From an uncultured Ectothiorhodospiraceae bacterium (lineage in GTDB: Bacteria; Pseudomonadota; Gammaproteobacteria; Nevskiales; Oceanococcaceae), in contig CAKZQS010000038.1 of NCBI GenBank assembly GCA_937141935.1, forward strand, positions 1 through 64,000: a stretch of DNA of 64,000 nt, written 5' to 3'. The translations under genes and the position numbers were made by a program. Under the pieces are notes generated by a model. That model was given only the letters and a program-made list of their open reading frames with translations. It ran no database searches and was not told the origin of the DNA. Shown in pieces: positions 1 through 64,000 of this stretch. Position 1 is the stretch's first letter. The number at the start of each line of letters is the position of its first letter.

Positions 1-95
<95 letters not shown>

Positions 96-119
96 TCAAA
101 AACTCGTTGTCAAAAACAG

Positions 120-195
120 TGGTGCCCAAAGCCGGAATCGAACCGGCGACCTCTTCCTTACCAAGAAAGTGCTCTACCGACTGAGCTATTTGGGC
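120..195 (-). tRNA. thrT: tRNA-Thr (anticodon GGT)
   Basis: Read on the minus strand this is a 76-nt cloverleaf starting GCCCAAATAGCTCAG, with anticodon loop CTTGGTAA (GGT), T-loop GGTTCGATTCC and an encoded CCA end at 122-120. The acceptor stem GCCCAAA pairs with TTTGGGC. It is the last tRNA before tuf, 42 bases upstream of the tuf start, and is presumably cut from the shared tRNA-tuf precursor. Confidence 0.98.
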
Positions 196-227
196 AGTGT
201 CCGTGGCGTACCGCGGCGCGTGTTCAC

Positions 228-301
<74 letters not shown>

Positions 302-312
302 GGCGTAAAGAC

Positions 313-397
<85 letters not shown>

Positions 398-410
398 AGG
401 TCAGCCCGCA

Positions 411-459
411 ATTGTCGGGGTGTTTGCGCCCCCTGTCAAACCCACGCGGGGATTTTTTT
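411..459 (-). promoter_or_regulatory. Strong stringent-type promoter of the tRNA-tuf operon
   Basis: On the minus strand a consensus -35 TTGACA (439-434) is followed by a 17-base spacer and a -10 GACAAT (416-411). The next bases TGCGGGC form a GC-rich discriminator, the usual mark of promoters shut down by ppGpp. A seven-A tract (459-453) lies at about -50 to -56, where the distal UP-element subsite binds the RNA polymerase alpha subunit. The predicted start is near 404, leaving a leader of about 7 nt before tRNA-Tyr. Confidence 0.85.
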
Positions 460-529
460 CCCGGCGCCGGATCGCGGCGATGCCGGGTTATGCTTCGCGG
501 CTTTGGGACTGTCGGGGTTGAGACACCTT

Positions 530-1885
530 ATGAAGCGATTCCGCCTGGCGCCGCTGGCCGTCGCCGCCTTCAGCCTGCCGGCCGCCGCCGGCCAGCTGCT
601 CGACCTGCACGCGCGCGCCGTCGACACCGACCCCGGCTTCGCCGCCGACCGCGCCCAGGCCCAGGCCCAGCGCGCCCAGGCCGGGCTGCGCCGCTCCGAA
701 ATCCTGCCCCAGCTCGGCGCCCAGGCCTCTTATGGCCGCCAGCGCGACGAGACGGAGGCCTCCTCCACCGTTGTCTTCGAAGGCGACACCGTGACTTATG
801 CCAACACGCTGAGCTGGGCGGTACAGCTGTCGCAGCCGCTGTTCGACGCGACGGCCTTCGCGCGCTACGCCCAGGTCGACGAGCAGCTGGCGCTGGCGCT
901 GGCCACCGAATCCATTGCCGCTCAGGATCTGATCCTGCGGGTCTCCGAGGTCTATTTCGAATGGCTGGCCGCGCATAACGGCCTGCGCCTGGCCAAGGCC
1001 GAGCTGGCGGCGATCGAGCGCTCGCTGGAGCAGGCGGAGGTGCGCTTCGAGGTGGGCCTGGCCGCCATCACCGATAAGCAGGAGGCCCAGGCCCGCTACG
1101 ACCTGGCCCGCTCGCAGGAACTCAGCGCCGCCGCGCAGCTGCGCTCGCGCACCCAGGCGCTACGCACCGTGGCCGGCTACGCCCCCGAGCGCCCGGAACG
1201 CATCGGTGACAACGCGCTGGAGAACCCACCGCTGCCTGGTGACCCGGGCCCCTGGGCCGAGCGCGCCGTCGCCAACAACCTGAGCCTGCTCTCGGCGCAG
1301 ACCCGCGCCGAGATCGCCGATCAGGAACGCCGCGCCGCCCGTGGCGCTTACTGGCCGCGGCTGGAGCTGCAGGCACAGCACCTGTATCAGGACAACACCG
1401 AGGCCCAGTTCGGCCGCGAATTCAGTAGCTCGCAGGCCACGCTGCAGCTGGAAGTACCGCTGTTCACCGGTGGCGCCACCCGCGCCCGCCACCAGGAGGC
1501 CGTCGCCCAGGCCGAAGCGGCGCAGGCCGAGGCCGAGCGCACCCGGCTGCAGGTCGAGCAGGCCGCGCTGGATGCCTACGACGGCGTGGTCACCGGGCTG
1601 GCCCAGGTCCGGGCGCTGACCCAGGCGGTGCGTTCGGCCACGACCGCGCGCGATGCGGTCGAAGCCGGCGTCGAAGTCGGCACCCGCACCAGCGTCGATT
1701 TGCTGGACGCCCAGCGCGAGCTGTTCCGCGCCCGTAACGACCTTGCGCAGGCCCGCTATACCTACCTGCTGAACGTGCTGCAGCTCGAGCGCAGCGTTGG
1801 CGACCTGGATCGCGAGGACCTGGCCCGCATCGACAAGCTGCTGGTGCCGATCCCGGCCGGCGCCGAGACCGACATCGACGGCTAG
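530..1885 (+). CDS. tolC: TolC-family outer membrane channel protein
   Basis: 451 residues. Forms the trimeric outer membrane channel used by type I secretion and tripartite efflux pumps. A Sec signal peptide (MKRFRLAPLAVAAFSLPAAA) precedes two similar halves rich in alanine, glutamine and arginine with long helical stretches, as in outer-membrane efflux proteins. The C-terminal half contains LEVPLFTGGATRARHQEA and VGTRTSVDLLDAQRELF, typical of the second repeat. The ATG at 530 is preferred over an in-frame start at 503 because it begins the signal peptide. No pump partner is adjacent. It is divergent from the tRNA operon and convergent with waaA. Whether it is true TolC or another efflux-type paralogue cannot be settled here. 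Confidence 0.9.
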   Translation: MKRFRLAPLAVAAFSLPAAAGQLLDLHARAVDTDPGFAADRAQAQAQRAQAGLRRSEILPQLGAQASYGRQRDETEASSTVVFEGDTVTYANTLSWAVQLSQPLFDATAFARYAQVDEQLALALATESIAAQDLILRVSEVYFEWLAAHNGLRLAKAELAAIERSLEQAEVRFEVGLAAITDKQEAQARYDLARSQELSAAAQLRSRTQALRTVAGYAPERPERIGDNALENPPLPGDPGPWAERAVANNLSLLSAQTRAEIADQERRAARGAYWPRLELQAQHLYQDNTEAQFGREFSSSQATLQLEVPLFTGGATRARHQEAVAQAEAAQAEAERTRLQVEQAALDAYDGVVTGLAQVRALTQAVRSATTARDAVEAGVEVGTRTSVDLLDAQRELFRARNDLAQARYTYLLNVLQLERSVGDLDREDLARIDKLLVPIPAGAETDIDG

Positions 1886-1996
1886 AGCCGCATCGCGCCG
1901 GCCGCACTCATCGCGGCGGCCGGTCCGACTGCGAAGCCGGCGCTCGATCCGACGCCGCACCGGCCGCGCGGCGAGACGACCGCACCGACACGGTGA
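1886..1996. other. Convergent intergenic gap with one stem-loop
   Basis: The 111 bases between tolC and waaA hold an inverted repeat, CCGGCCGC and GCGGCCGG, about 10 bases apart just after the tolC stop. No T-run follows it on either strand, so I do not call a terminator. Confidence 0.4.
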
Positions 1997-3280
1997 TCAG
2001 TCAGCGGCGCACCCGGGCCCATCGGGGCCCGCCGGGGTCTCCAGCAGCGGCGCGAGTTGCGCCAGCGCCGCCTGCACCGCGCCACCGCCGGCTTCCAGAC
2101 AGGCCCGCGCGGCGGCGGCACTGGCCGCGGCCTGCGCCGGCTGGCTGAACCATTGCTGCAACAGCGCGGCCAACGCGGCGGCGTCCGCCACCCGCTGCAG
2201 GCCACCGGCCTGCTCCAGCGCCGCGGCCACCTCGGCCGCATTGTCGGTATGCGGCCCCACGGCCAGCGCACAGTCCAGCGCCGCCGGCTCGAGCAGGTTG
2301 TGCCCGCCCACGGGCACCAGCGAACCGCCCAGAAAAACCCGCGGGCAGGCCGCCATCAGCGCGGTCAGCTCGCCCAGCGTGTCGATCAGCCAGACCTGAG
2401 CCGCGTCGGGCGATTCGCCGCGGCTGCGCCGCGCGACGCGCAGCCCCGCCTGCGCGCACAAGGCCGCGACCTCCTCGGCCCGGCGCGGGTGCCGCGGCGC
2501 CAACAGCAGCAGGCAGGCGGGGTCTTGCTTGAGCAGGGCCGCATGCGCGGCCAGCAGGATCTCCTCTTCCCCGGGGTGGGTGCTGGCGGCCAGCCAGGCC
2601 GATCGCGCCTGCAGCGCCGCGGCAAATTCGGCCTGCAGGGCCGCATCCACCGGGGGGCGCGCATCCCACTTGAGGTTGCCGGCCACGGCGACCCGCGTGG
2701 CGCCCAGGCGGGCGAAGCGCGCGGCGTCCGCGGCCGTCTGCGCCCCCAGCCAGCGCACGGGGGCCAGCACCTCGGCCAGCAGCTTCGGCCCGACCCAGCG
2801 GCGCCAGCCACGCAGGCTGGATTCGCGCACCCGCGCCGAAACGAACAGCACCGGAATCTGCCGAGCGTGGGCGGCCCGCAGCAGGTTCGGCCACAGCTCG
2901 GTTTCGACAATCAGCAGCACCCGGGGCCGCAGCGCATCCAGCGCGCGCGCGACGCTGTCGGGGTGATCCAGCGGCAGCGCGGCGCTGGCGATATCGGGAT
3001 ACAGGGCGCGCCAGCGCGCCAGCCCCGTGGGCGTGAAGGCCGAGAGCTGCACCGGCAGGCCGGGCCAGCGTTCGTGCAGGGCCCGCAGCAGCGGCAGCGC
3101 CGCGTGCACCTCGCCCACCGAGGCGGCATGCAGCCACAGCGGGCGATCCCGCCGGGCTGGCAGCGCCCCCTGGCGCTCGGCGACGGTCGCCGCCCAGCCC
3201 TCCGCGACGCCCCGGCGGCTGCGCATCCAGGCCAGCGCCAGCGGCCGCAGCAGGCGCACGAGGATCGGGTACAGTCGCAT
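1997..3280 (-). CDS. waaA: 3-deoxy-D-manno-octulosonic acid (Kdo) transferase
   Basis: 427 residues, the usual WaaA length. Transfers Kdo from CMP-Kdo to lipid IVA at the inner face of the cytoplasmic membrane, the first inner-core step of LPS. An N-terminal hydrophobic anchor (residues about 1-20) is followed by LWLHAASVGEVHAALPLL, where the Glu of SVGE (about residue 57) is the expected catalytic base. Further GT-B features are ETELWPNLL, VFVSARVRESS and the C-terminal FLGGSLVPVGGHNLLEPAAL. The ATG at 3280 is chosen because homologues begin right at the membrane anchor; a start at 3298 would add six residues. Its start lies only 10 bases from an alternative start of the divergent acyltransferase gene. 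Confidence 0.95.
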   Translation of the reverse strand: MRLYPILVRLLRPLALAWMRSRRGVAEGWAATVAERQGALPARRDRPLWLHAASVGEVHAALPLLRALHERWPGLPVQLSAFTPTGLARWRALYPDIASAALPLDHPDSVARALDALRPRVLLIVETELWPNLLRAAHARQIPVLFVSARVRESSLRGWRRWVGPKLLAEVLAPVRWLGAQTAADAARFARLGATRVAVAGNLKWDARPPVDAALQAEFAAALQARSAWLAASTHPGEEEILLAAHAALLKQDPACLLLLAPRHPRRAEEVAALCAQAGLRVARRSRGESPDAAQVWLIDTLGELTALMAACPRVFLGGSLVPVGGHNLLEPAALDCALAVGPHTDNAAEVAAALEQAGGLQRVADAAALAALLQQWFSQPAQAAASAAAARACLEAGGGAVQAALAQLAPLLETPAGPDGPGCAAD

Positions 3281-3308
3281 CCTTCGCAGTATGCCCAAGC
3301 CCCCGTCA

Positions 3309-4232
3309 ATGCGCGCCCCGACCTCGCTCCGGCACCCCCGTCACTGGCCCAGCTGGATGCTGGTCGGCCTGTTGCGCCTGCTGGCCCTGCTGCCCTTGCG
3401 CGTGGCGCTGGCGCTAGGCGCCGGCGTCGGCCGCTCGACCTGGTGGCTGCTGCCGGGGCGCCGCCACATCACCCGGGTCAACCTGGCCATCGCCTTTCCC
3501 GAACGGAGCGAAGCCGAGCGCGAGGCCCTGGGGCGGGCCCATTTCGCCGCCGTCGGCATGGGCATGATCGAGTTGATCAGCTGCTGGTGGGCGCCCGAGC
3601 GCCGGCTGCGCGGCCGCTACGAAATCGAGGGTGGCGAGCACCTGGAGCAGGCGCTGGCCGCCGGCCAGGGCGTGATCCTGCTGTCGGCGCACTTCACCTC
3701 GCTGGAGCTGGCCACGCGGCTGCTGTGCCAGCGCTTTCCCGTCACCGCGATGTACAAGCCGCATCGCAACCCGGTGTTCCGCCATGTGATGCAGGCCGGC
3801 CGCGACACCCACGCCGACGTGCAGACGATCCCCTTCAACGACGTGCGCGGCATGCTGCGCGCCATCAAGGCCGGCAAGATCGTCTGGTATGCGCCGGACC
3901 AGAGCCGGCGGATCAAGTTTTCGGCGGTGCTGCCCTTCTTCGGCCACCCCGCGGTGACCAACATCGCCACCAGCCGCATCGCGCGCATGACCAAGGCGCC
4001 GGTGGTGCCCTTTTTCATGTATCGGGAGACGCACCCCGAGGGTGGGCCCTACTGGCGGCTGGTGATCGCGCCGCCGCTGCCGGAGATCCCCAGCGGCGAC
4101 GACGAGGCCGACGCCGTGCGCATCAATGCGCTGTTCGAGGGCGCGGCGCGGCGGGCGCCGGAGCAGTACCTGTGGATGCACCGCAAGTTCAAGGGCCTGC
4201 CCGGCCGCGACGTCTACGCGCGCAGCTCCTGA
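3309..4232 (+). CDS. Lipid A biosynthesis acyltransferase (LpxL/LpxM family)
   Basis: 307 residues from this ATG (313 from an in-frame ATG at 3291). Enzymes of this family transfer a secondary acyl chain from acyl-ACP to Kdo2-lipid IVA at the inner membrane. Seen: an N-terminal hydrophobic helix (about 17-45), the catalytic HX4E motif at H128 and E133 in SAHFTSLELA, RITRVNLAIAFPE-like sequence near 52-64, and the family phrase MHRKFKGLP near the end. It diverges from waaA, which makes its substrate, and overlaps the Kdo kinase gene by 19 bases at the tail. Which acyl chain it adds cannot be read from sequence. Confidence 0.92.
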   Translation: MRAPTSLRHPRHWPSWMLVGLLRLLALLPLRVALALGAGVGRSTWWLLPGRRHITRVNLAIAFPERSEAEREALGRAHFAAVGMGMIELISCWWAPERRLRGRYEIEGGEHLEQALAAGQGVILLSAHFTSLELATRLLCQRFPVTAMYKPHRNPVFRHVMQAGRDTHADVQTIPFNDVRGMLRAIKAGKIVWYAPDQSRRIKFSAVLPFFGHPAVTNIATSRIARMTKAPVVPFFMYRETHPEGGPYWRLVIAPPLPEIPSGDDEADAVRINALFEGAARRAPEQYLWMHRKFKGLPGRDVYARSS

Positions 4233-4990
4233 TCCAGCGCGGTCAGCAGCGCGCTGGTCGGCCCGGGCGCCCAGCCTTCGGCGGCGGCGATCTTGCGCAG
4301 GCTGCGCTCCAGCCGCCGCAAGCGTGATCGGCAGCGCGCCGGCGCCACGCCGGCCCGGCCGCGATCCCAGTCGATGACCCACCAGCCGCCGTGGGCGTCG
4401 CGCAGCAGGTTGCGCGCGTTCAGGTCGGCGTGGAAGTAACCGGCATCGAAGACTCGGCGCAACACCTCGCGCAGGCCGGGCCAGTCCTCGCGCAGCGCGA
4501 AGGCGCCGGTGGCCAGGCGGTCGGCCAGGGATTGCGCGCCGGGCACGGCCTGCATCAGCAAGGCGCCGCGGTAGCTCAGGGACCCGCGAAAGGCGGCGGC
4601 GGCCACCGGCCGCGGCGCGGGCAGCCCATCGCTGCGCAGCGCCTGCAGCAGGCGAAATTCGCGCCAGCTGCGGCTGCGCTCGCGCCCCAGCCAGGCGTAC
4701 TGGCGCTTGAGCAACTTGGCCGGCAAGCCGCCGCGCAGGTATTCGCGCAACACCCAGTCGCCCGCGCCGGCCGCCAGCGGCGGCGGGGGCCGAAACACGA
4801 TGGCGCTGCCACGGCCGCGGGCCTCGCCCCGCTGCGCGTCGCGCCAGTGGGCGGGGTCGAAATGGGCCGCCTGCGGCGCCGCCAGCAGCGCCGGGTCGTG
4901 CAGGATGAGGCAGTCGCCGTCGCGCAGGCTGCGCGCGCCCGGCCGTGGCGCCGAAGGCGAGCCGGCAGCCGGCGCGGCGCCCGCGTCCAT
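4214..4990 (-). CDS. kdkA: 3-deoxy-D-manno-octulosonic acid kinase
   Basis: 258 residues. Phosphorylates the Kdo residue of the LPS inner core, replacing a second Kdo in bacteria with one Kdo. It is a small eukaryotic-type kinase fold: catalytic loop HADLNARNLL (about 187-196) and metal-binding VIDWDRG (D208). The WVLREYLRGGLPAKLLKRQY stretch (about 79-98) matches the KdkA/WaaP N-terminal lobe. The start at 4990 shares one base with the stop of the DUF6165 gene (TGATG), so translation is likely coupled. The longer reading back to 5170 lies wholly inside the other gene and is rejected. Converges with and overlaps the acyltransferase. Confidence 0.92.
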   Translation of the reverse strand: MDAGAAPAAGSPSAPRPGARSLRDGDCLILHDPALLAAPQAAHFDPAHWRDAQRGEARGRGSAIVFRPPPPLAAGAGDWVLREYLRGGLPAKLLKRQYAWLGRERSRSWREFRLLQALRSDGLPAPRPVAAAAFRGSLSYRGALLMQAVPGAQSLADRLATGAFALREDWPGLREVLRRVFDAGYFHADLNARNLLRDAHGGWWVIDWDRGRAGVAPARCRSRLRRLERSLRKIAAAEGWAPGPTSALLTALDQELRA

Positions 4991-5379
4991 CAGGCGTAGT
5001 CCGAGTAGGACTTCTCCTCGACGATCTGCGAGCCCATCTTGGTGTTGATCACCTTCTTCAGCCGGGCGCGTTCGTCGTTGGTGAAATAGACGCTGCGGGC
5101 CAGCTCGACAAAGCGCTCGCCAAAGCGCTTGGCTCGCTCCTCGTCGCGAATGTCGTCCTCGATCTCCCACAGCTTTTCGTTGACGGCCTTCAGCGCGGCG
5201 CGCTCCTCGGCGACGTCCACATCGGGCACGTCGCTGGCCCAGATCGCATTGAGCAGGTTCAGCTCGACCCGCACGTTGGCGTTCTTCTGCGCGTCCTCGA
5301 TGCGCTCGGCCTTGATCTCCAGGATGGTGATCTTGTCCAGCAGCTCGCCGGGGGAGACCGGCGCCATCACGTTATCCAT
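4990..5379 (-). CDS. DUF6165 family protein of unknown function
   Basis: 129 residues, charged, soluble and mostly helical. The N-terminus APVSPGELLDKITILEIKAE is the family hallmark. It has no signal peptide, membrane span or recognisable catalytic motif. Its stop shares a base with the kdkA start and it lies 17 bases after ilvE, so it is in one minus-strand unit with both. The position directly before an LPS-core kinase suggests a role in surface-glycan assembly, but that is inference from context only. Confidence 0.85.
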   Translation of the reverse strand: MDNVMAPVSPGELLDKITILEIKAERIEDAQKNANVRVELNLLNAIWASDVPDVDVAEERAALKAVNEKLWEIEDDIRDEERAKRFGERFVELARSVYFTNDERARLKKVINTKMGSQIVEEKSYSDYA

Positions 5380-5396
5380 TGCTTGCTCCGCTTGCG

Positions 5397-6329
5397 CTAG
5401 CCCGCCACCAGCGTGCGCCAGTGGGCATAGTCCTGCGTGTCGCCTTGCACCACGGCGAAATACCGCTGCTGCAGGCGCTCGGTGATCGGCCCGCGGCTGC
5501 CGCTGCCGATCTGGCGGCCGTCGACCTCGCGGATCGGCGTGACTTCGGCCGCGGTGCCGGTGAAGAAGGCCTCGTCGGCCACATACAGTTCGTCGCGGGT
5601 GATGCGCTTCTCGACGATCTTGATGCCGGCCTCCTCGGCCAGCGTGAAGATCGTGCGCCGGGTAATGCCATCCAGCGCCGACAGCAGCGTCGGCGTGTAC
5701 AGCACGCCGTCGTGCACCATGAAGATGTTCTCGCCCGAGCCCTCGGCGACATAGCCATCCACGTCGAGCAGCAGGGCCTCGTCATAGCCGTCGCGCAGCG
5801 CCTCGTTCAGCGCCAGCATCGAGTTGATGTAATTGCCGTTGGCCTTGGCCCGGCACATCGTCACGTTCGGGTGGTGGCGGGTGTAGGAGCTGGTGCGGAT
5901 GCGAATGCCACGCTCCATGCTCTCCTGGCCGAGATAAGCCCCCCAGGTCCAGGCCGCCACGATCAGGTGCACCTTCAGGCCGTCGGCGCGCAGGCCCATG
6001 CCCTCGGCGCCGAAAAAGGCCATCGGCCGGATGTAGGCCGAATCCAGCCCGTTCTCGCGCACCGCGGCGCGCTGGGCCTCGTCGATATCGGCCGCGGTAT
6101 AGGGGATCTGCATGCCCAGGATCTTGGCCGAGTTGAACAGCCGCCGCGTGTGGTCCGCCAGGCGAAAGATCGCCGGGCCCTGCGGGGTCTGGTAGGCGCG
6201 GACACCCTCGAAGACGCCCATGCCGTAGTGCAGCGTGTGCGTCAGCACGTGGGTGGTGGCCTCGCGCCAGGGCACCATCTTGCCGTCGTACCAGATCAGG
6301 CCATCGCGGTCGGCCATCGTTGTCAGCAT
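5397..6329 (-). CDS. ilvE: Branched-chain amino acid aminotransferase
   Basis: 310 residues, a fold-type IV PLP enzyme. It catalyses the last step of Leu, Ile and Val synthesis by amino transfer from glutamate to the 2-oxo acids. Seen: LHYGMGVFEGVRAY (33-46), AYIRPMAFFG (98-107), PLP lysine K162 in CRAKANGNYINSML, and EGSGENIFMV. A GGAG sits 6 bases before the ATG at 6329; an ATG four codons in is possible. It heads the ilvE-DUF6165-kdkA group. Position near LPS genes is common in related bacteria and need not mean shared function. Confidence 0.96.
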   Translation of the reverse strand: MLTTMADRDGLIWYDGKMVPWREATTHVLTHTLHYGMGVFEGVRAYQTPQGPAIFRLADHTRRLFNSAKILGMQIPYTAADIDEAQRAAVRENGLDSAYIRPMAFFGAEGMGLRADGLKVHLIVAAWTWGAYLGQESMERGIRIRTSSYTRHHPNVTMCRAKANGNYINSMLALNEALRDGYDEALLLDVDGYVAEGSGENIFMVHDGVLYTPTLLSALDGITRRTIFTLAEEAGIKIVEKRITRDELYVADEAFFTGTAAEVTPIREVDGRQIGSGSRGPITERLQQRYFAVVQGDTQDYAHWRTLVAG

Positions 6330-6566
6330 CGATCACTCCGTGTCTAGAAGGGCGCCGCGGGACCCGGCCGCGCGCCAGCGCGCATTCTACGCTGCCGCCG
6401 CGCCCCATCGCTGCCGCGGCCGCGGCTCGGCTTGCCGCCAGGGCAGCCCCCGGGTCCCACTCGGGTTTGCACTCGGGGTCTGCTCTGGGGTCATCGTGGC
6501 GCTCCGGACCCGCGCGCCCGCCGGGCCCGCCCGGCCGGGGTGCTGGCGTACACTGCGCGCTGACCC
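6330..6566. promoter_or_regulatory. Divergent promoter region between ilvE and the glycan operon
   Basis: 237 bases without a gene. On the minus strand TAGAAT (6389-6384) is a plausible ilvE -10 hexamer, five of six bases matching consensus, with a weak -35. On the plus strand TACACT (6549-6554) is a candidate -10 for the glycosyltransferase operon; it would start transcription about 6 bases before the GTG start codon, so that mRNA could be nearly leaderless. Nothing else is recognisable. Confidence 0.4.
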
Positions 6567-7475
6567 GTGACCCGCGCAGACAAGGCCCCGGTGCAGCTCT
6601 CCGTCATCTTCACCACCTACAACTCGCCGCGCTGGCTGGAAAAGGTCCTGTGGGGTTTCGCCGCGCAGGACTACCGCGACTTCGAGGTGCTGGTCGCCGA
6701 CGACGGCTCCGGCCCCGAGACCCGGGCGCTGGTCGAGCGCATCAGCGCCGAAGGCCGGCTGAACCTGCGCCACGTCTGGCACGAGGATCAGGGCTTTCGC
6801 AAATGCGCGATCCTGAACAAGGCCATCGTCGCGGCGCAGGGCGATTACCTGGTCTTCACCGATGGCGACTGCATCCCGCGGGCCGACTTCCTGGCCGTGC
6901 ACGCGGCCCAGGCCGAGCGCGGGCGCTTTTTGTCCGGCGGCTATTACAAGCTGCCGATGGCGACCAGCGAGGCCATTGCCCGCGAGGATGTCGAATCCGG
7001 CCGCGCCTTCGACAAGGCCTGGCTGCGCCAGCACGGCATGCCCGCCTCGCTGAAGACGCTGAAGCTCACGGCGCAGGGTCGCCGGGCGCGGCTGCTGAAT
7101 GCCGTCACCACGACCAACCCCACCTTCAACGGCCACAACGCCTCGGCCTGGCGTGAAGACGTCATGGCCGCCAACGGTTTCGACGAGCGCCTGAACTGGG
7201 GCGGGCTGGACCGCGAATTTGGCGAGCGGCTGGAGAACGCCGGCATCCGCGGCAAGCAGATCCGCTACAGCGCCATCTGCCTGCACCTGGACCATGCCCG
7301 CGGCTACAAGAAGCCCGAGCTGGTGGCCTACAACCGCTGCGTGCGCGACCTGGTGGCGCGGCACGCCGTGCAGCGCACGCCCTTTGGCATCGAGCACTTC
7401 GCCGACCCGCACGCGCAGGATTTCGCCGACATGCTGGCGCGCGCCGGCCTCGACGCCGGCCACGCCGCCGGATGA
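6567..7475 (+). CDS. GT2 family glycosyltransferase, first gene of a surface-glycan operon
   Basis: 302 residues from a GTG start. GT-A fold: LSVIFTTYNSPRWLEKVLWG at 11-30, VLVADDGSGPET, and the metal-binding acidic motif FTDGDCIPR. Toward the C-terminus NWGGLDREFGERLENAG resembles the galactosyltransferase-type C-domain seen in chondroitin-synthase-like GT2 enzymes. No membrane span, so it acts in the cytoplasm. It shares an ATGA junction with the next gene. Sugar and acceptor are unknown; LPS outer core or a capsule-like glycan is the reasonable context. Confidence 0.9.
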   Translation: MTRADKAPVQLSVIFTTYNSPRWLEKVLWGFAAQDYRDFEVLVADDGSGPETRALVERISAEGRLNLRHVWHEDQGFRKCAILNKAIVAAQGDYLVFTDGDCIPRADFLAVHAAQAERGRFLSGGYYKLPMATSEAIAREDVESGRAFDKAWLRQHGMPASLKTLKLTAQGRRARLLNAVTTTNPTFNGHNASAWREDVMAANGFDERLNWGGLDREFGERLENAGIRGKQIRYSAICLHLDHARGYKKPELVAYNRCVRDLVARHAVQRTPFGIEHFADPHAQDFADMLARAGLDAGHAAG

Positions 7476-8548
7476 GCGCCCAGACCACGGGCCAGCCGGC
7501 ACGCCGCATCTGCCACCTGAACCTGGCGCGCAACTTCCGCGGCGGGCAACGCCAGACCGAACTGCTGATCCGCGCCCTGGCCGAGCGGGGCGTGCCGCAA
7601 CGCGCGCTGGTGGCCGCCGATGGCGCGCTGCGGGCGCGGCTGGACGATGTGCCGGATCTGGAGCTGCGGCCGGTCGGCAAGCCGCACTGGCGCCACCTCC
7701 GGCACACCCGGGGCTGCCTGGTGCACAGCAACGGCGGCTCGGCCCTGACGCTGGCCTGGCTGTCCTGGAAACTGCAGGGCACGCCCTACATCTTCACCCG
7801 GCGCATCAACAAGCCGATCAAGGGCAACCCGGTGTCGCGGGCCAAGTATCGCGGCGCCCGGCACATCGCCAATGTCTGCCGGTTGGCGCAGACCACGCTG
7901 CTCGAGGCGCTGCCCGGCGTGCCGTCGAGCGTGGTCTACAGCGTGACGGCCGGCTTCAGCCCGGACCCGGCGCGGGTCGCCGCGCTGCGGGCGCAATGGG
8001 GCGAGCGCTATGTGCTGGTCAACGTCGCGGCCCTGAATGCCGCGCAGAAGGGCCAGCCCTATCTGATCGAGGCCGCGCGGCAACTGGCCGACAGCGACCC
8101 GCGGCTGCACTTCGTGCTCTGCGGCGGCGGGCCGGACGAGGCGGCGCTGCGCGCGCAGGCCGAGGGGCTGACCAACGTCGAGTTCCACGGCCACGTGGAG
8201 AACGTGGGCGACTACCTGGCCGCCGCCGACGCCTTCATCTTCCCCTCGCTCAGCGAGGGCCTGGGCACCACGCTGCTCGACGCGATGAAGTTCGACCTGC
8301 CGGTCATCAGCACCGGCTGCGACGGCATCCCCGAGATCGTGCGCCACGAGGACAACGGCCTGCTGGTGCCCACCCGCGATGCGCAGGCCCTGGCCAGCGC
8401 GGCGCAGCGGCTGGCCGGCGACCCCGCGCTGGCGCAGCGCCTGGCCGCGGCGGGCGCCCGCTTCGCGGCCGACTTCGTGCCCGCGCGCATGGCGGCGCAG
8501 TACCTGGCGATATACGACGCGGTGCTGGCCGACGTCGACGCCGGCTGA
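7472..8548 (+). CDS. GT4 family glycosyltransferase
   Basis: 358 residues, GT-B fold. The N-terminus RICHLNLARNFRGGQRQTEL has the Gly-rich acceptor-domain loop of GT4 enzymes. The C-terminal donor domain holds FPSLSEGLGTTLLDAMKFDL, an E-X7-D version of the usual E-X7-E motif, then PVISTGCDGIPEIV. It overlaps the preceding gene by four bases (ATGA) and precedes a pyruvyltransferase-like gene by 8 bases. Probably retaining; its specificity cannot be told. Confidence 0.9.
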   Translation: MSAQTTGQPARRICHLNLARNFRGGQRQTELLIRALAERGVPQRALVAADGALRARLDDVPDLELRPVGKPHWRHLRHTRGCLVHSNGGSALTLAWLSWKLQGTPYIFTRRINKPIKGNPVSRAKYRGARHIANVCRLAQTTLLEALPGVPSSVVYSVTAGFSPDPARVAALRAQWGERYVLVNVAALNAAQKGQPYLIEAARQLADSDPRLHFVLCGGGPDEAALRAQAEGLTNVEFHGHVENVGDYLAAADAFIFPSLSEGLGTTLLDAMKFDLPVISTGCDGIPEIVRHEDNGLLVPTRDAQALASAAQRLAGDPALAQRLAAAGARFAADFVPARMAAQYLAIYDAVLADVDAG

Positions 8549-8556
8549 GCCGCGCG

Positions 8557-9321
8557 ATGGCCCAGGCCCCCACCCTGCTCGCCGTGCACTGCCGCGTGGC
8601 CGACAACGTCGGCGACTGGCATGCCTCGCCGGTGGATTACTTCCCCTTCCCGCTGGAGGTGCGCCGGATGCACCTGCGCCAGCTGCGCCCCTGGCACTTC
8701 GGTCAGCCCATGCTGGTGGGCGGCGGCGGCCTGCTGTTCTTCGCCAAGCGGCTGCGCCGGATGCTGGCGCGCAAGCGCGCGCCGATGGTGGCCTGGGGCA
8801 TCGGCCACAACGCCCACGGCGAGAGCCGGGTCGACTACAGCGGCCATGAATACCTCGCCGGCTTCGACGCCGTCGGCGTGCGCGACGTCGGCGCCCCGTG
8901 GCCGCTGGTGCCCTGCGTCAGCTGCATGAGCCCGCTCTTCGACGATGACTACACCGAGCAGCACGAGCTGGTCGTGTACGCCCACGAGCGCTTCCCGGTG
9001 GGCGGCGACACCACCGGCCTGCCCACCTTGGGCAATGCCGCCGACTGGCCGCGGGTGATCCGCTTTCTGGCCAGCGCGCGCACGGTGGTCACCAGCTCCT
9101 ACCACGGCGCTTACTGGGCGACCCTGCTCGGCAAGCGTGTCGTGGCGGTGCCCTTCTCCTCCAAATTCCACGCGATGCCGCACCCGCCGGCGCTGGCCGC
9201 GCCGGGGCAGTGGGCGCAGGCGCTGACGCAGGCGCGCAGCCACGCCGGTGCGCTGGCCGCCTGCCGCGCGGCCAATCGCGACTACTACCGCAAGGCCTAT
9301 GCGGCTTTGCTGGGCGGATAG
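8557..9321 (+). CDS. Polysaccharide pyruvyl transferase-like protein
   Basis: 254 residues. The order of motifs CRVADNVGDWHASPVDYF at the N-terminus, LVGGGGLLFF in the middle and SSYHGAYWATLLGKRVVAVP near the end matches polysaccharide pyruvyl transferase family proteins, which add ketal pyruvate to sugars using PEP, although some members are glycosyltransferase-like. It is shorter than the common 300-400 residues. It lies inside the four-gene glycan operon, so a decoration step on the same glycan is likely. Confidence 0.75.
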   Translation: MAQAPTLLAVHCRVADNVGDWHASPVDYFPFPLEVRRMHLRQLRPWHFGQPMLVGGGGLLFFAKRLRRMLARKRAPMVAWGIGHNAHGESRVDYSGHEYLAGFDAVGVRDVGAPWPLVPCVSCMSPLFDDDYTEQHELVVYAHERFPVGGDTTGLPTLGNAADWPRVIRFLASARTVVTSSYHGAYWATLLGKRVVAVPFSSKFHAMPHPPALAAPGQWAQALTQARSHAGALAACRAANRDYYRKAYAALLGG

Positions 9322-9353
9322 ACTGCCCGCCTTCCTGGATACGCGAGCCTGCC

Positions 9354-10397
9354 GTGGCTGACTTCGCCTCCCATAACCGCCCGCCCATCGTCATGCGCTT
9401 TGGCGCCTTTGGCGACATGCTGCTGTTGCTGCCGATGCTGAACTGGCTGGCCGCGCGCGCGCAGGCGCAGGTCGATGTGGTCAGCTCCGGCGGCTGGACC
9501 CGGCCGCTGCTGGGGCTGGTCCCGGCGGTGGGCGCGGAGCAACTGCTCAGCAGCCGCAAGGCCCCCTATGTCTTCAACCGCAGCCAGCAGGAGCTTGTCG
9601 GCTGGTTGCGCAGCCAGCGCGGGCGCCCGCTGCTGATCTGCGAGACCGATGACAAGTCGCGCTGGCTCGCCCGCCGCGCCGGCTGGGCGGAGTCCGACAT
9701 GCTCTGGGCCGGCGACGACGCCGAGCGCCCGGATGAGCCCTGGGTAGAGCGCTGGCTGCGGCTGGCGCACGCGGCCTATGGCGCCCCCTTTGACCGCGGC
9801 CAGGTGCCGGGGCTGATCCGTGAGCTGGGCTGGATCGACCCCGGCGCGGCGGCACATGCCGACTGCGCGCAGTGGCTGGCCGCGCAGGGCTGGGCCGACG
9901 ACCCCCTGATCCTGCTGCAGCCGGGCAACAAGCGCACGATGGGCCGGCGCGCCGAAGCCCGCGCCAGCAACCCCAAGTTCTGGCCGGACGCGCACTGGGC
10001 CGAGCTCTGCCGCCAGCTGCTCGCGCGCCAGCCACAGGCCCGCGTGCTGATTTGCGGCTCGCCGGCCGAGCAGGACTATTGCGCCCGGCTCGCCGCGCTG
10101 TCCGGCCAGCCCCGCGTGCACGCGGTGGCGGACGCGCTGCCGATCCCGCGCCTGCTGGCGCTGCTGGCGCGCGCCGCCGGCATGCTCAGCGTCGATACCG
10201 GGCCGGCCCACGCGGCCGCGGCGATGAACTGCCCGCTGGTGGTGCTGTTCTCCAACAAGGACCCGGCGCTGTGGCAGCCCTACGCCGTCGATGCCCCCGT
10301 GCACAGCCTGCGCGCGCCCGGCGGCCGCATGGATGCGCTGGGCGTCGATGCCGTGCTCGCGGCCTGGGCGCAGCTGCCGGCCGGGCCGGCCGCCTAG
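9354..10397 (+). CDS. GT9 (heptosyltransferase-like) glycosyltransferase
   Basis: 347 residues from a GTG start; an in-frame ATG lies 13 codons later at 9393. GT-B fold: N-terminal IVMRFGAFGDMLLLLPML is the GT9 start, and the C-terminal domain holds ILLQPGNKRTMG, MLSVDTGPAHAAAAMNCPLV and VLFSNKDPALW. These match ADP-heptose-LPS heptosyltransferases and relatives. It is the last gene of the operon. A second GT9 gene lies at 17306-18385. The sugar donor is not certain to be heptose. Confidence 0.88.
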   Translation: MADFASHNRPPIVMRFGAFGDMLLLLPMLNWLAARAQAQVDVVSSGGWTRPLLGLVPAVGAEQLLSSRKAPYVFNRSQQELVGWLRSQRGRPLLICETDDKSRWLARRAGWAESDMLWAGDDAERPDEPWVERWLRLAHAAYGAPFDRGQVPGLIRELGWIDPGAAAHADCAQWLAAQGWADDPLILLQPGNKRTMGRRAEARASNPKFWPDAHWAELCRQLLARQPQARVLICGSPAEQDYCARLAALSGQPRVHAVADALPIPRLLALLARAAGMLSVDTGPAHAAAAMNCPLVVLFSNKDPALWQPYAVDAPVHSLRAPGGRMDALGVDAVLAAWAQLPAGPAA

Positions 10398-10443
10398 CGG
10401 CGGAGCGCCGGCGCGCGGTCGGCGCGGGCAGGCGTTTAGCCCC

Positions 10444-10489
10444 TACACTGGGATCGACTCGGGCTGGCGCAGCCCGCCCTGCTGGAGGG
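10444..10489 (+). promoter_or_regulatory. Candidate promoter and ribosome site for the transsulfuration operon
   Basis: TACACT at 10444-10449 is a reasonable -10 hexamer; no clear -35 is seen. A strong GGAGGGA (10483-10489) sits 6 bases before the ATG at 10496 and fixes that start. Confidence 0.4.
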
Positions 10490-10495
10490 ACCGCG

Positions 10496-11866
10496 ATGAG
10501 CGTTTATGACAACGTGCTGGCCGCCATCGGCAACACGCCGATAGTCGAGCTGACCCGCTTCGACACCGGCCCCTGCCGCCTGTACGTCAAGCTGGAAAAC
10601 CAGAACCCCACCGGCTCGATCAAGGACCGCATCGCCCTGTCGCTGATCGAGGCGGCGGAGCGCGAGGGCAAGATCAAGCCCGGCGGCACGCTGATCGAGG
10701 CCACCGCCGGCAACACCGGCCTGGGCCTGGCGCTGGTGGCGGCGCAAAAAGGCTACAAGCTGATCATCGTGCTGCCGGACAAGATGAGCCAGGAAAAGGT
10801 GCTGCACCTCAAGGCCCTGGGCGCGCAGACGCACATGACCCGCTCGGATGTGGGCAAGGGCCACCCCGATTACTACCAGGATGTGGCGGCCCGCCTGGCC
10901 AGCGAGATCCCCAACAGCTTTTACGTCAACCAGTTCGAGAACCCGGCCAACCCGCTGGCGCACGAAACCACCACCGGGCCGGAGATCTGGTCGCAAATGG
11001 GCCACCAGCTCGATGCCGTGGTCTGCGGCGTGGGCTCGGGCGGCACCGTCACCGGCCTGTCGCGCTTTTTTGCCCGCGTGGCCCCGCATGTGGACATGGT
11101 GCTGGCCGACCCCGCCGGTTCGATCCTGGCCGACCTGGTGGCCGGCCGCGAGCCCGGCCCGGTGGGCAGCTGGCTGGTCGAGGGCATCGGCGAGGATTTC
11201 GTGCCGCCGAACTGCGACCTGGACGCCGTGGACCAGGCCATCACCATCGACGACCGCGAGGCGCTGCACACGGCGCGCGCCCTGCTGGCCGAGGAGGGGC
11301 TGCTGGGCGGCTCTTCCACCGGCACGCTGCTGGCCGCCGCGCTGCGCTATTGCCGCGCGCAAAGCGAGCCCAAGCGCGTCGTCACTTTCGTCTGCGACAG
11401 CGGCAACAAATATCTGTCGAAGATGTACAACGACCACTGGATGTACGACCAGGGACTGCTCGAAAGGCCGAAGCAGAACAACCTCGTCGACCTGATCGCC
11501 CGGCGCTACGCCGAGGGCTCGATGGTCACCGTGCGGCCGCAGGACACGCTGCTGCAGGCCTATCGCAACATGCGCCTGCACGATGTCTCGCAGCTGCCGG
11601 TCATGGACGGCGAGCGCCTGGTCGGCGTCATCGACGAGTCTGACCTGGTCTTCGCCGTGCATGGCGATGCCGACAGCTTCGGCCAGCCGGTGTCGACGGC
11701 GATGGTGACGGCGCTGGAGACCCTGGCACCGGATGCCTCGCTGGACGCCCTGCGCGCCGTGTTCGCGCGTGACCGTGTCGCCATCGTCGAGGACGCCGGC
11801 CGCTTTGTCGGCCTGATCACCCGTATCGACCTTTTGAACCACCTGCGCAAGCGCCTCGAAGAATGA
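10496..11866 (+). CDS. cbs: Cystathionine beta-synthase
   Basis: 456 residues. Condenses serine and homocysteine to cystathionine with PLP. Catalytic core: IGNTPIVEL, the PLP lysine K43 in NPTGSIKDR, the TAGNTGLG loop and GVGSGGTVTG. After about residue 335 follow two CBS domains (SMVTVRPQDTLLQAYRNM and, past 395, a second copy ending GRFVGLITRIDLL), the regulatory Bateman module of eukaryotic-type synthases. No N-terminal haem domain. The long reading frame upstream of the ATG lies inside the GT9 gene and is ignored. It shares an ATGA junction with the gamma-lyase gene, giving a two-gene reverse transsulfuration operon. Confidence 0.95.
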   Translation: MSVYDNVLAAIGNTPIVELTRFDTGPCRLYVKLENQNPTGSIKDRIALSLIEAAEREGKIKPGGTLIEATAGNTGLGLALVAAQKGYKLIIVLPDKMSQEKVLHLKALGAQTHMTRSDVGKGHPDYYQDVAARLASEIPNSFYVNQFENPANPLAHETTTGPEIWSQMGHQLDAVVCGVGSGGTVTGLSRFFARVAPHVDMVLADPAGSILADLVAGREPGPVGSWLVEGIGEDFVPPNCDLDAVDQAITIDDREALHTARALLAEEGLLGGSSTGTLLAAALRYCRAQSEPKRVVTFVCDSGNKYLSKMYNDHWMYDQGLLERPKQNNLVDLIARRYAEGSMVTVRPQDTLLQAYRNMRLHDVSQLPVMDGERLVGVIDESDLVFAVHGDADSFGQPVSTAMVTALETLAPDASLDALRAVFARDRVAIVEDAGRFVGLITRIDLLNHLRKRLEE

Positions 11867-13029
11867 CCCGCGAAACCCGCCCCGCCCTCGCCACCCGCGC
11901 GATCCACGCCGGCCAGCAACCCGACCCCGCCACCGGCGCGGTGATGCCGCCGATCAGCACCAGCTCGACCTATGTGCAGCAAAGCCCGGGCGTCCACCAG
12001 GGCTATGAATACTCGCGCTCGCAAAATCCGACGCGCATGGCCTTCGAACGCTGCATCGCCGACCTCGAGGAGGGCGTGGCCGGCTTCGCCTTCGCCTCCG
12101 GCATGGCCGCCAGCGCCACGGTGCTGGAGTTGCTGCCAGCCGGCAGCCACGTGCTGGCCGGCGATGACCTCTACGGCGGCAGCTACCGGCTGCTGAGCCA
12201 GGTGCGGGCGCCCAATGGCGTGCTCGAGGTCAGCTATGTGGACCTCTCCGACATCGAGGCGGTGCGCGCGGCCTGGCAGCCGAATACGCGCATGCTCTGG
12301 GTCGAGAGCCCCTCAAACCCTATGCTCAAGCTTTGCGACCTGGCCGCGCTGGCGGCGCTGGCCGCCGAGCGCGACGCGCTCAGCGTCTGCGACAACACCT
12401 TCGCCACGCCCTGCCTGCAGCAGCCGCTGACGCTGGGCTTCGACATCGTGCTGCACTCGGCCACCAAGTACCTCAATGGCCATTCGGACATGGTCGGCGG
12501 GGTGGCCGTGCTGCGCGACAAGGCCCTGGCCGAGCGCGTGGGCTATTTGCAGAACGCCGTCGGCGCCGTACTCGGGCCCTTCGACAGCTACCTGGCCCTG
12601 CGCGGGTTGAAAACGCTGCCGCTGCGCATGCGCCAGCATTGCGCCAGCGCGCGGCAACTGGCCACCTGGCTGGCCGCGCAGCCGCAGGTCGCGGCCGTGC
12701 ACTACCCGGGCCTGGAGGCGCACCCGCAACACGCGCTGGCGCGCAGCCAGATGCGCGACTACGGCGGCATGATCTCGCTGGAACTGCACGGCGGCCTTGC
12801 GGCCTCGCGGCAGTTCCTGGAGGCCTGCCGGATCTTCGCGCTGGCCGAGAGCCTGGGCGGCGTCGAGAGCCTGATCGAGCACCCGGCCATCATGACCCAC
12901 GCCACCGTGCCGGCCGCGACGCGGGCCGCGCTGGGCATCAGCGACGGGCTCTGCCGGCTGTCGGTGGGCATCGAGGACGTCGACGATTTGCAGCAGGACC
13001 TGGCGCAGGCGCTAGCCGCCATCGGCTAG
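11863..13029 (+). CDS. Cystathionine gamma-lyase / gamma-synthase family PLP enzyme
   Basis: 388 residues, Cys/Met-metabolism fold-type I. Seen: ATRAIHAGQQPDPATGAVM at the start, EYSRSQNPTR, the glycine-rich GFAFASGMAA, VESPSNPM and PLP lysine K202 in HSATKYLNGHSD. Overlap with the cystathionine beta-synthase gene argues for gamma-lyase activity (cystathionine to cysteine). Gamma-synthase activity is possible, as the family is hard to split by sequence. Confidence 0.92.
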   Translation: MTRETRPALATRAIHAGQQPDPATGAVMPPISTSSTYVQQSPGVHQGYEYSRSQNPTRMAFERCIADLEEGVAGFAFASGMAASATVLELLPAGSHVLAGDDLYGGSYRLLSQVRAPNGVLEVSYVDLSDIEAVRAAWQPNTRMLWVESPSNPMLKLCDLAALAALAAERDALSVCDNTFATPCLQQPLTLGFDIVLHSATKYLNGHSDMVGGVAVLRDKALAERVGYLQNAVGAVLGPFDSYLALRGLKTLPLRMRQHCASARQLATWLAAQPQVAAVHYPGLEAHPQHALARSQMRDYGGMISLELHGGLAASRQFLEACRIFALAESLGGVESLIEHPAIMTHATVPAATRAALGISDGLCRLSVGIEDVDDLQQDLAQALAAIG

Positions 13030-13054
13030 GCACGAAGCTCCGCGAGAAGCAGGC

Positions 13055-13088
13055 AAAAAAAAGGCCGCAGCCCGGACCGGCTGCGGCC
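13055..13088 (-). terminator. Intrinsic terminator of the minus-strand secreted-protein pair
   Basis: A perfect 10-bp stem, GGCCGCAGCC with GGCTGCGGCC around a 6-base loop (13063-13088), is followed on the minus strand by eight T residues (13062-13055). It lies 38 bases past the stop of the gene ending at 13126. On the plus strand no T-run follows, so it should not stop transcription from the transsulfuration operon. Confidence 0.88.
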
Positions 13089-13125
13089 AAATACCGTGCC
13101 CGTGGGGGCGCGGTTGAGAACGCGC

Positions 13126-14154
13126 CTAGCGCAGGGTCGCGCGCAGCGTGTCGCCGGCGGCCTGCACGGCCTGCTTCGCCGGGACCTGAGCCGTTGCAGC
13201 GAGCGGCGCCTCGAGCCGACGGATCGTCTCCAGCAGCGCGGCATCCTGGTGCGGCTGGGCCGTCAGCTCCGTCAGCGCCGGGGCCGGGAACTGCGCGACC
13301 GCCGTCAGCACCGGGCCCAGCGCATTGGGCATGCCCTGGGTCGTGGTCAGCGTCAGGCTGGCCAGCTGCAGCGTCCCCGCCAGGCCCAGGCTGTGGAAGA
13401 TGCGCCCGTGGTAGCGCAGCGGCAACCACTGCCTGCCCGGCTCCAGCACCTGCGCGGCCTGCGCACTGGCCACCGGCAGGCCGCCGGCGTCGGCCAGCGT
13501 GCCGCGCAGGTGGTAGCGGCCGCGCTCGGCCACGTCCACCTCGGCCAGCAGGGCCAGGTGCCCGTCGACGACCTGCGGCTTGACCTGGCCGGTCAGCGCC
13601 GCGCCCGGGTGGCTGTACAGAAAGCCGTTGACGTTCTTGCGCACCTCGCCCTTGGCGTTCTCGGCGTGGATGCGCACCATCACGTTATCGGCCTGCCCCG
13701 CCGGCGGCTGGTGCGCCTCGGGCAGCGTCACCGCGGCGCTGTAGATGCCGTCGCCGGCCAGCGCGTCGGCGCCCTGGCCGTCGTCGCGCAGCGGCGTGCG
13801 GGCCAGCGTGCCCAGGCTGCTGTCCCAGGTGGCACTCAATGCCCAGTCATCCGCTGCGGCATCCACCAGGCGGGCCTGGATCAGCGCCGCCTCGCCGCGC
13901 TGGTACTGCTGCGCGCCGAACCAGCTTTCCAGCGCCGGGGCGGCGCCGTCCGGGCCCTGCATGCGCACCACCGAGGGCGTGCGCTCGGCCAGCAGGGGGT
14001 CGACCCCGTCGAGCACCGGCTGTGACCAGGCGGGGAAGCCGAGCTGGTCGCGGTAGTGCGCGGCCGCGATGTCGGCGAGTTTGGGGGCGCCGGCCAGGGC
14101 CGGCAGGCTGAAGGCCAGCAGCGAGCCGGCCAGCATCATGCGTGTGCGTGTCAT
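13126..14154 (-). CDS. Secreted protein with a choice-of-anchor X-like region, function unknown
   Basis: 342 residues. MTRTRMMLAGSLLAFSLPAL and AGA form a clear Sec signal peptide, and GGAGAG lies before the ATG at 14154. The stretch LRDDGQGADALAGDGIYSAA (about 130-150) resembles the choice-of-anchor X motif with its Asp/Gly turn, followed by beta-rich sequence. No cell-wall or membrane anchor is visible at the C-terminus, so periplasm or secretion is likely. It lies 13 bases after the lipase-like gene, in the same unit and before a strong terminator, suggesting a partner or chaperone-like role for that hydrolase. That role is a guess from position. Confidence 0.75.
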   Translation of the reverse strand: MTRTRMMLAGSLLAFSLPALAGAPKLADIAAAHYRDQLGFPAWSQPVLDGVDPLLAERTPSVVRMQGPDGAAPALESWFGAQQYQRGEAALIQARLVDAAADDWALSATWDSSLGTLARTPLRDDGQGADALAGDGIYSAAVTLPEAHQPPAGQADNVMVRIHAENAKGEVRKNVNGFLYSHPGAALTGQVKPQVVDGHLALLAEVDVAERGRYHLRGTLADAGGLPVASAQAAQVLEPGRQWLPLRYHGRIFHSLGLAGTLQLASLTLTTTQGMPNALGPVLTAVAQFPAPALTELTAQPHQDAALLETIRRLEAPLAATAQVPAKQAVQAAGDTLRATLR

Positions 14155-14167
14155 AGCGCTCTCCGGC

Positions 14168-15172
14168 TCAGTACAGAATGGCAACGAATTCGGCCGAGCT
14201 CATCGAGCTCTGCACCTGCGAACCCGGCGAGCAGGGGCTGCCGCCGCAGGTCCAGATGCCGTCGGGGATCATGCGCCGGGTGTCCTCGTCGCTGTGATCC
14301 TTGATGTCGCCGTGGTTTTCGTGCGCGGTATCGAGGTTGAAAAAGCCCGAGCTCTCCTGCTTGAAGCCGTTGTTGCAGACGTTGTCGTTGTTGTAGCTGG
14401 CCGTCGCGCTGCCGCCGCAGGCGTACTGCGAGGCATGCTGCACCACGCCGTCATCCTCGCCGGACAGGCAGGCGCTGGCGCCGAAGATCGCCTCGTAGCC
14501 GCCGGTCAGGTAGATGTTGCGCGCCGGCGCACTGGCAAAGGTGCGCACCTGCACATCGTCGCTGCTGCGCAGCCAGCTGGTCGCCGAATCGCAATCCTGG
14601 ATCCAGGAGGCGGCCCAGTTGCAGCCGCCGCTGGACTGACCACAGACGGCATCGGCGCCCTCCGAGCCGCGGTGCGCGCCGGACAGCGAGACCACCAGGC
14701 TCAGCCGCGAGGCCACGGTCTCGTAGCTGCCGTTGTAGTTGTAGTTCGGGTCCGAGGCGTCATCGTTGCCCAGGATGAAGTCCATCACCGTGTTGCCCAT
14801 CGAATGGGCGATGACCCAGAAGCTGCCGCCTTGCGCGTGGCTTTGCGCGCAGCTGTTGCCGCCGGCGTCGCTGGCGCCGTTGGTCGCGGCGATGATTTCG
14901 CTGGCCACTTCGCCGGCCGCCTGCGAATGCCAATAGGGCTGCGTGCCGTTGTAGCCCACCACGTAGTAGGAGGTCGCGAAGTTCTTGCTCGCCACCTTGA
15001 TGAAGTCATCCGACCCGTTCTGCCAGTAGCTGCGGGCGTTGCTGTAGCTGGTGTAGGTGCCGGTGTCGGTTTGCTTGCCGTGTACGAATATCAGGCAGGG
15101 GGCCGCCTGCGCGGCCAGGCTGGCACCCGCCAGCAGCAGGCCGGTGGCCCAGCTCATCCATCGTCTGTTCAT
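14168..15172 (-). CDS. Secreted alpha/beta hydrolase, lipase-like
   Basis: 334 residues. Signal peptide at 1-23 (MNRRWMSW to AQAA), with GGGAG before the ATG at 15172. LIFVHGKQTD (28-37) looks like the oxyanion-loop region, and the nucleophile elbow WVIAHSMGNTV puts Ser at 124. Many cysteines (for example CAQ, CGQ, CNW, CDS and CGGSPCSPG) suggest disulfide bonds outside the cytoplasm. The acid and His of the triad are not certain; DTAHENH or DIKDH near the end could supply His. First gene of a pair with a secreted unknown protein and divergent from phoD. It may be an esterase or lipase of environmental lipids. Confidence 0.8.
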   Translation of the reverse strand: MNRRWMSWATGLLLAGASLAAQAAPCLIFVHGKQTDTGTYTSYSNARSYWQNGSDDFIKVASKNFATSYYVVGYNGTQPYWHSQAAGEVASEIIAATNGASDAGGNSCAQSHAQGGSFWVIAHSMGNTVMDFILGNDDASDPNYNYNGSYETVASRLSLVVSLSGAHRGSEGADAVCGQSSGGCNWAASWIQDCDSATSWLRSSDDVQVRTFASAPARNIYLTGGYEAIFGASACLSGEDDGVVQHASQYACGGSATASYNNDNVCNNGFKQESSGFFNLDTAHENHGDIKDHSDEDTRRMIPDGIWTCGGSPCSPGSQVQSSMSSAEFVAILY

Positions 15173-15289
15173 CGTCTCCCTCTGGTGTAGATGTGCGTCG
15201 CATGGCTGCGACCCCGGCATCGTCCTCCGCGGGCGGCATCGCTGGCTTGCGCACCGCGCGATGCTGGGCTCGGGTCTGTATCGCCCCAC

Positions 15290-15307
15290 TGTCAGATTCG
15301 TCTGACA
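15290..15307. promoter_or_regulatory. Perfect inverted repeat in the lipase-phoD divergent region
   Basis: TGTCAGA-TTCG-TCTGACA is a perfect 7-bp palindrome with a 4-base centre. It could be an operator for either divergent gene or an RNA hairpin with a UUCG loop. It lies 118 bases upstream of the lipase start and 29 bases before the PHO-box candidate. Confidence 0.45.
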
Positions 15308-15335
15308 TTGGCGTGCGGGCGCCACCACGAGCCGG

Positions 15336-15369
15336 CCGTCATCAAACTGGCATATCGGCCCGTCATATT
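15336..15369 (+). promoter_or_regulatory. Candidate PHO box and -10 element of phoD
   Basis: CCGTCAT-CAAA-CTGGCAT (15336-15353) matches the PhoB-box layout of two CTGTCAT-like 7-mers with a 4-base AT-rich gap, one mismatch in each 7-mer. Ten bases later comes CATATT (15364-15369), a -10-like hexamer at the same spacing as in the E. coli phoA promoter. A third CCGTCAT lies at 15360-15366. This predicts induction of phoD under phosphate limitation by PhoB. Confidence 0.6.
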
Positions 15370-15471
15370 GGCGCCCGCCTGCGCCCTTGCGCGGCGCGCT
15401 GGCGCCCTCGGCCGCGGCGGCCAAGCCGCCGCCGGACGCGGGCGCCCATCACCACGGACTGGAGTACCGCA

Positions 15472-17193
15472 ATGAGCCATATTCACCGGCGTCGCAGCGC
15501 CCCGCTGCGCCCGCTGCGGCAGCACTTTGCCGCCGCCACCCACCGTCGCACCCTGCTCAAGGGCCTGGCCGTCGCCCCGGCGCTGGGCGCGCTGAGCGCC
15601 TGCGAAGGCGGCCGGGCGGACAGCCAGGCCGCCCGCGCGCAGCCCCCCGTCGCCCCGCGCGCCGAGCAGCCCAGCTTCCTGCACGGCGTCGCCTCCGGCG
15701 ACCCGCTGGCCGACCGTGTCGTGCTGTGGACCCGGGTCACGCCGGCCGCGGACAGCAGCGCCGCGCTGGACGTGCTGTGGGAAATCGCCACTGATGCCGA
15801 CTTCAGCGCCGTGGTCGCCGAAGGCGTGTACACCACCAGCGCCGAGCGGGACTACACGGTGAAGGTGGACCCCACCGGCCTGGCGCCGGCGACCACCTAT
15901 TACTACCGCTTCGCCTGTAACGGTGTGCAGTCGGTGGTCGGGCGCACCCGCACCGCCCCGCGCGAGGCCACTGAGCGCCTGCGTTTCGCCGTCTGCGCCT
16001 GCAACAACTACACATTCGGCTATTTCAACGGCTTTGGCGCCATCGCCCGGCGCCGCGACCTGGATGCCGTGATCCACCTCGGTGACTACATCTACGAATA
16101 CGGCGATGCCGACGATGTGACCGGCCGCACCCACGCCCCGGCGCGCGAGATCGTGACGCTGGCCGATTACCGCGAGCGCCACGCCCAGTACAAGCAGGAT
16201 CCGGACTTGGCCGAGGCGCACCGGCAGCATCCCTTCATCACGATCTGGGATGACCACGAGACCACCAACAACTCCTACCGCGACGGGGCCCAGAACCACC
16301 AGCCCGACGCGGAGGGCGACTGGATCGTGCGCAAGGGCCAGGCGGTGCGGGCCTATTTCGAGTGGATGCCGATCCGCGACAACGCCGACAGCCGCTTCGA
16401 TGGCCCCGAACAGGGCCTGCTGCCCGAGGGCAATGGCCGCACCTACCGCCGCCTGGCCTATGGCGACCTGGTCGACCTGATCCTGCTCGACACCCGCCTG
16501 GCCGGCCGCGTGGAGCAGAACGGCACCACGACGGTGACGCCGGAGCAGACGATCCTGGGCGAGGAACAGCGCGCCTGGCTGATCGATGCGCTGAGCGAGG
16601 CGCCGCGTGCCCAATGGACGGTGCTGGCGCAGCAGATGACCTTCGCGCCGATCAAGGTCGTGCCGCTGCCGGCCGAGAACGGCGGCACCTTCCTGAACTC
16701 CGACGCCTGGGATGGCTACCGCTTCGATCGCCAGCTGCTGCTCGACACCATCGAGCAGGCCGGTCGCGACAACGTGGTGATCCTGTCCGGCGACACCCAC
16801 GTCGTCACGGCCTTCGACGTGCCCAAGGAGCCCAGCGACCCGACCCGCTATAACCCGGTGACCGGCGAGGGCTCGCTGGCGGTCGAGTTCTCCAGCAACG
16901 GCATCGCCAACGTGGGGATCATTGGCGAGTTCTTCATGGCCAACAACCCGCACCTGAAGTATTCCAACCTGGTGGCACAGGGCTACCTCCTGCTCGATAT
17001 CGACCGCGAGCGGGCCCAAGGCGAGTACTACTTCACCGGCCTGCCCTTCGTGCGCGACGCCAGCGAAGTGTTTGCCCGGGCGCTGGCCGCCCGCAGCGGC
17101 AGCAACCGCCTGGACGCCACCACGCTGCTGCCCGCCGCCGCCCGCGAGGACGCCGCGGCGCTGGCCCCGGACGCCACCAGCCACCGCGCCTAG
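15472..17193 (+). CDS. phoD: Alkaline phosphatase D / phosphodiesterase, Tat-exported
   Basis: 573 residues. Hydrolyses phosphate mono- and diesters outside the cytoplasm with a metal centre. The N-terminus has a twin-arginine signal, THRRTLLKGLAVAPALGAL, which runs into LSAC, a plausible lipobox at about residue 44, so it may be a Tat-exported lipoprotein. PhoD motifs: FLHGVASGDPLADRVVLWTR, VIHLGDYIYEYG, and ITIWDDHETTNNSYRDG. GGAG precedes the ATG at 15472. The PHO-box candidate upstream fits its role in phosphate scavenging. Confidence 0.93.
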   Translation: MSHIHRRRSAPLRPLRQHFAAATHRRTLLKGLAVAPALGALSACEGGRADSQAARAQPPVAPRAEQPSFLHGVASGDPLADRVVLWTRVTPAADSSAALDVLWEIATDADFSAVVAEGVYTTSAERDYTVKVDPTGLAPATTYYYRFACNGVQSVVGRTRTAPREATERLRFAVCACNNYTFGYFNGFGAIARRRDLDAVIHLGDYIYEYGDADDVTGRTHAPAREIVTLADYRERHAQYKQDPDLAEAHRQHPFITIWDDHETTNNSYRDGAQNHQPDAEGDWIVRKGQAVRAYFEWMPIRDNADSRFDGPEQGLLPEGNGRTYRRLAYGDLVDLILLDTRLAGRVEQNGTTTVTPEQTILGEEQRAWLIDALSEAPRAQWTVLAQQMTFAPIKVVPLPAENGGTFLNSDAWDGYRFDRQLLLDTIEQAGRDNVVILSGDTHVVTAFDVPKEPSDPTRYNPVTGEGSLAVEFSSNGIANVGIIGEFFMANNPHLKYSNLVAQGYLLLDIDRERAQGEYYFTGLPFVRDASEVFARALAARSGSNRLDATTLLPAAAREDAAALAPDATSHRA

Positions 17194-17212
17194 CGCGCCG
17201 CCATGACCGCCG

Positions 17213-17241
17213 CCGGCCCGGGGCGCAAAGACCCGGGCCGG
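17213..17241 (+). terminator. Weak terminator-like hairpin after phoD
   Basis: A perfect 10-bp stem CCGGCCCGGG / CCCGGGCCGG with a 9-base loop, followed by TTGGCTTTG on the plus strand. The T-run is poor, so termination may be partial or need Rho. A second smaller hairpin (GCCCGC / GCGGGC) follows at about 17249-17269. Confidence 0.45.
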
Positions 17242-17305
17242 TTGGCTTTGCCCGCGCGGTTCGTGCGGGCGCTCGCCGCGGGACCCGAGCCGTCGGCGGG
17301 CGGGC

Positions 17306-18385
17306 TCAGCTCGCCTCGCGCAAGCGGTCGCCGCCGGCCAGCAGCGCCTGCAAGCGTGCGCAGACCTCGTCAGCCTGGATCAGCGCCATCGCCGCAGGGG
17401 ATTCCACCCGCGTACCCCAGGGCAGGCTGTCCGCGCGGCGGAGCAGGATCTGCTCGCAGGCCCGCGGGTAGGCGTCGACGCAATGCATCAGGCTCTTGTA
17501 AGGCCCGCATCGCTGCGGGTTGCTGACGGCATACAGGCCGATCACCGGCGTATCGGTGATCGCGGCCAGGTGCGCCGGGCCCGAGTCGGGGCTTAACAGC
17601 ACCGTCGCCCGGTCCAGCAGCGCCAGCAGCCGCGGCAGCGTGTCGCGGCCGATCAGATCGAGCAGCGGCGTATCCCCGGCGGCCGCGCGGATCTGCGCGC
17701 CCAGGGCCCTCTCGGCGGCGCTGGGCCCGCCCACCAGCGCCACCCGCATGCCCAGCTCGTGCACCGCATAGCGCGCGACGGCGGCGTACCCCGGCGCGTG
17801 CCAGTTGCGCAGCGCCACGCTGGAGGCGGGCGAGATCAGCAGGGTCGGCTGCGCACCGGGCAGCTGCGCCACGGCCCAGTCGCGCGCCGGCGCCTGGATC
17901 GGCAGATCCCAGCATCGCGGTGCATCGGGCACGCCCAGCGCGTCGAGAAAGGACCATTGCGCGTCAAGCACATGCTGGCGATCGACGGGCGCGATCCGTG
18001 CGTTGACGAACAGCCCATGGGCGTCACGGCCGCGCACGCGGTCGTAGCCCAGGCGGTAATCGGCGCGCAGGCACCGGCTGGCCAGGTGCGCGCGCATGGA
18101 GACCTGCATCAGCAGCAGGGCCTCGAAGTGGCGGCCGCGCAGCTGCCGCGCCAGCGCCCGGTAGCCGCGCCAGCCCGCGGCCTTGTCCAGCAGCGCGAAG
18201 TCCACGCCGGGCAAGGCTCCCAGCAGCGCATGCTCGCGCCGCCCCAGCACCCAGGTCAGCGCAGTCTGCGGCCACGCCCGGCGCAGGCGGTGCACCACCG
18301 GCAGCACATGGCTCACATCGCCCAGCGCCGACAGACGCAACAGCGCCAGCCGCGCGGGCGCGCCCTCAGATGGCTGCCAGGCCAT
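17306..18385 (-). CDS. GT9 (heptosyltransferase-like) glycosyltransferase
   Basis: 359 residues from the ATG at 18385, which overlaps the preceding gene by 20 bases. N-terminal LALLRLSALGDVSHVLPVVH is the GT9 signature. The C-terminal half has LLISPASSVALRNWHAPGYA, VLLSPDSGPAHLAAITDTPVIGLYA and RRADSLPWGTRVES. It acts on an LPS-type acceptor at the cytoplasmic membrane. Third gene of the minus-strand group headed by glnE; a longer start back to 18640 would overlap the upstream gene by 275 bases and is rejected. Confidence 0.88.
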   Translation of the reverse strand: MAWQPSEGAPARLALLRLSALGDVSHVLPVVHRLRRAWPQTALTWVLGRREHALLGALPGVDFALLDKAAGWRGYRALARQLRGRHFEALLLMQVSMRAHLASRCLRADYRLGYDRVRGRDAHGLFVNARIAPVDRQHVLDAQWSFLDALGVPDAPRCWDLPIQAPARDWAVAQLPGAQPTLLISPASSVALRNWHAPGYAAVARYAVHELGMRVALVGGPSAAERALGAQIRAAAGDTPLLDLIGRDTLPRLLALLDRATVLLSPDSGPAHLAAITDTPVIGLYAVSNPQRCGPYKSLMHCVDAYPRACEQILLRRADSLPWGTRVESPAAMALIQADEVCARLQALLAGGDRLREAS

Positions 18386-19535
18386 GCACGGCGCCCGGCG
18401 GCTGTGCCCACAGCGACTGGCCGCGGTCGGCCGGGTGGCTGGCCAGCCGCTGGGCCAGGGCCGCGTAGTGGGCCGGCCCTGGGCTCTTGTGATGGCCGGG
18501 GATGCAGTATTCGTTGGCCAGGTAGTGCAAAAAGGCCTGCCGATGGTGCGCCGCCGGCAAGGTCCCCTGGGCCAGCCCGCGCAGCCAGGCGGCAACCTCA
18601 CCGACGCTGTGGGCACTGGCGGCGACGCCGTCGATGGCATAGCAGGCCCGGCCCAGCGTCAACACCGGTCGCTCGAGCAGCAGGGCCTCGATGCCCACCG
18701 TCGAGTTGATCGTGGCCACCCCCAGCGCGTTGTCGATCAGCGCCTGCGTCGGGTTGCCATTGGCAAACTGCACCCCCGGCATGGCCGCGGCCAGGCGCTC
18801 GAGGTCGGCATAGTCGGCGCGACAGGACGGGTGGCGCTTGAACACCAGCGCCACATCGTCCAGTCCGGCCTCGCGCCAGGCCTCGGTCAGCACCGCGAAC
18901 AAATGGCGCATGTCGCGGATCCACGGCGAGTACAGCAGCACCTGGCTGTCCAGGCGCACCTGCAGCGGCACGAAGACGTAGCGTCGCGGCAGCGCGACGG
19001 CCGCCTGCGGCCGGCGCGCGGCGCGCGGCAGCAGCGTCCGCGGCAGCTCGGCCGGCACGTCGTAGCGGGCGTAAAAGCCGGGGCTGCGTGGCAGCGCGTT
19101 GTCGGCGTTCACGCCACGCGGGTCGCAGGTGGTCGTGCGCGGCAACAGCCCACACTCGAAGGTGTAGGCCGGCACGCCCAGCGCGGCCGCGGCCCGCAGC
19201 GCGGCACGCGCGTCGACCGACTGCCCGCCCCAGACGCCGATGGCCTCGGGGCGCTGCGCCAGGATCTGCGCGCGGGCGCTGTGATAATGCCAGCGGGCCA
19301 CACGCTCGTGGACGGCCTGCAGGCGGCGCAGCCGCCAGTTGGGAATGCGGCCGCGGGCGTGCTTGCGGGCCATCGTATAGCCGGCGATCTGCGCGGCCTC
19401 CCCCGGCGCCAGCGCCGGGCCGCCCCGCAGCCCGATGCCGCGGACGCGGATGTCGAGGTTGTGGATATGGGCGGCGAGCGCCTGGAAGTAGCGGCGGGCC
19501 TTGGGCGTGTTGTGCAGCAGCAGGATGCGGCGCAT
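18366..19535 (-). CDS. Capsule-type Kdo transferase-like protein (KpsS/LipB-like)
   Basis: 389 residues. Seen: RILLLHNTPKARRYFQALA at the start, ALVFKRHPSC, ANGNPTQALIDNALGVATIN and STVGIEALLLERPVLTLG followed by ACYAIDGVA near residues 270-315. The last two phrases are typical of capsule polysaccharide synthesis proteins of the KpsS/KpsC type, which build the Kdo linker of ABC-dependent capsules. No other capsule genes are adjacent, and it pairs with a GT9 gene, so it might add Kdo to a different surface glycan. Lies 87 bases after glnE on the same strand. Confidence 0.72.
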   Translation of the reverse strand: MRRILLLHNTPKARRYFQALAAHIHNLDIRVRGIGLRGGPALAPGEAAQIAGYTMARKHARGRIPNWRLRRLQAVHERVARWHYHSARAQILAQRPEAIGVWGGQSVDARAALRAAAALGVPAYTFECGLLPRTTTCDPRGVNADNALPRSPGFYARYDVPAELPRTLLPRAARRPQAAVALPRRYVFVPLQVRLDSQVLLYSPWIRDMRHLFAVLTEAWREAGLDDVALVFKRHPSCRADYADLERLAAAMPGVQFANGNPTQALIDNALGVATINSTVGIEALLLERPVLTLGRACYAIDGVAASAHSVGEVAAWLRGLAQGTLPAAHHRQAFLHYLANEYCIPGHHKSPGPAHYAALAQRLASHPADRGQSLWAQPPGAVHGLAAI

Positions 19536-19622
19536 GGCGGCAGGATCTGGCAAGCGGTTGGGGCCAGCTTGCCGCCCGCGTGTTACCGGCAGATAACGCC
19601 GCCCCGCCGGGCCCGGGGGCGC

Positions 19623-22370
19623 TCAGTCGCGGCCGAAGAAGCGGTCCAGCTCGGCCGTCGCCGCACCGGCCGCCGGCGGCTCCGGCGGCGGCATCTGCAG
19701 CGCCTGGGCGTGGTTGTACTCGCGCAGCGCGCGGTAGCGCTGGCCCAGCGCGCGGGAAAGCTCCGGCGTGATCAGCTCGACGTCGGCCGCCGCCTCGACG
19801 ATGCGCAGCAGGTCGGAATAGCGCACCAGCGCCGGGTGCTCACTCGCATGCGCCAGCACCAGCCACTGCGCATAAAACTCGATATCCACCAACCCGCCGG
19901 GGGCGTGCTTGGGGTCGTAATCCGGCCCCTGGCTGAGCTCGCGGGCCATCTTGGCGCGCATCTCCACGATCTCGCCGCGCAGCGCCTCCGGCTCGCGACG
20001 GCGCTGCAAGACTTCGGCGCGCTGCGCGGCGAATTCGGCCTGCACGGTTTCGCTGCCCCAGATCGGCCGCGCCCGCACCAGCGCCTGCTGCTCCCAGGTC
20101 CACGCCGATTCGCGCTGATAGCGGGCAAAGGCGGCCAGCGAGGTCACCAGCAGCCCCGCGTTGCCGTTGGGCCGCAGGCGGGTGTCCACCTCGTAGCAGC
20201 GGCCGGCCCCGGTGCGCGTGGCCAGCGCATTGATCAGCTTTTGCACCAGGCGGGTGTAGAACTCCTGCGGCTCGCGGTCAACGCCCTCGATCTGCGCATC
20301 CTTGTAGACGAAGACCAGGTCCAGATCGGAGCTGTAGGAGAGCTCCAGCCCGCCGAGCTTGCCGTAGGCCACGACCGCGAAGTTCATCGCGCCCAGCTGC
20401 GGCCAGCGTTCGCGCATCTGCGCCACGGCAATGGCCAGCGCGCCGCCGACGATCTCCTCGGCCAGCTCGCTCAAGTGGTCCGAAACCCGCATCAGCGGCA
20501 GCGCGTGGGCCGCATCCGCCGCCGCGATGCGCAACGCGGTGGCGTGCTTGATGCGGCGCAGCTGCTCCAGGCTGTCCTCGATGTCGCCATCGTCGCAGGC
20601 GGCCAGCTGGCGGGCGATATGCCGGCGCAGGCTGCTCCGGCTGGGCGGCGCGTACAGGCTTTCCGGCTGGCACAGCTCGACCAGCAGCGCCGGGTGCCGG
20701 GTCAGCTCGGCGGCGATGAAGCCGCTGCGGGCGCAGAGCTGCACCAGCTCGCGGCGGGCCTCACCATGCTCGCGCAACATCGTGACGTAGTTCGGGCGCC
20801 CGGCGATCTCGGCGCTCAGCACCAGCAGCCGCTGCAGCGCCAAGGCATCCGGCGCGGCGTCCAGCAGACGCACGGCCAGTGTCAGCAGCGCCTCGCGGTC
20901 GGCCGGCGCGCGCAGCATGCGCTGGGCGCTGCGCGCCAGGTCGGTTAGCGCCTCGGCGTGCTCGGCAAAGGGTGCGGGCCACTGCGGCGACTCGGACTGC
21001 AGCGCGGCCAGCAAGGCCTGCGCCGGCGGTGGCAGTGCCGCATCCTCGGTTGGCGTGAACAGCTCGAGGAAATGCGCGCGCACGCGCCGGCGCACCTCGC
21101 TCAGCGCCTCCTCAAAGCTGGCCCAGTCGGCGATACGCAGGCCCACCAGCAGCCGCTGGCGGGGCTCTTCGTCGCTGGGCAGTACATGGCTCTGCGCATC
21201 GTCCAGCGCCTGCCAGGTGTTCTCGACCTGGCGCAAGAACCAGTAATGCTCGCGCCAGCGCGCGGCGAAGTCCGGCTCCACCAGCCCTTCCGTGCGCAGG
21301 GCCTCCAGCGCGCGGATGAAGCTGCGCTGCTGCAGGCTGGGCCGGGCGCCGCCATGGATCAACTGCAGGGCCTGCACGGCGAATTCCATCTCGCGGATGC
21401 CGCCCCAGCCCCGCTTGATGTCCTGCTCGCGGCCGCGCGCGCGCACATCGGCATCGATCTCGTCCTTCATGCGGCGCAGGCCGGCCAGCTGGCCAAAATC
21501 GATGTAACGGCGGTAAATGAAGGGCCGCAGTGTTTCCAGCCAGGCCTCGCCCAGGCGCTTGGCGCCGGCGATGCAGCGCGCCTTTTGCCAGGCATAGCGC
21601 TCCCAGTCGCGGGCATGGGCCTCAAAGTAGGCATCCAGCGCCGACAGCGACAGGCTCGGGGCGCCCTGCGAGCCGAAGGGGCGCAGGCGCAGGTCGACGC
21701 GAAAGACGAAGCCTTCGGACTGCGCCTCGGACAGCGAGCGCGTCAGCCGCTGCACCAGCCGCGCCATGAACTCCTCGATGCTGGTCTGCTCGGTACCGCC
21801 CGGCGCGCTATGGGCGATGACCAGGTCGATGTCCGAGGAAAAATTCAGCTCCCGCCCGCCAAGCTTGCCCAGCGCGAAGACCAGCGGCCGGATGCGCTTG
21901 CCGGAGGCGGCCTTGGGCGTGCCCTTTTGCGCACACAGCCGCGCCCAATGCGCATCCAGCGCGATGCCCACCAGGTGGTCCGCCATCGCGCTGAGGCCGT
22001 GCACCGTCTGCTCGGGGCTGTCCCAGCCCAGCGCCTGACGGGCGGCCAGGCGCACCATCTCGGCGTTACGCGCGCGGCGCAGCCAGGGGTCCAGGGCCGT
22101 GGGCTCGTCCGCCGGGGGCTGCGCCGGCGGCGGTGGCGCGAACTGCGCCGCCAGCAGCGCGGCGAAGGCCGCGGGCTCGCGCCGCGCCCAGGCGGCAATG
22201 AAGCGGCTGGCGGCCAGCAGCTGTGCGGCGCACTCCCGCTCGGCCCCGGGGGCCAGCTCCAGCGCATCGAGCTGCTCGATGATGCGGCGCTGCGCCGTAT
22301 CCGGCAGCCGCTCCAGCACAAAGCGATAATCGCCGCTGATTTCGCGGTCCTGGGTTGCAGTGGCGTCCAT
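19623..22370 (-). CDS. glnE: Glutamine synthetase adenylyltransferase / adenylyl-removing enzyme
   Basis: 915 residues, normal for GlnE. Adds and removes AMP on glutamine synthetase in response to PII and glutamine. Two nucleotidyltransferase domains: N-terminal ALGKLGGRELNFSSDIDLV (about 166-184, the adenylyl-removing half) and C-terminal AYGKLGGLELSYSSDLDLVF (about 665-685, the adenylating half). Both keep the Ser-Asp-X-Asp metal-binding residues. The GGIREMEF sequence after the first domain is the family linker. Its ATG at 22370 overlaps the start of the divergent esterase gene by 11 bases. rpoN and ptsN, also nitrogen-related, lie 14 kb away. Confidence 0.96.
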   Translation of the reverse strand: MDATATQDREISGDYRFVLERLPDTAQRRIIEQLDALELAPGAERECAAQLLAASRFIAAWARREPAAFAALLAAQFAPPPPAQPPADEPTALDPWLRRARNAEMVRLAARQALGWDSPEQTVHGLSAMADHLVGIALDAHWARLCAQKGTPKAASGKRIRPLVFALGKLGGRELNFSSDIDLVIAHSAPGGTEQTSIEEFMARLVQRLTRSLSEAQSEGFVFRVDLRLRPFGSQGAPSLSLSALDAYFEAHARDWERYAWQKARCIAGAKRLGEAWLETLRPFIYRRYIDFGQLAGLRRMKDEIDADVRARGREQDIKRGWGGIREMEFAVQALQLIHGGARPSLQQRSFIRALEALRTEGLVEPDFAARWREHYWFLRQVENTWQALDDAQSHVLPSDEEPRQRLLVGLRIADWASFEEALSEVRRRVRAHFLELFTPTEDAALPPPAQALLAALQSESPQWPAPFAEHAEALTDLARSAQRMLRAPADREALLTLAVRLLDAAPDALALQRLLVLSAEIAGRPNYVTMLREHGEARRELVQLCARSGFIAAELTRHPALLVELCQPESLYAPPSRSSLRRHIARQLAACDDGDIEDSLEQLRRIKHATALRIAAADAAHALPLMRVSDHLSELAEEIVGGALAIAVAQMRERWPQLGAMNFAVVAYGKLGGLELSYSSDLDLVFVYKDAQIEGVDREPQEFYTRLVQKLINALATRTGAGRCYEVDTRLRPNGNAGLLVTSLAAFARYQRESAWTWEQQALVRARPIWGSETVQAEFAAQRAEVLQRRREPEALRGEIVEMRAKMARELSQGPDYDPKHAPGGLVDIEFYAQWLVLAHASEHPALVRYSDLLRIVEAAADVELITPELSRALGQRYRALREYNHAQALQMPPPEPPAAGAATAELDRFFGRD

Positions 22371-22947
22371 CTCCCTACTCTATCTGCACGGGCTGGGTTC
22401 CAGCGGCCACAGCGACACCGGCCAGTACCTGCGCCGGCACTATGCCGGGCGCTGCGCGCTGCAATGCCCGAGCTACCGCCCGCAGTTCTTCCACGAATCG
22501 GTGACCCGGATAGACGCCTGGCTGCGCGCCGCGCTGGCCGCGGGGCCGGTGGCGGTGCTGGGCAGCTCGATGGGCGGCTGGCATGCGCTGCATGCGCTGG
22601 CGCGCCACCCGCGGCTGCATGTGCTGGCCCTGAACCCGGTGCTCGACCCCAGCGTGCTGGGCCAGGGCCAGCCGCGCGACGATGTGGACCAGCGCAGCGG
22701 CGAAGCCCTGCCCTGGCCCGAGCTGATCGCCGCCAACTTCCCCCCGGCGCCCATCGACACGCTGCCGGTCGAGCGCCTGCGGGTCATGATCGGCGCCGCC
22801 GACGATGTCGTGCCCCCGGGCCCAACGCTGGAGCACTGCCAGGCGCGCGGCATCAGCCACCGCCTCTACGACTGGGGCCACCGCGCCGAACTCGGCGCCG
22901 ACTTCGCCGCGGAAATCGACGGGCTGCTGGAGCGGGCCGCGGGCTGA
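22360..22947 (+). CDS. yqiA: YqiA/YcfP-family alpha/beta-fold esterase
   Basis: 195 residues from a GTG start that gives VASISLLYLHGLGSSGHSD, aligned with the known YqiA start. The nucleophile elbow is VLGSSMGGWHALH (Ser near residue 70), with the late His in LYDWGHRAELG. Cytosolic short-chain acyl or phospho-glycerol esterases have been proposed for this family. Its first codons lie inside the start of glnE on the other strand, so the two promoters must lie within each other's coding sequence. Confidence 0.85.
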   Translation: MASISLLYLHGLGSSGHSDTGQYLRRHYAGRCALQCPSYRPQFFHESVTRIDAWLRAALAAGPVAVLGSSMGGWHALHALARHPRLHVLALNPVLDPSVLGQGQPRDDVDQRSGEALPWPELIAANFPPAPIDTLPVERLRVMIGAADDVVPPGPTLEHCQARGISHRLYDWGHRAELGADFAAEIDGLLERAAG

Positions 22948-23525
22948 CCCGCAGCGCGCTGCGCCGCCGCTCTCCGGGCGGCTGGACGCCCCCGCAGTCG
23001 CAACTTCGCCTCGGCGCCAGGGCTCCGCGGCCTGTCCCTGCGGACGGGCCGCCGATCCCCTCAACAGAAAGTTCTTAGAAGGTGGCGCTCGTGACGGCAC
23101 GCAGTTCCACCGCGATCGTCGGCATGCCTGGCGCGCGGCGGGGATGGCCGGCGGCGACAGGCCGGCGAGCCCCTGCGCCGACGCCGATAGCCGCGCTTGG
23201 GTTGCCGGCAAACCGAAGGCCCGGCACAGCGCTGCGGATCGGCGGCCCGTTCGCCACAGGTCAGCGCCCCTGGCGTCCCTATAACCCAAAGTGCGGCGGA
23301 ACTCGCTGAGAAAAAAAGGGCGGCGGGTCTTGCGACCCGCCGCAATGCCCTCTTGCAAGGGCCAGGGTATGTTTACCCTCCGCTCACATCGCCGTGTGGA
23401 CCACGGCTGTGATATCCGCTTGCATACCGACGCAAGACACGGTCTGATTGGGGAATACGCAATCGCGCGACCAAAGCGGACACGGGCGGCAAAAAAAAAA
23501 TCGCGCTGGTCAGGGAGGGCACAGC
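22948..23525. other. Longest gene-free stretch, with several stem-loops
   Basis: 578 bases. The first 370 bases show only short overlapping reading frames on both strands with no recognisable protein. From 23311 to 23407 there is a cluster of inverted repeats ending in a minus-strand intrinsic terminator (separate entry). From 23491 to 23500 lies a run of ten A, unusual in this GC-rich DNA, followed by a strong ribosome site AGGGAGGG at about 23512-23519 for the kinase gene. Confidence 0.6.
23311..23407 (-). ncRNA. Candidate structured small RNA ending in an intrinsic terminator
   Basis: Read on the minus strand, four perfect stems follow one another: GCCGTG/CACGGC (23407-23391), GGGTA/TACCC (23378-23365), GCCCT/AGGGC (23362-23347) and GCGGCGGGTC/GACCCGCCGC with a GCAA tetraloop (23343-23320), then seven T (23317-23311). 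No minus-strand protein gene lies upstream to need this terminator. A weak promoter TTGCGT-15-TATCAC is present at 23435-23409. The RNA would be about 95 nt. The terminator is well supported; that it ends a real small RNA is inference. Confidence 0.45.
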
Positions 23526-26231
23526 ATGAGCAGGGCTGAGGAGCCTGGAGCGGAGCCTGGGGAGGCTCTGGACCGCATCCTGGATGCGGTGATTGATCTA
23601 CCGCCGGCGCAACGCCTGGAGCGGGCACGCGCGCTGTGTGCCGACCGCCCCGCCTTGTGGGCGGAGGTGGCCCGGGTGCTCAAGCTGGACGCCCAGGCCG
23701 GGGCGGACTTCCTGCAACGGGAGGCGCCGGCCGCGGATGCCCCACCTCAGGCGGCGCAGGCCGCCGACCCGGTGACGCCGCCGGGGACGCGCATCGGCAG
23801 CTGGGAGGTCGTGGGCCTGATCGGCCGCGGTGGCATGGGCGAGGTACTGGAGGTGCGTCGCGCCGACGGCCAGTACGACATGCGCGCCGCCCTCAAACGC
23901 CTGCGCGACACCAGCGCCGAGCACGCCGAAAGGCTGCAGCGCGAACGCCAGATCCTGGCGGCGCTGCGCCACCCGCACATCGCCCAGCTGCTCGACGGTG
24001 GCGTGGATGCCGCCGGTCATCCCTGGATGGTGATGGAGTATGTCGAGGGCGAGCCGCTGGATCGCTGGGCCCAGGGCCAGAGCCTGGCCGCCCGCATGGC
24101 GGTCTTCGAGCAGATCGTGGCCGCCGTCGGCCACGCCCATGCGCACCTGGTCGTGCATCGCGACATCAAACCCGCCAATGTGCTGGTCGATGCGCAGGGC
24201 CGGGCCAAGCTGCTCGACTTCGGCATTGCCAAGCTGATGACCGCGCTGCGCAGCGGCGAGCAGACCCAGGCGCTGGCCACCCCCAATTACGCCGCACCCG
24301 AGCAGCTGCTGGGCGAGGCGGTCACCGTGCACACCGATGTCTACGGGCTGGGCGCCACGCTGTACAGCCTGCTTTGCGGCCAGGCGCCGCTGGCGCTGGA
24401 GGGTCTGTCGCTGCCGCAGCTGGTCGACCGCGTGCGCCATGCGCAGCCCGCCCCGCCCAGCCTCCGCGGCCCGGCGCCCGATGTGCCGGCCGATCTCGAT
24501 GCGGTGTGCCTGCATTGTCTGGCCAAGGAGCGCCAGCATCGTTATGCCAGCGTCGCCGACCTGGCGGCCGACCTGAAGAACCTGCGCGAAGGCTTTCCCG
24601 TGGCCGCCAAGCCGCCCACGCGGCTCGGCGCCCTGTGGCGGCTGGTGCAACGGCATCGCGTGGCCAGCCTGGCCGCCACGGCCATCAGCCTCAGCGTGCT
24701 GCTGGGGCTGGCTGGCTTCGCCTGGCAGGCCACCATTGCGCTGCAGGAGCGCGACATCGCCGGGCGCGAGGCGCAGCGCCTGCATGGCCTGCGCAATGCC
24801 GTGCTGAACCTGTTTCGCAGCACGGCCGAGGCCGACGCGGCCCTGGACTCCCGCGAGATCTTCGCCCGCACCGCGCAGGCCGCGGAATCGCTGCAGGACA
24901 CCGAACCCGCCACCGCCGCCACGCTGTGGCAGATCCTGGGCCAGCTGCACCTGTTGAACGAGGACTACACCGCCGGCCGCGCGCTGCTGGAAAAGGTCAT
25001 TGCGATGCCGCCGCAGCAAATCGCGCCGGGGGTGCGCGCCGATGCGCTGCTGAACCTCGCGCACATCGCCTTTCGCGACCGCGACTTCGCGCAGACACGG
25101 GCCTTGCTGGCCCAGGCGCAGGCCATCTGGGACCAGGCGCCGGCGCTGTACCGCAACGAAAGCCTGCCGGCGCTGACGCTGCGCTCGCAGCTGGCGCGCG
25201 CCGAGGGCCAGGACGCGCGCGCCATCGCCATCCTGCGGGAGGCCCACCGCCAGGCGGTGGCGATCTGGGGCCCCGACCACTCCGAATCGGCCGTACTGCT
25301 GATCAACCTGGCCGCCACGCAGTACTACGCCGGCGAGCTGGATGCTGCGGTTGCCACCTCGGCGCAGGCCTATGCCGCCTACCAACGCATGGGCAAGGCC
25401 GACTCGCCCGACGCGCTGAACCTGCTGGCCAACTGGGGCGTGTATGCGCTGCGCGCCGGCCGGCCACTGGAGGCCGAGCGGCGGCTGAGCGAGGCCCTGG
25501 AGCTGCGCACGCGGCTGTATGGCGCCTCCGCCGCGCAGGCGGTGCTGATGAAGAACCTGGGCCTGGCCCACCTGGTCAACGGCCGCGAGCAGGACGGCAT
25601 GGACCTGCTGGAGCAGAGCCAGTGGATGGCCGAGCGCTATGCCGGGGCCGAGTCGCATCTGCATATCGCCGCCTGTTGCCGGCTGGCCGGCATTCAGCTG
25701 CGTCGCGGCGACCTGGCCGGGGCCCGCGCCGCGCTGGCGCCGCTGCCCGCCGGTGCGCTGCAACGCGATACCCACTGGGGCGATTACTGCCGCGGGCTGG
25801 CCGGCTTGCTGGCCAGCCCGGCCCGCCCGGTCGAGGCGGAGGTGCAGGCCCTGCTGGACCGCGGCGCGCGCGGCCGCAACTACGCCGCCGACCTGCTCGA
25901 CAGCGTGGGCGCGCGCGCCTGGCAGCAACAGCAGGCGGCAACGGCGGCGGCGGCCTGGGAACGCGCCGCGGCGCTCAAGGGCGAGGTCCGCGGCGCGCAG
26001 CATTACGAAACGCTGCAAATCGCGTTGCGCCACGCCCAGGCGCTGCTCGCCCAGGGCCAGCGCGAACAGGGCCAGGCGCAATGGCGCCAGGCGCTGGCGG
26101 CACTGGAGCGATCGCTGGGCCCGGACCACCCGCTGGTGGCGCGCGAGCGCGCGCTCAGTCCGGCTCGTTCAGCGCCTCGTACAGCGCCGCCCGCGCTTTT
26201 AGCCAGTCCCGACGCAGAGTCCGCGTCGTAA
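23526..26231 (+). CDS. Membrane-bound Ser/Thr protein kinase with C-terminal TPR domain
   Basis: 901 residues. Kinase domain at about 93-360: glycine loop LIGRGGMGEVLEV, lysine in AALKRL (about 124), catalytic HRDIKPANVLV (about 210) and LLDFGIAKL. One membrane span follows (VASLAATAISLSVLLGLAGF, about 378-405). The rest is helical repeat sequence of the TPR type up to the end. The kinase is thus cytoplasmic with a TPR region beyond the membrane. Such kinases are commonly next to the kinase-linked ECF sigma factor subgroup, as here: the sigma gene converges on it and the two overlap by 77 bases. Probably a signal-responsive partner of the sigma factor. Confidence 0.92.
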   Translation: MSRAEEPGAEPGEALDRILDAVIDLPPAQRLERARALCADRPALWAEVARVLKLDAQAGADFLQREAPAADAPPQAAQAADPVTPPGTRIGSWEVVGLIGRGGMGEVLEVRRADGQYDMRAALKRLRDTSAEHAERLQRERQILAALRHPHIAQLLDGGVDAAGHPWMVMEYVEGEPLDRWAQGQSLAARMAVFEQIVAAVGHAHAHLVVHRDIKPANVLVDAQGRAKLLDFGIAKLMTALRSGEQTQALATPNYAAPEQLLGEAVTVHTDVYGLGATLYSLLCGQAPLALEGLSLPQLVDRVRHAQPAPPSLRGPAPDVPADLDAVCLHCLAKERQHRYASVADLAADLKNLREGFPVAAKPPTRLGALWRLVQRHRVASLAATAISLSVLLGLAGFAWQATIALQERDIAGREAQRLHGLRNAVLNLFRSTAEADAALDSREIFARTAQAAESLQDTEPATAATLWQILGQLHLLNEDYTAGRALLEKVIAMPPQQIAPGVRADALLNLAHIAFRDRDFAQTRALLAQAQAIWDQAPALYRNESLPALTLRSQLARAEGQDARAIAILREAHRQAVAIWGPDHSESAVLLINLAATQYYAGELDAAVATSAQAYAAYQRMGKADSPDALNLLANWGVYALRAGRPLEAERRLSEALELRTRLYGASAAQAVLMKNLGLAHLVNGREQDGMDLLEQSQWMAERYAGAESHLHIAACCRLAGIQLRRGDLAGARAALAPLPAGALQRDTHWGDYCRGLAGLLASPARPVEAEVQALLDRGARGRNYAADLLDSVGARAWQQQQAATAAAAWERAAALKGEVRGAQHYETLQIALRHAQALLAQGQREQGQAQWRQALAALERSLGPDHPLVARERALSPARSAPRTAPPALLASPDAESAS

Positions 26232-26697
26232 CGCCCAGGGCCGCCGCGGTCTCCTCGTCGCTGTAGCCGGCGAAATAGCGGCATTCGACCAGCGCCACCA
26301 GCCGCGGCTCGCTGCCGCGCAGCTTTTCCAGGGCCCGGTCCAGCGCCATCAGCGTCTCGGCATCCTCGCCCTCGTCCGCGGCCACCTGGTGCGGGAAATC
26401 GGTGGCGTCCAGCGACAACGGCCGCGCGCCGCTGCCGCGCTTGTGCGCCAGGCTGGCGCGCGCGGCATCCACCAACACCTGGCGCATGGCCTGGGCGGCC
26501 GTCATCAAAAAGTGCTGGCGGCTCTCGTAGGCATGATGGTTGGCCAGCTTCAGAAAGGCCTCGTTGACCAGTGCCGTTGTGGCCAGCGTCTGCCCGGCCA
26601 CCAGCTTGCGCCGCTCGCGGCGCGCGTGGACCTTGAGTTCGTCGTAAAGCGCGGCGTACAGCGCCCCCGCCCCCTGCTCGGTGAGCCTCTCGGTCAT
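26155..26697 (-). CDS. ECF-type RNA polymerase sigma factor (kinase-associated subgroup)
   Basis: 180 residues. Region 2 is represented by LATTALVNEAFLKLANH and HFLMTAAQAMRQVLVDAARA. Region 4 has a helix-turn-helix near YFAGYSDEETAAALGVTTRT followed by LRRDWLKARAALY. This is the pattern of the TIGR02999-like ECF group that occurs beside Ser/Thr kinases and lacks a classic anti-sigma factor. GGAGGG lies 5 bases before the ATG. No anti-sigma gene is adjacent; control by phosphorylation from the neighbouring kinase is the likely but unproven mode. Confidence 0.9.
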   Translation of the reverse strand: MTERLTEQGAGALYAALYDELKVHARRERRKLVAGQTLATTALVNEAFLKLANHHAYESRQHFLMTAAQAMRQVLVDAARASLAHKRGSGARPLSLDATDFPHQVAADEGEDAETLMALDRALEKLRGSEPRLVALVECRYFAGYSDEETAAALGVTTRTLRRDWLKARAALYEALNEPD

Positions 26698-26863
26698 CGC
26701 ATCCCTCCGCTCTTATGGCTTTTCGTCCCCGGGACCATGGTGCGCCGCCGCGCAGGGCAACTCAAGACTCCCGGCGGGCGGCTCACCCACGCCGCCCGCC
26801 GCCCGCCGTCCAGGGACGCGTTGCTATCATCCGCCGCCCTGCCCCGCCGAATGTCGCCTGCCG
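26698..26863. promoter_or_regulatory. Divergent region between sigma factor and rdgC
   Basis: 166 bases. TATCAT at 26825-26830 could be the rdgC -10 hexamer; no convincing -35 is seen. Nothing clear serves the sigma gene apart from its ribosome site. Confidence 0.3.
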
Positions 26864-27784
26864 ATGTGGTTCAAGAATCTGTGCCTGTTCCAGTTCCCCG
26901 AAAGCTTCACGCTGGCCCCGGCCGCGCTGGAGGAGGCGCTGGGGGCGCACCCGCTGGGTGACTGCCCCGGCGGCAGCGCGCAGACCCAGGGCTGGGTGCC
27001 GGTCCTGACCGACGGCGGGCTGGTGGAGGGCGTGGATCGCCACCTGTTCATCGCCTACGGCGAAAAGCAGCGGCTGCTGCCCGGCAGCGTGGTGACCCAG
27101 GCCCTGGCCGAAAAGGTCGAGCACTTCACCGCCAGCCGCGGCTACAAGCCCGGGCGCAAGCAGCGCATGGAAATGCGCGAAGAACTGACGGCGCAGCTGC
27201 TGCCGCAGGCCTTCGTCGTGCAAAAGAGCTGCCGCGCCTGGATCGACAGCGAGCGGGGCTGGCTGGTGGTCGACGCGGCCTCGCTGAACCAGGCCGAAAA
27301 GCTGGTCGAGCTGCTGCGCGAGCACGCCCCGGAGCTGCCGCGCATCATCCTGCCGGACACCAGCGTGGGCACGCAGACGCTGATGACCGAGTGGCTGGGC
27401 CGGGGCGAGGCGCCGGGCCGCTTCAGCCTCGATGACGAGGCCGAGGTACAGGGCACCGATGCGACCAAGTCGCTGATCCGTTACAGCCGCATGCCGGTGG
27501 GCTCGGCCACCGAGCTGCGCCGGCACCTGGAATCGGGCAAGCGCGCAGTCAAGCTGGGCTTGAGCTGGGACGACCGGCTGAACTTCGTGCTGACGGAAAT
27601 GCTGCAGCTCAAGCGCTTGAAGCTGCTGGAAACCCAGGCCGAGGACGACGCCGTGCGCGAGGACGACCCGCGCCTGGCCTTCGAGACCGACATGCGCCTG
27701 ATGACCGGGCTGCTGCGCGAAGTGCTGGCCGACCTGGGCCGCGAGCTGGGCATGCGCGGCCCGGCCATCAGCGTGGCCGCATGA
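26864..27784 (+). CDS. rdgC: Recombination-associated protein RdgC
   Basis: 306 residues, the usual RdgC length. A ring-shaped dimer that coats DNA and limits RecA activity. The start MWFKNLCLFQFPESF and inner phrases VDRHLFIAYGEKQRLLPGSV, GYKPGRKQRMEMREEL, RAWIDSERGWLVVDAAS and the late LSWDDRLNFVLTEMLQLKRL are family sequence. The ATG at 26864 matches this start; an upstream in-frame start at 26681 adds low-complexity sequence. It overlaps the next membrane-protein gene by four bases. Confidence 0.96.
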   Translation: MWFKNLCLFQFPESFTLAPAALEEALGAHPLGDCPGGSAQTQGWVPVLTDGGLVEGVDRHLFIAYGEKQRLLPGSVVTQALAEKVEHFTASRGYKPGRKQRMEMREELTAQLLPQAFVVQKSCRAWIDSERGWLVVDAASLNQAEKLVELLREHAPELPRIILPDTSVGTQTLMTEWLGRGEAPGRFSLDDEAEVQGTDATKSLIRYSRMPVGSATELRRHLESGKRAVKLGLSWDDRLNFVLTEMLQLKRLKLLETQAEDDAVREDDPRLAFETDMRLMTGLLREVLADLGRELGMRGPAISVAA

Positions 27785-28440
27785 GCCCGCGCGTCGCCTT
27801 CTGGGGTTGGCATGGCCTGTACGCGCTGATCTGCGCGGTGGCCCTGCTGGGCTGGCCGCAGGCCGACCGCGGCCTGCTGCTGGGCGCTCTGGTGCTGGCC
27901 TACCACCTCGGCCTGTTGGCCAGCCTGGCCGCCTCCGGCGACCACAGCGGGCTGCGCCTGTGGCTGTTCCTGCTGCCGCTGTCGATCTTCATGGTGCTGC
28001 CCGACTGGTGGCTGGTGGCCCAAGCCGATGTGCTGCGCTTTATCGACCATGGCCTGCCGCGCATCGGCCCGGTGCCGCTGTACATGGCCGGCATGTGGGT
28101 CATCCCGCTCTATGTCTGCCTGCGCCTGGCGGAAGGCCGGCCGGCGGGCGCCTGGTGGGCGGCGGGCTTCGCGCTGCTGATCTTTGGCGCGGCCGAGGCG
28201 CTGGCACCCACGCTGGGCCTGTGGGCGCCGCAGAACGTCGCCGGCCTGGGCGGCACCGCGCTGTACATCCTGCCGGTGGAGACCTGGCTCGGCGGCGCCA
28301 GCTATGCCGCCTGGCAACTGGTGGATGGCCGCGGCCGCGCGCTGGCCATCGGCACGGCCGCCGGGCTGATGCTCAGCTATGTGGGCCTGGCGGCACTGAG
28401 CCTGATGCTGCTCGACCCGCTGCTGCGCGCACTGCTCTAG
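27781..28440 (+). CDS. Integral membrane protein of unknown function
   Basis: 219 residues with about six or seven hydrophobic spans (for example 10-27, 31-50, 60-78, 95-115, 127-145 and 190-215). Pro-Asp-Trp-Trp (LPDWWLVAQAD) and VPLYMAGMWVIPLYVCLRLA are the most distinctive sequences. I do not recognise a catalytic motif. It is translationally coupled to rdgC by ATGA, though an RdgC-related role is not implied by any family knowledge I have. Confidence 0.75.
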   Translation: MSPRVAFWGWHGLYALICAVALLGWPQADRGLLLGALVLAYHLGLLASLAASGDHSGLRLWLFLLPLSIFMVLPDWWLVAQADVLRFIDHGLPRIGPVPLYMAGMWVIPLYVCLRLAEGRPAGAWWAAGFALLIFGAAEALAPTLGLWAPQNVAGLGGTALYILPVETWLGGASYAAWQLVDGRGRALAIGTAAGLMLSYVGLAALSLMLLDPLLRALL

Positions 28441-28473
28441 CGCCGCGCACGGCCTGTGGCCGGCGCCGCGGCC

Positions 28474-29055
28474 TCAGGTCGCGGCGGCCTCAGGCGGCAC
28501 TGTCCCGGGCGGCCCCAGAAGCCGGCGCAAACGCCCCCAGTCGAAGCCGGGGCCGGGGTCCGTCTTGCGCCCCGGCGCGATGTCCGAATGGGCGACGATG
28601 CGCTCGGCGCCGATGCCCGGGTAGGCGCGCTGGATCTGCCGCGTCAGCCGCGCCAGCTGGCGGTACTGGGCGGCCGTGTAGGGGCCGTCGTCGCGGCCCT
28701 CCAGCTCGATGCCGATGCTGTAGTCATTGCAGCGCTCGCGGCCCTGCCATTGCGAAACGCCGGCATGCCAGGCCCGCTGCTCAAGGCCGACGAACTGCAC
28801 CACCGCGCCGCTGCGGCGCAGCCACAGGTGGGCCGACACGCGCAGCTCGGCGATCTGCGCGTAATAGGGGTGGGCCCGCGGGTCCAGTGTGTTGGCAAAG
28901 AGCTGATACACCCCGGGCCCGCCGTAGTGGCGCGGCGGCAGGGCGATGCAATGCAGCACCAGCAGATCGACGGCGACCCCCTCGGGGCGCGCATCCTGGT
29001 TGGGCGAGGGGCGGCGGTGTACGCCGCTGAACCAGCCGTCGGCGCACAGCCGCAT
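28474..29055 (-). CDS. ampD: 1,6-anhydro-N-acetylmuramyl-L-alanine amidase
   Basis: 193 residues. Cytosolic zinc amidase that cleaves the peptide from anhydro-muropeptides during cell-wall recycling. Zinc ligands expected at H35 (LLVLHCIALPP), H155 (IVAHSDIAPG) and D166 (KTDPGP), all present. Other family phrases are GVYQLFANTLDPRAHPYYAQ and CNDYSIGIELEG. The ATG shares a base with the stop of the upstream lipoprotein gene (TGATG). No ampE or ampR is adjacent. Confidence 0.95.
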   Translation of the reverse strand: MRLCADGWFSGVHRRPSPNQDARPEGVAVDLLVLHCIALPPRHYGGPGVYQLFANTLDPRAHPYYAQIAELRVSAHLWLRRSGAVVQFVGLEQRAWHAGVSQWQGRERCNDYSIGIELEGRDDGPYTAAQYRQLARLTRQIQRAYPGIGAERIVAHSDIAPGRKTDPGPGFDWGRLRRLLGPPGTVPPEAAAT

Positions 29056-30617
29056 CAGGCGCCGGCGAAGTCGCGGCAGGTCTGCGCGGCGGCGCTATCC
29101 GCCTCCAGCGGCGCACACACGGCCGCCCATTCGCGGCGCCAGTCGCGCAGCGCCGCGGCCCGCTGCTCATCGTCGGCGGCCCAGGCCTGCAGTTCCGGCT
29201 GCAGCTGCGCCAGGCGCACGCGGCTGCGCTGGTACAGCGCGCCGGGGTGCTCGCGCGCGATCGCCCGCAGTGCCTCCAGCGTTGCGCCTATGTCCGCCAC
29301 GCGCTGCGGGCTCAGTTCGAGCTGGCTGCGCAGGTGCGCAATGCCCCACTGCAGCCGCGTCGCCGGGCCGCGGGCGCTGGCGAAGGCCTTGGCGCTCCAC
29401 TCCAGCGCGGCCTCGGTCTCGCCCCGCGCGGCCGCGATGTCGGCCAGATAGGACATGTAGTAATGCGGCGCGATGGCGGTCTCCAGCTCGGCCTGCAGCA
29501 TGGCCACCGCGGCCTCGCTGTCGCCGAGCTGGTGCAGGTACCAGGCCGCGTTGTACACCAGCGACTGGCGCAGGTAGGGCGTATCGGCCGCCTTGGTGAT
29601 CTGCAGGATGCGCTGGCGCAGCGTGTCGCGCAGCGCCGCCGGCAGCGGCCCGCCGGCGTGTTGCAGCTCGTGCGCGGCGATGCGGGCACGCACCGTGAGC
29701 AGGCGCGGCTTCAGGCCCAGCGTCTGGTCGCGCCAGGCCGCCTCCATGACCGACAGGTAAGCCGCCAGCAGCGACTCGCGCAGCGAGGCGTCGCCGGTGC
29801 TGACGCGGGCGATCCAGTCCACCCCACCGTATTGCAGCTCGCTCAGGTTGGCGCGCCATTCCTCCGGCCGCTGCAGGATCGTGCGCAGCACCTCGCGGCC
29901 GCCCTTGCGCTGCTCCGGTGTCAGCCGGTCGTCGGCGGGCGGGTCGGCCGTCCACCACAGCAGCGCGAAGCGGCGCCGCAGCCGGTCGCTGGGCAGCACC
30001 TCGGCATGGCGCAGGCGCGCAAACAACATGCGCCGCTGCTCGGCATCGAGCAACCGATCGCCGTCCGCATCCCAGGGGTAAAAGGCCAGCTGCTCCCATT
30101 CGGCCGGGCTCAGCGTGGCGCCCGCCCCGCCCTGCAGCTGTGCCACCAGCTCGGCCACCGGGCGGCCGCTGTCGGCCCAGCTCAAGGCCTGCGCGTAGCG
30201 GCCCAGGTCGCGGCCGCTGGACAAGCGTGTGACCTCGCGACCCAGCGCATCAAACACGATCAGCGTCGGGTAACCCATCGCGCCGAAGTGCTCGGCCCAG
30301 CGCTGCGCATCGGCATCGTCGCCATCGATCTGCACGGCGACATAGCGGCGCGTGCTGGCGATGAATTCCGGCTGCGTGAAGACCGTGGACTTGAGCTGGT
30401 TGCAGGGCGGGCACCAGGTCGCGCCCCAATACACGAACAGCGGCCGCTCCTGCTCGCGGGCCTGGGCGAAGGCCTGCTCGACGCTGCCGTCGAACCAGTC
30501 GATGCTGGCTGTCTTGGCCGCGATCGGCGGGGTCGGCGCGCTGCCGCGGGCGGAGTCACGCTCGCAGCCGGCCAGCGCGAGCAGGCCGCAAAGCGCGGCG
30601 GCCGTGACGATACGCAT
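29055..30617 (-). CDS. Thioredoxin-domain lipoprotein
   Basis: 520 residues from the ATG at 30617. Signal peptide with lipobox LAGC (Cys18), so exported and lipid-anchored. A thioredoxin-like domain at about 35-160 has the active site WGATWCPPCNQLKSTVF and the cis-Pro region GYPTLIVFDALG. The remaining 350 residues are helical and repeat-like (SLVYNAAWYLHQLGDSEAAV). It may be a periplasmic thiol reductase or a protein-folding factor. A CATAAT -10 candidate at 30654-30649 supports this start over 30641. Translationally coupled to ampD, so cell-envelope function is plausible. Confidence 0.82.
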   Translation of the reverse strand: MRIVTAAALCGLLALAGCERDSARGSAPTPPIAAKTASIDWFDGSVEQAFAQAREQERPLFVYWGATWCPPCNQLKSTVFTQPEFIASTRRYVAVQIDGDDADAQRWAEHFGAMGYPTLIVFDALGREVTRLSSGRDLGRYAQALSWADSGRPVAELVAQLQGGAGATLSPAEWEQLAFYPWDADGDRLLDAEQRRMLFARLRHAEVLPSDRLRRRFALLWWTADPPADDRLTPEQRKGGREVLRTILQRPEEWRANLSELQYGGVDWIARVSTGDASLRESLLAAYLSVMEAAWRDQTLGLKPRLLTVRARIAAHELQHAGGPLPAALRDTLRQRILQITKAADTPYLRQSLVYNAAWYLHQLGDSEAAVAMLQAELETAIAPHYYMSYLADIAAARGETEAALEWSAKAFASARGPATRLQWGIAHLRSQLELSPQRVADIGATLEALRAIAREHPGALYQRSRVRLAQLQPELQAWAADDEQRAAALRDWRREWAAVCAPLEADSAAAQTCRDFAGA

Positions 30618-30754
30618 GTGCAGTGTGCGGGTAGCGGGCATGCGCCCGATTATGCCTGCGCACCGGCGCCAGCGAGGACGCCGCGGCGGTGGGCCCTGAC
30701 GCCCGCCGGCAAAGCCTCTACCCTCGCCTGTGTCATCCCCACTGCCTGCCACCG

Positions 30755-33511
30755 ATGCCCCGCTGCCTGTCGCTACTGACCCTGCTGCTGCTGACCGCCT
30801 GTGCCCTGGGCCCGGAGCCCCGAAACGGGTCGGCGTCCGGGAACGTCCCGGACTGGCCGGAGCTGTCGATCCCCTATGAAGAGTTCCGGCTGGACAACGG
30901 CTTGCGCCTGATCGTGCACGAGGACCGGCGTGCCCCGCTGGTCGCCGTCAACGTCTGGTACCACGTCGGCTCCAAGAACGAGCCCGCGGGCCGCACCGGC
31001 TTCGCGCACCTGTTCGAGCACCTGATGTTCAACGGCTCGGAGCATTACGACGACGAGTTCTTCCGCCCGCTGGAAGAGGTCGGCGCGACGGGCATGAACG
31101 GCACCACCAACCCCGACCGCACCAACTATTTCGCCACCGTGCCGCGGCCGGCGCTGGACCGGCTGTTGTGGCTGGAGTCCGACCGCATGGGCCACCTGCT
31201 CGGCGCCGTCACCCAGGACAAGCTCGACGAGCAGCGCGGCGTGGTGCAAAACGAAAAGCGCCAGCGCGAGAACGAGCCCTACGGCGAGGTCTGGAATATT
31301 CTGCCGGGCTTCACCTACCCCGCCGGCCACCCCTATTCCTGGACGACGATCGGCTCGATGGCCGACCTGGATGCCGCCGAGCTGGCCGATGTCGAGGACT
31401 GGTTCCGGACCTGGTACGGCGCCGCCAACGCCACCATCGTCATCGCCGGCGATGTAAGCGCCGAGCACGCGCTGGAGCGGGTGCGGCACTACTTCGGCCA
31501 TATCCCCGCCGGGCCCGACCTGCAGCGCCCGCAGCGCTGGATCGCGCCGATCCCCGACCAGCGCCGGGCGACGCTGCACGACGACGTGCCGCAGGCCCGC
31601 GTGTACCGCGTTTACAACGTGGCCGAGAACTACACGGCCGACGCAATCCACCTGCAGCTCGCGGCCGAGATTCTTGGCGGCGGCAAGGGCAGCCGGCTGT
31701 ACGAGCGCCTGGTGCACGGCGAGCAGCTCGCCACGGGCGTGCAGGCCGCGCTGGCCCCGGGTGAGATCGGCTCGCAGCTGTACCTGATCGCCACGGTGCG
31801 CGAGGGCGTGGAGCCGGCGCGGGTCGAGGCCATACTGGATGCCGAGCTGGACCGGCTGCGTCGCGAGGGCCCGACCGCCGCCGAGCTGAACCGCGTCCGC
31901 TCGGGGCTGTACGCCGCCGTGGCCCGCGGGCTGGAGCGCATTGGCGGCTTCGGCGGCAAGTCCGACCAGCTGGCCGCCGCGGCCGTGCTCGCCGGCGACC
32001 CCGGCATGTGGGACACCGACCTGCGCTGGCTGCGCGAGGCGGGCACCGAGGACCTGCGCGCCGCGCTGCGGCAGTGGACGAGCGGTGGCCATGCCACGCT
32101 GACGGTCTTGCCGGACACGCCCAAAAGCGTGCAGGCCGACGCCGTGGATCGCAGCGGCCTGCCGGCCGTGGACAGCGCGCCGGAACTCGATTTCCCCGAC
32201 TGGCAGAGCACCACGCTCGACAACGGCCTGCGGGTGGTCGTGGCCCAGCGCCCGGATTCGCCGGTCAGCGAATACCGCTGGTTCCGCCGCGGCGGCTTTG
32301 CCCGCGACCCGCAGGGCCAGGAGGGCCTGGGCGTGCTGACGATGGACTTGCTCGACGAGTCCGCCGGCGGGCGCGACCCGCTGGAGCTGGCGAGGGCGCT
32401 GGAAAGCCAGGGCGCGCGCCTGTCCAGCGGCGCCGGGCTGGACTGGTTCGGCGTGGCCCTGTCGGCCATTCGGGGGCTGGAAGCGCAGGCGCTGGACATC
32501 TTTGCCGATGTGCTCACCGACCCGCGTTTCAAGGCCGAAGACTTTGAGCGGCGCAAGGCGCTGATGCGGGCGCGCATCCAGCAGGAACAGGCCAGCCCCT
32601 TCTCGCTGGGCCTGCGCGCGCTGCCCCCGCTGCTGTACGGCGCCGAGCACCCCTACGGCAAGCCGCTGACCGGCAGCGGCACGCTGGCCAGCCTGGACCC
32701 GCTGCAACTCGACGACGTGCAGGCCCATGCCGCGCGCCACCTGCAGCCGCAGGGCGCCACGCTGCTGATCGTCGGTGCGCTGAGCCTGGACGAGGCCATC
32801 GCCCAGCTGCCGCCGGCGCTGCGGGGCTGGCAGGGCGATGGCGGCCTGCCCCTGGCCGAGCTGCCGCCGGCCGAGCGCAGCCCGGGCGGGCGCATCTTCT
32901 TGATCGACCGGCCCGACGCCCCGCAGTCGGTGATCCTGGCCGGGCAGCTTGTGGCCACGGATGCGATGCCCGAGAACCTGGCGCTGGAGACGGCAAACGC
33001 GCTCTTCGGCGGCCTGTTCACCTCGCGGCTGAACATGAACCTGCGCGAGGACAAGGGCTGGGCCTATGGCGCCGGCAGCGCGCTGGTGGACACGCGCGCG
33101 CAGCGGCCCTGGCTGGTCTACAGCCGGGTCGAGAGCGCGCGCACGGCCGACGCGATGCGCGAGGTGCGCCGCGAGCTGCGGGCGCTGCGTGAGCCCGGCG
33201 CCATCAGCGCCGAGGAGCTGCGCCATGCCACCCGCAACCGCGCGCTGAAGCTGCCCGGCCAGCATGAGACCGCCGGCCAGCTGGTGGGCTCGATCAGCAC
33301 GCTGCTCAAGCGCGACTGGCCCGCCGACCACTACGAAACCCTGCCCGGCCGCCTGCTGGCGCTGCAGCCCGAGCAGGTAGCCGACGCGGCCCGGGCCCAC
33401 CTGGAGCCGCAGGCGCTGGACTGGGTGATCGTGGGCGACGTCGCGCGCATCCGCGCACAGATCGAGGCGCTGGGCTGGGCGGCGCCGCAACAGCTTGATC
33501 GCACCCCATGA
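30755..33511 (+). CDS. M16-family zinc peptidase, lipoprotein, two fused halves
   Basis: 918 residues. Signal peptide with lipobox LTAC (Cys16). The first half has the inverted zinc motif HLFEH (85-89) in TGFAHLFEHLMFNGSEH and the downstream acidic ligand region GVVQNEKRQRENEPYG. The second half (from about 500, LDNGLRVVVAQRPDSPVSEY) repeats the fold but lacks HXXEH; it keeps LREDKGWAYGAGSALVD, the substrate-binding Arg-Tyr region typical of the partner half. Such proteins degrade peptides in the periplasm. Start chosen at the lipoprotein signal. Confidence 0.92.
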   Translation: MPRCLSLLTLLLLTACALGPEPRNGSASGNVPDWPELSIPYEEFRLDNGLRLIVHEDRRAPLVAVNVWYHVGSKNEPAGRTGFAHLFEHLMFNGSEHYDDEFFRPLEEVGATGMNGTTNPDRTNYFATVPRPALDRLLWLESDRMGHLLGAVTQDKLDEQRGVVQNEKRQRENEPYGEVWNILPGFTYPAGHPYSWTTIGSMADLDAAELADVEDWFRTWYGAANATIVIAGDVSAEHALERVRHYFGHIPAGPDLQRPQRWIAPIPDQRRATLHDDVPQARVYRVYNVAENYTADAIHLQLAAEILGGGKGSRLYERLVHGEQLATGVQAALAPGEIGSQLYLIATVREGVEPARVEAILDAELDRLRREGPTAAELNRVRSGLYAAVARGLERIGGFGGKSDQLAAAAVLAGDPGMWDTDLRWLREAGTEDLRAALRQWTSGGHATLTVLPDTPKSVQADAVDRSGLPAVDSAPELDFPDWQSTTLDNGLRVVVAQRPDSPVSEYRWFRRGGFARDPQGQEGLGVLTMDLLDESAGGRDPLELARALESQGARLSSGAGLDWFGVALSAIRGLEAQALDIFADVLTDPRFKAEDFERRKALMRARIQQEQASPFSLGLRALPPLLYGAEHPYGKPLTGSGTLASLDPLQLDDVQAHAARHLQPQGATLLIVGALSLDEAIAQLPPALRGWQGDGGLPLAELPPAERSPGGRIFLIDRPDAPQSVILAGQLVATDAMPENLALETANALFGGLFTSRLNMNLREDKGWAYGAGSALVDTRAQRPWLVYSRVESARTADAMREVRRELRALREPGAISAEELRHATRNRALKLPGQHETAGQLVGSISTLLKRDWPADHYETLPGRLLALQPEQVADAARAHLEPQALDWVIVGDVARIRAQIEALGWAAPQQLDRTP

Positions 33512-33849
33512 GCGTCACCGGGCTGTGGCTGGCGCTGCTGGCCCTGACCGCGCTCAGCGGGCTTTGGCTGCTGCCGGGCTGGTGGCGGGGCCGCCTCGCG
33601 CCGCCACCGGCGGCCATCGGCCTGCATGCCGGCCTGGCGGTCCTGACGCTAACCGGCGGCCTGCTGCTCTTCGAGCGCCAGGGCTGGCTGGCCGCCGGCG
33701 AGTTTGGCTGGCTGGCGGCGGCCGTGGGCAGCGGGGCGATGCTGTTCAACGCCCGGCGCAAGCAGGCGGCATTCCCGCGCTGGGTCATCGCCGTGCACCT
33801 GCTGGCGACGGCCGCCCTGGCCTACAGCCTGACCCAGCCGGGGGCCTAG
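33508..33849 (+). CDS. Small membrane protein of unknown function
   Basis: 113 residues with four likely membrane spans (about 4-24, 36-54, 64-80 and 88-108), separated by short loops such as PGWWRGRLAPPP and NARRKQAAF. No recognised family. It overlaps the M16 peptidase gene by four bases (ATGA) and is 6 bases before trmL. Confidence 0.7.
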   Translation: MSVTGLWLALLALTALSGLWLLPGWWRGRLAPPPAAIGLHAGLAVLTLTGGLLLFERQGWLAAGEFGWLAAAVGSGAMLFNARRKQAAFPRWVIAVHLLATAALAYSLTQPGA

Positions 33850-33855
33850 CGCGAC

Positions 33856-34335
33856 GTGGCCTGGCTGCATCTGGTTCTGGTGGCCCCGGAGATTCCGGGC
33901 AACACCGGCAACATCATCCGCCTGTGTGCCAATACCGGCGCGCAGCTGCATCTGGTCGAGCCGCTGGGCTTTGCGCTGGACGACAAGCGCCTGCGCCGCG
34001 CCGGGCTGGACTACCACGAGTACGCCACGCTGGCGGTACACCGCGACTGGTCGGCGCTGCGCGCCGCCCTGCCTACGCCGGAATCGCGCATCTTCCTGTG
34101 CTCGCGGCATGCCACCCAGGACGTCTATGCCCAGCGCTTCGCACCCGGCGACGCGCTGGTGATGGGCGCCGAAACCTCCGGCCTGCCCCCCGCGCTGCGC
34201 GACAGCCTGCCGGCACAGCAGCAGTTGCGCCTGCCCATGGTGCCCGGCAGCCGCAGCCTGAACCTGGCCAATGCCAGCGCCGTGCTCTGCTACGAGGCTT
34301 GGCGCCAGTGTGGTTTTCCCGGCGCGATGCAATAA
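33856..34335 (+). CDS. trmL: tRNA (cytidine(34)-2'-O)-methyltransferase
   Basis: 159 residues from a GTG start. SPOUT-fold enzyme that methylates the wobble ribose of two tRNA-Leu isoacceptors with SAM. Family motifs: APEIPGNTGNIIRLCANTGA, LVMGAETSGLPP and LPMVPGSRSLNLANASAVLC, the last forming the knot. Length matches E. coli TrmL. Six bases after the small membrane protein and 52 before rpoN. Confidence 0.95.
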   Translation: MAWLHLVLVAPEIPGNTGNIIRLCANTGAQLHLVEPLGFALDDKRLRRAGLDYHEYATLAVHRDWSALRAALPTPESRIFLCSRHATQDVYAQRFAPGDALVMGAETSGLPPALRDSLPAQQQLRLPMVPGSRSLNLANASAVLCYEAWRQCGFPGAMQ

Positions 34336-34387
34336 GCTTGCCAAATATGATCAGGACGATCCCCACCCCCCACCCCGGCGGCACGCG

Positions 34388-35833
34388 ATGAAAAACGTGT
34401 TGTCCCTCAAGCTCGGCCAGAGCCTGTCGATGACGCCGGCGCTGCAGCAGGCCATTCGCCTGCTGCAGATGGCCTCGATCGACCTGCAGCAGGAGATTCA
34501 GGACGCCCTGGACGGCAACCTGATGCTGGAGCCCGACGAGCCGGAGGCCGAGGCCGCCCCGGCCGACAACGGCGACGCCGATACCGATCTGGCCAGCGAG
34601 CGCGGCGCCGACGCCGGCGACGCCGTTGCCGAGTCGATACCGGACGAGCCCGCCGAGGACTTCAGCTGGAACGATGTCTACGTCGGCTCCAGCGACAACA
34701 GCGAGGCGCAGCAGGCGCTGCACGACTACCGCCAGGCCTCGATGACGGCCAGCCCGGACCTGCAGGACCACCTGCTGGGCCAGGCCCGGCTGCTGGGGCT
34801 GGACGAGCTCGGCCAGCACGCCTGCGCCTTCCTGATCGACGCCATCGACGAGCGTGGCTACCTGACGGACTACCCCACCCTGCGCCGCGATATCTGCGTG
34901 CAAACGGGCCTGGCGGCCGAGGCCGTCGACGCCGTGCTGACCCGCCTGCAGGCCTGCGACCCGCCCGGCGTCGGCGCCCGCGACCTGGCCGAATGCCTGG
35001 AGCTGCAACTGCGCGGCGCGCCGGAGGAGCCGGTGCGCGAGCTGGCGCTGCTGCTGGTGCGCGAACACCTGACCGCGCTGGCGGCCAGCAGCCCCGAGGA
35101 CCTGGCGCGCAAGCTGCAACGCCGCCTGGAGGACGTGCAGCAGGCCATTGCCCGCATCCGCACGCTGCAGCCGCACCCGGGCGACCCCTTCATCGCGCAC
35201 GAGGACAACTACGTCTCGCCCGACCTCTTCGTGCGCAAGCGCGAGGGCCGCTGGGAGGTGCACCTGAACCCCGAGATCGCGCCGCGCATCCGCATCAACA
35301 GCGCCTATCAGGCGCATTTGCGCCGCGGTGATGCCAGCCCCGAACAACAAACGCTGAAGCAGCATCTGGCGGAGGCGCGGCACTTTTTGCACGCGCTGCG
35401 CAGCCGGAACGACACGCTGCTGCGGGTCGGTCAGGAGATCGTTGACCTGCAGCGGGGATTTCTGGAATATGGACCCGAGGCGATGAAACCGCTGGTGCTG
35501 CGTGACATCGCTGACCGTCTCGGTCTGCACGAATCCACCGTGTCCCGGGCGACGGCCAGCAAGTACATGCACACGCCGCGTGGTCTCTTCGAGCTCAAGT
35601 ATTTCTTTTCCAGCTCCGTCGGTACGGCGGAAGGAGGGAGCTGCTCAGCCACTGCTATCCAGGCCATGATCAAGCGCTTCGTGGCGGCCGAGAATCCCGC
35701 CAAGCCCTTGAGCGACGCCCGCCTAGCCAAGATGCTCAACGATGAGGGCATCTCCGTGGCCCGGCGTACGGTCGCCAAGTACCGCGAGACTCTGAATATC
35801 CCGCCGACTCACGAACGCCGCGTCCGGGCCTGA
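34388..35833 (+). CDS. rpoN: RNA polymerase sigma-54 factor
   Basis: 481 residues. Directs polymerase to -24/-12 promoters that need AAA+ activators. Region I is LSLKLGQSLSMTPALQQAIR with the Gln-rich helices, region II is acidic (PDEPEAEAAPADNGDADTD), and region III ends in the RpoN box ARRTVAKYRE near residue 465. The core-binding part holds ACDPPGVGARDLAECLELQL. A TATGAT (34346-34351) could be its -10. It heads the rpoN-hpf-ptsN order conserved in many proteobacteria. Confidence 0.97.
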   Translation: MKNVLSLKLGQSLSMTPALQQAIRLLQMASIDLQQEIQDALDGNLMLEPDEPEAEAAPADNGDADTDLASERGADAGDAVAESIPDEPAEDFSWNDVYVGSSDNSEAQQALHDYRQASMTASPDLQDHLLGQARLLGLDELGQHACAFLIDAIDERGYLTDYPTLRRDICVQTGLAAEAVDAVLTRLQACDPPGVGARDLAECLELQLRGAPEEPVRELALLLVREHLTALAASSPEDLARKLQRRLEDVQQAIARIRTLQPHPGDPFIAHEDNYVSPDLFVRKREGRWEVHLNPEIAPRIRINSAYQAHLRRGDASPEQQTLKQHLAEARHFLHALRSRNDTLLRVGQEIVDLQRGFLEYGPEAMKPLVLRDIADRLGLHESTVSRATASKYMHTPRGLFELKYFFSSSVGTAEGGSCSATAIQAMIKRFVAAENPAKPLSDARLAKMLNDEGISVARRTVAKYRETLNIPPTHERRVRA

Positions 35834-35835
35834 TT

Positions 35836-35878
35836 CCGGTACGCGCTCCTGCGTACCGGGCCTGCGCTGCGTCAGCGC
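35836..35878 (+). other. Two tandem stem-loops between rpoN and hpf
   Basis: Stem one is CCGGTACGC / GCGTACCGG (35836-35844 and 35851-35859) with a 6-base loop. Stem two is GCGCTG / CAGCGC (35864-35869 and 35873-35878) with a 3-base loop. No T-run follows, so these are not intrinsic terminators; RNA processing or partial attenuation is possible. Confidence 0.5.
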
Positions 35879-35941
35879 GGCCGAGTCTGCCTAGGACCCG
35901 ACTGCTCTGGCGCGCAACGAATGCCGATGAGGAGTCATTGC

Positions 35942-36274
35942 ATGAATCTAAACATCACGGGCCATCACGTGGATCTGACCGAACCGCTGCGCAACTTTGT
36001 TGTGGAGAAGCTGGGACGGATCGAGCGCCACTCCGATGACATGATCGATGCCAACGTCGTTCTGACGGTCGAAAAGCAGCACCACAAGGCCGAGGCCACG
36101 CTGCACGCCCGCGGCGCCAATCTGCACGCCGCCGCCACCGCCGAGAACATGTATACGGCCATCGACAAGCTCGTGGACCGGCTGGATCGGCAGACCTCCA
36201 AATACAAGGAGCGCCACAAGGACCACCACGCCCGCGAAGGGCTCAAGGTCGCCGCGGAGCAGCTAGTACAATAG
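35942..36274 (+). CDS. hpf: Ribosome hibernation promoting factor (short form)
   Basis: 110 residues. Binds the 30S decoding centre and drives 100S dimer formation in stationary phase. The sequence NLNITGHHVDLTEPLRNFVV at the start, KLGRIERHSDDMIDANVVLT and the late KYKERHKDHH are family features. The start at 35942 is set by GATGAGGAG about 8 bases before the ATG. The long C-terminal dimerisation domain of other bacteria is absent, as in gammaproteobacteria. Confidence 0.95.
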   Translation: MNLNITGHHVDLTEPLRNFVVEKLGRIERHSDDMIDANVVLTVEKQHHKAEATLHARGANLHAAATAENMYTAIDKLVDRLDRQTSKYKERHKDHHAREGLKVAAEQLVQ

Positions 36275-36304
36275 CCGCGCTTAGCGCATCGCTTTCACTA
36301 CCGG

Positions 36305-36325
36305 CGGCGGGCTACAGGCCCGCCG
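36305..36325 (+). other. Stem-loop between hpf and ptsN
   Basis: CGGCGGGC / GCCCGCCG, a perfect 8-bp stem with a TACAG loop, followed by TCGTCGTTTCT. The T content is too low for a sure terminator; it may give partial termination between hpf and ptsN. Confidence 0.45.
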
Positions 36326-36354
36326 TCGTCGTTTCTACCGGGAGAGAAGTGGCA

Positions 36355-36813
36355 ATGACTTTGGCAGACATCGTGGCGCCGGCGGCCGTCGAGATCGCGA
36401 CGGACGTCAGCAGCAAAAAGCGCGCTCTCGAGGAGATGGCCCGGCTGCTCGCCGAGCAGTCCAACATCGACCAGCGGGTCATCTTTACCGCCCTGATAAA
36501 CCGGGAAAAACTCGGCAGCACCGGCCTGGGCAGCGGCGTCGGCATTCCGCATGGCCGCATCCCCGGTCTGGAACAGGCCGTGGGCGCCGTGCTGCGGCTG
36601 CCGGCCGCCATCGACTTTGAATCCGTCGACCGCACCGGCGTCGACCTGCTCTTTGGGCTGATCGTGCCCAAGGACGCTACCGCCGAGCACCTGCAGATCC
36701 TGGCCGGCATCGCCAGCGTCTGCCAGGACGAGGCCACGGTCAGCGCCATGCGCGAGGCCGATGACCCCGCGGCCATCCACGCGCTGCTGGGCAAGGCCGG
36801 CGTCGAGGACTGA
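36355..36813 (+). CDS. ptsN: PTS EIIA-Ntr regulatory protein
   Basis: 152 residues. Phosphate-accepting regulator of nitrogen, potassium and envelope responses; it does not transport sugar. The accepting His is H66 in GVGIPHGRIPG. Phrases KKRALEEMARLLAEQ and DLLFGLIVPKDATAEHL fit the family. GGAGAG at 36341-36346 suits the ATG at 36355; a GTG at 36349 in frame is possible. Its expected phosphodonor chain, EI to HPr, lies three to six genes downstream. Confidence 0.95.
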   Translation: MTLADIVAPAAVEIATDVSSKKRALEEMARLLAEQSNIDQRVIFTALINREKLGSTGLGSGVGIPHGRIPGLEQAVGAVLRLPAAIDFESVDRTGVDLLFGLIVPKDATAEHLQILAGIASVCQDEATVSAMREADDPAAIHALLGKAGVED

Positions 36814-36830
36814 CCACGCCGGCGCCGGCG

Positions 36831-37295
36831 GTGCATGCCGACCTGCACGCGACGCTGCTGCGGGTCGCCGACCGCGGCGTGCTGCTGCGCGGCCCGGCCG
36901 GCAGCGGCAAGAGCCTGCAGGCGCTGCAACTGCTGGAGGCCGGCGCGGCGCTCGTCGCCGATGACCTGGTCCAGCTCACGGCCGGCGCCGAGGGCCTCAG
37001 CGGCGCCGCCCCGCCCGGCTGGGATGGCCGGCTGGCGCTCCGCGGCGCCGGTATCGTCGATGTCCAGCAGGCCTTTGGCGGCGCGGCGGCCTGGCCGCGG
37101 CCACAGCGGCTAGACTGGGTCGTGGACCTCACGGCCGAGGCCCCCGCCACCCTTCCGGAGCACGATCAGGTGACTTTGCTCGACGCCACCCTGCCCCGCC
37201 TGCGCCTGGCCCCGCGCCAGGATCACGGCGCCTTGATCCGCCTGTGCTGCCGCGTGGGCAGCGCCGCGCTGCTCACCTGGCGCGAGGCCCGCTAG
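36831..37295 (+). CDS. hprK: HPr kinase/phosphorylase, C-terminal-domain form
   Basis: 154 residues from a GTG start, far shorter than the 310-residue Firmicutes enzyme: only the catalytic domain remains, as is usual in proteobacteria. Walker A GPAGSGKSLQAL (about 22-33), the acidic pair VADDLVQL and the signature-like LALRGAGIVDVQQAFG are present. It phosphorylates or dephosphorylates a serine of HPr. It lies 17 bases after ptsN and 2 before rapZ. Confidence 0.9.
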   Translation: MHADLHATLLRVADRGVLLRGPAGSGKSLQALQLLEAGAALVADDLVQLTAGAEGLSGAAPPGWDGRLALRGAGIVDVQQAFGGAAAWPRPQRLDWVVDLTAEAPATLPEHDQVTLLDATLPRLRLAPRQDHGALIRLCCRVGSAALLTWREAR

Positions 37296-37297
37296 GC

Positions 37298-38176
37298 ATG
37301 GCCCGCGTTCCCGATCTGGTCTTCGTTTCCGGGCTGTCCGGCGCCGGCAAGTCCGTCGCCCTGGACATGCTCGAAGACCTCGACTACTTCTGCATCGACA
37401 ACCTGCCGCTGGCGCTGGCCGCGAGCCTGAACCCCGAGGAGCTGGGCCGGCGCGACAAGCGCTACCGGCGCATCGCGGTGGGCATCGACGCGCGCGCCAG
37501 CCTGGAGGACGTGCGCGCCTTCCCCGCCTATGTGGAGCGCGTGCGCGCCGAGAACCCCAGCTACGAGCTCCGGGTGATCTTCCTGACCGCCGATGTCGAG
37601 GTGCTGACCCGGCGGTTTTCGGAGACCCGGCGGCGCCACCCGCTGACCAGCAGCGAACGCATCCTGCGCGAAGCCATCGTGGCCGAGCAGGAGCTGCTGG
37701 CGCCGGTGGCCGAGCTGGCCGACATCACGCTGGACACCTCCAACACCAACCTGCACGAGCTGCGCGAGCTGATCCGCTCGACGCTGCGCCCCGCCGGCAA
37801 CGAAGGCGACCTGGCCATCGTGCTGCGCTCCTTTGGCTTCAAGCACGGCACGCCCAGCGGGCTGGACCTGATGTTCGACGTGCGCTGCCTGCCCAACCCG
37901 CACTGGGCGCCCGAGCTGCGCGCGCTGACCGGCCGCGACGAGCGCATCGGCGAGTGGCTGCAAACCCACGAGGAGGTGCGCGAGATGGAAGCCGACATCC
38001 TCGATTTTCTGCGCCGCTGGATCCCGCGCTATGCGGCCCAGGCGCGCCATTACCTGACCATCGGCATCGGCTGCACCGGCGGCAAGCACCGCTCGGTGCA
38101 TCTGGCCGAGCGCATCGGCCAGATCCTCAAGGAGGAACACCCGATGGTCAGCATCCGCCACACCGAGTTGCCCTGA
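37298..38176 (+). CDS. rapZ: RNase adapter protein RapZ
   Basis: 292 residues. P-loop protein VSGLSGAGKSVALDMLED at 10-27 and FCIDNLPLAL, then the conserved FGFKHGTPSGLDLMFDVRCL and the C-terminal TIGIGCTGGKHRSVHLAER. In E. coli it guides RNase E to the small RNA GlmZ and so sets glucosamine-6-phosphate synthase levels for the cell envelope. Whether GlmZ-like RNA exists in this organism is not visible here. Stands in the usual place between hprK and the PTS genes. Confidence 0.96.
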   Translation: MARVPDLVFVSGLSGAGKSVALDMLEDLDYFCIDNLPLALAASLNPEELGRRDKRYRRIAVGIDARASLEDVRAFPAYVERVRAENPSYELRVIFLTADVEVLTRRFSETRRRHPLTSSERILREAIVAEQELLAPVAELADITLDTSNTNLHELRELIRSTLRPAGNEGDLAIVLRSFGFKHGTPSGLDLMFDVRCLPNPHWAPELRALTGRDERIGEWLQTHEEVREMEADILDFLRRWIPRYAAQARHYLTIGIGCTGGKHRSVHLAERIGQILKEEHPMVSIRHTELP

Positions 38177-38178
38177 AG

Positions 38179-38571
38179 ATGAGCGTATCCGTACTGCTGG
38201 TGAGCCACGGCCGGCTGAGCCAGATCCTGCTGGAGACCGTTGAGGATGTCCTTGGCGAGCTGACCCTGCCGACCGAGGTGCTGGAGGTGCGGCGGGTCAA
38301 CGACACCGACCCGCTGGTGCGCATGGGCGAACGGGTGATCGAAAAGCTGGACCAGGGCGATGGCGTGCTGGTGCTGACCGATGCCTTCGGCTCGACCCCC
38401 AGCAATATCGCCAACCGCATCGCCCGCTCGGTGCAGGCCCGCGTGGTGGCCGGCCTGAACCTGCCGATGCTGTTCAAGGTTTACAACTACCCCCAGCTGA
38501 GCCTGGCCGAACTTGCCGCCGCCGCCGTCGAGGGCGGCCGGCGCGGCATCCTGGAATGCGAAGCGCACTGA
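38179..38571 (+). CDS. PTS EIIA component of the mannose/fructose family, regulatory
   Basis: 130 residues. The phosphate-accepting His is H10 in VLLVSHGRLSQ. GVLVLTDAFGSTPSNIANR is the mannose-family EIIA signature. There is no EIIB, EIIC or EIID gene nearby, so it is probably regulatory. Its TGA overlaps the ATG of the HPr gene by one base. Confidence 0.93.
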   Translation: MSVSVLLVSHGRLSQILLETVEDVLGELTLPTEVLEVRRVNDTDPLVRMGERVIEKLDQGDGVLVLTDAFGSTPSNIANRIARSVQARVVAGLNLPMLFKVYNYPQLSLAELAAAAVEGGRRGILECEAH

Positions 38572-38849
38572 TGAGCACGACCCAGACCCGCGAAATCACC
38601 ATCTGCAACAAGCTCGGCCTGCACGCCCGTGCCGCCGCCCGGCTGGTACAGACCGCCTCCGGCTACAGCAGCGAAATCACGCTGCGCACGGCCAAGCGCA
38701 GCGTCAATGCCAAAAGCATCATGGGCATCCTGATGCTGGCCGCCGCCCAGGGCACGACGCTGACCGTCGAAGCCCAGGGCGAGGATGCGCCGGCCGCGCT
38801 GGATGCCATCGAAACGCTGATCAACGAGCGCTTCGGCGAAGAGGCATGA
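38571..38849 (+). CDS. ptsH: Phosphocarrier protein HPr
   Basis: 92 residues. The EI-dependent phosphorylation site is H18 in NKLGLHARAAARLV. The regulatory serine is S49 in NAKSIMGILMLAA, which is the target of HprK, so both phosphorylation routes can work. The start at 38571 is set by overlap with the previous stop; a start five codons earlier is possible. Confidence 0.96.
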   Translation: MSTTQTREITICNKLGLHARAAARLVQTASGYSSEITLRTAKRSVNAKSIMGILMLAAAQGTTLTVEAQGEDAPAALDAIETLINERFGEEA

Positions 38850-40591
38850 GCACCATCATCTCGGGCATTGGCGTCGCCCGCGGCATCGTTATCGGCCCGG
38901 TGCACAAGCTGCACGGGCGGGCCATGCCGGTGGAGCGCAAGAGCGTCGCGCCGGCCGCCATCGAGGACGAATGCACCCGCTACACCGCGGCGCGGGAAAC
39001 CGCGCGCGAGCAGCTCGAGGCGATTCGCGACGACATCCCCGATGACACGCCCAAGGAGATCGCCTCCTTCATCGACACCCACCTGCTGATGCTCGATGAC
39101 CGGGCCTTTTCCAGCGCGGTCACCGACACCATCCGCGCCGAGTCAGTCAATGCCGAATGGGCCCTGCAGCAGCAGTGCGAGCAGCTGGTGGCCGTGTTCG
39201 ATGCGATGGACGACGCCTACCTGCGCAGCCGCCAGGATGACGTGGAGCACGTGGTGGCGCGCATCCAGCGGCTGCTGGTGCGCGGCGATTCGAACCTCTC
39301 GGCGCAGGCCGCGGCCGACGCGGACGGCCCGCCGGTGGTCGTTGCCGACGACATCACCCCGGCCGATGTGATCCTGCTGCACCAGCAGGGCATCGGTGGC
39401 TTTATCACCGAGTTTGGCGGCCCGCTGTCGCACACGGCGATCCTGGCGCGCAGCCTGGACATCCCCGCCATCGTCGGCGCCCACGGCGCCGCGGCGCAGG
39501 TGCAGGAAGGCGAGTTGATCCTGGTCGACGGCCAGGCCGGTGAGGCCATTGCCGCGCCCAGTGCGGCCGAGCGCGCCGAGTTCGAGCGCCGCGCGCAGGC
39601 GCATGAGCGCTTCCGCGCCATGCTCGAGTCGCTGCGCGACGTGCCCGCCGTCACTCGCGACGGCGCCCAGGTCACGCTGCTGTGCAATATCGAGCTGCCC
39701 GCCGACACCGCGCATGCCCACGGCGTGGGCGCGGCCGGCGTGGGCCTGTACCGGACGGAATTCCTGTACATGAACCGCGCCGAACTGCCCAGCGAGGCCG
39801 AGCAGTACGCCGCCTACGTCAATGTCATTCAGGCCGTCAGCGGGCCGGTCACCATCCGCACGCTGGACCTGGGCGCCGACAAGCAGGTCGACTCCGGCCG
39901 GCTCGGTGGCCCTACCCCGAACAACCCCGCGCTGGGCCTGCGTGCGATCCGGCTGTGCCTGAAGGAAGAGGACCTGTTCCGCGTGCAGCTGCGCGCGCTG
40001 CTGCGCGCCTCGGCGCATGGCCCGATCCGGATTATGCTGCCGATGATCTCCAACCTCGACGAGCTGCTGCGCGCCCGCGCGCTGATCCGCGGGGTCATGG
40101 AGGAGCTGGAGGAAGAGGGCCTGGCCTACGACAAGCAGGTGCCGGTGGGGGCAATGATCGAAGTGCCCGCCGCGGCGCTGGCCGCGGGGCTGCTGGCGCC
40201 GCATTGCGACTTCTTCTCCATCGGCACCAACGACCTGATCCAGTACACGCTGGCCATTGACCGCGTGGACGACGAGGTCAACTACCTTTATGACCCGCTG
40301 CACCCCGCCGTGCTGCGGCTGATCCGCCTGACCATCGAGGCGGGCCAGGCCGCCGGCATCCCGGTGTCGATGTGCGGCGAGATGGCCGGCGATGCGCGCT
40401 ACACCCGCCTGCTGCTGGCCCTGGGCCTGCGCGAGTTCTCGATGCACCCCTCCAGCGTGCTCGAGATCAAGCGCATCGTTCGCGACGCCGAGCTGGCGGC
40501 ACTGGAGCCGCTGGGCCAGGAACTGGTCGGCGTGGCCGATGCCGCCCGCCTGCAGGACATCCTGCGCGAGCTGGAACCGCCGGCGGATTGA
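38846..40591 (+). CDS. ptsI: Phosphoenolpyruvate-protein phosphotransferase (Enzyme I)
   Basis: 581 residues, normal EI length. Transfers phosphate from PEP to HPr. Active His is H196 in FGGPLSHTAILARS. PEP-binding region features are GLYRTEFLYMNR, LGADKQ and the late VSMCGEMAGD with Cys near residue 510. It has no N-terminal GAF domain, so it is the plain EI and not EI-Ntr. It presumably feeds both EIIA-Ntr and the mannose-type EIIA via HPr. Confidence 0.97.
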   Translation: MSTIISGIGVARGIVIGPVHKLHGRAMPVERKSVAPAAIEDECTRYTAARETAREQLEAIRDDIPDDTPKEIASFIDTHLLMLDDRAFSSAVTDTIRAESVNAEWALQQQCEQLVAVFDAMDDAYLRSRQDDVEHVVARIQRLLVRGDSNLSAQAAADADGPPVVVADDITPADVILLHQQGIGGFITEFGGPLSHTAILARSLDIPAIVGAHGAAAQVQEGELILVDGQAGEAIAAPSAAERAEFERRAQAHERFRAMLESLRDVPAVTRDGAQVTLLCNIELPADTAHAHGVGAAGVGLYRTEFLYMNRAELPSEAEQYAAYVNVIQAVSGPVTIRTLDLGADKQVDSGRLGGPTPNNPALGLRAIRLCLKEEDLFRVQLRALLRASAHGPIRIMLPMISNLDELLRARALIRGVMEELEEEGLAYDKQVPVGAMIEVPAAALAAGLLAPHCDFFSIGTNDLIQYTLAIDRVDDEVNYLYDPLHPAVLRLIRLTIEAGQAAGIPVSMCGEMAGDARYTRLLLALGLREFSMHPSSVLEIKRIVRDAELAALEPLGQELVGVADAARLQDILRELEPPAD

Positions 40592-40774
40592 GCGGCGCGG
40601 CCATACGCGTTAGTCGACGCTAGCGGCCCTGGCGCCCAGGTTCTGCGGCCGGCGCGCTCCCTCCGCCCAGCCCGAGCCCAGCCGCTGCCCGCGCCGACGT
40701 CCGGCCGCTTCCAACCCGCCTGTGCGTCTTGGACCGACTGGGTTCTGAGGCGCGCCTTCACGTCGCGCGCCCAC
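40592..40774. other. Non-coding spacer after ptsI
   Basis: 183 bases with no credible reading frame. It ends at the bidirectional-looking hairpin that terminates mdh. I see nothing else in it. Confidence 0.4.
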
Positions 40775-40800
40775 AAAAAAGCCCCGCCGAGGCGGGGCTT
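40775..40800 (-). terminator. Intrinsic terminator of mdh
   Basis: The stem GCCCCGC / GCGGGGC (40781-40798, extendable by AA/TT) with a short loop is followed on the minus strand by six T (40780-40775). It is 20 bases past the mdh stop. On the plus strand the hairpin is followed by TTCTG only, so any effect on ptsI transcripts is weaker. Confidence 0.85.
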
Positions 40801-40820
40801 CTGCGTCGCGGTGCGCGCCC

Positions 40821-41804
40821 TCAGCCCTTGGGGAAGAGGTGCTCCACCGCCGCGCGCTCTTCGCGCAGCTCGGCCTCGGTGGCCTGCATGCGCTCGCGCG
40901 AGAAGTCGTTGATCTCCAGGCCCTGCACGACCTCGTAGTCGCCGCCCTTGCAGATCACCGGGTAGCTGTAGACCACGCCTTCGGCGATGCCGTAGGAGCC
41001 GTCGGAGGCCACGGCCATGCTGACCCAGCCGCCGTTGCTGCCCAGCGCCCAGTCGCGCATATGGTCGACGGCCGCCGAGGCCGCCGAGGCCGCCGAGCTG
41101 GCGCCACGGGCCTTGATGATCGCCGCGCCGCGCTGCTGCACAGTGGGGATGAAGTCGTTGGCGTACCAGTCCTGGTCCACCAGCTCCAGCGCGGCCTTGC
41201 CGGCCACCGTCGTCTGGTGCAGGTCCGGGTACTGCGTCGAGCTGTGGTTGCCCCAGATCAGCATCTTCTCGATGTTGTTGATGCTCTCGCCGGTCTTGTC
41301 GGCCAGCTGGGCCAGTGCGCGGTTGTGGTCCAGGCGGGTCATCGCGGTGAACTGGCGCGGGTCCAGATCGGGCGCGTTCTCGCGGGCGATCAGCGCGTTG
41401 GTGTTGGCCGGGTTGCCCACCACCAACACCTTCACGTCACGGCTGGCGTTGTCGTTCAGCGCCTTGCCCTGGACCGAGAAGATGGCGGCATTGGCTTCGA
41501 GCAGGTCCTTGCGCTCCATGCCGGCGCCGCGCGGGCGGGCGCCGACCAGCAGCGCATAGTCGGCGTCCTTGAAGGCGACGTTCGGGTCATCGGTGGCGAC
41601 CACGTCGGCCAGCAGCGGGAAGGCGCAGTCCTTGAGCTCCATCACCACACCCTCGAGCGCGCCCATGGCCGGCGGGATCTCGAGCAGTTGCAGGATCACG
41701 GGCTGGTCGTCGCCGAGCATGCTGCCGGAGGCGATGCGGAAGGCGAGCGAATAGGCGATCTGGCCGGCGCCGCCGGTAACGGCAACGCGAACGGGGGTTT
41801 TCAT
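40821..41804 (-). CDS. mdh: Malate dehydrogenase
   Basis: 327 residues. TCA-cycle oxidation of malate with NAD. Dinucleotide loop [19 protein letters not shown] (9-27), substrate arginines in [15 protein letters not shown], catalytic Asp in RLDHNRA and His in [12 protein letters not shown]. The stretch [12 protein letters not shown] is encoded by a short GCCGCCGAG-like tandem repeat but is close to the family's normal Ala/Ser-rich loop. Single gene between its own terminator and a GATAAT -10 candidate near 41906. Confidence 0.97.
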
Positions 41805-41900
41805 CGGTGCGGGACTCCCTTGCTAAGTCGAACCATGGCCGGCCCGGAACCACTCCGCCCGGCGTCCGCGCGGCCATGGGCCACGCGCTCAGAACCGCCT

Positions 41901-41906
41901 ATTATC
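41901..41906 (-). promoter_or_regulatory. Candidate -10 element of mdh
   Basis: GATAAT on the minus strand, five of six bases of the consensus, would start a leader of about 90 nt before mdh. The -35 region is GC-rich and not recognisable. Confidence 0.35.
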
Positions 41907-41971
41907 GTCGATTGGCGGCGCCGCCGCTGCCCCTGCGCGAGTGCGCGCTCCCGGCCGGCGCCGGCGCGCGG

Positions 41972-43366
41972 CTAGCGCGGCTGCAGCGCGATGTGCAGCT
42001 TCAGCGCGTCGCCCAGGGCCTCGGCGCGCAGCTCCGCGCCCTGCTCGGCCAGCCGGCTGCGGGCCGGGAACAGCGCCCCACCCGCCTCCAGCAGGCTCGG
42101 CCCGGCGGCCAGCGGCGGCGCGCTCAGCCGCAGCTGCCAGCGGCCCTGCGACCAGCCGCCCTCCAGGTGCAGGCGTGGTGCCAGGCCCTCGCGCTCCAGC
42201 GCCGCCAGCAGCGCATCGAGCAGCATCGGCAGCGCCTCACCCAGCCCGGCATCGGTGCGCAGGCTGGGCAGCTCGCCCAGCTCCAGCCCGCCACTGGCCA
42301 GTGCGGCCGCGCGCCCGGCGGCCCACTCGCGGGCGATGGCGGCCGGGTCCAGCGACTGTTGCGCGGCGTCCTCGCGCATCTGGCCCACGCGGGCCTCCAG
42401 CGCATCGAGCTTGCCGCGCAGGGCCTTGGCCTGGGCCACGGCCTGCTCGGCGGTCTGCCGCTCGCTGTCGGCCAGTGCATCGCCATGTCGGCGCAGGATC
42501 AGCTGCAGGCTGCCCACCAACCCCCGCAGCGGCTCCTTGAGGTCATGGCTGGCCATCCAGGCCAGCTCGCCCAGTTGCGCATGGCTGTCGCGCAGCTGGA
42601 CCAGGTTGCGCTCCAGCGCCTGCTCGGCCTCGACCCGCGAGCTCAGATCCAGCACCTGCAGCAGCGCATCGGCCTCGCCATCGCTGCCCACGCTGGCCAG
42701 GGTCAGTTGCAGGTGCGCCGGGCGGCCACGGCGCTCCAGCCGCAAGGCCAGCTCGCGACGCGGCGCGTCGGCATGCCGCTGCGCCCAGGCCTGCTGCAGC
42801 GCGTCCATGCCCTCGGCGCCGGCGAAGAGGTCGGCGTAGTGCACGCCCTCGAGCTCGCTGGACCAGCGATCCAGCAGCGCCGCCAGCGCGCGGTTGGCGT
42901 CCAGGATGCGGCCCTGCTTGTCGAGCAGGGCCTTGCCGATGGGCGCGTCGTGAAAGGCACTGCGAAAGCGTGCCTCGCGCTCCTCCAGCAGCGCCAGCGC
43001 GGCCGCCTCCTCGGTCGCGTCGCGGGCGGAGAAGACCACCCGCGCCAGGTGCGCCTCCTCCTGCACCCGAATCCCGGCCAGCGCCAAGGTGCGCCATTGC
43101 CCGGGGCGGCCCGCGCGCAGGGTGACCGTGCGGTGCGCATCCTCGTCCTGGCAGGCGGCCAGCCAGCGCCGCGCGCTGGCGCGGTCATCGGGGTGGATCT
43201 GGTCGATCCAGTGGCGCCCCTGCAGGCGCTCGGGGGCCAGCCCGAGTACGCGGCGCACCGCGGGGCTGACGGTCACGACCACCCCGGCCGGCGTCAGCAC
43301 CCCAAGGATGTCCTGCGCGTTCTCAACCAGGGCGCGATAGAGGGGCTGGACGTCGAATCGTTCCAT
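41972..43366 (-). CDS. PAS-PAS-HisKA protein with degenerate ATPase domain
   Basis: 464 residues. Two PAS domains: about 8-115 (ALVENAQDILGVLTPAGVVV, HPDDRASARRWL) and about 130-240 (FRSAFHDAPIGKALLDKQGR). A histidine-kinase dimerisation helix follows with phospho-acceptor H274 in MASHDLKEPLRG. The next 180 residues align in position with an HATPase_c domain but show no N box (the place reads LPMLLDALLAALE), no DXGXG and no G boxes. It may be a signal-relaying scaffold or phosphatase-type partner and not an active kinase. No response regulator is adjacent. A GTG at 43399 could add 11 residues. Confidence 0.82.
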   Translation of the reverse strand: MERFDVQPLYRALVENAQDILGVLTPAGVVVTVSPAVRRVLGLAPERLQGRHWIDQIHPDDRASARRWLAACQDEDAHRTVTLRAGRPGQWRTLALAGIRVQEEAHLARVVFSARDATEEAAALALLEEREARFRSAFHDAPIGKALLDKQGRILDANRALAALLDRWSSELEGVHYADLFAGAEGMDALQQAWAQRHADAPRRELALRLERRGRPAHLQLTLASVGSDGEADALLQVLDLSSRVEAEQALERNLVQLRDSHAQLGELAWMASHDLKEPLRGLVGSLQLILRRHGDALADSERQTAEQAVAQAKALRGKLDALEARVGQMREDAAQQSLDPAAIAREWAAGRAAALASGGLELGELPSLRTDAGLGEALPMLLDALLAALEREGLAPRLHLEGGWSQGRWQLRLSAPPLAAGPSLLEAGGALFPARSRLAEQGAELRAEALGDALKLHIALQPR

Positions 43367-43448
43367 GGGCCGATTATCGGTGCCTACACGATCTGTCACA
43401 ATTCGGCCGCATCATTTCGCCGCTTTATGACGCGATGTCGACAAAACG

Positions 43449-44810
43449 ATGAAAGTCACAGTCATTGGAACCGGATACGTCGGGCTCACCACCGGCCTGA
43501 CGCTGGCGGCGGTGGGCCACCACGTCGTGGGCGTGGACAAGGACCCGCGCAAGCTGGAACTGCTGCGCTCGGGCCGCAGCCCCATCCACGAAGAGGGCAT
43601 GGATGAGCTGCTGGCGCTGGTGGCGCCGCGGGTCAGCTTCACCGACGACACGGCCGCCGCGGTGGCCGATTCGGAGGTGGTGATGATCGCCGTCGGCACG
43701 CCGCCCAAACCCAACGGCGAGGCCGACACCAGCTATGTCGAAGCCGCGGCGCGCGAGGTGGCCGAGGCCCTGCCCGGCGGCCGCGCCACCGTCATCGTGG
43801 TCAAGTCCACGGTGCCCATCGGCACCAACAAGCGCGTGGCCCACCTGATGAACAAGGTGCTGCGCGAGCGCGAGGCGCAGGCCACGGTGCACGTCACCTC
43901 CAACCCCGAGTTCCTGCGCGAGGGCCGCGCGCTGGCCGACAGCTTCTACCCCGACCGCATCGTGCTCGGCACGCTGGCGCCGGATGCCGAAGACCGGCTG
44001 TACCGCCTGTACAAGCCGCTGCTGGAACAAAGCTTTACCCCGCCGCATTTTTTGCCGCGCCCGGAAAAGCTGCCGCCGCCAAACCTGGTGACCACCAACC
44101 CGACCTCGGCCGAGATCTCCAAGTACGCCAGCAATGCCTTCCTGGCGACCAAGATCAGCTTCATCAACGAGATGGCCGGGCTGTGCGAGCGCGTCGGCGC
44201 CGACGTGGTGCAGGTCTCGCGGGTGATGGGCCTGGATCACCGCATCGGGCCGCATTTTCTCGCCGCCGGCATCGGCTGGGGCGGTTCCTGCTTCCCCAAG
44301 GACACCACCGCCCTGCAGGCCGTCGCGGCCGAATACGGCTATGAGCTGCCGATCATCGAGGCGGCGCGCCAGGTCAACATCCGCCAGCGTCAGGCGATGC
44401 TGGACAAGCTGCACAATGAGCTGAAGGTGCTGCGCGGCCAGGTCATCGGCGTGCTCGGCCTGGCCTTCAAGCCCGGCACCGACGATGTGCGCGACTCGGC
44501 GGCGCTGGCGCTGTGCGAGATGCTGCTGGAGCGCGGCGCCAGCCTGCACCTGACCGACCCCATCGCGCTGGACAACGCGCGCCGGGCGCTCGAAGGCCGC
44601 GAGGGCGTGGAGTTCTTCGACAGCCCCTATGCCGCGGCCGAGAACTGCGATGCGCTGCTGCTGGCCACCGAGTGGCCGGAGTACGCCGAGCTGGACCTGC
44701 AGCGGCTGGCTGGCCTGTGCGCGCAGCCGATCCTGGTCGATGGCCGCAACGCACTGGATGCCGAGCTGGCCGGCGCCGCCGGCTTTCGCTATTGCGGGGT
44801 GGGGCGCTGA
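43449..44810 (+). CDS. ugd: UDP-glucose 6-dehydrogenase
   Basis: 453 residues. Oxidises UDP-glucose to UDP-glucuronate with two NAD, supplying uronic acids for surface glycans. Rossmann loop MKVTVIGTGYVGLTTGLTLA at 1-20, VGTPPKPNGEADTSYV, SNPEFLREGRALADSF, and catalytic Cys281 in GWGGSCFPKD. The late LGLAFKPGTDDVRDSAAL is the second-domain motif. Divergent from the PAS protein by 82 bases. Its TGA overlaps the proposed CTG start of the acetyltransferase. Confidence 0.97.
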   Translation: MKVTVIGTGYVGLTTGLTLAAVGHHVVGVDKDPRKLELLRSGRSPIHEEGMDELLALVAPRVSFTDDTAAAVADSEVVMIAVGTPPKPNGEADTSYVEAAAREVAEALPGGRATVIVVKSTVPIGTNKRVAHLMNKVLREREAQATVHVTSNPEFLREGRALADSFYPDRIVLGTLAPDAEDRLYRLYKPLLEQSFTPPHFLPRPEKLPPPNLVTTNPTSAEISKYASNAFLATKISFINEMAGLCERVGADVVQVSRVMGLDHRIGPHFLAAGIGWGGSCFPKDTTALQAVAAEYGYELPIIEAARQVNIRQRQAMLDKLHNELKVLRGQVIGVLGLAFKPGTDDVRDSAALALCEMLLERGASLHLTDPIALDNARRALEGREGVEFFDSPYAAAENCDALLLATEWPEYAELDLQRLAGLCAQPILVDGRNALDAELAGAAGFRYCGVGR

Positions 44811-45295
44811 GCGCGGCGCAGCTACGCCCCGCCGGCCCGGAGGACTGCGGCCGCCTGCTGGAGCTGATCCGCGAGCTGGCCCAGTACGAGCGGCTGGCCG
44901 CGGCCGTGCGCGCCGACGAGGACAGCCTGCGCGCCACGCTGTTCGGGCCACGGCCCGCCGCGCAGGTGCTGCTGGCCGAGCTGGACGGCGTCGTGGTCGG
45001 CTTCGCCTTGTATTTCGCCAACTACTCCACATTCCTGGCTCAGCCCGGGCTGTGGCTGGAAGACCTGTACGTGCAGGCTGAGCACCGCGGTCGCGGCATC
45101 GGCGGGATGCTGTTCCAGGCGGTGGCCGAGCAGGCCCGCGCCGCCGACTGCGGCCGCATGGAGTGGAGCGTGCTGGACTGGAACAGCCCGGCCATCGCCT
45201 TCTACAAGCGCATGGGCGCACGGCCGCAGCAGGACTGGACCACCTGGCGGCTGACCGGCACCGGCCTGCGCGCGCTGGCCGAGCGCGGGCGCTGA
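44807..45295 (+). CDS. GNAT-family N-acetyltransferase, probably starting at CTG
   Basis: 162 residues. GNAT fold: LRPAGPEDCGRLLELIREL at the start, LWLEDLYVQAEHRGRGIGGM (acetyl-CoA loop with R/Q-X-X-G-X-G/A pattern) and late SVLDWNSPAIAFYKRMGA. Such proteins acetylate small amines or polyamines; the exact substrate is unknown. No ATG or GTG lies near the expected start. A CTG at 44807 gives LSAAQLRPAGPED and forms CTGA with the ugd stop; a TTG at 44792 would be five codons longer. G-rich sequence precedes the CTG. Confidence 0.82.
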   Translation: MSAAQLRPAGPEDCGRLLELIRELAQYERLAAAVRADEDSLRATLFGPRPAAQVLLAELDGVVVGFALYFANYSTFLAQPGLWLEDLYVQAEHRGRGIGGMLFQAVAEQARAADCGRMEWSVLDWNSPAIAFYKRMGARPQQDWTTWRLTGTGLRALAERGR

Positions 45296-46194
45296 ACAGC
45301 CCCCGCGCGGGCGCCCTGGCCTGCGCCGGCGCCTTCACGCTGTGGGGTCTGACGCCGCTGTACTGGCGCCTGCTGCAGGCGGTGCCGGCCATGGAGATCA
45401 TGGCGCTGCGCATCGTCTGGTGCGCACTCTTCGTCTGGCTCTATCTGCTGCTGCGCGAGGGCTGGCGCTGGTGGCAGCCGATCCTGCGCCAGCCGCGCCA
45501 GGCGCTGGCGCTGGGCGCCGCGGGGGTCGTCATCGGCGCCAACTGGTGGCTGTATATCTGGGCGGTGAACAACGACCATGTCGTCGAGGCCAGCCTGGGA
45601 TATTTCATCAACCCGCTGGTCAACGTGGCGCTGGGCGTGCTGCTGCTGGGCGAGACACTGAACCGGCGCCAGGCGCTGGCCATCGTGCTGGCCGCCGCCG
45701 GCGTCATCTGGCTGACCTATGACCACGGCCGCCTGCCCTGGATCGGCCTGGGCCTGGCGCTGGCCTTTGCCGCCTACGGCCTGCTGCGCAAGCTGACCCC
45801 GGTGGGCGCGATCAGCGGCCTGGGCATCGAGACCACGCTGCTGGCGCCGCTGGCCCTGGCCCTGCTGGCGCTCAGCGCCAGCCGTGGCGAGCTGGCCTTC
45901 GGCGCCCAGCTGTGGCCGCAGGACACGCTGCTGGCGCTGGGCGGGCTGGTCACCGCGGTGCCGCTGATCCTGTTTGCCTATGGCGCCCGGCGCATCCCGC
46001 TGACCCAGGTGGGCCTGCTGCAGTACCTGGCGCCCACGATCCAGTTGCTGCTGGGCGTGTTCTGGCTGGGCGAGCCCTTCGGGCCCTCGCGCGCACTGGG
46101 CTTCGCGCTGATCTGGGCGGCGCTGGCCGTGTACGCGCTGGACAGCCTGCTGCGGGCGCGGCGCCCCCTGCCGGTGGCCGCACCGGCGGAATAA
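45292..46194 (+). CDS. rarD: RarD-type EamA-family transporter, probably starting at CTG
   Basis: 300 residues from CTG at 45292, with ten likely membrane spans. AFTLWGLTPLYWRLLQAVPA at the start, VIGANWWLYIWAVNNDHVVE, SLGYFINPLVNV, LGVLLLGETLNRRQALAIVL, and LLQYLAPTIQLLLGVF are RarD phrases. Function of RarD is not settled; it is in the drug/metabolite transporter superfamily. No ATG, GTG or TTG in frame lies between 45163 (inside the acetyltransferase, adding 43 odd residues) and the second membrane span. The CTG overlaps the TGA of the upstream gene (CTGA). Confidence 0.87.
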   Translation: MNSPRAGALACAGAFTLWGLTPLYWRLLQAVPAMEIMALRIVWCALFVWLYLLLREGWRWWQPILRQPRQALALGAAGVVIGANWWLYIWAVNNDHVVEASLGYFINPLVNVALGVLLLGETLNRRQALAIVLAAAGVIWLTYDHGRLPWIGLGLALAFAAYGLLRKLTPVGAISGLGIETTLLAPLALALLALSASRGELAFGAQLWPQDTLLALGGLVTAVPLILFAYGARRIPLTQVGLLQYLAPTIQLLLGVFWLGEPFGPSRALGFALIWAALAVYALDSLLRARRPLPVAAPAE

Positions 46195-46222
46195 GACGCC
46201 GGCCGCCGCAGCCGCGCACGGT

Positions 46223-46250
46223 GCCGCGCCCGTTACCACGCGGGCGCGGC
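46223..46250. other. Perfect hairpin at the rarD / pilus operon convergence
   Basis: GCCGCGCCCG and CGGGCGCGGC form a perfect 10-bp stem with an 8-base loop, ending at the last base of the pilus tip gene's stop codon. No T-run follows on either strand. It may protect mRNA ends or aid Rho-independent pausing. Confidence 0.5.
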
Positions 46251-46819
46251 TAAAAGGCCAGCGTCATCGTCACCGTGTCGGTGTACACGCCGGCGCCGGC
46301 CGGCTGGCCGGCGAAGACGCGCCCGTAGGCCGTGTGGTTGCGCGTGCGGGTGCCGCCGATCAGCGCCGGGAAGGTGATCGTGCCGCCGACCCGCGTGGTG
46401 CCGGCGGTGCCGTCGCCCCAGACCAGGCTGCGGGCGCCGTCGGCGTAGATGTTGTAATCCAGCCCCGCCGGGCCGCTGCTCAGCCGTCGCGGCGCATAGG
46501 TGCCGGCCGCGCCCGGGTCCAGGCTGATGGCATAGGACACGCTGCACAGCACCAGCAACGCGACCTGCGTGCAGCTGACCGTCAGCGTCGTGTTCGCATC
46601 CAGCACCGTGCCGGCGAAGGGGTCATAGGCGCTGCCAAAGGCCAGCGCGGGGCTGCTGATGCTGCAGCTCGGCGGGCCGCAGATCAGCTGCGCGCGGGCA
46701 GGGCCGGCGGTGGCCAGCGCACCCAGCGCCAGGACCCACAGCGCAAACGGCGCCCAGGGTCCGGGGCCCGCGCGACGGCTCGAAGGCGGCCGGCCGCCGC
46801 GCCGTTTCGTCAATGACAT
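46250..46819 (-). CDS. Spore coat U-domain (SCPU) pilus protein, tip-subunit position
   Basis: 189 residues. Long arginine-rich n-region then a Sec signal ending near PARAQ (about 44). One SCPU domain, with pairs of cysteines (LICGPPSCSI, TVSCTQVALLVLC) and the end AGVYTDTVTMTLAF, the strand that closes the fold. Last gene of a Csu-type chaperone-usher operon, where the tip adhesin CsuE normally stands, although CsuE has two domains. GGAGGG precedes the ATG at 46819, which overlaps the usher stop by 10 bases. Confidence 0.83.
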   Translation of the reverse strand: MSLTKRRGGRPPSSRRAGPGPWAPFALWVLALGALATAGPARAQLICGPPSCSISSPALAFGSAYDPFAGTVLDANTTLTVSCTQVALLVLCSVSYAISLDPGAAGTYAPRRLSSGPAGLDYNIYADGARSLVWGDGTAGTTRVGGTITFPALIGGTRTRNHTAYGRVFAGQPAGAGVYTDTVTMTLAF

Positions 46820-49218
46820 GCCACCCTCCGTTCCGGCGCCGCCGCCTCGGCGGAGGCCGCCGGGGCAGCGATTTCGCCGGGCTGCAGCTGGATCACGCAG
46901 GGCTCGCCCGCCGCGGCCTGCACGCGCAGCGGCAGCGTCTGGCCGGCCAGGTCCACATAGGCCCAACCGTCACTGCCCACGAAGCCCAGCAGCGCGTGAT
47001 CGGGCTGCGCGTAGAGGCGCGTGCCGGGCGTGAGGGGTCGGCCGCCGGGGCGCAGCGGCCGCAGCCACAGGCCGCGCTCGCGCCGCAGGCCAAAGTCGAT
47101 CAGCGCGCCAGATTGCCGCCCGGGCACCAGGCGCTGTTCGCTTTGCGCATAGCGCCAGCCCAGCGGCACCTCGGCCGGCTGCAGGCTGATGCGGTTTTCC
47201 TCATAGGGGCGCAGGTTGGGAATCAGCAGCGCGCCATTGCCGCGGGTGCGCGCCACCGGCTGGCGGTTGCGCAGCACGGTCAGCCCGGCCAGCCCGCCGT
47301 CGGCCACCAGCGCGAAGGCCTCGCCGGTTTCGCGGCCCAGGAAGCGGTGGCCGTCCACCTGCCCCAGGCTGCCCTGCAGGCCGGCGCTGAGCGCGGTGCC
47401 CGCCTGCGCCTCGTCCAGGCGCAAGCGCCCGGCGGCGCGGCTGCCGCGGTGCGTGTATTCGGCCGCATAGCGCGCCTCTCCGGCGGCGTCGCGGGCCACT
47501 GAGGCCACCACGCCGGCGCCCAGTTCCCCCTCGGGCTGGCGCCGCAGCAGCGCGCCGAAGCGGCCGGCGTCATCGGCATTGAGCTGGTACTGCCAACGCG
47601 TGCGCGGCACCCAGATCCAGTTCAGCTGGGCGCCGTTGTGGGCCTGCCCGTCCAGTTCTTCGCGAAACCACTCCAGCGCCACCTGCCCCGGCAGGCGCTG
47701 CCAGCGGTGGGTCAGCCGCAGCGCCCGGCGGCGGAAGGGCTCCTCCTCGGGCGCGCTGCGCCGCGTGTGCAGCAGGCTCAGGCTGCTGCGCCCGAAGCGC
47801 GCCCCCAGCTGCCCCCATTGCTGCACGCGGTAGGGCAGATCGGCGTCGCCGCGGCTGCCGCCGTGGGCGTGCCGGTGGCGAAACTCAGCGAAGGCGTGGC
47901 GCGAGCGCCAGCCCAGTTCGGCGCGCCACAAACCGCCGCTGCCGGACTGCGGCAAGCCATACACCCCGACCCCGCCGGCGAAGCGCAGCCCGGTCTGGCC
48001 CAGCGCGCTCGCAAATCCCAGGTCCACGGTACGGCCGCTGGCGGCCAGGTAGGCGCCGCCCTCCAGCGTCAGCCGGTCCGACCAGCCGTGGCGCCAGCGC
48101 AGGTCGGCCTGCCACTCGTCATAACGGGCATTGGCCCGCCCAAAATCACGGCGCGTGGCGCCCAGCCCCAGGCTGTAATCCCACAGCCCGCCGCGCAGCA
48201 GGCTGGGAAAGACATAGAAGGGCTGACGCAGGCGGCTGACCTCGCCCTGGATGTCGGTGACGACGAGCTCGGCCAGCCCGCCGGCGGTGGCCGGGGGCAA
48301 ATCCTGCACCAGGAAGGGCCCGGCGCCGACCTGGTAGCGCCCCTGGCGCACGCCATCGATGTACAGGTCCAGCGTGGAGGGCAGCTGCGCGCTGCCGGCA
48401 ATGGCGGGCAGCGGGTAGGTCGGCGTCAGCGGCTGCTGCTCGAAGGCGCGGCGCAGCGCCAGACCGCCGCTGCGGAAACGGCGGCCGAAGGCGTCGGCGG
48501 CGGTGCTGCGGTCCCCCACGGTCAGCAGGCTCTGGCGGGCGAGCCAGGGTTGCTCCCAGCGCCAGTCCAGCCGCAGCCAGTCGGCCTCCGGCTCGACCCG
48601 CAGCAGCTGATCCAGGCGCAGGGTCCCACGCCGGTCGAAGGCCTTGACCGTGGTCAGCGCCGAGGCCTGGCGCTGCGCCTCGCCGCGCAAGTCCTGACGC
48701 GCGAAGAGGTCGTAATCCAGCAGCAGCCCGCGACCGCGGGTGGGGGCCGGCAGCGCCGCGCTCGGGCGGGCCCGCAGCGCCTGGGCTGCCAGCCGCTGCC
48801 CGGGCACGCGCAGGTCGAGCGTTCCGGCACGCGCGTCGCAGCCGGCTACGCGCAAGCCCGCCATCGAAGCCAGCGCGACATAGCGGCCCTCGTCGCCCTC
48901 GCGGCTCAGCCGCACCGCCTCAGCCAGCACCGGGTGTGCCTCGACCACGGCGGCCTCCAGCCACAAGCCCGGGCGATCGGCATAGCGCCGCAGCAGCCCA
49001 TCGCCCAGGCGCTGGCCGTTGAGCCAGACCGTGACCCAGCCGGGCGTTGCGCTGGCGCAATGGGCGGTGCCGGCCGGGGTTTGGGCCAGGGATTCGGCCG
49101 GCGTTTCGGCATCGGCCTCGACCGCGTCGGTGCGGCTCGGCGCAAGCCCGCACAACGCCGCAGCCAGCAGCAGGCCGGCCAGCGGCGGCGCGGCCCGGAT
49201 CGGCGTGCGACTCCACAT
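46810..49218 (-). CDS. Chaperone-usher outer membrane usher (CsuD type)
   Basis: 802 residues. Outer membrane pore that accepts chaperone-subunit complexes and assembles the pilus. Signal peptide MWSRTPIRAAPPLAGLLLAA, a periplasmic N-domain (about 40-160), and a long barrel rich in aromatic and Arg residues with usher phrases such as LPSTLDLYIDGVRQGRYQVG, PFLVQDLPPATAGGLAELVV and GNGALLIPNLRPYEENRIS. The C-domain GTRLYAQPDHALLGFVGSDG is family sequence. Start overlaps the chaperone stop by one base. Confidence 0.9.
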   Translation of the reverse strand: MWSRTPIRAAPPLAGLLLAAALCGLAPSRTDAVEADAETPAESLAQTPAGTAHCASATPGWVTVWLNGQRLGDGLLRRYADRPGLWLEAAVVEAHPVLAEAVRLSREGDEGRYVALASMAGLRVAGCDARAGTLDLRVPGQRLAAQALRARPSAALPAPTRGRGLLLDYDLFARQDLRGEAQRQASALTTVKAFDRRGTLRLDQLLRVEPEADWLRLDWRWEQPWLARQSLLTVGDRSTAADAFGRRFRSGGLALRRAFEQQPLTPTYPLPAIAGSAQLPSTLDLYIDGVRQGRYQVGAGPFLVQDLPPATAGGLAELVVTDIQGEVSRLRQPFYVFPSLLRGGLWDYSLGLGATRRDFGRANARYDEWQADLRWRHGWSDRLTLEGGAYLAASGRTVDLGFASALGQTGLRFAGGVGVYGLPQSGSGGLWRAELGWRSRHAFAEFRHRHAHGGSRGDADLPYRVQQWGQLGARFGRSSLSLLHTRRSAPEEEPFRRRALRLTHRWQRLPGQVALEWFREELDGQAHNGAQLNWIWVPRTRWQYQLNADDAGRFGALLRRQPEGELGAGVVASVARDAAGEARYAAEYTHRGSRAAGRLRLDEAQAGTALSAGLQGSLGQVDGHRFLGRETGEAFALVADGGLAGLTVLRNRQPVARTRGNGALLIPNLRPYEENRISLQPAEVPLGWRYAQSEQRLVPGRQSGALIDFGLRRERGLWLRPLRPGGRPLTPGTRLYAQPDHALLGFVGSDGWAYVDLAGQTLPLRVQAAAGEPCVIQLQPGEIAAPAASAEAAAPERRVACH

Positions 49219-49916
49219 CAGTCATCGGCGGCCAGCAGGGGCACCGGACCCTCGGCGTCGCGCGCCTGCGGGGCCAGCGGCGCGGCCGCAAGACCGGCAG
49301 GCAGGCTGAGCTGCCAGCGCGTGCCGGGCAGCAGGTAGCCCAGGGCCGGCAGGGCCAGCGGCGTGGCGGCGTCGCCGCGCCCCAGCGTCAGGCTCTGCAG
49401 CTGCACGGTGCCGTCGCCGGCGTTGTGCAGCTCCAGCAGCTCTCCCCGCCGCCGCCAGCGCAGCTGCGCCGCGCAGGGCTCGGGACCACGCCGAAAGACC
49501 GGCAGGCTGATGCGCGTGCGCATGCGCAGCGGGGCGCTGGCCTGGGCGTCGGGCAGCTCGGTGATCCACAAGCGGTAGGCCTGCTCACAGCCGGCCGTCG
49601 CGGCAAAGGGCTCGCGAAAGCCTACCCGCACGGTGCGCGAAGCGCCGGCCGGAACTTCCACGATGGGCGGGCTGGGCAGCAGGGCGTGGCTGGGCGCAAG
49701 CGCGCGCTCGGTGTCCGGCTGCTGCCAACTCCAGGCCTGCAGTTCCAGCAGCACCGGGCTGGCGCCGGCGTTGCTCAGCACCAGCTCCTGCACCCGCTCG
49801 CCGGCCGCGAAGCTCAGCCGCACGGGGGCCACACGCAACTCGGCGGCGGGCGCGGCCTGCGCCGCCGCCAGCAAGGCCAGCGCCCAGGCCCCGCGGGCGG
49901 GTCCGGGGCGGGCCAT
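49218..49916 (-). CDS. Pilus assembly chaperone (CsuC type)
   Basis: 232 residues. Periplasmic chaperone with two immunoglobulin-like domains that donates a strand to each subunit. Signal peptide about 1-26 (ALALLAAAQAAPAAE). LRVAPVRLSFAAGERVQELV and SNAGASPVLLELQAWSW form the first domain with the expected strand; the Arg in SRTVRVGFREP and the Leu/Ile pattern RMRTRISLPVFRRG mark the subunit-binding strand. One base separates its ATG from the stop of the upstream SCPU gene. Confidence 0.9.
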   Translation of the reverse strand: MARPGPARGAWALALLAAAQAAPAAELRVAPVRLSFAAGERVQELVLSNAGASPVLLELQAWSWQQPDTERALAPSHALLPSPPIVEVPAGASRTVRVGFREPFAATAGCEQAYRLWITELPDAQASAPLRMRTRISLPVFRRGPEPCAAQLRWRRRGELLELHNAGDGTVQLQSLTLGRGDAATPLALPALGYLLPGTRWQLSLPAGLAAAPLAPQARDAEGPVPLLAADD

Positions 49917-49917
49917 G

Positions 49918-50397
49918 TCAGTAGGTGATCTGGACGGTGACGGTGTCGCTGTAGGCGCCGGCCTGCGGGTACTGGCTGGCCGGCACGCGGCCGTAGACCG
50001 TGACCGTCTGCGCGACACCGCTGCCCGTATTGCTGATCGTGCTGCCGGTCACGCCATCGCCGAACACGGTGCTGCGCGAGGCGTCGGTATACAGCTGATA
50101 GCTCAGCGCGTCGGTGGTGCCGGACATCTCGCGGCTGGCGATGTCGCCACTGCCGCCGGCGTTGATGTCCATGACCCAGCCGGTGCTGCCGGTGCAGGTG
50201 ACGCTGACATCGGCCTGGGCATCCAGCTCGGTGCCGCTGTAGTTGCCAAAGGGCAGCACGGGGACCGTGACCACGCAGGTGTCGAGGACGGTCGCGCTGA
50301 CGACCATGGCGCCGGTGACGGACGCGGCCTGGGCCACGCCAACACTACCGGCGGTCAGAGCTGCCGCGGCAGCCAGGGTGCGGGGGAACAGGGCCAA
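49918..50397 (-). CDS. SCPU-domain major pilus subunit (CsuA/B type), TTG start
   Basis: 159 residues. Signal peptide about 1-25 (PRTLAAAAALTAGSVGVAQA) followed by a full SCPU domain: ATVLDTCVVTVPVLPFGNYS, DVSVTCTGSTGWVMDINAGG and the last strand AYSDTVTVQITY. First gene of the operon, so the likely main pilin. The start is TTG at 50397 with GAGGAG 8 bases upstream. Csu pili hold cells to surfaces and help biofilm growth. Confidence 0.87.
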   Translation of the reverse strand: MALFPRTLAAAAALTAGSVGVAQAASVTGAMVVSATVLDTCVVTVPVLPFGNYSGTELDAQADVSVTCTGSTGWVMDINAGGSGDIASREMSGTTDALSYQLYTDASRSTVFGDGVTGSTISNTGSGVAQTVTVYGRVPASQYPQAGAYSDTVTVQITY

Positions 50398-50556
50398 GAC
50401 GGCGCTCCTCTATCTCAGGGAGCCCGACTATTCGCTGCCGCGCGTCAAGGCGCCGTCAACGCGGGCGCGGCGCGTGCGCGACGGTTTTAGCCCTCGCGGC
50501 AGGCACTTAGCGGCGTCCGTCAGCGCGCCGCCGCCCCGTTCGGGGCCGCGCCGCGC

Positions 50557-51864
50557 TCAGGCCAGCTCGTCCTCCGGCACGACACCCAGCCCGCCCAGCT
50601 GGCGCTGCAGCGCCAACGCCAGGCCCAGCAGCACGAGCACGGTCAGCAAGGCCACCGCGGAAATCAGCTGCGGGATGCTGGCGCCACTGCCGAGCAGGGC
50701 CCCCGCCAGCACGGCCGAGCCGACCATGAAGGCGGCGTTGAGGATGTTGACGCCGGCGATGACGCGGGCGCGGTGATTGGCCACCGCGCGCCGCTGAATC
50801 AGCGCGAACAGGGGCACGATGTACAGCCCACCGGAGACGCCGAGGAGCACGACCGCGGCCAGCACCCCGCCACCACCGGCGCGCAGGAACTCGGCCGCGC
50901 CGCGCAGTTCGGTGCCGACCGGCAGCAGCCCGACCAGCGCCGGCAGCGCCAGCCCAAAGCCGACCATGCCCGCGCCGCCCAGCAGCGTGACCCAGAGCAC
51001 GATGCGCCGCCGGGACAGGCTTTCGACGGCGAGCGAGCCGGCGCCAATGCCCAGCGAGAAGGCCGTCAGCAGCAGCGTCACCACCTGCTCATTGCCACCC
51101 AGCGACAGGCGGGTGAAATTCGGAATCTGGGTCAGCAGCGTGGCGCCGTAAAACCAGAACCAGCTGATGCCGAGCGCGGTGGCCAGCTGCACGCGGTCGG
51201 CGCCGAGGTGGCGCAAATTGGCCCAGGTCGCCGCGGCGATGTTGAAGCGCAGGCGCAGCTCGGGCGCGGCCGCCGGCGCCGGCGGGATGCCGCGGCTGCT
51301 CAGCCAGCCCAGCGTGGCCAGCGCGACCACCGCCGCGGCCACGGCCTGCGTGCCCCAGCCGGGGATGGCGATCAGCAGGCCGCCGAGCAGCGTGCCGAGC
51401 AGGATGGCCAGAAAGGTGCCCATCTCGACCAGGCCGTTCCCACCCACCAGCTCTTCGCGGCGCAACTGCTGCGGCAGGATGGCGTACTTCACCGGCCCGA
51501 ACACGCTGGATTGCGCGCCCATCAGGAACAGCAGCCCGATCAGCGCGGCCGTGTGCTTGGCCAGCAACGCCGCGGCGGCGGCCAGCATGATCAGGATCTC
51601 GGCCAGCTTGATCCGCCGGATCAGCGCGCTTTTCTCGGCGCGGTCGCAGAGCTGCCCGGCCGTGGCCGAGAACAGGAAGAAGGGCAGGATGAACAGGCCG
51701 GCCGCCGCGTTGATCAGCAGGTGGCCCTCGCCGCCCTGGGCCAGCTCGAAGGCGATCAGGATGATCAGCGCGTTCTTGTAGACGTTGTCGTTGAAGGCGC
51801 CGAGGAACTGCGTCCAGAAAAAGGGCGCGAAGCGCCGCTGCCGCAGCAGACCGAACTGGTTCAT
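50557..51864 (-). CDS. LplT-like major facilitator transporter
   Basis: 435 residues, twelve likely spans. The start PFFWTQFLGAFNDNVYKNAL is the hallmark of LplT-type lysophospholipid flippases, and GAQSSVFGPVKYAILPQQLR is the loop signature. In many relatives the transporter is fused or adjacent to an acyltransferase; none is seen here. It overlaps by four bases (ATGA) the end of a PQQ-type sugar dehydrogenase gene. It may import lysophospholipids or have another substrate. Confidence 0.85.
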   Translation of the reverse strand: MNQFGLLRQRRFAPFFWTQFLGAFNDNVYKNALIILIAFELAQGGEGHLLINAAAGLFILPFFLFSATAGQLCDRAEKSALIRRIKLAEILIMLAAAAALLAKHTAALIGLLFLMGAQSSVFGPVKYAILPQQLRREELVGGNGLVEMGTFLAILLGTLLGGLLIAIPGWGTQAVAAAVVALATLGWLSSRGIPPAPAAAPELRLRFNIAAATWANLRHLGADRVQLATALGISWFWFYGATLLTQIPNFTRLSLGGNEQVVTLLLTAFSLGIGAGSLAVESLSRRRIVLWVTLLGGAGMVGFGLALPALVGLLPVGTELRGAAEFLRAGGGGVLAAVVLLGVSGGLYIVPLFALIQRRAVANHRARVIAGVNILNAAFMVGSAVLAGALLGSGASIPQLISAVALLTVLVLLGLALALQRQLGGLGVVPEDELA

Positions 51865-53036
51865 TCGCCCGCCGCGCGCAGCCGCCAGATGCGGTCGCCA
51901 TGGTCATCGGAGATCAGCAGGCTGCCATCGGGGAGTGTCAGCAGGTCCACCGGCCGCCCGCTGACCTCCTGGCCGTCCAGCCACACGTCCACCACCGGCC
52001 GGTAGTCGCGGACCTGGCCCTGCTCGATCTGCGCATACATCACCCGGTAGCCGGCCTTCTCGCTGCGGTTCCAGGAGCCATGCTCGGCCACGAAGGCGCC
52101 GCCGCGGTAGTCGCGCAACATGTCGCCGCTGTAGAAGTGGATGCCCAGCGCCGCCACGTGCGCGCCCAGCCGCTGCGCGGGGGGCACGAAATCCGCGCAG
52201 GCGCGCTCGTCGAAGTCGGGGTCGGGCACATCGCCACCGTGGCACCAGGGAAAGCCGTAGTGCGCGCCCTCGCGGTCCATGCGGTTGATCTCGTCCGGCG
52301 GCGAGTCGTCGCCCAGCCAGTCGCGGCCGTTATCCGTAAACCACAGGCGGCCCTGCGCATCCCAGTCAAAGCCCACCGAGTTGCGCACGCCATGGGCAAT
52401 GACCTCGACGTTGCCGCCCTGGGCGTCGAAGCGCTCCAGCGTGGCGAAATCCGGGCGGTCGCAGACGTTGCAGGGCGCCCCGATCGCCACCACCAGCCGG
52501 CCCTGGGGGTCCACGTCCAGATAGCGCCAGCCATGGTGGCGCTCCGTGGGCAGGCTGCGGATGCGCTGTGGTGCCCCCTCCCCTGCCGGGTCGGCGGCGC
52601 GCCCCGGGAAACGCAGCACCGCGCCGTTGGTGGCCACATACAGGTCGTCGCCGCGCACCGCGATGCCGTTGGGCATCGTGAGCTTCTCGGCAATCGTGAT
52701 GCGCTGGTCGGCACGGCCGTCGCCATTGCTGTCGCGCAGCGCGCGCACGGCATCGCCGCGCCGGCTGCCGACGAAGACATGGCCCTGTGGGCCCAGCGCC
52801 AGCGAGCGCGCATCGCGCACATCCTCGGCCCAGACCTCGAGCACCAGACCCGGCGCCAGGCCCGGCTGCGTGGCGGCCGGCGGCGCGGCAGCCGGCGGCG
52901 TGCTGGCGGACGGCGGCGTGCTCGCAGCCGCCACCGGGTCGGCCCCATCCGAACAGGCCGGCAGGCTCAGGCCCAGCAGCAGCGCGCCCAGCAGCGGCGA
53001 CCGCGCGGCGCGTGGCGAAATTCGAGGTGCGGGCAT
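51861..53036 (-). CDS. PQQ-dependent sugar (sorbosone-type) dehydrogenase, lipoprotein
   Basis: 391 residues. N-terminal signal with a lipobox SLPAC (Cys28), then a Pro/Ala-rich linker (about 33-58) and a six-bladed propeller. Family phrases: FVGSRRGDAVRALRDSNGDG, LTMPNGIAVRGDDLYVATNG, HHGWRYLDVDPQGRLVVAIG and HGVRNSVGFDWDAQGRLWFT. Conserved His and Arg in these segments bind PQQ or sugar in the soluble glucose dehydrogenase fold. Periplasmic, probably oxidising a sugar or aldose. Substrate is unknown. Confidence 0.87.
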   Translation of the reverse strand: MPAPRISPRAARSPLLGALLLGLSLPACSDGADPVAAASTPPSASTPPAAAPPAATQPGLAPGLVLEVWAEDVRDARSLALGPQGHVFVGSRRGDAVRALRDSNGDGRADQRITIAEKLTMPNGIAVRGDDLYVATNGAVLRFPGRAADPAGEGAPQRIRSLPTERHHGWRYLDVDPQGRLVVAIGAPCNVCDRPDFATLERFDAQGGNVEVIAHGVRNSVGFDWDAQGRLWFTDNGRDWLGDDSPPDEINRMDREGAHYGFPWCHGGDVPDPDFDERACADFVPPAQRLGAHVAALGIHFYSGDMLRDYRGGAFVAEHGSWNRSEKAGYRVMYAQIEQGQVRDYRPVVDVWLDGQEVSGRPVDLLTLPDGSLLISDDHGDRIWRLRAAGE

Positions 53037-53104
53037 GGTGGGCCTGCGAGCGAAGGAACCTGGGCCGATAATGCCAGCCTCGACCCGCGACGCGAATGCC
53101 TGCG

Positions 53105-53932
53105 ATGAGCCAGACCCTGACGATCTACCACATCGATGCCTTCACGCCCCGGCTGCATGGCGGCAACCCGGCCGCGGTCATGCCGCTGCGCGGCTGGCTG
53201 CCGGATGCGCAGCTGCTGGCGCTCGCCGCCGAGAACAACCTCAGCGAGACCGCCTTTTTGGTCGCCGCCGGCGACAGCGAGCCGGGCGCGGACTTTCTGC
53301 TGCGCTGGTTCACGCCGGCGGCCGAGGTGGACCTGTGCGGGCATGCCACGCTGGCCAGCGCCTGGGTGCTGTTTGAGCACGGCGGCTGGGCCACGCCGCA
53401 GATTCGCTTTGCCACACGCAGCGGCATCCTCATCGCCGAGCGGGCCAGCGAGGGCGGCATCGCGCTGGACTTCCCCGAGCGCCCCTCGCAGGCGGCCGAG
53501 CCGCCGGCCGCGCTGCTGGAAGGCCTGGGCCGGCCGCCGGCGCTGACCCGCGTGGGCGTGAACTGGATCGCCATCTACGACAGCCAGGCCGAGGTCGCGG
53601 CGCTGCAGCCGGATTTTCGCCGCCTGGCCGAGCTTGGCGAGCATGGGGTGATCGCCACGGCGCCCGGCGACGAAGTCGACGTCGTCAGCCGTTACTTCGT
53701 GCCCTCCTATGGCATCGACGAGGACCCGGTGACCGGCTCGGCGCATTGCGACCTGGCGCCCTACTGGTGCGAACGCCTGGGGCGGGAGGCCTTCAGCGCG
53801 CGGCAGATCTCGGCCCGCGGCGGCGAGCTGGACGTACGGCGGGATGCCGCGAGCGGCCGGGTGCGCCTGCGCGGCGACTGCGTGCTTTACATGCAGGGGC
53901 AGGTCATGCCGCTCGGAACAGCTGCAGGCTGA
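53105..53932 (+). CDS. PhzF-family isomerase-like protein
   Basis: 275 residues. Two similar halves of the diaminopimelate-epimerase fold. Motifs: TIYHIDAFTPRLHGGNPAAV at 5-24, the glutamate in NNLSETAFLV, LRWFTPAAEVDLCGHATLAS, and the second-half DEDPVTGSAHCDLAPYW. These fit the family, whose best-known member isomerises DHHA in phenazine synthesis, but no phenazine genes are near. Its tail overlaps egtD by 29 bases. A GATAAT -10 candidate is at 53067-53072. Start at 53105; 53096 is possible. Confidence 0.9.
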   Translation: MSQTLTIYHIDAFTPRLHGGNPAAVMPLRGWLPDAQLLALAAENNLSETAFLVAAGDSEPGADFLLRWFTPAAEVDLCGHATLASAWVLFEHGGWATPQIRFATRSGILIAERASEGGIALDFPERPSQAAEPPAALLEGLGRPPALTRVGVNWIAIYDSQAEVAALQPDFRRLAELGEHGVIATAPGDEVDVVSRYFVPSYGIDEDPVTGSAHCDLAPYWCERLGREAFSARQISARGGELDVRRDAASGRVRLRGDCVLYMQGQVMPLGTAAG

Positions 53933-54869
53933 ACAGCGCGTCGGGGTCGGTCCAGGCGCAGATGGGCCCCCAGCCGGCCCGCCCGGCGAGCTGCTCGAAC
54001 TCCTCGATGGCGTACTTGCAGGAGTATTCGGTGCGGATGCGCTGCCCGGCCCGGAAGTCCAGCGGCGCGTCCGGCGGCAGCTGCACACGCTGGTCGCGCA
54101 ACGCCTGCAGCCACATCTCCACCCGCCCGCTGCGCTCGTCGTAGGTGGCCTCGTGCTGCCACTGTTCGGGCACGAAGTCGGCCCCCAGCGCCCGATTGAT
54201 ATGGCGCAGGATGTTGCGATTGAACTCGGCCGTCACGCCCGCGGCGTCGTTGTAGGCGGCGCGCAACGTCTCCGGGTCCTTGCGCAGGTCCACGCCGATC
54301 AGCAGCCGGCCCTGGGTGCCGGCCACGGCGTGCCACTGGCGCAGCAGGCCGATGGCCTCCTCGGGCAGGAAATTGCCGATGGTGGAACCGGGGAAAAAGA
54401 ACACCCGCCGCCCCTGGGCCGGCGGCAGGTCCAGCGGCCGGGTGAAGTCGGCGTGCACCGGCGTCACGGTCAGCCGCGGGTATTCCGCGCGCAGCGTGGC
54501 CGCCGCCTCATCGAGCTGGGCGCCGGCCACATCGATGGGCCGGTAGACGCTGGGGCGATCCAGCGCGCTGAGCAGGCGGCGGATCTTGACGCCTTCGCCA
54601 CTGCCGGGCTCCACGATCTCGCAGCCCGGCCCCAGCTCGGCGGCGATGTCGGCGGCGTAGGCCTCCAGGATCGCCAGTTCGGCCCGGGTCGGGTAGTACT
54701 CGGGCAGCGTGCAGATACGCTCGAACAGCCGCGCGCCCCGGTCGTCGTAGAAGTACTTGCTGGGCAGCTCAGGCTGGGGCTGCCGCAGCGCCGCGAGAAT
54801 TTCGTCGCGCATGTCCTGGTGCACCTGTTCCGCCTTGCCGTCGGCGGCCTCGACCGCGACCTCAGTCAT
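53904..54869 (-). CDS. egtD: L-histidine N-alpha-methyltransferase (EgtD)
   Basis: 321 residues, matching EgtD. Trimethylates histidine with SAM to hercynine, the first step of ergothioneine synthesis. Seen: the N-terminal LPSKYFYDDRGARLFERICT, LPEYYPTRAELAILEAYAAD, the SAM motif EIVEPGSGEGVKIRRLLSAL, FFPGSTIGNFLPEEAIGLL and the late GQRIRTEYSCKYAIEEFEQL. Its start lies 8 bases inside the egtB end, so the two are coupled. Confidence 0.95.
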   Translation of the reverse strand: MTEVAVEAADGKAEQVHQDMRDEILAALRQPQPELPSKYFYDDRGARLFERICTLPEYYPTRAELAILEAYAADIAAELGPGCEIVEPGSGEGVKIRRLLSALDRPSVYRPIDVAGAQLDEAAATLRAEYPRLTVTPVHADFTRPLDLPPAQGRRVFFFPGSTIGNFLPEEAIGLLRQWHAVAGTQGRLLIGVDLRKDPETLRAAYNDAAGVTAEFNRNILRHINRALGADFVPEQWQHEATYDERSGRVEMWLQALRDQRVQLPPDAPLDFRAGQRIRTEYSCKYAIEEFEQLAGRAGWGPICAWTDPDALFSLQLFRAA

Positions 54870-56145
54870 CGCGGGCCAACCGCAGGCCGCTGAACTGCCA
54901 CTGCTGCGGCGGGTAAAAGAAGTTGCGATAGCTGGCGCGCAGGTGCTCGCGCGGGCTGGCGCAGGAGCCGCCGCGCAGCACCAGCTGGCTGGCCATGAAC
55001 TTGGCGTTGTATTCGCCCAGCGCGCCCGCGGGCGGCTGAAAGCCCGGATAGGGCGCATAGGAGGAGGCCGTCCATTCCCAGACCCCGCCGTAGAAGTAAT
55101 CGCTGCCCTGCCCCGGGTGCGCCGCGCCCAGCGCCGCCGGGTGGTAGGCACCGGCCTGCTGGAAATCGCCGGCGATGGGCCGCGTGGCGGCCAGCACCTC
55201 CCATTCGGCCTCGCTGGGCAGGCGCGCACCGGCCCAGGCCGCATAGGCCGTGGCCTCGTAAAAGTTGATGTGGCACACCGGCCGCGCCGGGTCGATGGGC
55301 GCCGGGCCGGCCAGCGTGTAGCGCTGCCAGCCGGCATGCTCGTCGGCAAACCAGTACAGCGGCGCCCGGGCCTGGTGTTGCTGCACCCAGGCCCAGCCAT
55401 CCGAGAGCCACAGGCCGGCGGTCTCGTAGCCGCCGTCGGCGATGAAATCGGCCCATTCGCCCTCGGTCACCGGCCGGCTGGCCAGCGCGTAGGCCTGCAG
55501 CCACTGGCGGTGGCGCGGGCCTTCGTTGTCGAAGGCAAAGCCGTCATCGTCGTGGCCGATCTCGTACAGCCCTTCGGGCTGGCTCAGCCAGTGCTGCTGC
55601 GGCGCCTCGCCCACGCCCGGCGGCGTCGGCCGCGGGTGGTAGGAAGGCCGCAGGGGGTTGCTGCCCAGCACGTGCTTGATGTCGGTCAGGATCAGCTCCT
55701 GATGCTGCTGCTCGTGCTCCAGGCCCAGACGGATCAGCCGGCACAGCTCGGCACTGGGCTCGCTGCACAGCAGCGTCTGCATCCCGCCGTCCACACGTTC
55801 GCGGTAGCTGTGCACCTCCTCCAGCGTGGGCCGCGACAGCTGGCCACGCTGCGGCCGGGGGTGGCGCTCGCCGACCGCCTCGTAATAGGAATTGAACAGA
55901 TACTCGTATTGCGGATGCGCCGGCTCGTAGCCGGCCAGGTGCGGACGCAGCAGAAAGGTTTCGAAGAACCAGGTGGTGTGGGCCAGGTGCCATTTGGCCG
56001 GCGACACGTCGGGCATCGTCTGCACGTTGCAGTCATCGACGCTCAGCGGCGCCACCAGTGCCTGCGTTTGCCTGCGCACCCGCCAGTAATCCTGCTGCAG
56101 TGCGGCGGCCTCCGGCGCCAGCGCCTGCCGAGGAGCTTGCCCCAT
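54862..56145 (-). CDS. egtB: Hercynine oxygenase / sulfoxide synthase (EgtB)
   Basis: 427 residues from 56145; an ATG at 56154 is possible. Iron(II)- and O2-dependent C-S bond formation between hercynine and a thiol (gamma-glutamylcysteine or cysteine). A DinB-type domain supplies the metal ligands: His in KWHLAHTTWFFETFLL and HXXXH in LGLEHEQQHQELILTDIKH (about 145-165). The C-terminal half is a formylglycine-generating-enzyme-like domain: RLPSEAEWEVLAATR, VWEWTASSYAPYPGF and LRGGSCASPREHLRASYRNF. First gene of an egtB-egtD pair. No EgtA, EgtC or EgtE is seen. Confidence 0.94.
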   Translation of the reverse strand: MGQAPRQALAPEAAALQQDYWRVRRQTQALVAPLSVDDCNVQTMPDVSPAKWHLAHTTWFFETFLLRPHLAGYEPAHPQYEYLFNSYYEAVGERHPRPQRGQLSRPTLEEVHSYRERVDGGMQTLLCSEPSAELCRLIRLGLEHEQQHQELILTDIKHVLGSNPLRPSYHPRPTPPGVGEAPQQHWLSQPEGLYEIGHDDDGFAFDNEGPRHRQWLQAYALASRPVTEGEWADFIADGGYETAGLWLSDGWAWVQQHQARAPLYWFADEHAGWQRYTLAGPAPIDPARPVCHINFYEATAYAAWAGARLPSEAEWEVLAATRPIAGDFQQAGAYHPAALGAAHPGQGSDYFYGGVWEWTASSYAPYPGFQPPAGALGEYNAKFMASQLVLRGGSCASPREHLRASYRNFFYPPQQWQFSGLRLARDD

Positions 56146-56309
56146 CGATCGCATCCGTCGAGACCAGAGTCCGACGATAGCAGAAGCCCCGGAGCAGACC
56201 GGTGACAGCCGTGACCATTGCCCATGACCCTGCCCGCAAGGCCGCAGGGGTTTACCATCTGCGCCCATTGCCGCGCCGCGCGTCGCCGCGCCACACAGGG
56301 GAGCACCGC

Positions 56310-57356
56310 ATGCAGATCGATACCAACCATCCCGTCCTCGTTACTGGCGCCAATGGCTATGTGGCCTCCTGGCTGGTCCAGCGCCTGCTCGAAGAGGGGC
56401 TTACCGTCCATGTCACGGTGCGCGACCCGGCCAACGACGCCAAGGTGGCGCACCTCAAAGCGCTGGACGAGCAGCTGCCCGGCACGCTGAAGCTGTTCGC
56501 GGCCGACCTGCTGACCGAGGGCAGTTTTGCCGCGGCGATGGAGGGCTGCCGGGTCGTCTTCCACACCGCCTCGCCCTTCGTCGTGCGCGGCATCAGCGAT
56601 GGCGAGAAGGACCTGATCGAGCCGGCCGTCCGCGGCACCCGCAACGTGCTGGGCAGCGCGGACGCCACGCCCAGCGTGCACCGCGTGGTGCTGACCTCTT
56701 CGGTCGTCGCGATCTACGGCGACAACGCCGACGCCCGCGGCCGGCGGCTGACCGAGGAGGACTGGAACACCACCTCCACCGCCAACCATCAGCCCTACCC
56801 CTGCTCCAAGACCCGCGCCGAACACGCGGCCTGGGAAATGGCCCGCGCGCAGTCGCGCTGGGACCTGGTCGTGGTCAACCCCGGCCTGGTGCTGGGCCCC
56901 TCGCTGAGCCAGTCCTCGAACTCCGAATCGCTGGCGATCCTGGGCGACCTGGTCAAGGGCAAGCTGCGCACCGGCGTGCCCAAGCTGGACATGGGCGTCG
57001 TCGACGTGCGCGACGTTGCCGAAGCCCACCTGCGGGCCGGCTTTCTGCCGCAGGCCGAGGGCCGCCACATCCTGGTCAGCGAGACCGTCAGCATGCTGGA
57101 CCTCGCCAACATCATCCGCGCCGAGCACGGCGGCCGCTTCAAGCTGCCGCGCAACACGGTGCCCAAGCCGCTGGTGTGGCTGGTGGGGCCCTTCCAGGGC
57201 ATCTCGCGCCGCTTCGTGGCGCGCAACGTCGGCCACCCGCTGGCCTTCGACAACCGCAAGAGCCGCGAATCGCTGGGGCTGGTCTACCGCCCGGCCCAGC
57301 AGACGGTGCTGGAGCACCTGCAGCAGATGCTCGACGACGGCGTGGTGCGCGGCTGA
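56310..57356 (+). CDS. Extended SDR NAD(P)-dependent reductase (dihydroflavonol-reductase-like)
   Basis: 348 residues. Dinucleotide loop VLVTGANGYVASWLVQRLLE, then FHTASPFVV, the SSVVAIYGDNADARG region and YPCSKTRAEHAAWEMA with the YXXXK catalytic pair. These resemble dihydroflavonol or cinnamoyl-type reductases that act on carbonyls. AGGGGAG lies before the ATG at 56310. It is first of four same-strand genes, 3 bases from the hydroxylase gene, suggesting one operon. Confidence 0.88.
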   Translation: MQIDTNHPVLVTGANGYVASWLVQRLLEEGLTVHVTVRDPANDAKVAHLKALDEQLPGTLKLFAADLLTEGSFAAAMEGCRVVFHTASPFVVRGISDGEKDLIEPAVRGTRNVLGSADATPSVHRVVLTSSVVAIYGDNADARGRRLTEEDWNTTSTANHQPYPCSKTRAEHAAWEMARAQSRWDLVVVNPGLVLGPSLSQSSNSESLAILGDLVKGKLRTGVPKLDMGVVDVRDVAEAHLRAGFLPQAEGRHILVSETVSMLDLANIIRAEHGGRFKLPRNTVPKPLVWLVGPFQGISRRFVARNVGHPLAFDNRKSRESLGLVYRPAQQTVLEHLQQMLDDGVVRG

Positions 57357-57359
57357 CCG

Positions 57360-57935
57360 ATGCAGGCCCCGCCGGCCGCCGACCTGCGCCATTACATCCG
57401 CGTCTACGACGGCGCGCTGGCCCCCGAACTGTGCCGGCAGCTGCTGGCGCTGTGGCAATCCAATGCCGCGGCCCAGCAGGCCAACGGCGCCAGCGTGCGC
57501 CAGGCCCTGGCCGACAGCGCCTGGACCGAGCTCGACCTGGCTGCGGCGGGCGACCCCGTGCTGCCCGAGCTGCTGGCCCGCCAGATCGAACCGGCCTACC
57601 GCCGCTACGTCGCCGACATCGGCCTGCGCCTGCCGCCCTCGCCGCCGCAGCGCACCGAGGCCTGGATCGTCAAGCGCTATCGCCCCGGCGGCGCCGAGCG
57701 CTTCCAGCCGCACTACGACGCGGTCGGCCCCGTGGCCGGGCGCTACCTGGTGCTGCTGTGGTACCTCAATGACGTCGCCGAGGGCGGCGCTACCCGTTTC
57801 ACCGAGCTGGACCTGGAGGTCGAGCCGCGCTGCGGCCGCCTGCTGATGTTCCCGCCCTACTGGATGTACGCCCATGCCGGCCTGGCGCCGCGCAGCGCCG
57901 ACAAATACATCCTGTCCACATACCTGAGCTACTGA
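57360..57935 (+). CDS. 2-oxoglutarate/Fe(II) prolyl 4-hydroxylase-like dioxygenase
   Basis: 191 residues. Iron ligands H118 and D120 in RFQPHYDAVG and H172 in YAHAGLAP, and 2OG-binding K182 in DKYILSTYLS. GRLLMFPPYWMY between them fits the prolyl 4-hydroxylase-like fold, as does LNDVAEGGATRFTELDL. Such enzymes add a hydroxyl to a peptide or small molecule. Second gene of the cassette. Confidence 0.87.
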   Translation: MQAPPAADLRHYIRVYDGALAPELCRQLLALWQSNAAAQQANGASVRQALADSAWTELDLAAAGDPVLPELLARQIEPAYRRYVADIGLRLPPSPPQRTEAWIVKRYRPGGAERFQPHYDAVGPVAGRYLVLLWYLNDVAEGGATRFTELDLEVEPRCGRLLMFPPYWMYAHAGLAPRSADKYILSTYLSY

Positions 57936-57939
57936 CGCG

Positions 57940-59004
57940 ATGTTGCAACTGCACCCCGCCTGCACGCTGCGCTTTGCCGGCCCGCTGCCCACTTTGCACA
58001 ACGCGCAGATCGCCGGGTCGGCCGTCGAGCTGCCCGACGCCGGCACCGTCGCGCTGCTGGCCAGTTTCGCCCGGCCGCAGGCGCCGGCCGACGTGCTCGC
58101 GCGCATGCCCGAGGCCGCCCGGCCACGGCTGCAGGCGCTGCTGGACACGCTGCGCGAGCGCGGCCTGCTGGTCGCGCCGCAGACGCTGCGCGAGGGGCCG
58201 CTGCAGGCGGCGCCCGAAGGCTATGCGCAGATGGCGCAGGCGCTGCATGGGCTGGCGCTGGAGAGCGCCTGCCTGCCGCAGGCCGAGCGCGAGGCCTGCG
58301 CCGCGCCGGCCCAGGCGGCGCTGGCGGCTTTCGACGGCCTGCGCCGCGGCTTGCGCGCCGCGCATGACCGGCAGGCGCAGCAGCGGCTCGCCGCGCTCAC
58401 GCCGCCCGCGGGGGGCTGGCGGCTGCACCTGGGCGCCGGCGGCCTGCGCCTGGAGGGCTGGCTGGGCATCGACGCCGACCCCGAGGCCGAACTGCCGCTG
58501 AACCTGGCCGGCGGCCTGCCCTTCGCCGACGCCAGCGTGCGCTACATCTACGCCGCGCACGTGCTCGAACACCTCTATTACCCCGGCGAGGTGCAGCGGC
58601 TGCTGGCCGAATGCCGCCGCGTGCTGCAGCCCGAGGGGCGGCTGCGCCTGGTCGTGCCGGATATCGGCCAATGCCTCGAGGCCTATGCCGCCGGCGACAG
58701 CCAGTTCTTCGCCGCGCGCCGCGCGCACTGGCCGCACTGGCCCGCCGGGCGCACACCGCTGGAGGATTTTCTGGCCTATGCGGGGGCCGGCAGCGACCCC
58801 GGACAGGCGCTGCACGCACACAAATACGGCTACGACGCGCAGACGCTGCAGGCCGCGCTGCAGCGCGCCGGCTTCGGCCAGACCGAGCGCTGCGCCTACA
58901 CCCAGGGGCCGGAGCCGGAGCTGCTGCTGGACGCGCACAGCTTTGCCGCGCAGGCGACGCACGAACAGGGCCACTACTCGCTGTTCGTCGAGGCCCGACC
59001 ATGA
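57940..59004 (+). CDS. SAM-dependent methyltransferase with extra N-terminal domain
   Basis: 354 residues. The class I methyltransferase core starts near 158: RLHLGAGGLRLEGWLGIDAD (motif I), AAHVLEHLYYPGEVQRLLAE and EGRLRLVVPDI. The first about 85 residues form a separate domain with a winged-helix-like feel (VELPDAGTVALLASFARPQA and LLDTLRERGLLVAP). That domain is of unknown role; binding of a substrate or carrier is possible. Four bases after the hydroxylase stop and overlapping the sulfotransferase gene by four (ATGA). Confidence 0.82.
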   Translation: MLQLHPACTLRFAGPLPTLHNAQIAGSAVELPDAGTVALLASFARPQAPADVLARMPEAARPRLQALLDTLRERGLLVAPQTLREGPLQAAPEGYAQMAQALHGLALESACLPQAEREACAAPAQAALAAFDGLRRGLRAAHDRQAQQRLAALTPPAGGWRLHLGAGGLRLEGWLGIDADPEAELPLNLAGGLPFADASVRYIYAAHVLEHLYYPGEVQRLLAECRRVLQPEGRLRLVVPDIGQCLEAYAAGDSQFFAARRAHWPHWPAGRTPLEDFLAYAGAGSDPGQALHAHKYGYDAQTLQAALQRAGFGQTERCAYTQGPEPELLLDAHSFAAQATHEQGHYSLFVEARP

Positions 59005-60749
59005 GCCTGACCGCCGCCCGCGAGGCGCTGCAGGCCGGCGACGCAACCACGGCCGGCGCACGCCTGGACGCCGTCGCGCTGCACCAGCGCGACCGCCACT
59101 GGATGGAGCTGCGCGGCATCGCGCATGCGCTGGCGGGCGAGCCGCGCGCCGCCATCGACTGCTTCGAGGCGCTGTTGCGGCTGGACCCGCAACGGGCCGA
59201 CTGGCGCATCAACCTGGGCTGCGCCCAACTGGATGCCGGCGAGGTCGAGGCGGCCCGGGCGACGCTGGCCCAGGCCTGCGCCAGCGCCCCCGAACAAGGC
59301 CAGGGCTGGCACAACCTCGGCCTGGCGCAGATGCGCCTGGGGCAGTGGGCGCAGGCGGCGGCCAGCCTGCAGCAGGCCGCGCAGCGCCTGCCGCGCGTCG
59401 CCGAGATCCGCATCCTGGCCGCGCAATGCCTGGCCCGCAGCGGTGCACCCGGGCCGGCGCGCGAGTCGCTGGCCAGCCTGGGCGAGCAACCCGAGCTGAG
59501 CGCCGAGGACTGGCAGCAACTGGGCTTGGCGCTGACCGCGCTGCGCGAGACCGACGCCGCGCTGCACGCCTACGCGCAGGTGCTGGCGCAACGCCCGGGC
59601 GACCCGGCGGCCCTGATCGCCGCCGCCACGCTCAAGGAGCAGGCCAACCAGCCCGAGGACGCGCACACGCTGCTGGCACAGCTGGAGCCGGCGGCCGCGG
59701 CGCGGCCGGCGGCGGCGCTGGTGCGGGCGCGCCTGCTGGCGCGCGCGGGCGAAACCCAGGCCGCGCTGGAGGCGCTGCCGCCGGGCGAGATCCACGACGC
59801 CGAGCTGGCCGTCGAGTGCGCCTTCGAGCGCGCCCGCCTGCTGGACCGCCACGGCGACTATGCCGGCGCCCATGCGCAGGCCAGCGCGGCCAAGGCCGGC
59901 GCGCGCCTGCTGCGGCCGGGGCCGGAGGATGTCTTCGATCATCTGCTGGCGCAGGGCCTCAAGGCCACGCCGGACTGGGCCCGGCCGGCGCACGGCGACC
60001 CGGATGCCGACGCGGCCGACACGCCCATCTTCCTGATCGGCCTGCCGCGCAGCGGCACCACGCTGCTGGACCTGATGCTCGACGGCCACCCACGGCTGCA
60101 GGTGCTCAGCGAACAACCGCTGCTGGACGAGCTGCTCGCCGAGCTGCCGCAACGCGGCGGCGACAGCCCCTACCCCGCCGCGCTGGACGGCCTGGACGCG
60201 GCGGCGCTGCGCCGGCTGCAGCTGTTGTACTTCGACGCCGCCAACCGGCGCCTGAACGGGCGACGGCCGGGCACGCGGCTGGTCGACAAGAACCCACTGA
60301 ACCTGCTGCGCCTGGCGCTGATCGCGCGGCTGTTCCCGGGCGCGCCGATCCTCTATGCCACGCGCGAGCATCGCGACACCGCGCTGAGCTGCCTGCTCAA
60401 CGACCTGGGCGGCCGTGGCCGGCAGGGTTTTTGGTCGCTGGAGGAATCCCTCGCCCTGCTCGACAGGCTCGAGGGCTTTGCCGCCGAGCAGGCCGACCTA
60501 CTGGGCCTGCGGATGCACCGCGTGCGCTATGAGAGCCTGGTGCGTGAGCCCGAGGCCACGCTGGACGCGGTCTGCGCCTACCTGGGCCTGGCGCCGGACG
60601 CGGCCATGCGGGACACCGCGGCCACCGCCCGCCGCCGCGGCGCGCTGCACACGCCGAGCTATGTGGCCGTGACGCGGGCGCCCACGGTCGCCCGCATCGG
60701 CCACTGGCGCCACTACGCCGACTTCTTCCCCGCCGACTTGCGCGACTGA
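59001..60749 (+). CDS. TPR-repeat sulfotransferase
   Basis: 582 residues. The first about 330 residues are TPR-like helical repeats (for example AIDCFEALLRLDPQRADWRI and GWHNLGLAQMRLGQWAQAA). The sulfotransferase domain begins near 340: IFLIGLPRSGTTLLDLML is the PAPS-binding loop, VDKNPLNLLRLALIARLFPG a middle motif, and YATREHRDTALSCLLNDL the 3'-phosphate-binding region. It transfers sulfate from PAPS to a hydroxyl. Last gene of the four-gene operon; its tail overlaps the convergent SDR gene by 37 bases. Confidence 0.88.
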   Translation: MSLTAAREALQAGDATTAGARLDAVALHQRDRHWMELRGIAHALAGEPRAAIDCFEALLRLDPQRADWRINLGCAQLDAGEVEAARATLAQACASAPEQGQGWHNLGLAQMRLGQWAQAAASLQQAAQRLPRVAEIRILAAQCLARSGAPGPARESLASLGEQPELSAEDWQQLGLALTALRETDAALHAYAQVLAQRPGDPAALIAAATLKEQANQPEDAHTLLAQLEPAAAARPAAALVRARLLARAGETQAALEALPPGEIHDAELAVECAFERARLLDRHGDYAGAHAQASAAKAGARLLRPGPEDVFDHLLAQGLKATPDWARPAHGDPDADAADTPIFLIGLPRSGTTLLDLMLDGHPRLQVLSEQPLLDELLAELPQRGGDSPYPAALDGLDAAALRRLQLLYFDAANRRLNGRRPGTRLVDKNPLNLLRLALIARLFPGAPILYATREHRDTALSCLLNDLGGRGRQGFWSLEESLALLDRLEGFAAEQADLLGLRMHRVRYESLVREPEATLDAVCAYLGLAPDAAMRDTAATARRRGALHTPSYVAVTRAPTVARIGHWRHYADFFPADLRD

Positions 60750-61573
60750 GAGCGCACGGCGCGGGTGACCAGCCGCTGGTAGGCGGTGGGCAGCAGGCGC
60801 TGGCAGATGTCGATGACCTTGGCATCCGGCCCGACCAGCACGCGGCGGTCGTTGCGGCGCACGGCCTTGAGGATGATGCCGGCGGCCTCGTCGGCCGTCG
60901 TGCGGAAGAGCTTCTCGAAGTCCTTCTGCGAGCTGACCGGGTCCTTGCCGGTCATTTTCGCCACCGAGCCATTGGTGCGGGCATTGGCGGCGATGTTGGT
61001 CTTGATGCCACCGGGGTGCACGCAGGTGGCCGACACGGCCCCGCCGGCCAGGTCCAGCTCCTGGCGCAGCGATTCGGTAAAGCCGCGCACGGCGAACTTG
61101 GTCGCGTTGTAGCCGCTTTGCGTGGGCTGGGAGAACAGGCCGAAGATCGAGCTGATGTTGATCACATGGCCCTCACCCGCCGCGCGCAGATGCGGCAGGA
61201 AGGCCTTGGTGCCATAGACCACGCCCCAGAAATTGATACCGACGATCCACTCGTATTCCTCGATCGTCGTGCCTTCCACCGTGCCGCCCAGGGCGACGCC
61301 GGCGTTGTTGAAGATCATGTGCACGCGCTCGTGGTCGGCCACGGTTTGCGTGGCCCAGGCCTCGACCTGGGCGCGGTCGGCCACATCGACGGTGGCGGTC
61401 GTCACCTTGACCCGCGGCGCGCCCAGCTGACGCACGGTTTCGGCCAGCCCTTCGGCGTCCACGTCAGACAGGCTCAGGTGGCAGCCATCCGCGGCCAGTT
61501 GCAGCGCCAGTGCCCGGCCGATGCCCGAGCCGGCCCCGGTGATCGCGGCGACGCGATCGCGAAAATCCTTCAT
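60713..61573 (-). CDS. Classical SDR-family oxidoreductase
   Basis: 286 residues. Dinucleotide loop AAITGAGSGIGRALALQLAA, NNAGVALGG, catalytic Ser in INISSIFGLF and Tyr-XXX-Lys in SGYNATKFAVRG. The C-terminus RAVRSQSRKSAGKKSA is basic. GGGAG precedes the ATG at 61573. Substrate is unknown; convergent with the sulfotransferase gene, so not part of that operon. Confidence 0.9.
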   Translation of the reverse strand: MKDFRDRVAAITGAGSGIGRALALQLAADGCHLSLSDVDAEGLAETVRQLGAPRVKVTTATVDVADRAQVEAWATQTVADHERVHMIFNNAGVALGGTVEGTTIEEYEWIVGINFWGVVYGTKAFLPHLRAAGEGHVINISSIFGLFSQPTQSGYNATKFAVRGFTESLRQELDLAGGAVSATCVHPGGIKTNIAANARTNGSVAKMTGKDPVSSQKDFEKLFRTTADEAAGIILKAVRRNDRRVLVGPDAKVIDICQRLLPTAYQRLVTRAVRSQSRKSAGKKSA

Positions 61574-61606
61574 CGATGTCTCTCCCTGTCCGGTGAGGTG
61601 CCGGCT

Positions 61607-63505
61607 TCAGCCGGCGTCGTCGGCGCGGTAGGCCTCCAGCGTCTCGGCGGCCTCCAGCCAGTCGGCTTCGGCCTGCTCAAGCTGCTTGCGGCATTCCCCC
61701 TGTGCCCGCGCCAGCTCCTGGGCGCGTTCTGGCTGGGCACTATACAGCGCCGGATCGGACATTTCCTTTTCGTAATGTTCCAGTTGTTGCTGTAACTGTT
61801 CCATCGCCCGCTCGGCCCGCTGCAAGGCGGCGCGCAGCGGCCGCTCCTGCTCGCGGCGCGCGGCCGCGGCGCGGCGCCGGTCGGCCGCGCTACCCGCCGC
61901 GGGCGCCGCGCCGGGGGCGCCTACGGGCTGGTCACCACCGCGCGCCAGCCAGGCGGCGTAGTCCTCCAGGTCGCCATCGAAGTCGCGCAGGCGGCCCTCG
62001 GCCACCAGCCAGAAGCGGTCGCTGCAGGCCGACAGCAGGTGCCGGTCGTGGGCCACGATGATCGTCGCGCCGGCGTAGTCCAGCAGCGCCAGCTCCAGCG
62101 CGTGGCGCATCTCCAGATCCAGGTGGTTAGTGGGCTCGTCCAGCAGCAGCAGGTTGGGCCGCTGCCAGACCAGCAGGGCCAGCGCCAGACGGGCCTTCTC
62201 GCCGCCGGAGAAGCCGCCCACCGGCTCGAACACGCGGTCGCCGCGAAAGTCGAAGCGGCCCAGGTAGTCGCGCAGCTCCTGCTCGCGCACCTCCGGCGCC
62301 AACGCGGCCAGGTGCTGCACACAGCTGCGGCCCGGGTTCAGCGCATCGACCTGATGCTGGTGGAAGTAGCCCACCACCAGGCGCTCGTCGCGCATCAGCT
62401 TGCCGCCCACGGCGCCCAGTTCGCCGGCGATGGTGCGGATCAGCGTGGACTTGCCGGCGCCGTTGCGGCCCAGCACGCCGATGCGGTCGCCCGGCTCCAG
62501 CGAAAAACGCGCGTCGTCGACGATGATCGCCTCCGGCCCGTAACCGCAGCGCAGGGCCTCGGCCTTGAGCAGGGGCGAGGGCAGCCGCGCCGGCGTGCCG
62601 AAGTCAAAGGAAAAGGGCGAGGCCCAATGCGCCGGCTCCACCAGCTGGATGCGCTCAATCTGCTTGACCCGGCTCTGCGCCTGACGCGCCTTGCTGGCCT
62701 TGGCCTTGAAGCGGTCGACGAACTTTTGCAGGTGCGCGAGGCGCTTTTTCTGTGCCGCGTATTCGCGCTCGCGCTGGCGCATATGCTCGGCGCGCTGCTG
62801 CTCGCAGGAGGAATAGTTGCCGTTGTACAGCGTGGCCGACTGCCGCTCCAGATGCAGCGTGTGCGTCGTGAAGGCATCGAGAAAATCGCGGTCGTGCGAG
62901 ATCACCAACAGCGTGCCGGGGTAGCGCTGCAGCTCGGTGGCCAGCCACAGCACCGTGTCCAGATCGAGGTGGTTGGTCGGCTCGTCCAGCAGCAGCAGGT
63001 CCGAGCGCGCCATCAGGCACTGCGCCAGGTTCAGGCGCATGCGCCAACCGCCGGAAAAATCGCTGACCGGGCGGGCGCCGTCGCTGGCCGCAAAGCCCAG
63101 GCCGACCAGCAACCGGGCGGCGCGGGCGGTGGCGGTGTAGCCGTCGATGGCGTGGAGCTGCTCATGGGCGCGCGCCTGCCCGGCCGCATCCTGGCTGGCC
63201 TCGGCGGCCGCCAGGCGGACCTCGGTGGCGCGCAGTTCGGCGTCGCCGTCCATGACGAAGTCCAGCGCGGCGCGCGCGAGCGCGGGCGTTTCCTGCGCGA
63301 GATGGGCGATCTCCATGCGCGCGGGGCGCTGGAACTCGCCGGCATCGGCGCCCACCTCGCCGCGAATCAACGCGAACAGGCTGGACTTGCCGGTGCCGTT
63401 GCGGCCGGTGACGCCGACCTTGTAGCCGGCGTGGATCGCCGCCGAGAAGTTCTGCAGCAGCAGGCGCTGGCCGCGGCGCAGGGCCAGCTCGGAAAAAACC
63501 AGCAT
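61607..63505 (-). CDS. yheS: ABC-F family ATPase YheS
   Basis: 632 residues, near the 637 of E. coli YheS. Two ABC modules without membrane spans: Walker A GVTGRNGTGKSS (about 31-42) and GVLGRNGAGKST (about 335), signatures FSGGWRMRL and FSGGEKARL, and two LLLLDEPTNHLDL Walker B motifs. The linker between modules is rich in Arg, Lys and Gln, and the C-terminal tail is a long coiled coil. Ribosome-associated factors of this family ease translation. Follows the pyrophosphatase gene on the same strand with a 126-base gap. Confidence 0.95.
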   Translation of the reverse strand: MLVFSELALRRGQRLLLQNFSAAIHAGYKVGVTGRNGTGKSSLFALIRGEVGADAGEFQRPARMEIAHLAQETPALARAALDFVMDGDAELRATEVRLAAAEASQDAAGQARAHEQLHAIDGYTATARAARLLVGLGFAASDGARPVSDFSGGWRMRLNLAQCLMARSDLLLLDEPTNHLDLDTVLWLATELQRYPGTLLVISHDRDFLDAFTTHTLHLERQSATLYNGNYSSCEQQRAEHMRQREREYAAQKKRLAHLQKFVDRFKAKASKARQAQSRVKQIERIQLVEPAHWASPFSFDFGTPARLPSPLLKAEALRCGYGPEAIIVDDARFSLEPGDRIGVLGRNGAGKSTLIRTIAGELGAVGGKLMRDERLVVGYFHQHQVDALNPGRSCVQHLAALAPEVREQELRDYLGRFDFRGDRVFEPVGGFSGGEKARLALALLVWQRPNLLLLDEPTNHLDLEMRHALELALLDYAGATIIVAHDRHLLSACSDRFWLVAEGRLRDFDGDLEDYAAWLARGGDQPVGAPGAAPAAGSAADRRRAAAARREQERPLRAALQRAERAMEQLQQQLEHYEKEMSDPALYSAQPERAQELARAQGECRKQLEQAEADWLEAAETLEAYRADDAG

Positions 63506-63591
63506 CGGCGGGGGCTCAATGAATGGCGAGGCGCCGGGGCGAGCCGGCGGCTTGCGGCCCTGCCCGCAGGCAGCGGGCCGCGCAAGGCCGG

Positions 63592-63624
63592 GTCGCGGCG
63601 CCTGCGTGCTGCGGGCGCCGCGAC
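63592..63624. other. Stem-loop after the pyrophosphatase gene
   Basis: GTCGCGGCGCC / GGCGCCGCGAC, a perfect 11-bp stem with an 11-base loop, starting 7 bases past the ppa stop. No T-run follows on the minus strand, so it is probably an mRNA-end-stabilising hairpin or a Rho-linked end. Confidence 0.5.
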
Positions 63625-63631
63625 CGCGGGC

Positions 63632-64000
63632 TCAGCCCTTCTGCGCCTCGTAGGCGGCGATGGACTTGCGGATCTCCTCGCGGGCGGCGTCGGCGCCGTG
63701 CCAGCCGGTCACCTTGACCCACTTGCCCTTCTCGTTGTCCTTGTAGCGCTCGAAGAAGTGCGTGATCTCGTCCTGCAGGCGCTGCGGCACGTCGGCCAGG
63801 TCCTGCACGTCGGCGTAGTAGTGGTTGCTGACCTTGTCGGTCGGCACCGCCAGCACCTTGGCATCCAGGCCGGACTCGTCCTCGGTCATCAGCACCGCCA
63901 CCGGGCGGGCCTTGATGACGCAGCCCGGCACCACCGGATAGGGCGTCAGCACCAGCACGTCGACCGGGTCGCCATCGTCGTACAGCGTCTGGTTCACGAA
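63632..64000 (-). CDS. ppa: Inorganic pyrophosphatase, C-terminal part (runs off the right edge)
   Basis: Last 122 residues only; about 55 N-terminal residues are outside the window. Hydrolyses pyrophosphate in the cytosol. Seen: [20 protein letters not shown] with the metal-binding Asp residues, [14 protein letters not shown], and [19 protein letters not shown] near the end. These match the type I soluble pyrophosphatase. The stop at 63632 is followed by a strong hairpin. Confidence 0.95.

Follow-up and report, generated by a model that had tools for sequence, protein, structure and literature searches.

A candidate small RNA at an orphan intrinsic terminator beside a Ser/Thr kinase gene

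The small RNA Xoo2 of Xanthomonas oryzae (sRNA-Xoo2, RF02241), described in PMC3039613, resembles the element considered here in its general layout, with a length of about 80-90 nt, two hairpins, and a G+C-rich terminator with a U tail. Two other known families share parts of this architecture: suhB/mmgR (RF00519) has comparable terminator-proximal hairpins, and 6S RNA (RF00013) would resemble a longer form of the element in its similar length and long-range closing stem. A described system of another kind bears on the neighbourhood of the locus. ECF43 sigma factors, as described in PMC13147305, carry a QTTA-type motif whose threonine is phosphorylated by a partner kinase. The main text of that paper, which deals with such a kinase/sigma pair, contains neither 'small RNA' nor 'sRNA', so that, as far as that text goes, asking whether such a switch has an RNA arm would be new.

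The window, that is, the whole stretch of 64,000 nucleotides that was analysed, is part of contig C38 of genome G000 (52 contigs, 3.57 Mb). The terminator at the centre of this analysis sits in a 578-bp gap that runs from a hydrolase gene to a Ser/Thr kinase gene, in the following setting:

19623-22370, minus strand, glnE
22360-22947, plus strand, YqiA/UPF0227-like hydrolase gene, the convergent neighbour of the module
23311-23402, minus strand, proposed small RNA of about 92 nt, its 5' end placed by prediction and its block 23402-23344 aligned with the relative G001
23526-26231, plus strand, Ser/Thr kinase gene with a TPR region (Pfam PF00069, PF13424), the divergent neighbour
26155-26697, minus strand, gene for the ECF sigma factor paired with the kinase (PF07638, TIGR02999)

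Within the gap, the module and its surroundings comprise:

23311-23317, minus strand, seven-T tract of the terminator
23320-23343, minus strand, intrinsic terminator hairpin of 10 pairs (9 G-C) with a GCAA loop and the tail CCTTTTTTTC
23347-23362, minus strand, hairpin 3, six pairs including one G-U, kept in G001
23364-23379, minus strand, hairpin 2, 6 bp
23375-23384, minus strand, invariant AGCGGAGGGT, overlapping hairpin 2 and identical in the window and G001
23391-23407, minus strand, hairpin 1, 6 bp
23409-23435, minus strand, tentative weak sigma-70-like site TTGCGT-15-TATCAC
23473-23482, minus strand, TGTCCGCTTT, which may be the 5' strand of the closing stem if the RNA has a longer form

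A sequence-only reading of this locus had described a textbook intrinsic terminator with a 10-bp stem, a GCAA loop and seven U, and all of these are present: a perfect 10-bp hairpin at 23343-23320 (minus strand) is followed by CC and then by seven T. Its further statement that no minus-strand gene lies upstream for at least 2.7 kb also holds, the nearest being the ECF sigma gene, which ends at 26155, 2.8 kb away. No upstream protein gene explains the terminator. When the 64-kb window was scanned for hairpins of at least eight pairs followed by a T tract, five sites were found, compared with 0-4 per shuffle. Three of the five have at least 10 pairs including at least nine G-C, a class represented by one site in total in 20 dinucleotide shuffles of the window. 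The other four sites are:

13088-13063, minus strand, terminator of 10 pairs with eight T, located 38 nt after the end of a DUF4785 gene on the same strand; very strong, ordinary
36302-36328, plus strand, hairpin-plus-T site about 470 nt past the sigma-54 gene
40800-40779, minus strand, terminator 21 nt behind a lactate/malate dehydrogenase gene
54430-54403, minus strand, hairpin-plus-T site within a methyltransferase gene, probably a chance occurrence

Since one of these five strong sites lies within a gene, strong sites are not always real terminators. A looser scan of 20500-27000 gave two terminator sites against 2.2 expected, and there the site at 23343-23320 is unusual in its strength alone. 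The genome otherwise places terminators of this kind behind genes, and the one at 23343-23320 is an orphan.

The comparison genomes numbered 85 in all from the order, among them one other of the genus (G001) and two more of the family. G001 keeps the gene order sigma, kinase, module, hydrolase, glnE. Between its kinase and hydrolase genes, reading away from the kinase, come TGTCCGCTTT, AGCGGAGGGT with the hairpin that it leads into, another hairpin and, at the same place as in the window, a terminator of 11 pairs with the tail CTTTTTGTTG; a monooxygenase gene on the same strand starts about 90 nt after it. Conservation in this one relative extends beyond the terminator. The 59-nt pre-terminator block at 23402-23344 is identical to positions 199-255 of G001 locus L006 at 39 of 55 positions, with a score of 28 against a shuffle mean of 9.9 (sd 4.0), and two of 2000 shuffles did as well, a somewhat flattering figure given that the block edge at 23402 was picked after the alignment was seen. 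Neither flank is clearly conserved (71 of 2000 shuffles as good for the kinase-side part, 124 of 2000 for the part beyond the terminator). For the whole pre-terminator region up to the kinase start, two of 1000 shuffles were as good by end-free alignment and 33 of 2000 by local alignment. The kinase and hydrolase proteins are only 49% and 58% identical between the two genomes, so that unselected DNA would be expected to be near saturation; selection on the pre-terminator block is the simplest account of its similarity. The data do not bear out the proposal that an RNA must originate in the kinase 5' region; significant conservation sets in near 23402, at a distance of about 124 bp from the start of the kinase gene.

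The 97-nt stretch that includes all the predicted hairpins folds at z -5.4, with none of 200 shuffles as good; minus the terminator, it shows a moderate excess of stability (z -2.9; 3/200). Three hairpins do precede the terminator, as had been claimed, though they are not three perfect stems, the one at 23362-23347 having a G-U pair. Nothing of the same kind corresponds in G001 to the first of them, at 23407-23391. In an alignment of the window and G001 modules fitted to the model, five of the six pairs of hairpin 2 are unchanged and the sixth is lost; hairpin 3 retains its six pairs, two of which differ on both sides; and all 10 terminator pairs can still form, two of them through G-U. In this alignment 97.7% of cells pair, compared with 33-52% when partners are slid by 1-3 columns. 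For covariation, 101 of 500 column shuffles were as good, in a test that has two sequences and an alignment already fitted to the model. The pairing pattern thus agrees with a conserved fold but is not proof of one.

A covariance model built from the 80-nt module of the window alone (R1) gave 54 matches at E <= 0.01, in 35 genomes, when run over the 85 genomes of the order. The top match apart from the window itself was the syntenic place in G001, at 39.5 bits; the next scored 31.9. The E-values of this model overstate homology for anything with a terminator, and the argument therefore rests on synteny and on the pre-terminator block. The score of the G001 module under the model falls to only 2 bits when the terminator is removed; the model penalises the missing part. 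We fetched and checked 28 of the other 52 matches: 27 of these lie where a same-strand frame of at least 100 codons ends, compared with 161 of 600 places chosen at random. Neither the window module nor the G001 module lies at such a gene end, and this difference counts in favour of a small RNA.

A second model (R2), built from the window and G001 modules together, returned only those same two modules from 369 genomes of the class at E <= 1e-5 with strict filters. With laxer filters, over 39 genomes of the order, it returned the two plus seven matches at 27-32 bits in four genomes. These seven were rejected as members: one (L069) is among the 28 already checked, and the other six each stand behind a long open frame on their own strand. 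At the DNA level, a search of 100 genomes found the window itself and three terminator-sized matches. Searching DNA in the opposite direction, with G001 as the query against 85 genomes (E 10), gave scattered short matches, and the window module was not among the matches listed. A motif scan of viral contigs gave 14 loci, with a best model score of 16.8 bits and no further member.

No Rfam family reaches its threshold on the candidate. At the gathering score, Rfam finds only three tRNAs in the whole window; they form a cluster at 123-397 on the minus strand. Permissive scans of the locus and of the G001 module gave sub-threshold matches only. Xoo2 is the best of these for the G001 module, at 22.5 bits against a cut-off of 45, but this match reflects mainly layout and terminator, and the window module has no Xoo2 match even at E 10; we therefore do not place the element in that family. 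Across the 85 genomes of the order Xoo2 has three weak matches, none above the cut-off, and as read by eye they sit just behind stop codons. The best sub-threshold match of the window module, to suhB/mmgR, scores 18.3 bits, far under the cut-off of 41, and 12.6 bits in G001. 6S RNA has no match at the locus, and both genomes carry their own 6S above the cut-off elsewhere (G000:C1:67357-67532; G001:C5:230756-230938). A small protein was considered and rejected: minus-strand frames from the aligned ATG differ, by eye, from 13 codons in the window to 58 in G001, with no visible ribosome site. A CsrA sponge was likewise set aside, with only about two GGA motifs seen by eye.

Why does so strong a terminator stand where no gene ends? 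We put the probability at roughly one half that it closes a stand-alone, genus-restricted small RNA of about 92 nt on the minus strand, at about 23402-23311. Several observations argue for this. An orphan strong terminator occurs in the same orientation in both genomes of the genus; the block before it is conserved beyond the terminator itself, which is not clearly so of the flanking parts; and R1 ranks the syntenic G001 place first among 85 genomes. Against it we count that there are only two members, that covariation is not significant and that there is no consensus promoter. The suggestion of a minus-strand structured RNA without a host gene is thus borne out in part: module, orientation, terminator and position are kept in G001, while covariation is weak.

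The main rival to the small RNA is a bare insulating terminator, which would stop divergent, antisense or read-through transcripts from the kinase promoter region or the distant sigma gene, the preceding hairpins having no function. We regard this as doubtful, though a serious contender. The terminator is indeed the strongest and best-conserved part of the module, very similar ones lie at many gene ends in the order, and a dedicated RNA would here be one without a clear promoter. In G001 the terminator also lies just ahead of the same-strand monooxygenase gene; the window, however, has no downstream gene on that strand to protect. Moreover, conservation reaches the preceding 59 nt independently of the terminator: they contain a 10-mer that is identical in both genomes and a hairpin whose changes are paired, and this argues against a bare terminator. 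The same monooxygenase gene raises another idea, that the module is the terminated leader (attenuator) of this gene, which starts so soon after it on the same strand, and was left behind in the window when the gene moved. This seems to us highly unlikely. The G000 orthologue of the monooxygenase, 77% identical, lies on another contig with no module in its preceding 300 nt, and there is no second model match in G000. The module travels instead with the kinase and hydrolase genes, and a cis-regulatory leader was rejected because constant linkage to one downstream gene is not seen.

The RNA might also be longer, about 170 nt (23482-23311), with TGTCCGCTTT paired with AGCGGA around internal hairpins; it would be a small RNA or a sensor-like element, with its first half overlapping the divergent kinase 5' region. 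The identity of TGTCCGCTTT in the two genomes is consistent with this, as is a 12-bp closing stem predicted in G001 at near-unit probability, and in the window the 6-bp core can be imposed at a cost of 1.2 kcal/mol, leaving the fold near-optimal. In the window, however, TGTCCGCTT is predicted to prefer a different pairing, conservation of the 5' half is no more than marginal, and no promoter is seen at a fitting distance. We consider this longer form improbable.

Transcription of the small RNA of about 92 nt would begin between the genes, at about 23402, and end at the intrinsic terminator, in the U tract 23317-23311. No consensus promoter for a minus-strand RNA was found at the locus. The weak sigma-70-like site at 23409-23435 scores 2.38, fourth in the window scan, and the corresponding G001 site, TTGAGC-16-TATTGC, scores 4.08, second in the G001 scan. 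The start that the window site would give, near 23402, coincides with the edge of the conserved block. Because these sites rank only fourth and second, and because better ones in the same stretch point towards the kinase (5.8 and 5.4 compared with 2.4), the promoter is to be taken as a hint only. The predicted RNA would open with a 5' segment of about 18 nt, followed by AGCGGAGGG, purine-rich and invariant, which runs into hairpin 2, and then by hairpin 3, the terminator hairpin and the U tail. It would most likely act in trans, through base-pairing between its exposed, purine-rich 5' segment and mRNA stretches rich in pyrimidines, and Hfq bound to the U tail could help this pairing. In a crude test, predicted duplexes between the first 48 nt of the RNA and the start regions of the kinase, sigma, hydrolase and glnE genes of both species, and of the G001 monooxygenase gene, had energies no better than those for shuffled regions (z -1.2 to +1.5). 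The AGCGGAGGG motif also occurs at the ribosome site of the sigma gene in the window (26710-26702, minus strand); this recurrence is not seen in G001, and a motif shared with the sigma promoter region was rejected.

The ECF sigma gene (26155-26697, minus strand) overlaps the 3' end of the Hanks-type kinase gene (23526-26231, plus strand), and the pair is kept in G001. Region 2.2 of the sigma factor carries ATTALVNE, compared by eye with the ECF43 motif, and to judge from sequence the two genes look like an ECF43-type kinase-activated sigma pair. A link between the candidate RNA and this switch is possible. The RNA could be an undescribed, genus-specific component of the Hanks-kinase/ECF-sigma switch, divergent from the kinase gene, that either relays the state of the phospho-activated sigma factor post-transcriptionally or controls kinase synthesis from the shared 5' region, an idea that we offer as speculation with little weight. 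If real, the element would add one more lineage-specific small RNA without an Rfam family, beside an ECF43-like kinase/ECF-sigma pair. On the practical side, the case shows how an RNA candidate can be told apart from the many similar terminators at gene ends by means of an orphan terminator and one syntenic relative.

Finally, the gap between hydrolase and terminator contains a long imperfect inverted repeat, 23015-23058 / 23236-23276, in which 18 of the first 19 bp are complementary and which lets most of this gap fold as one large hairpin. The repeat has no copy at the syntenic place in G001, and only 35-nt partial matches elsewhere in G000. Its folding gives z -3.1 as DNA (2/200 shuffles as good) and, as RNA, z -2.8 on the plus strand and -1.9 on the minus strand. 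It is possibly the remnant of a mobile element, or a mere chance product of G+C-rich sequence.
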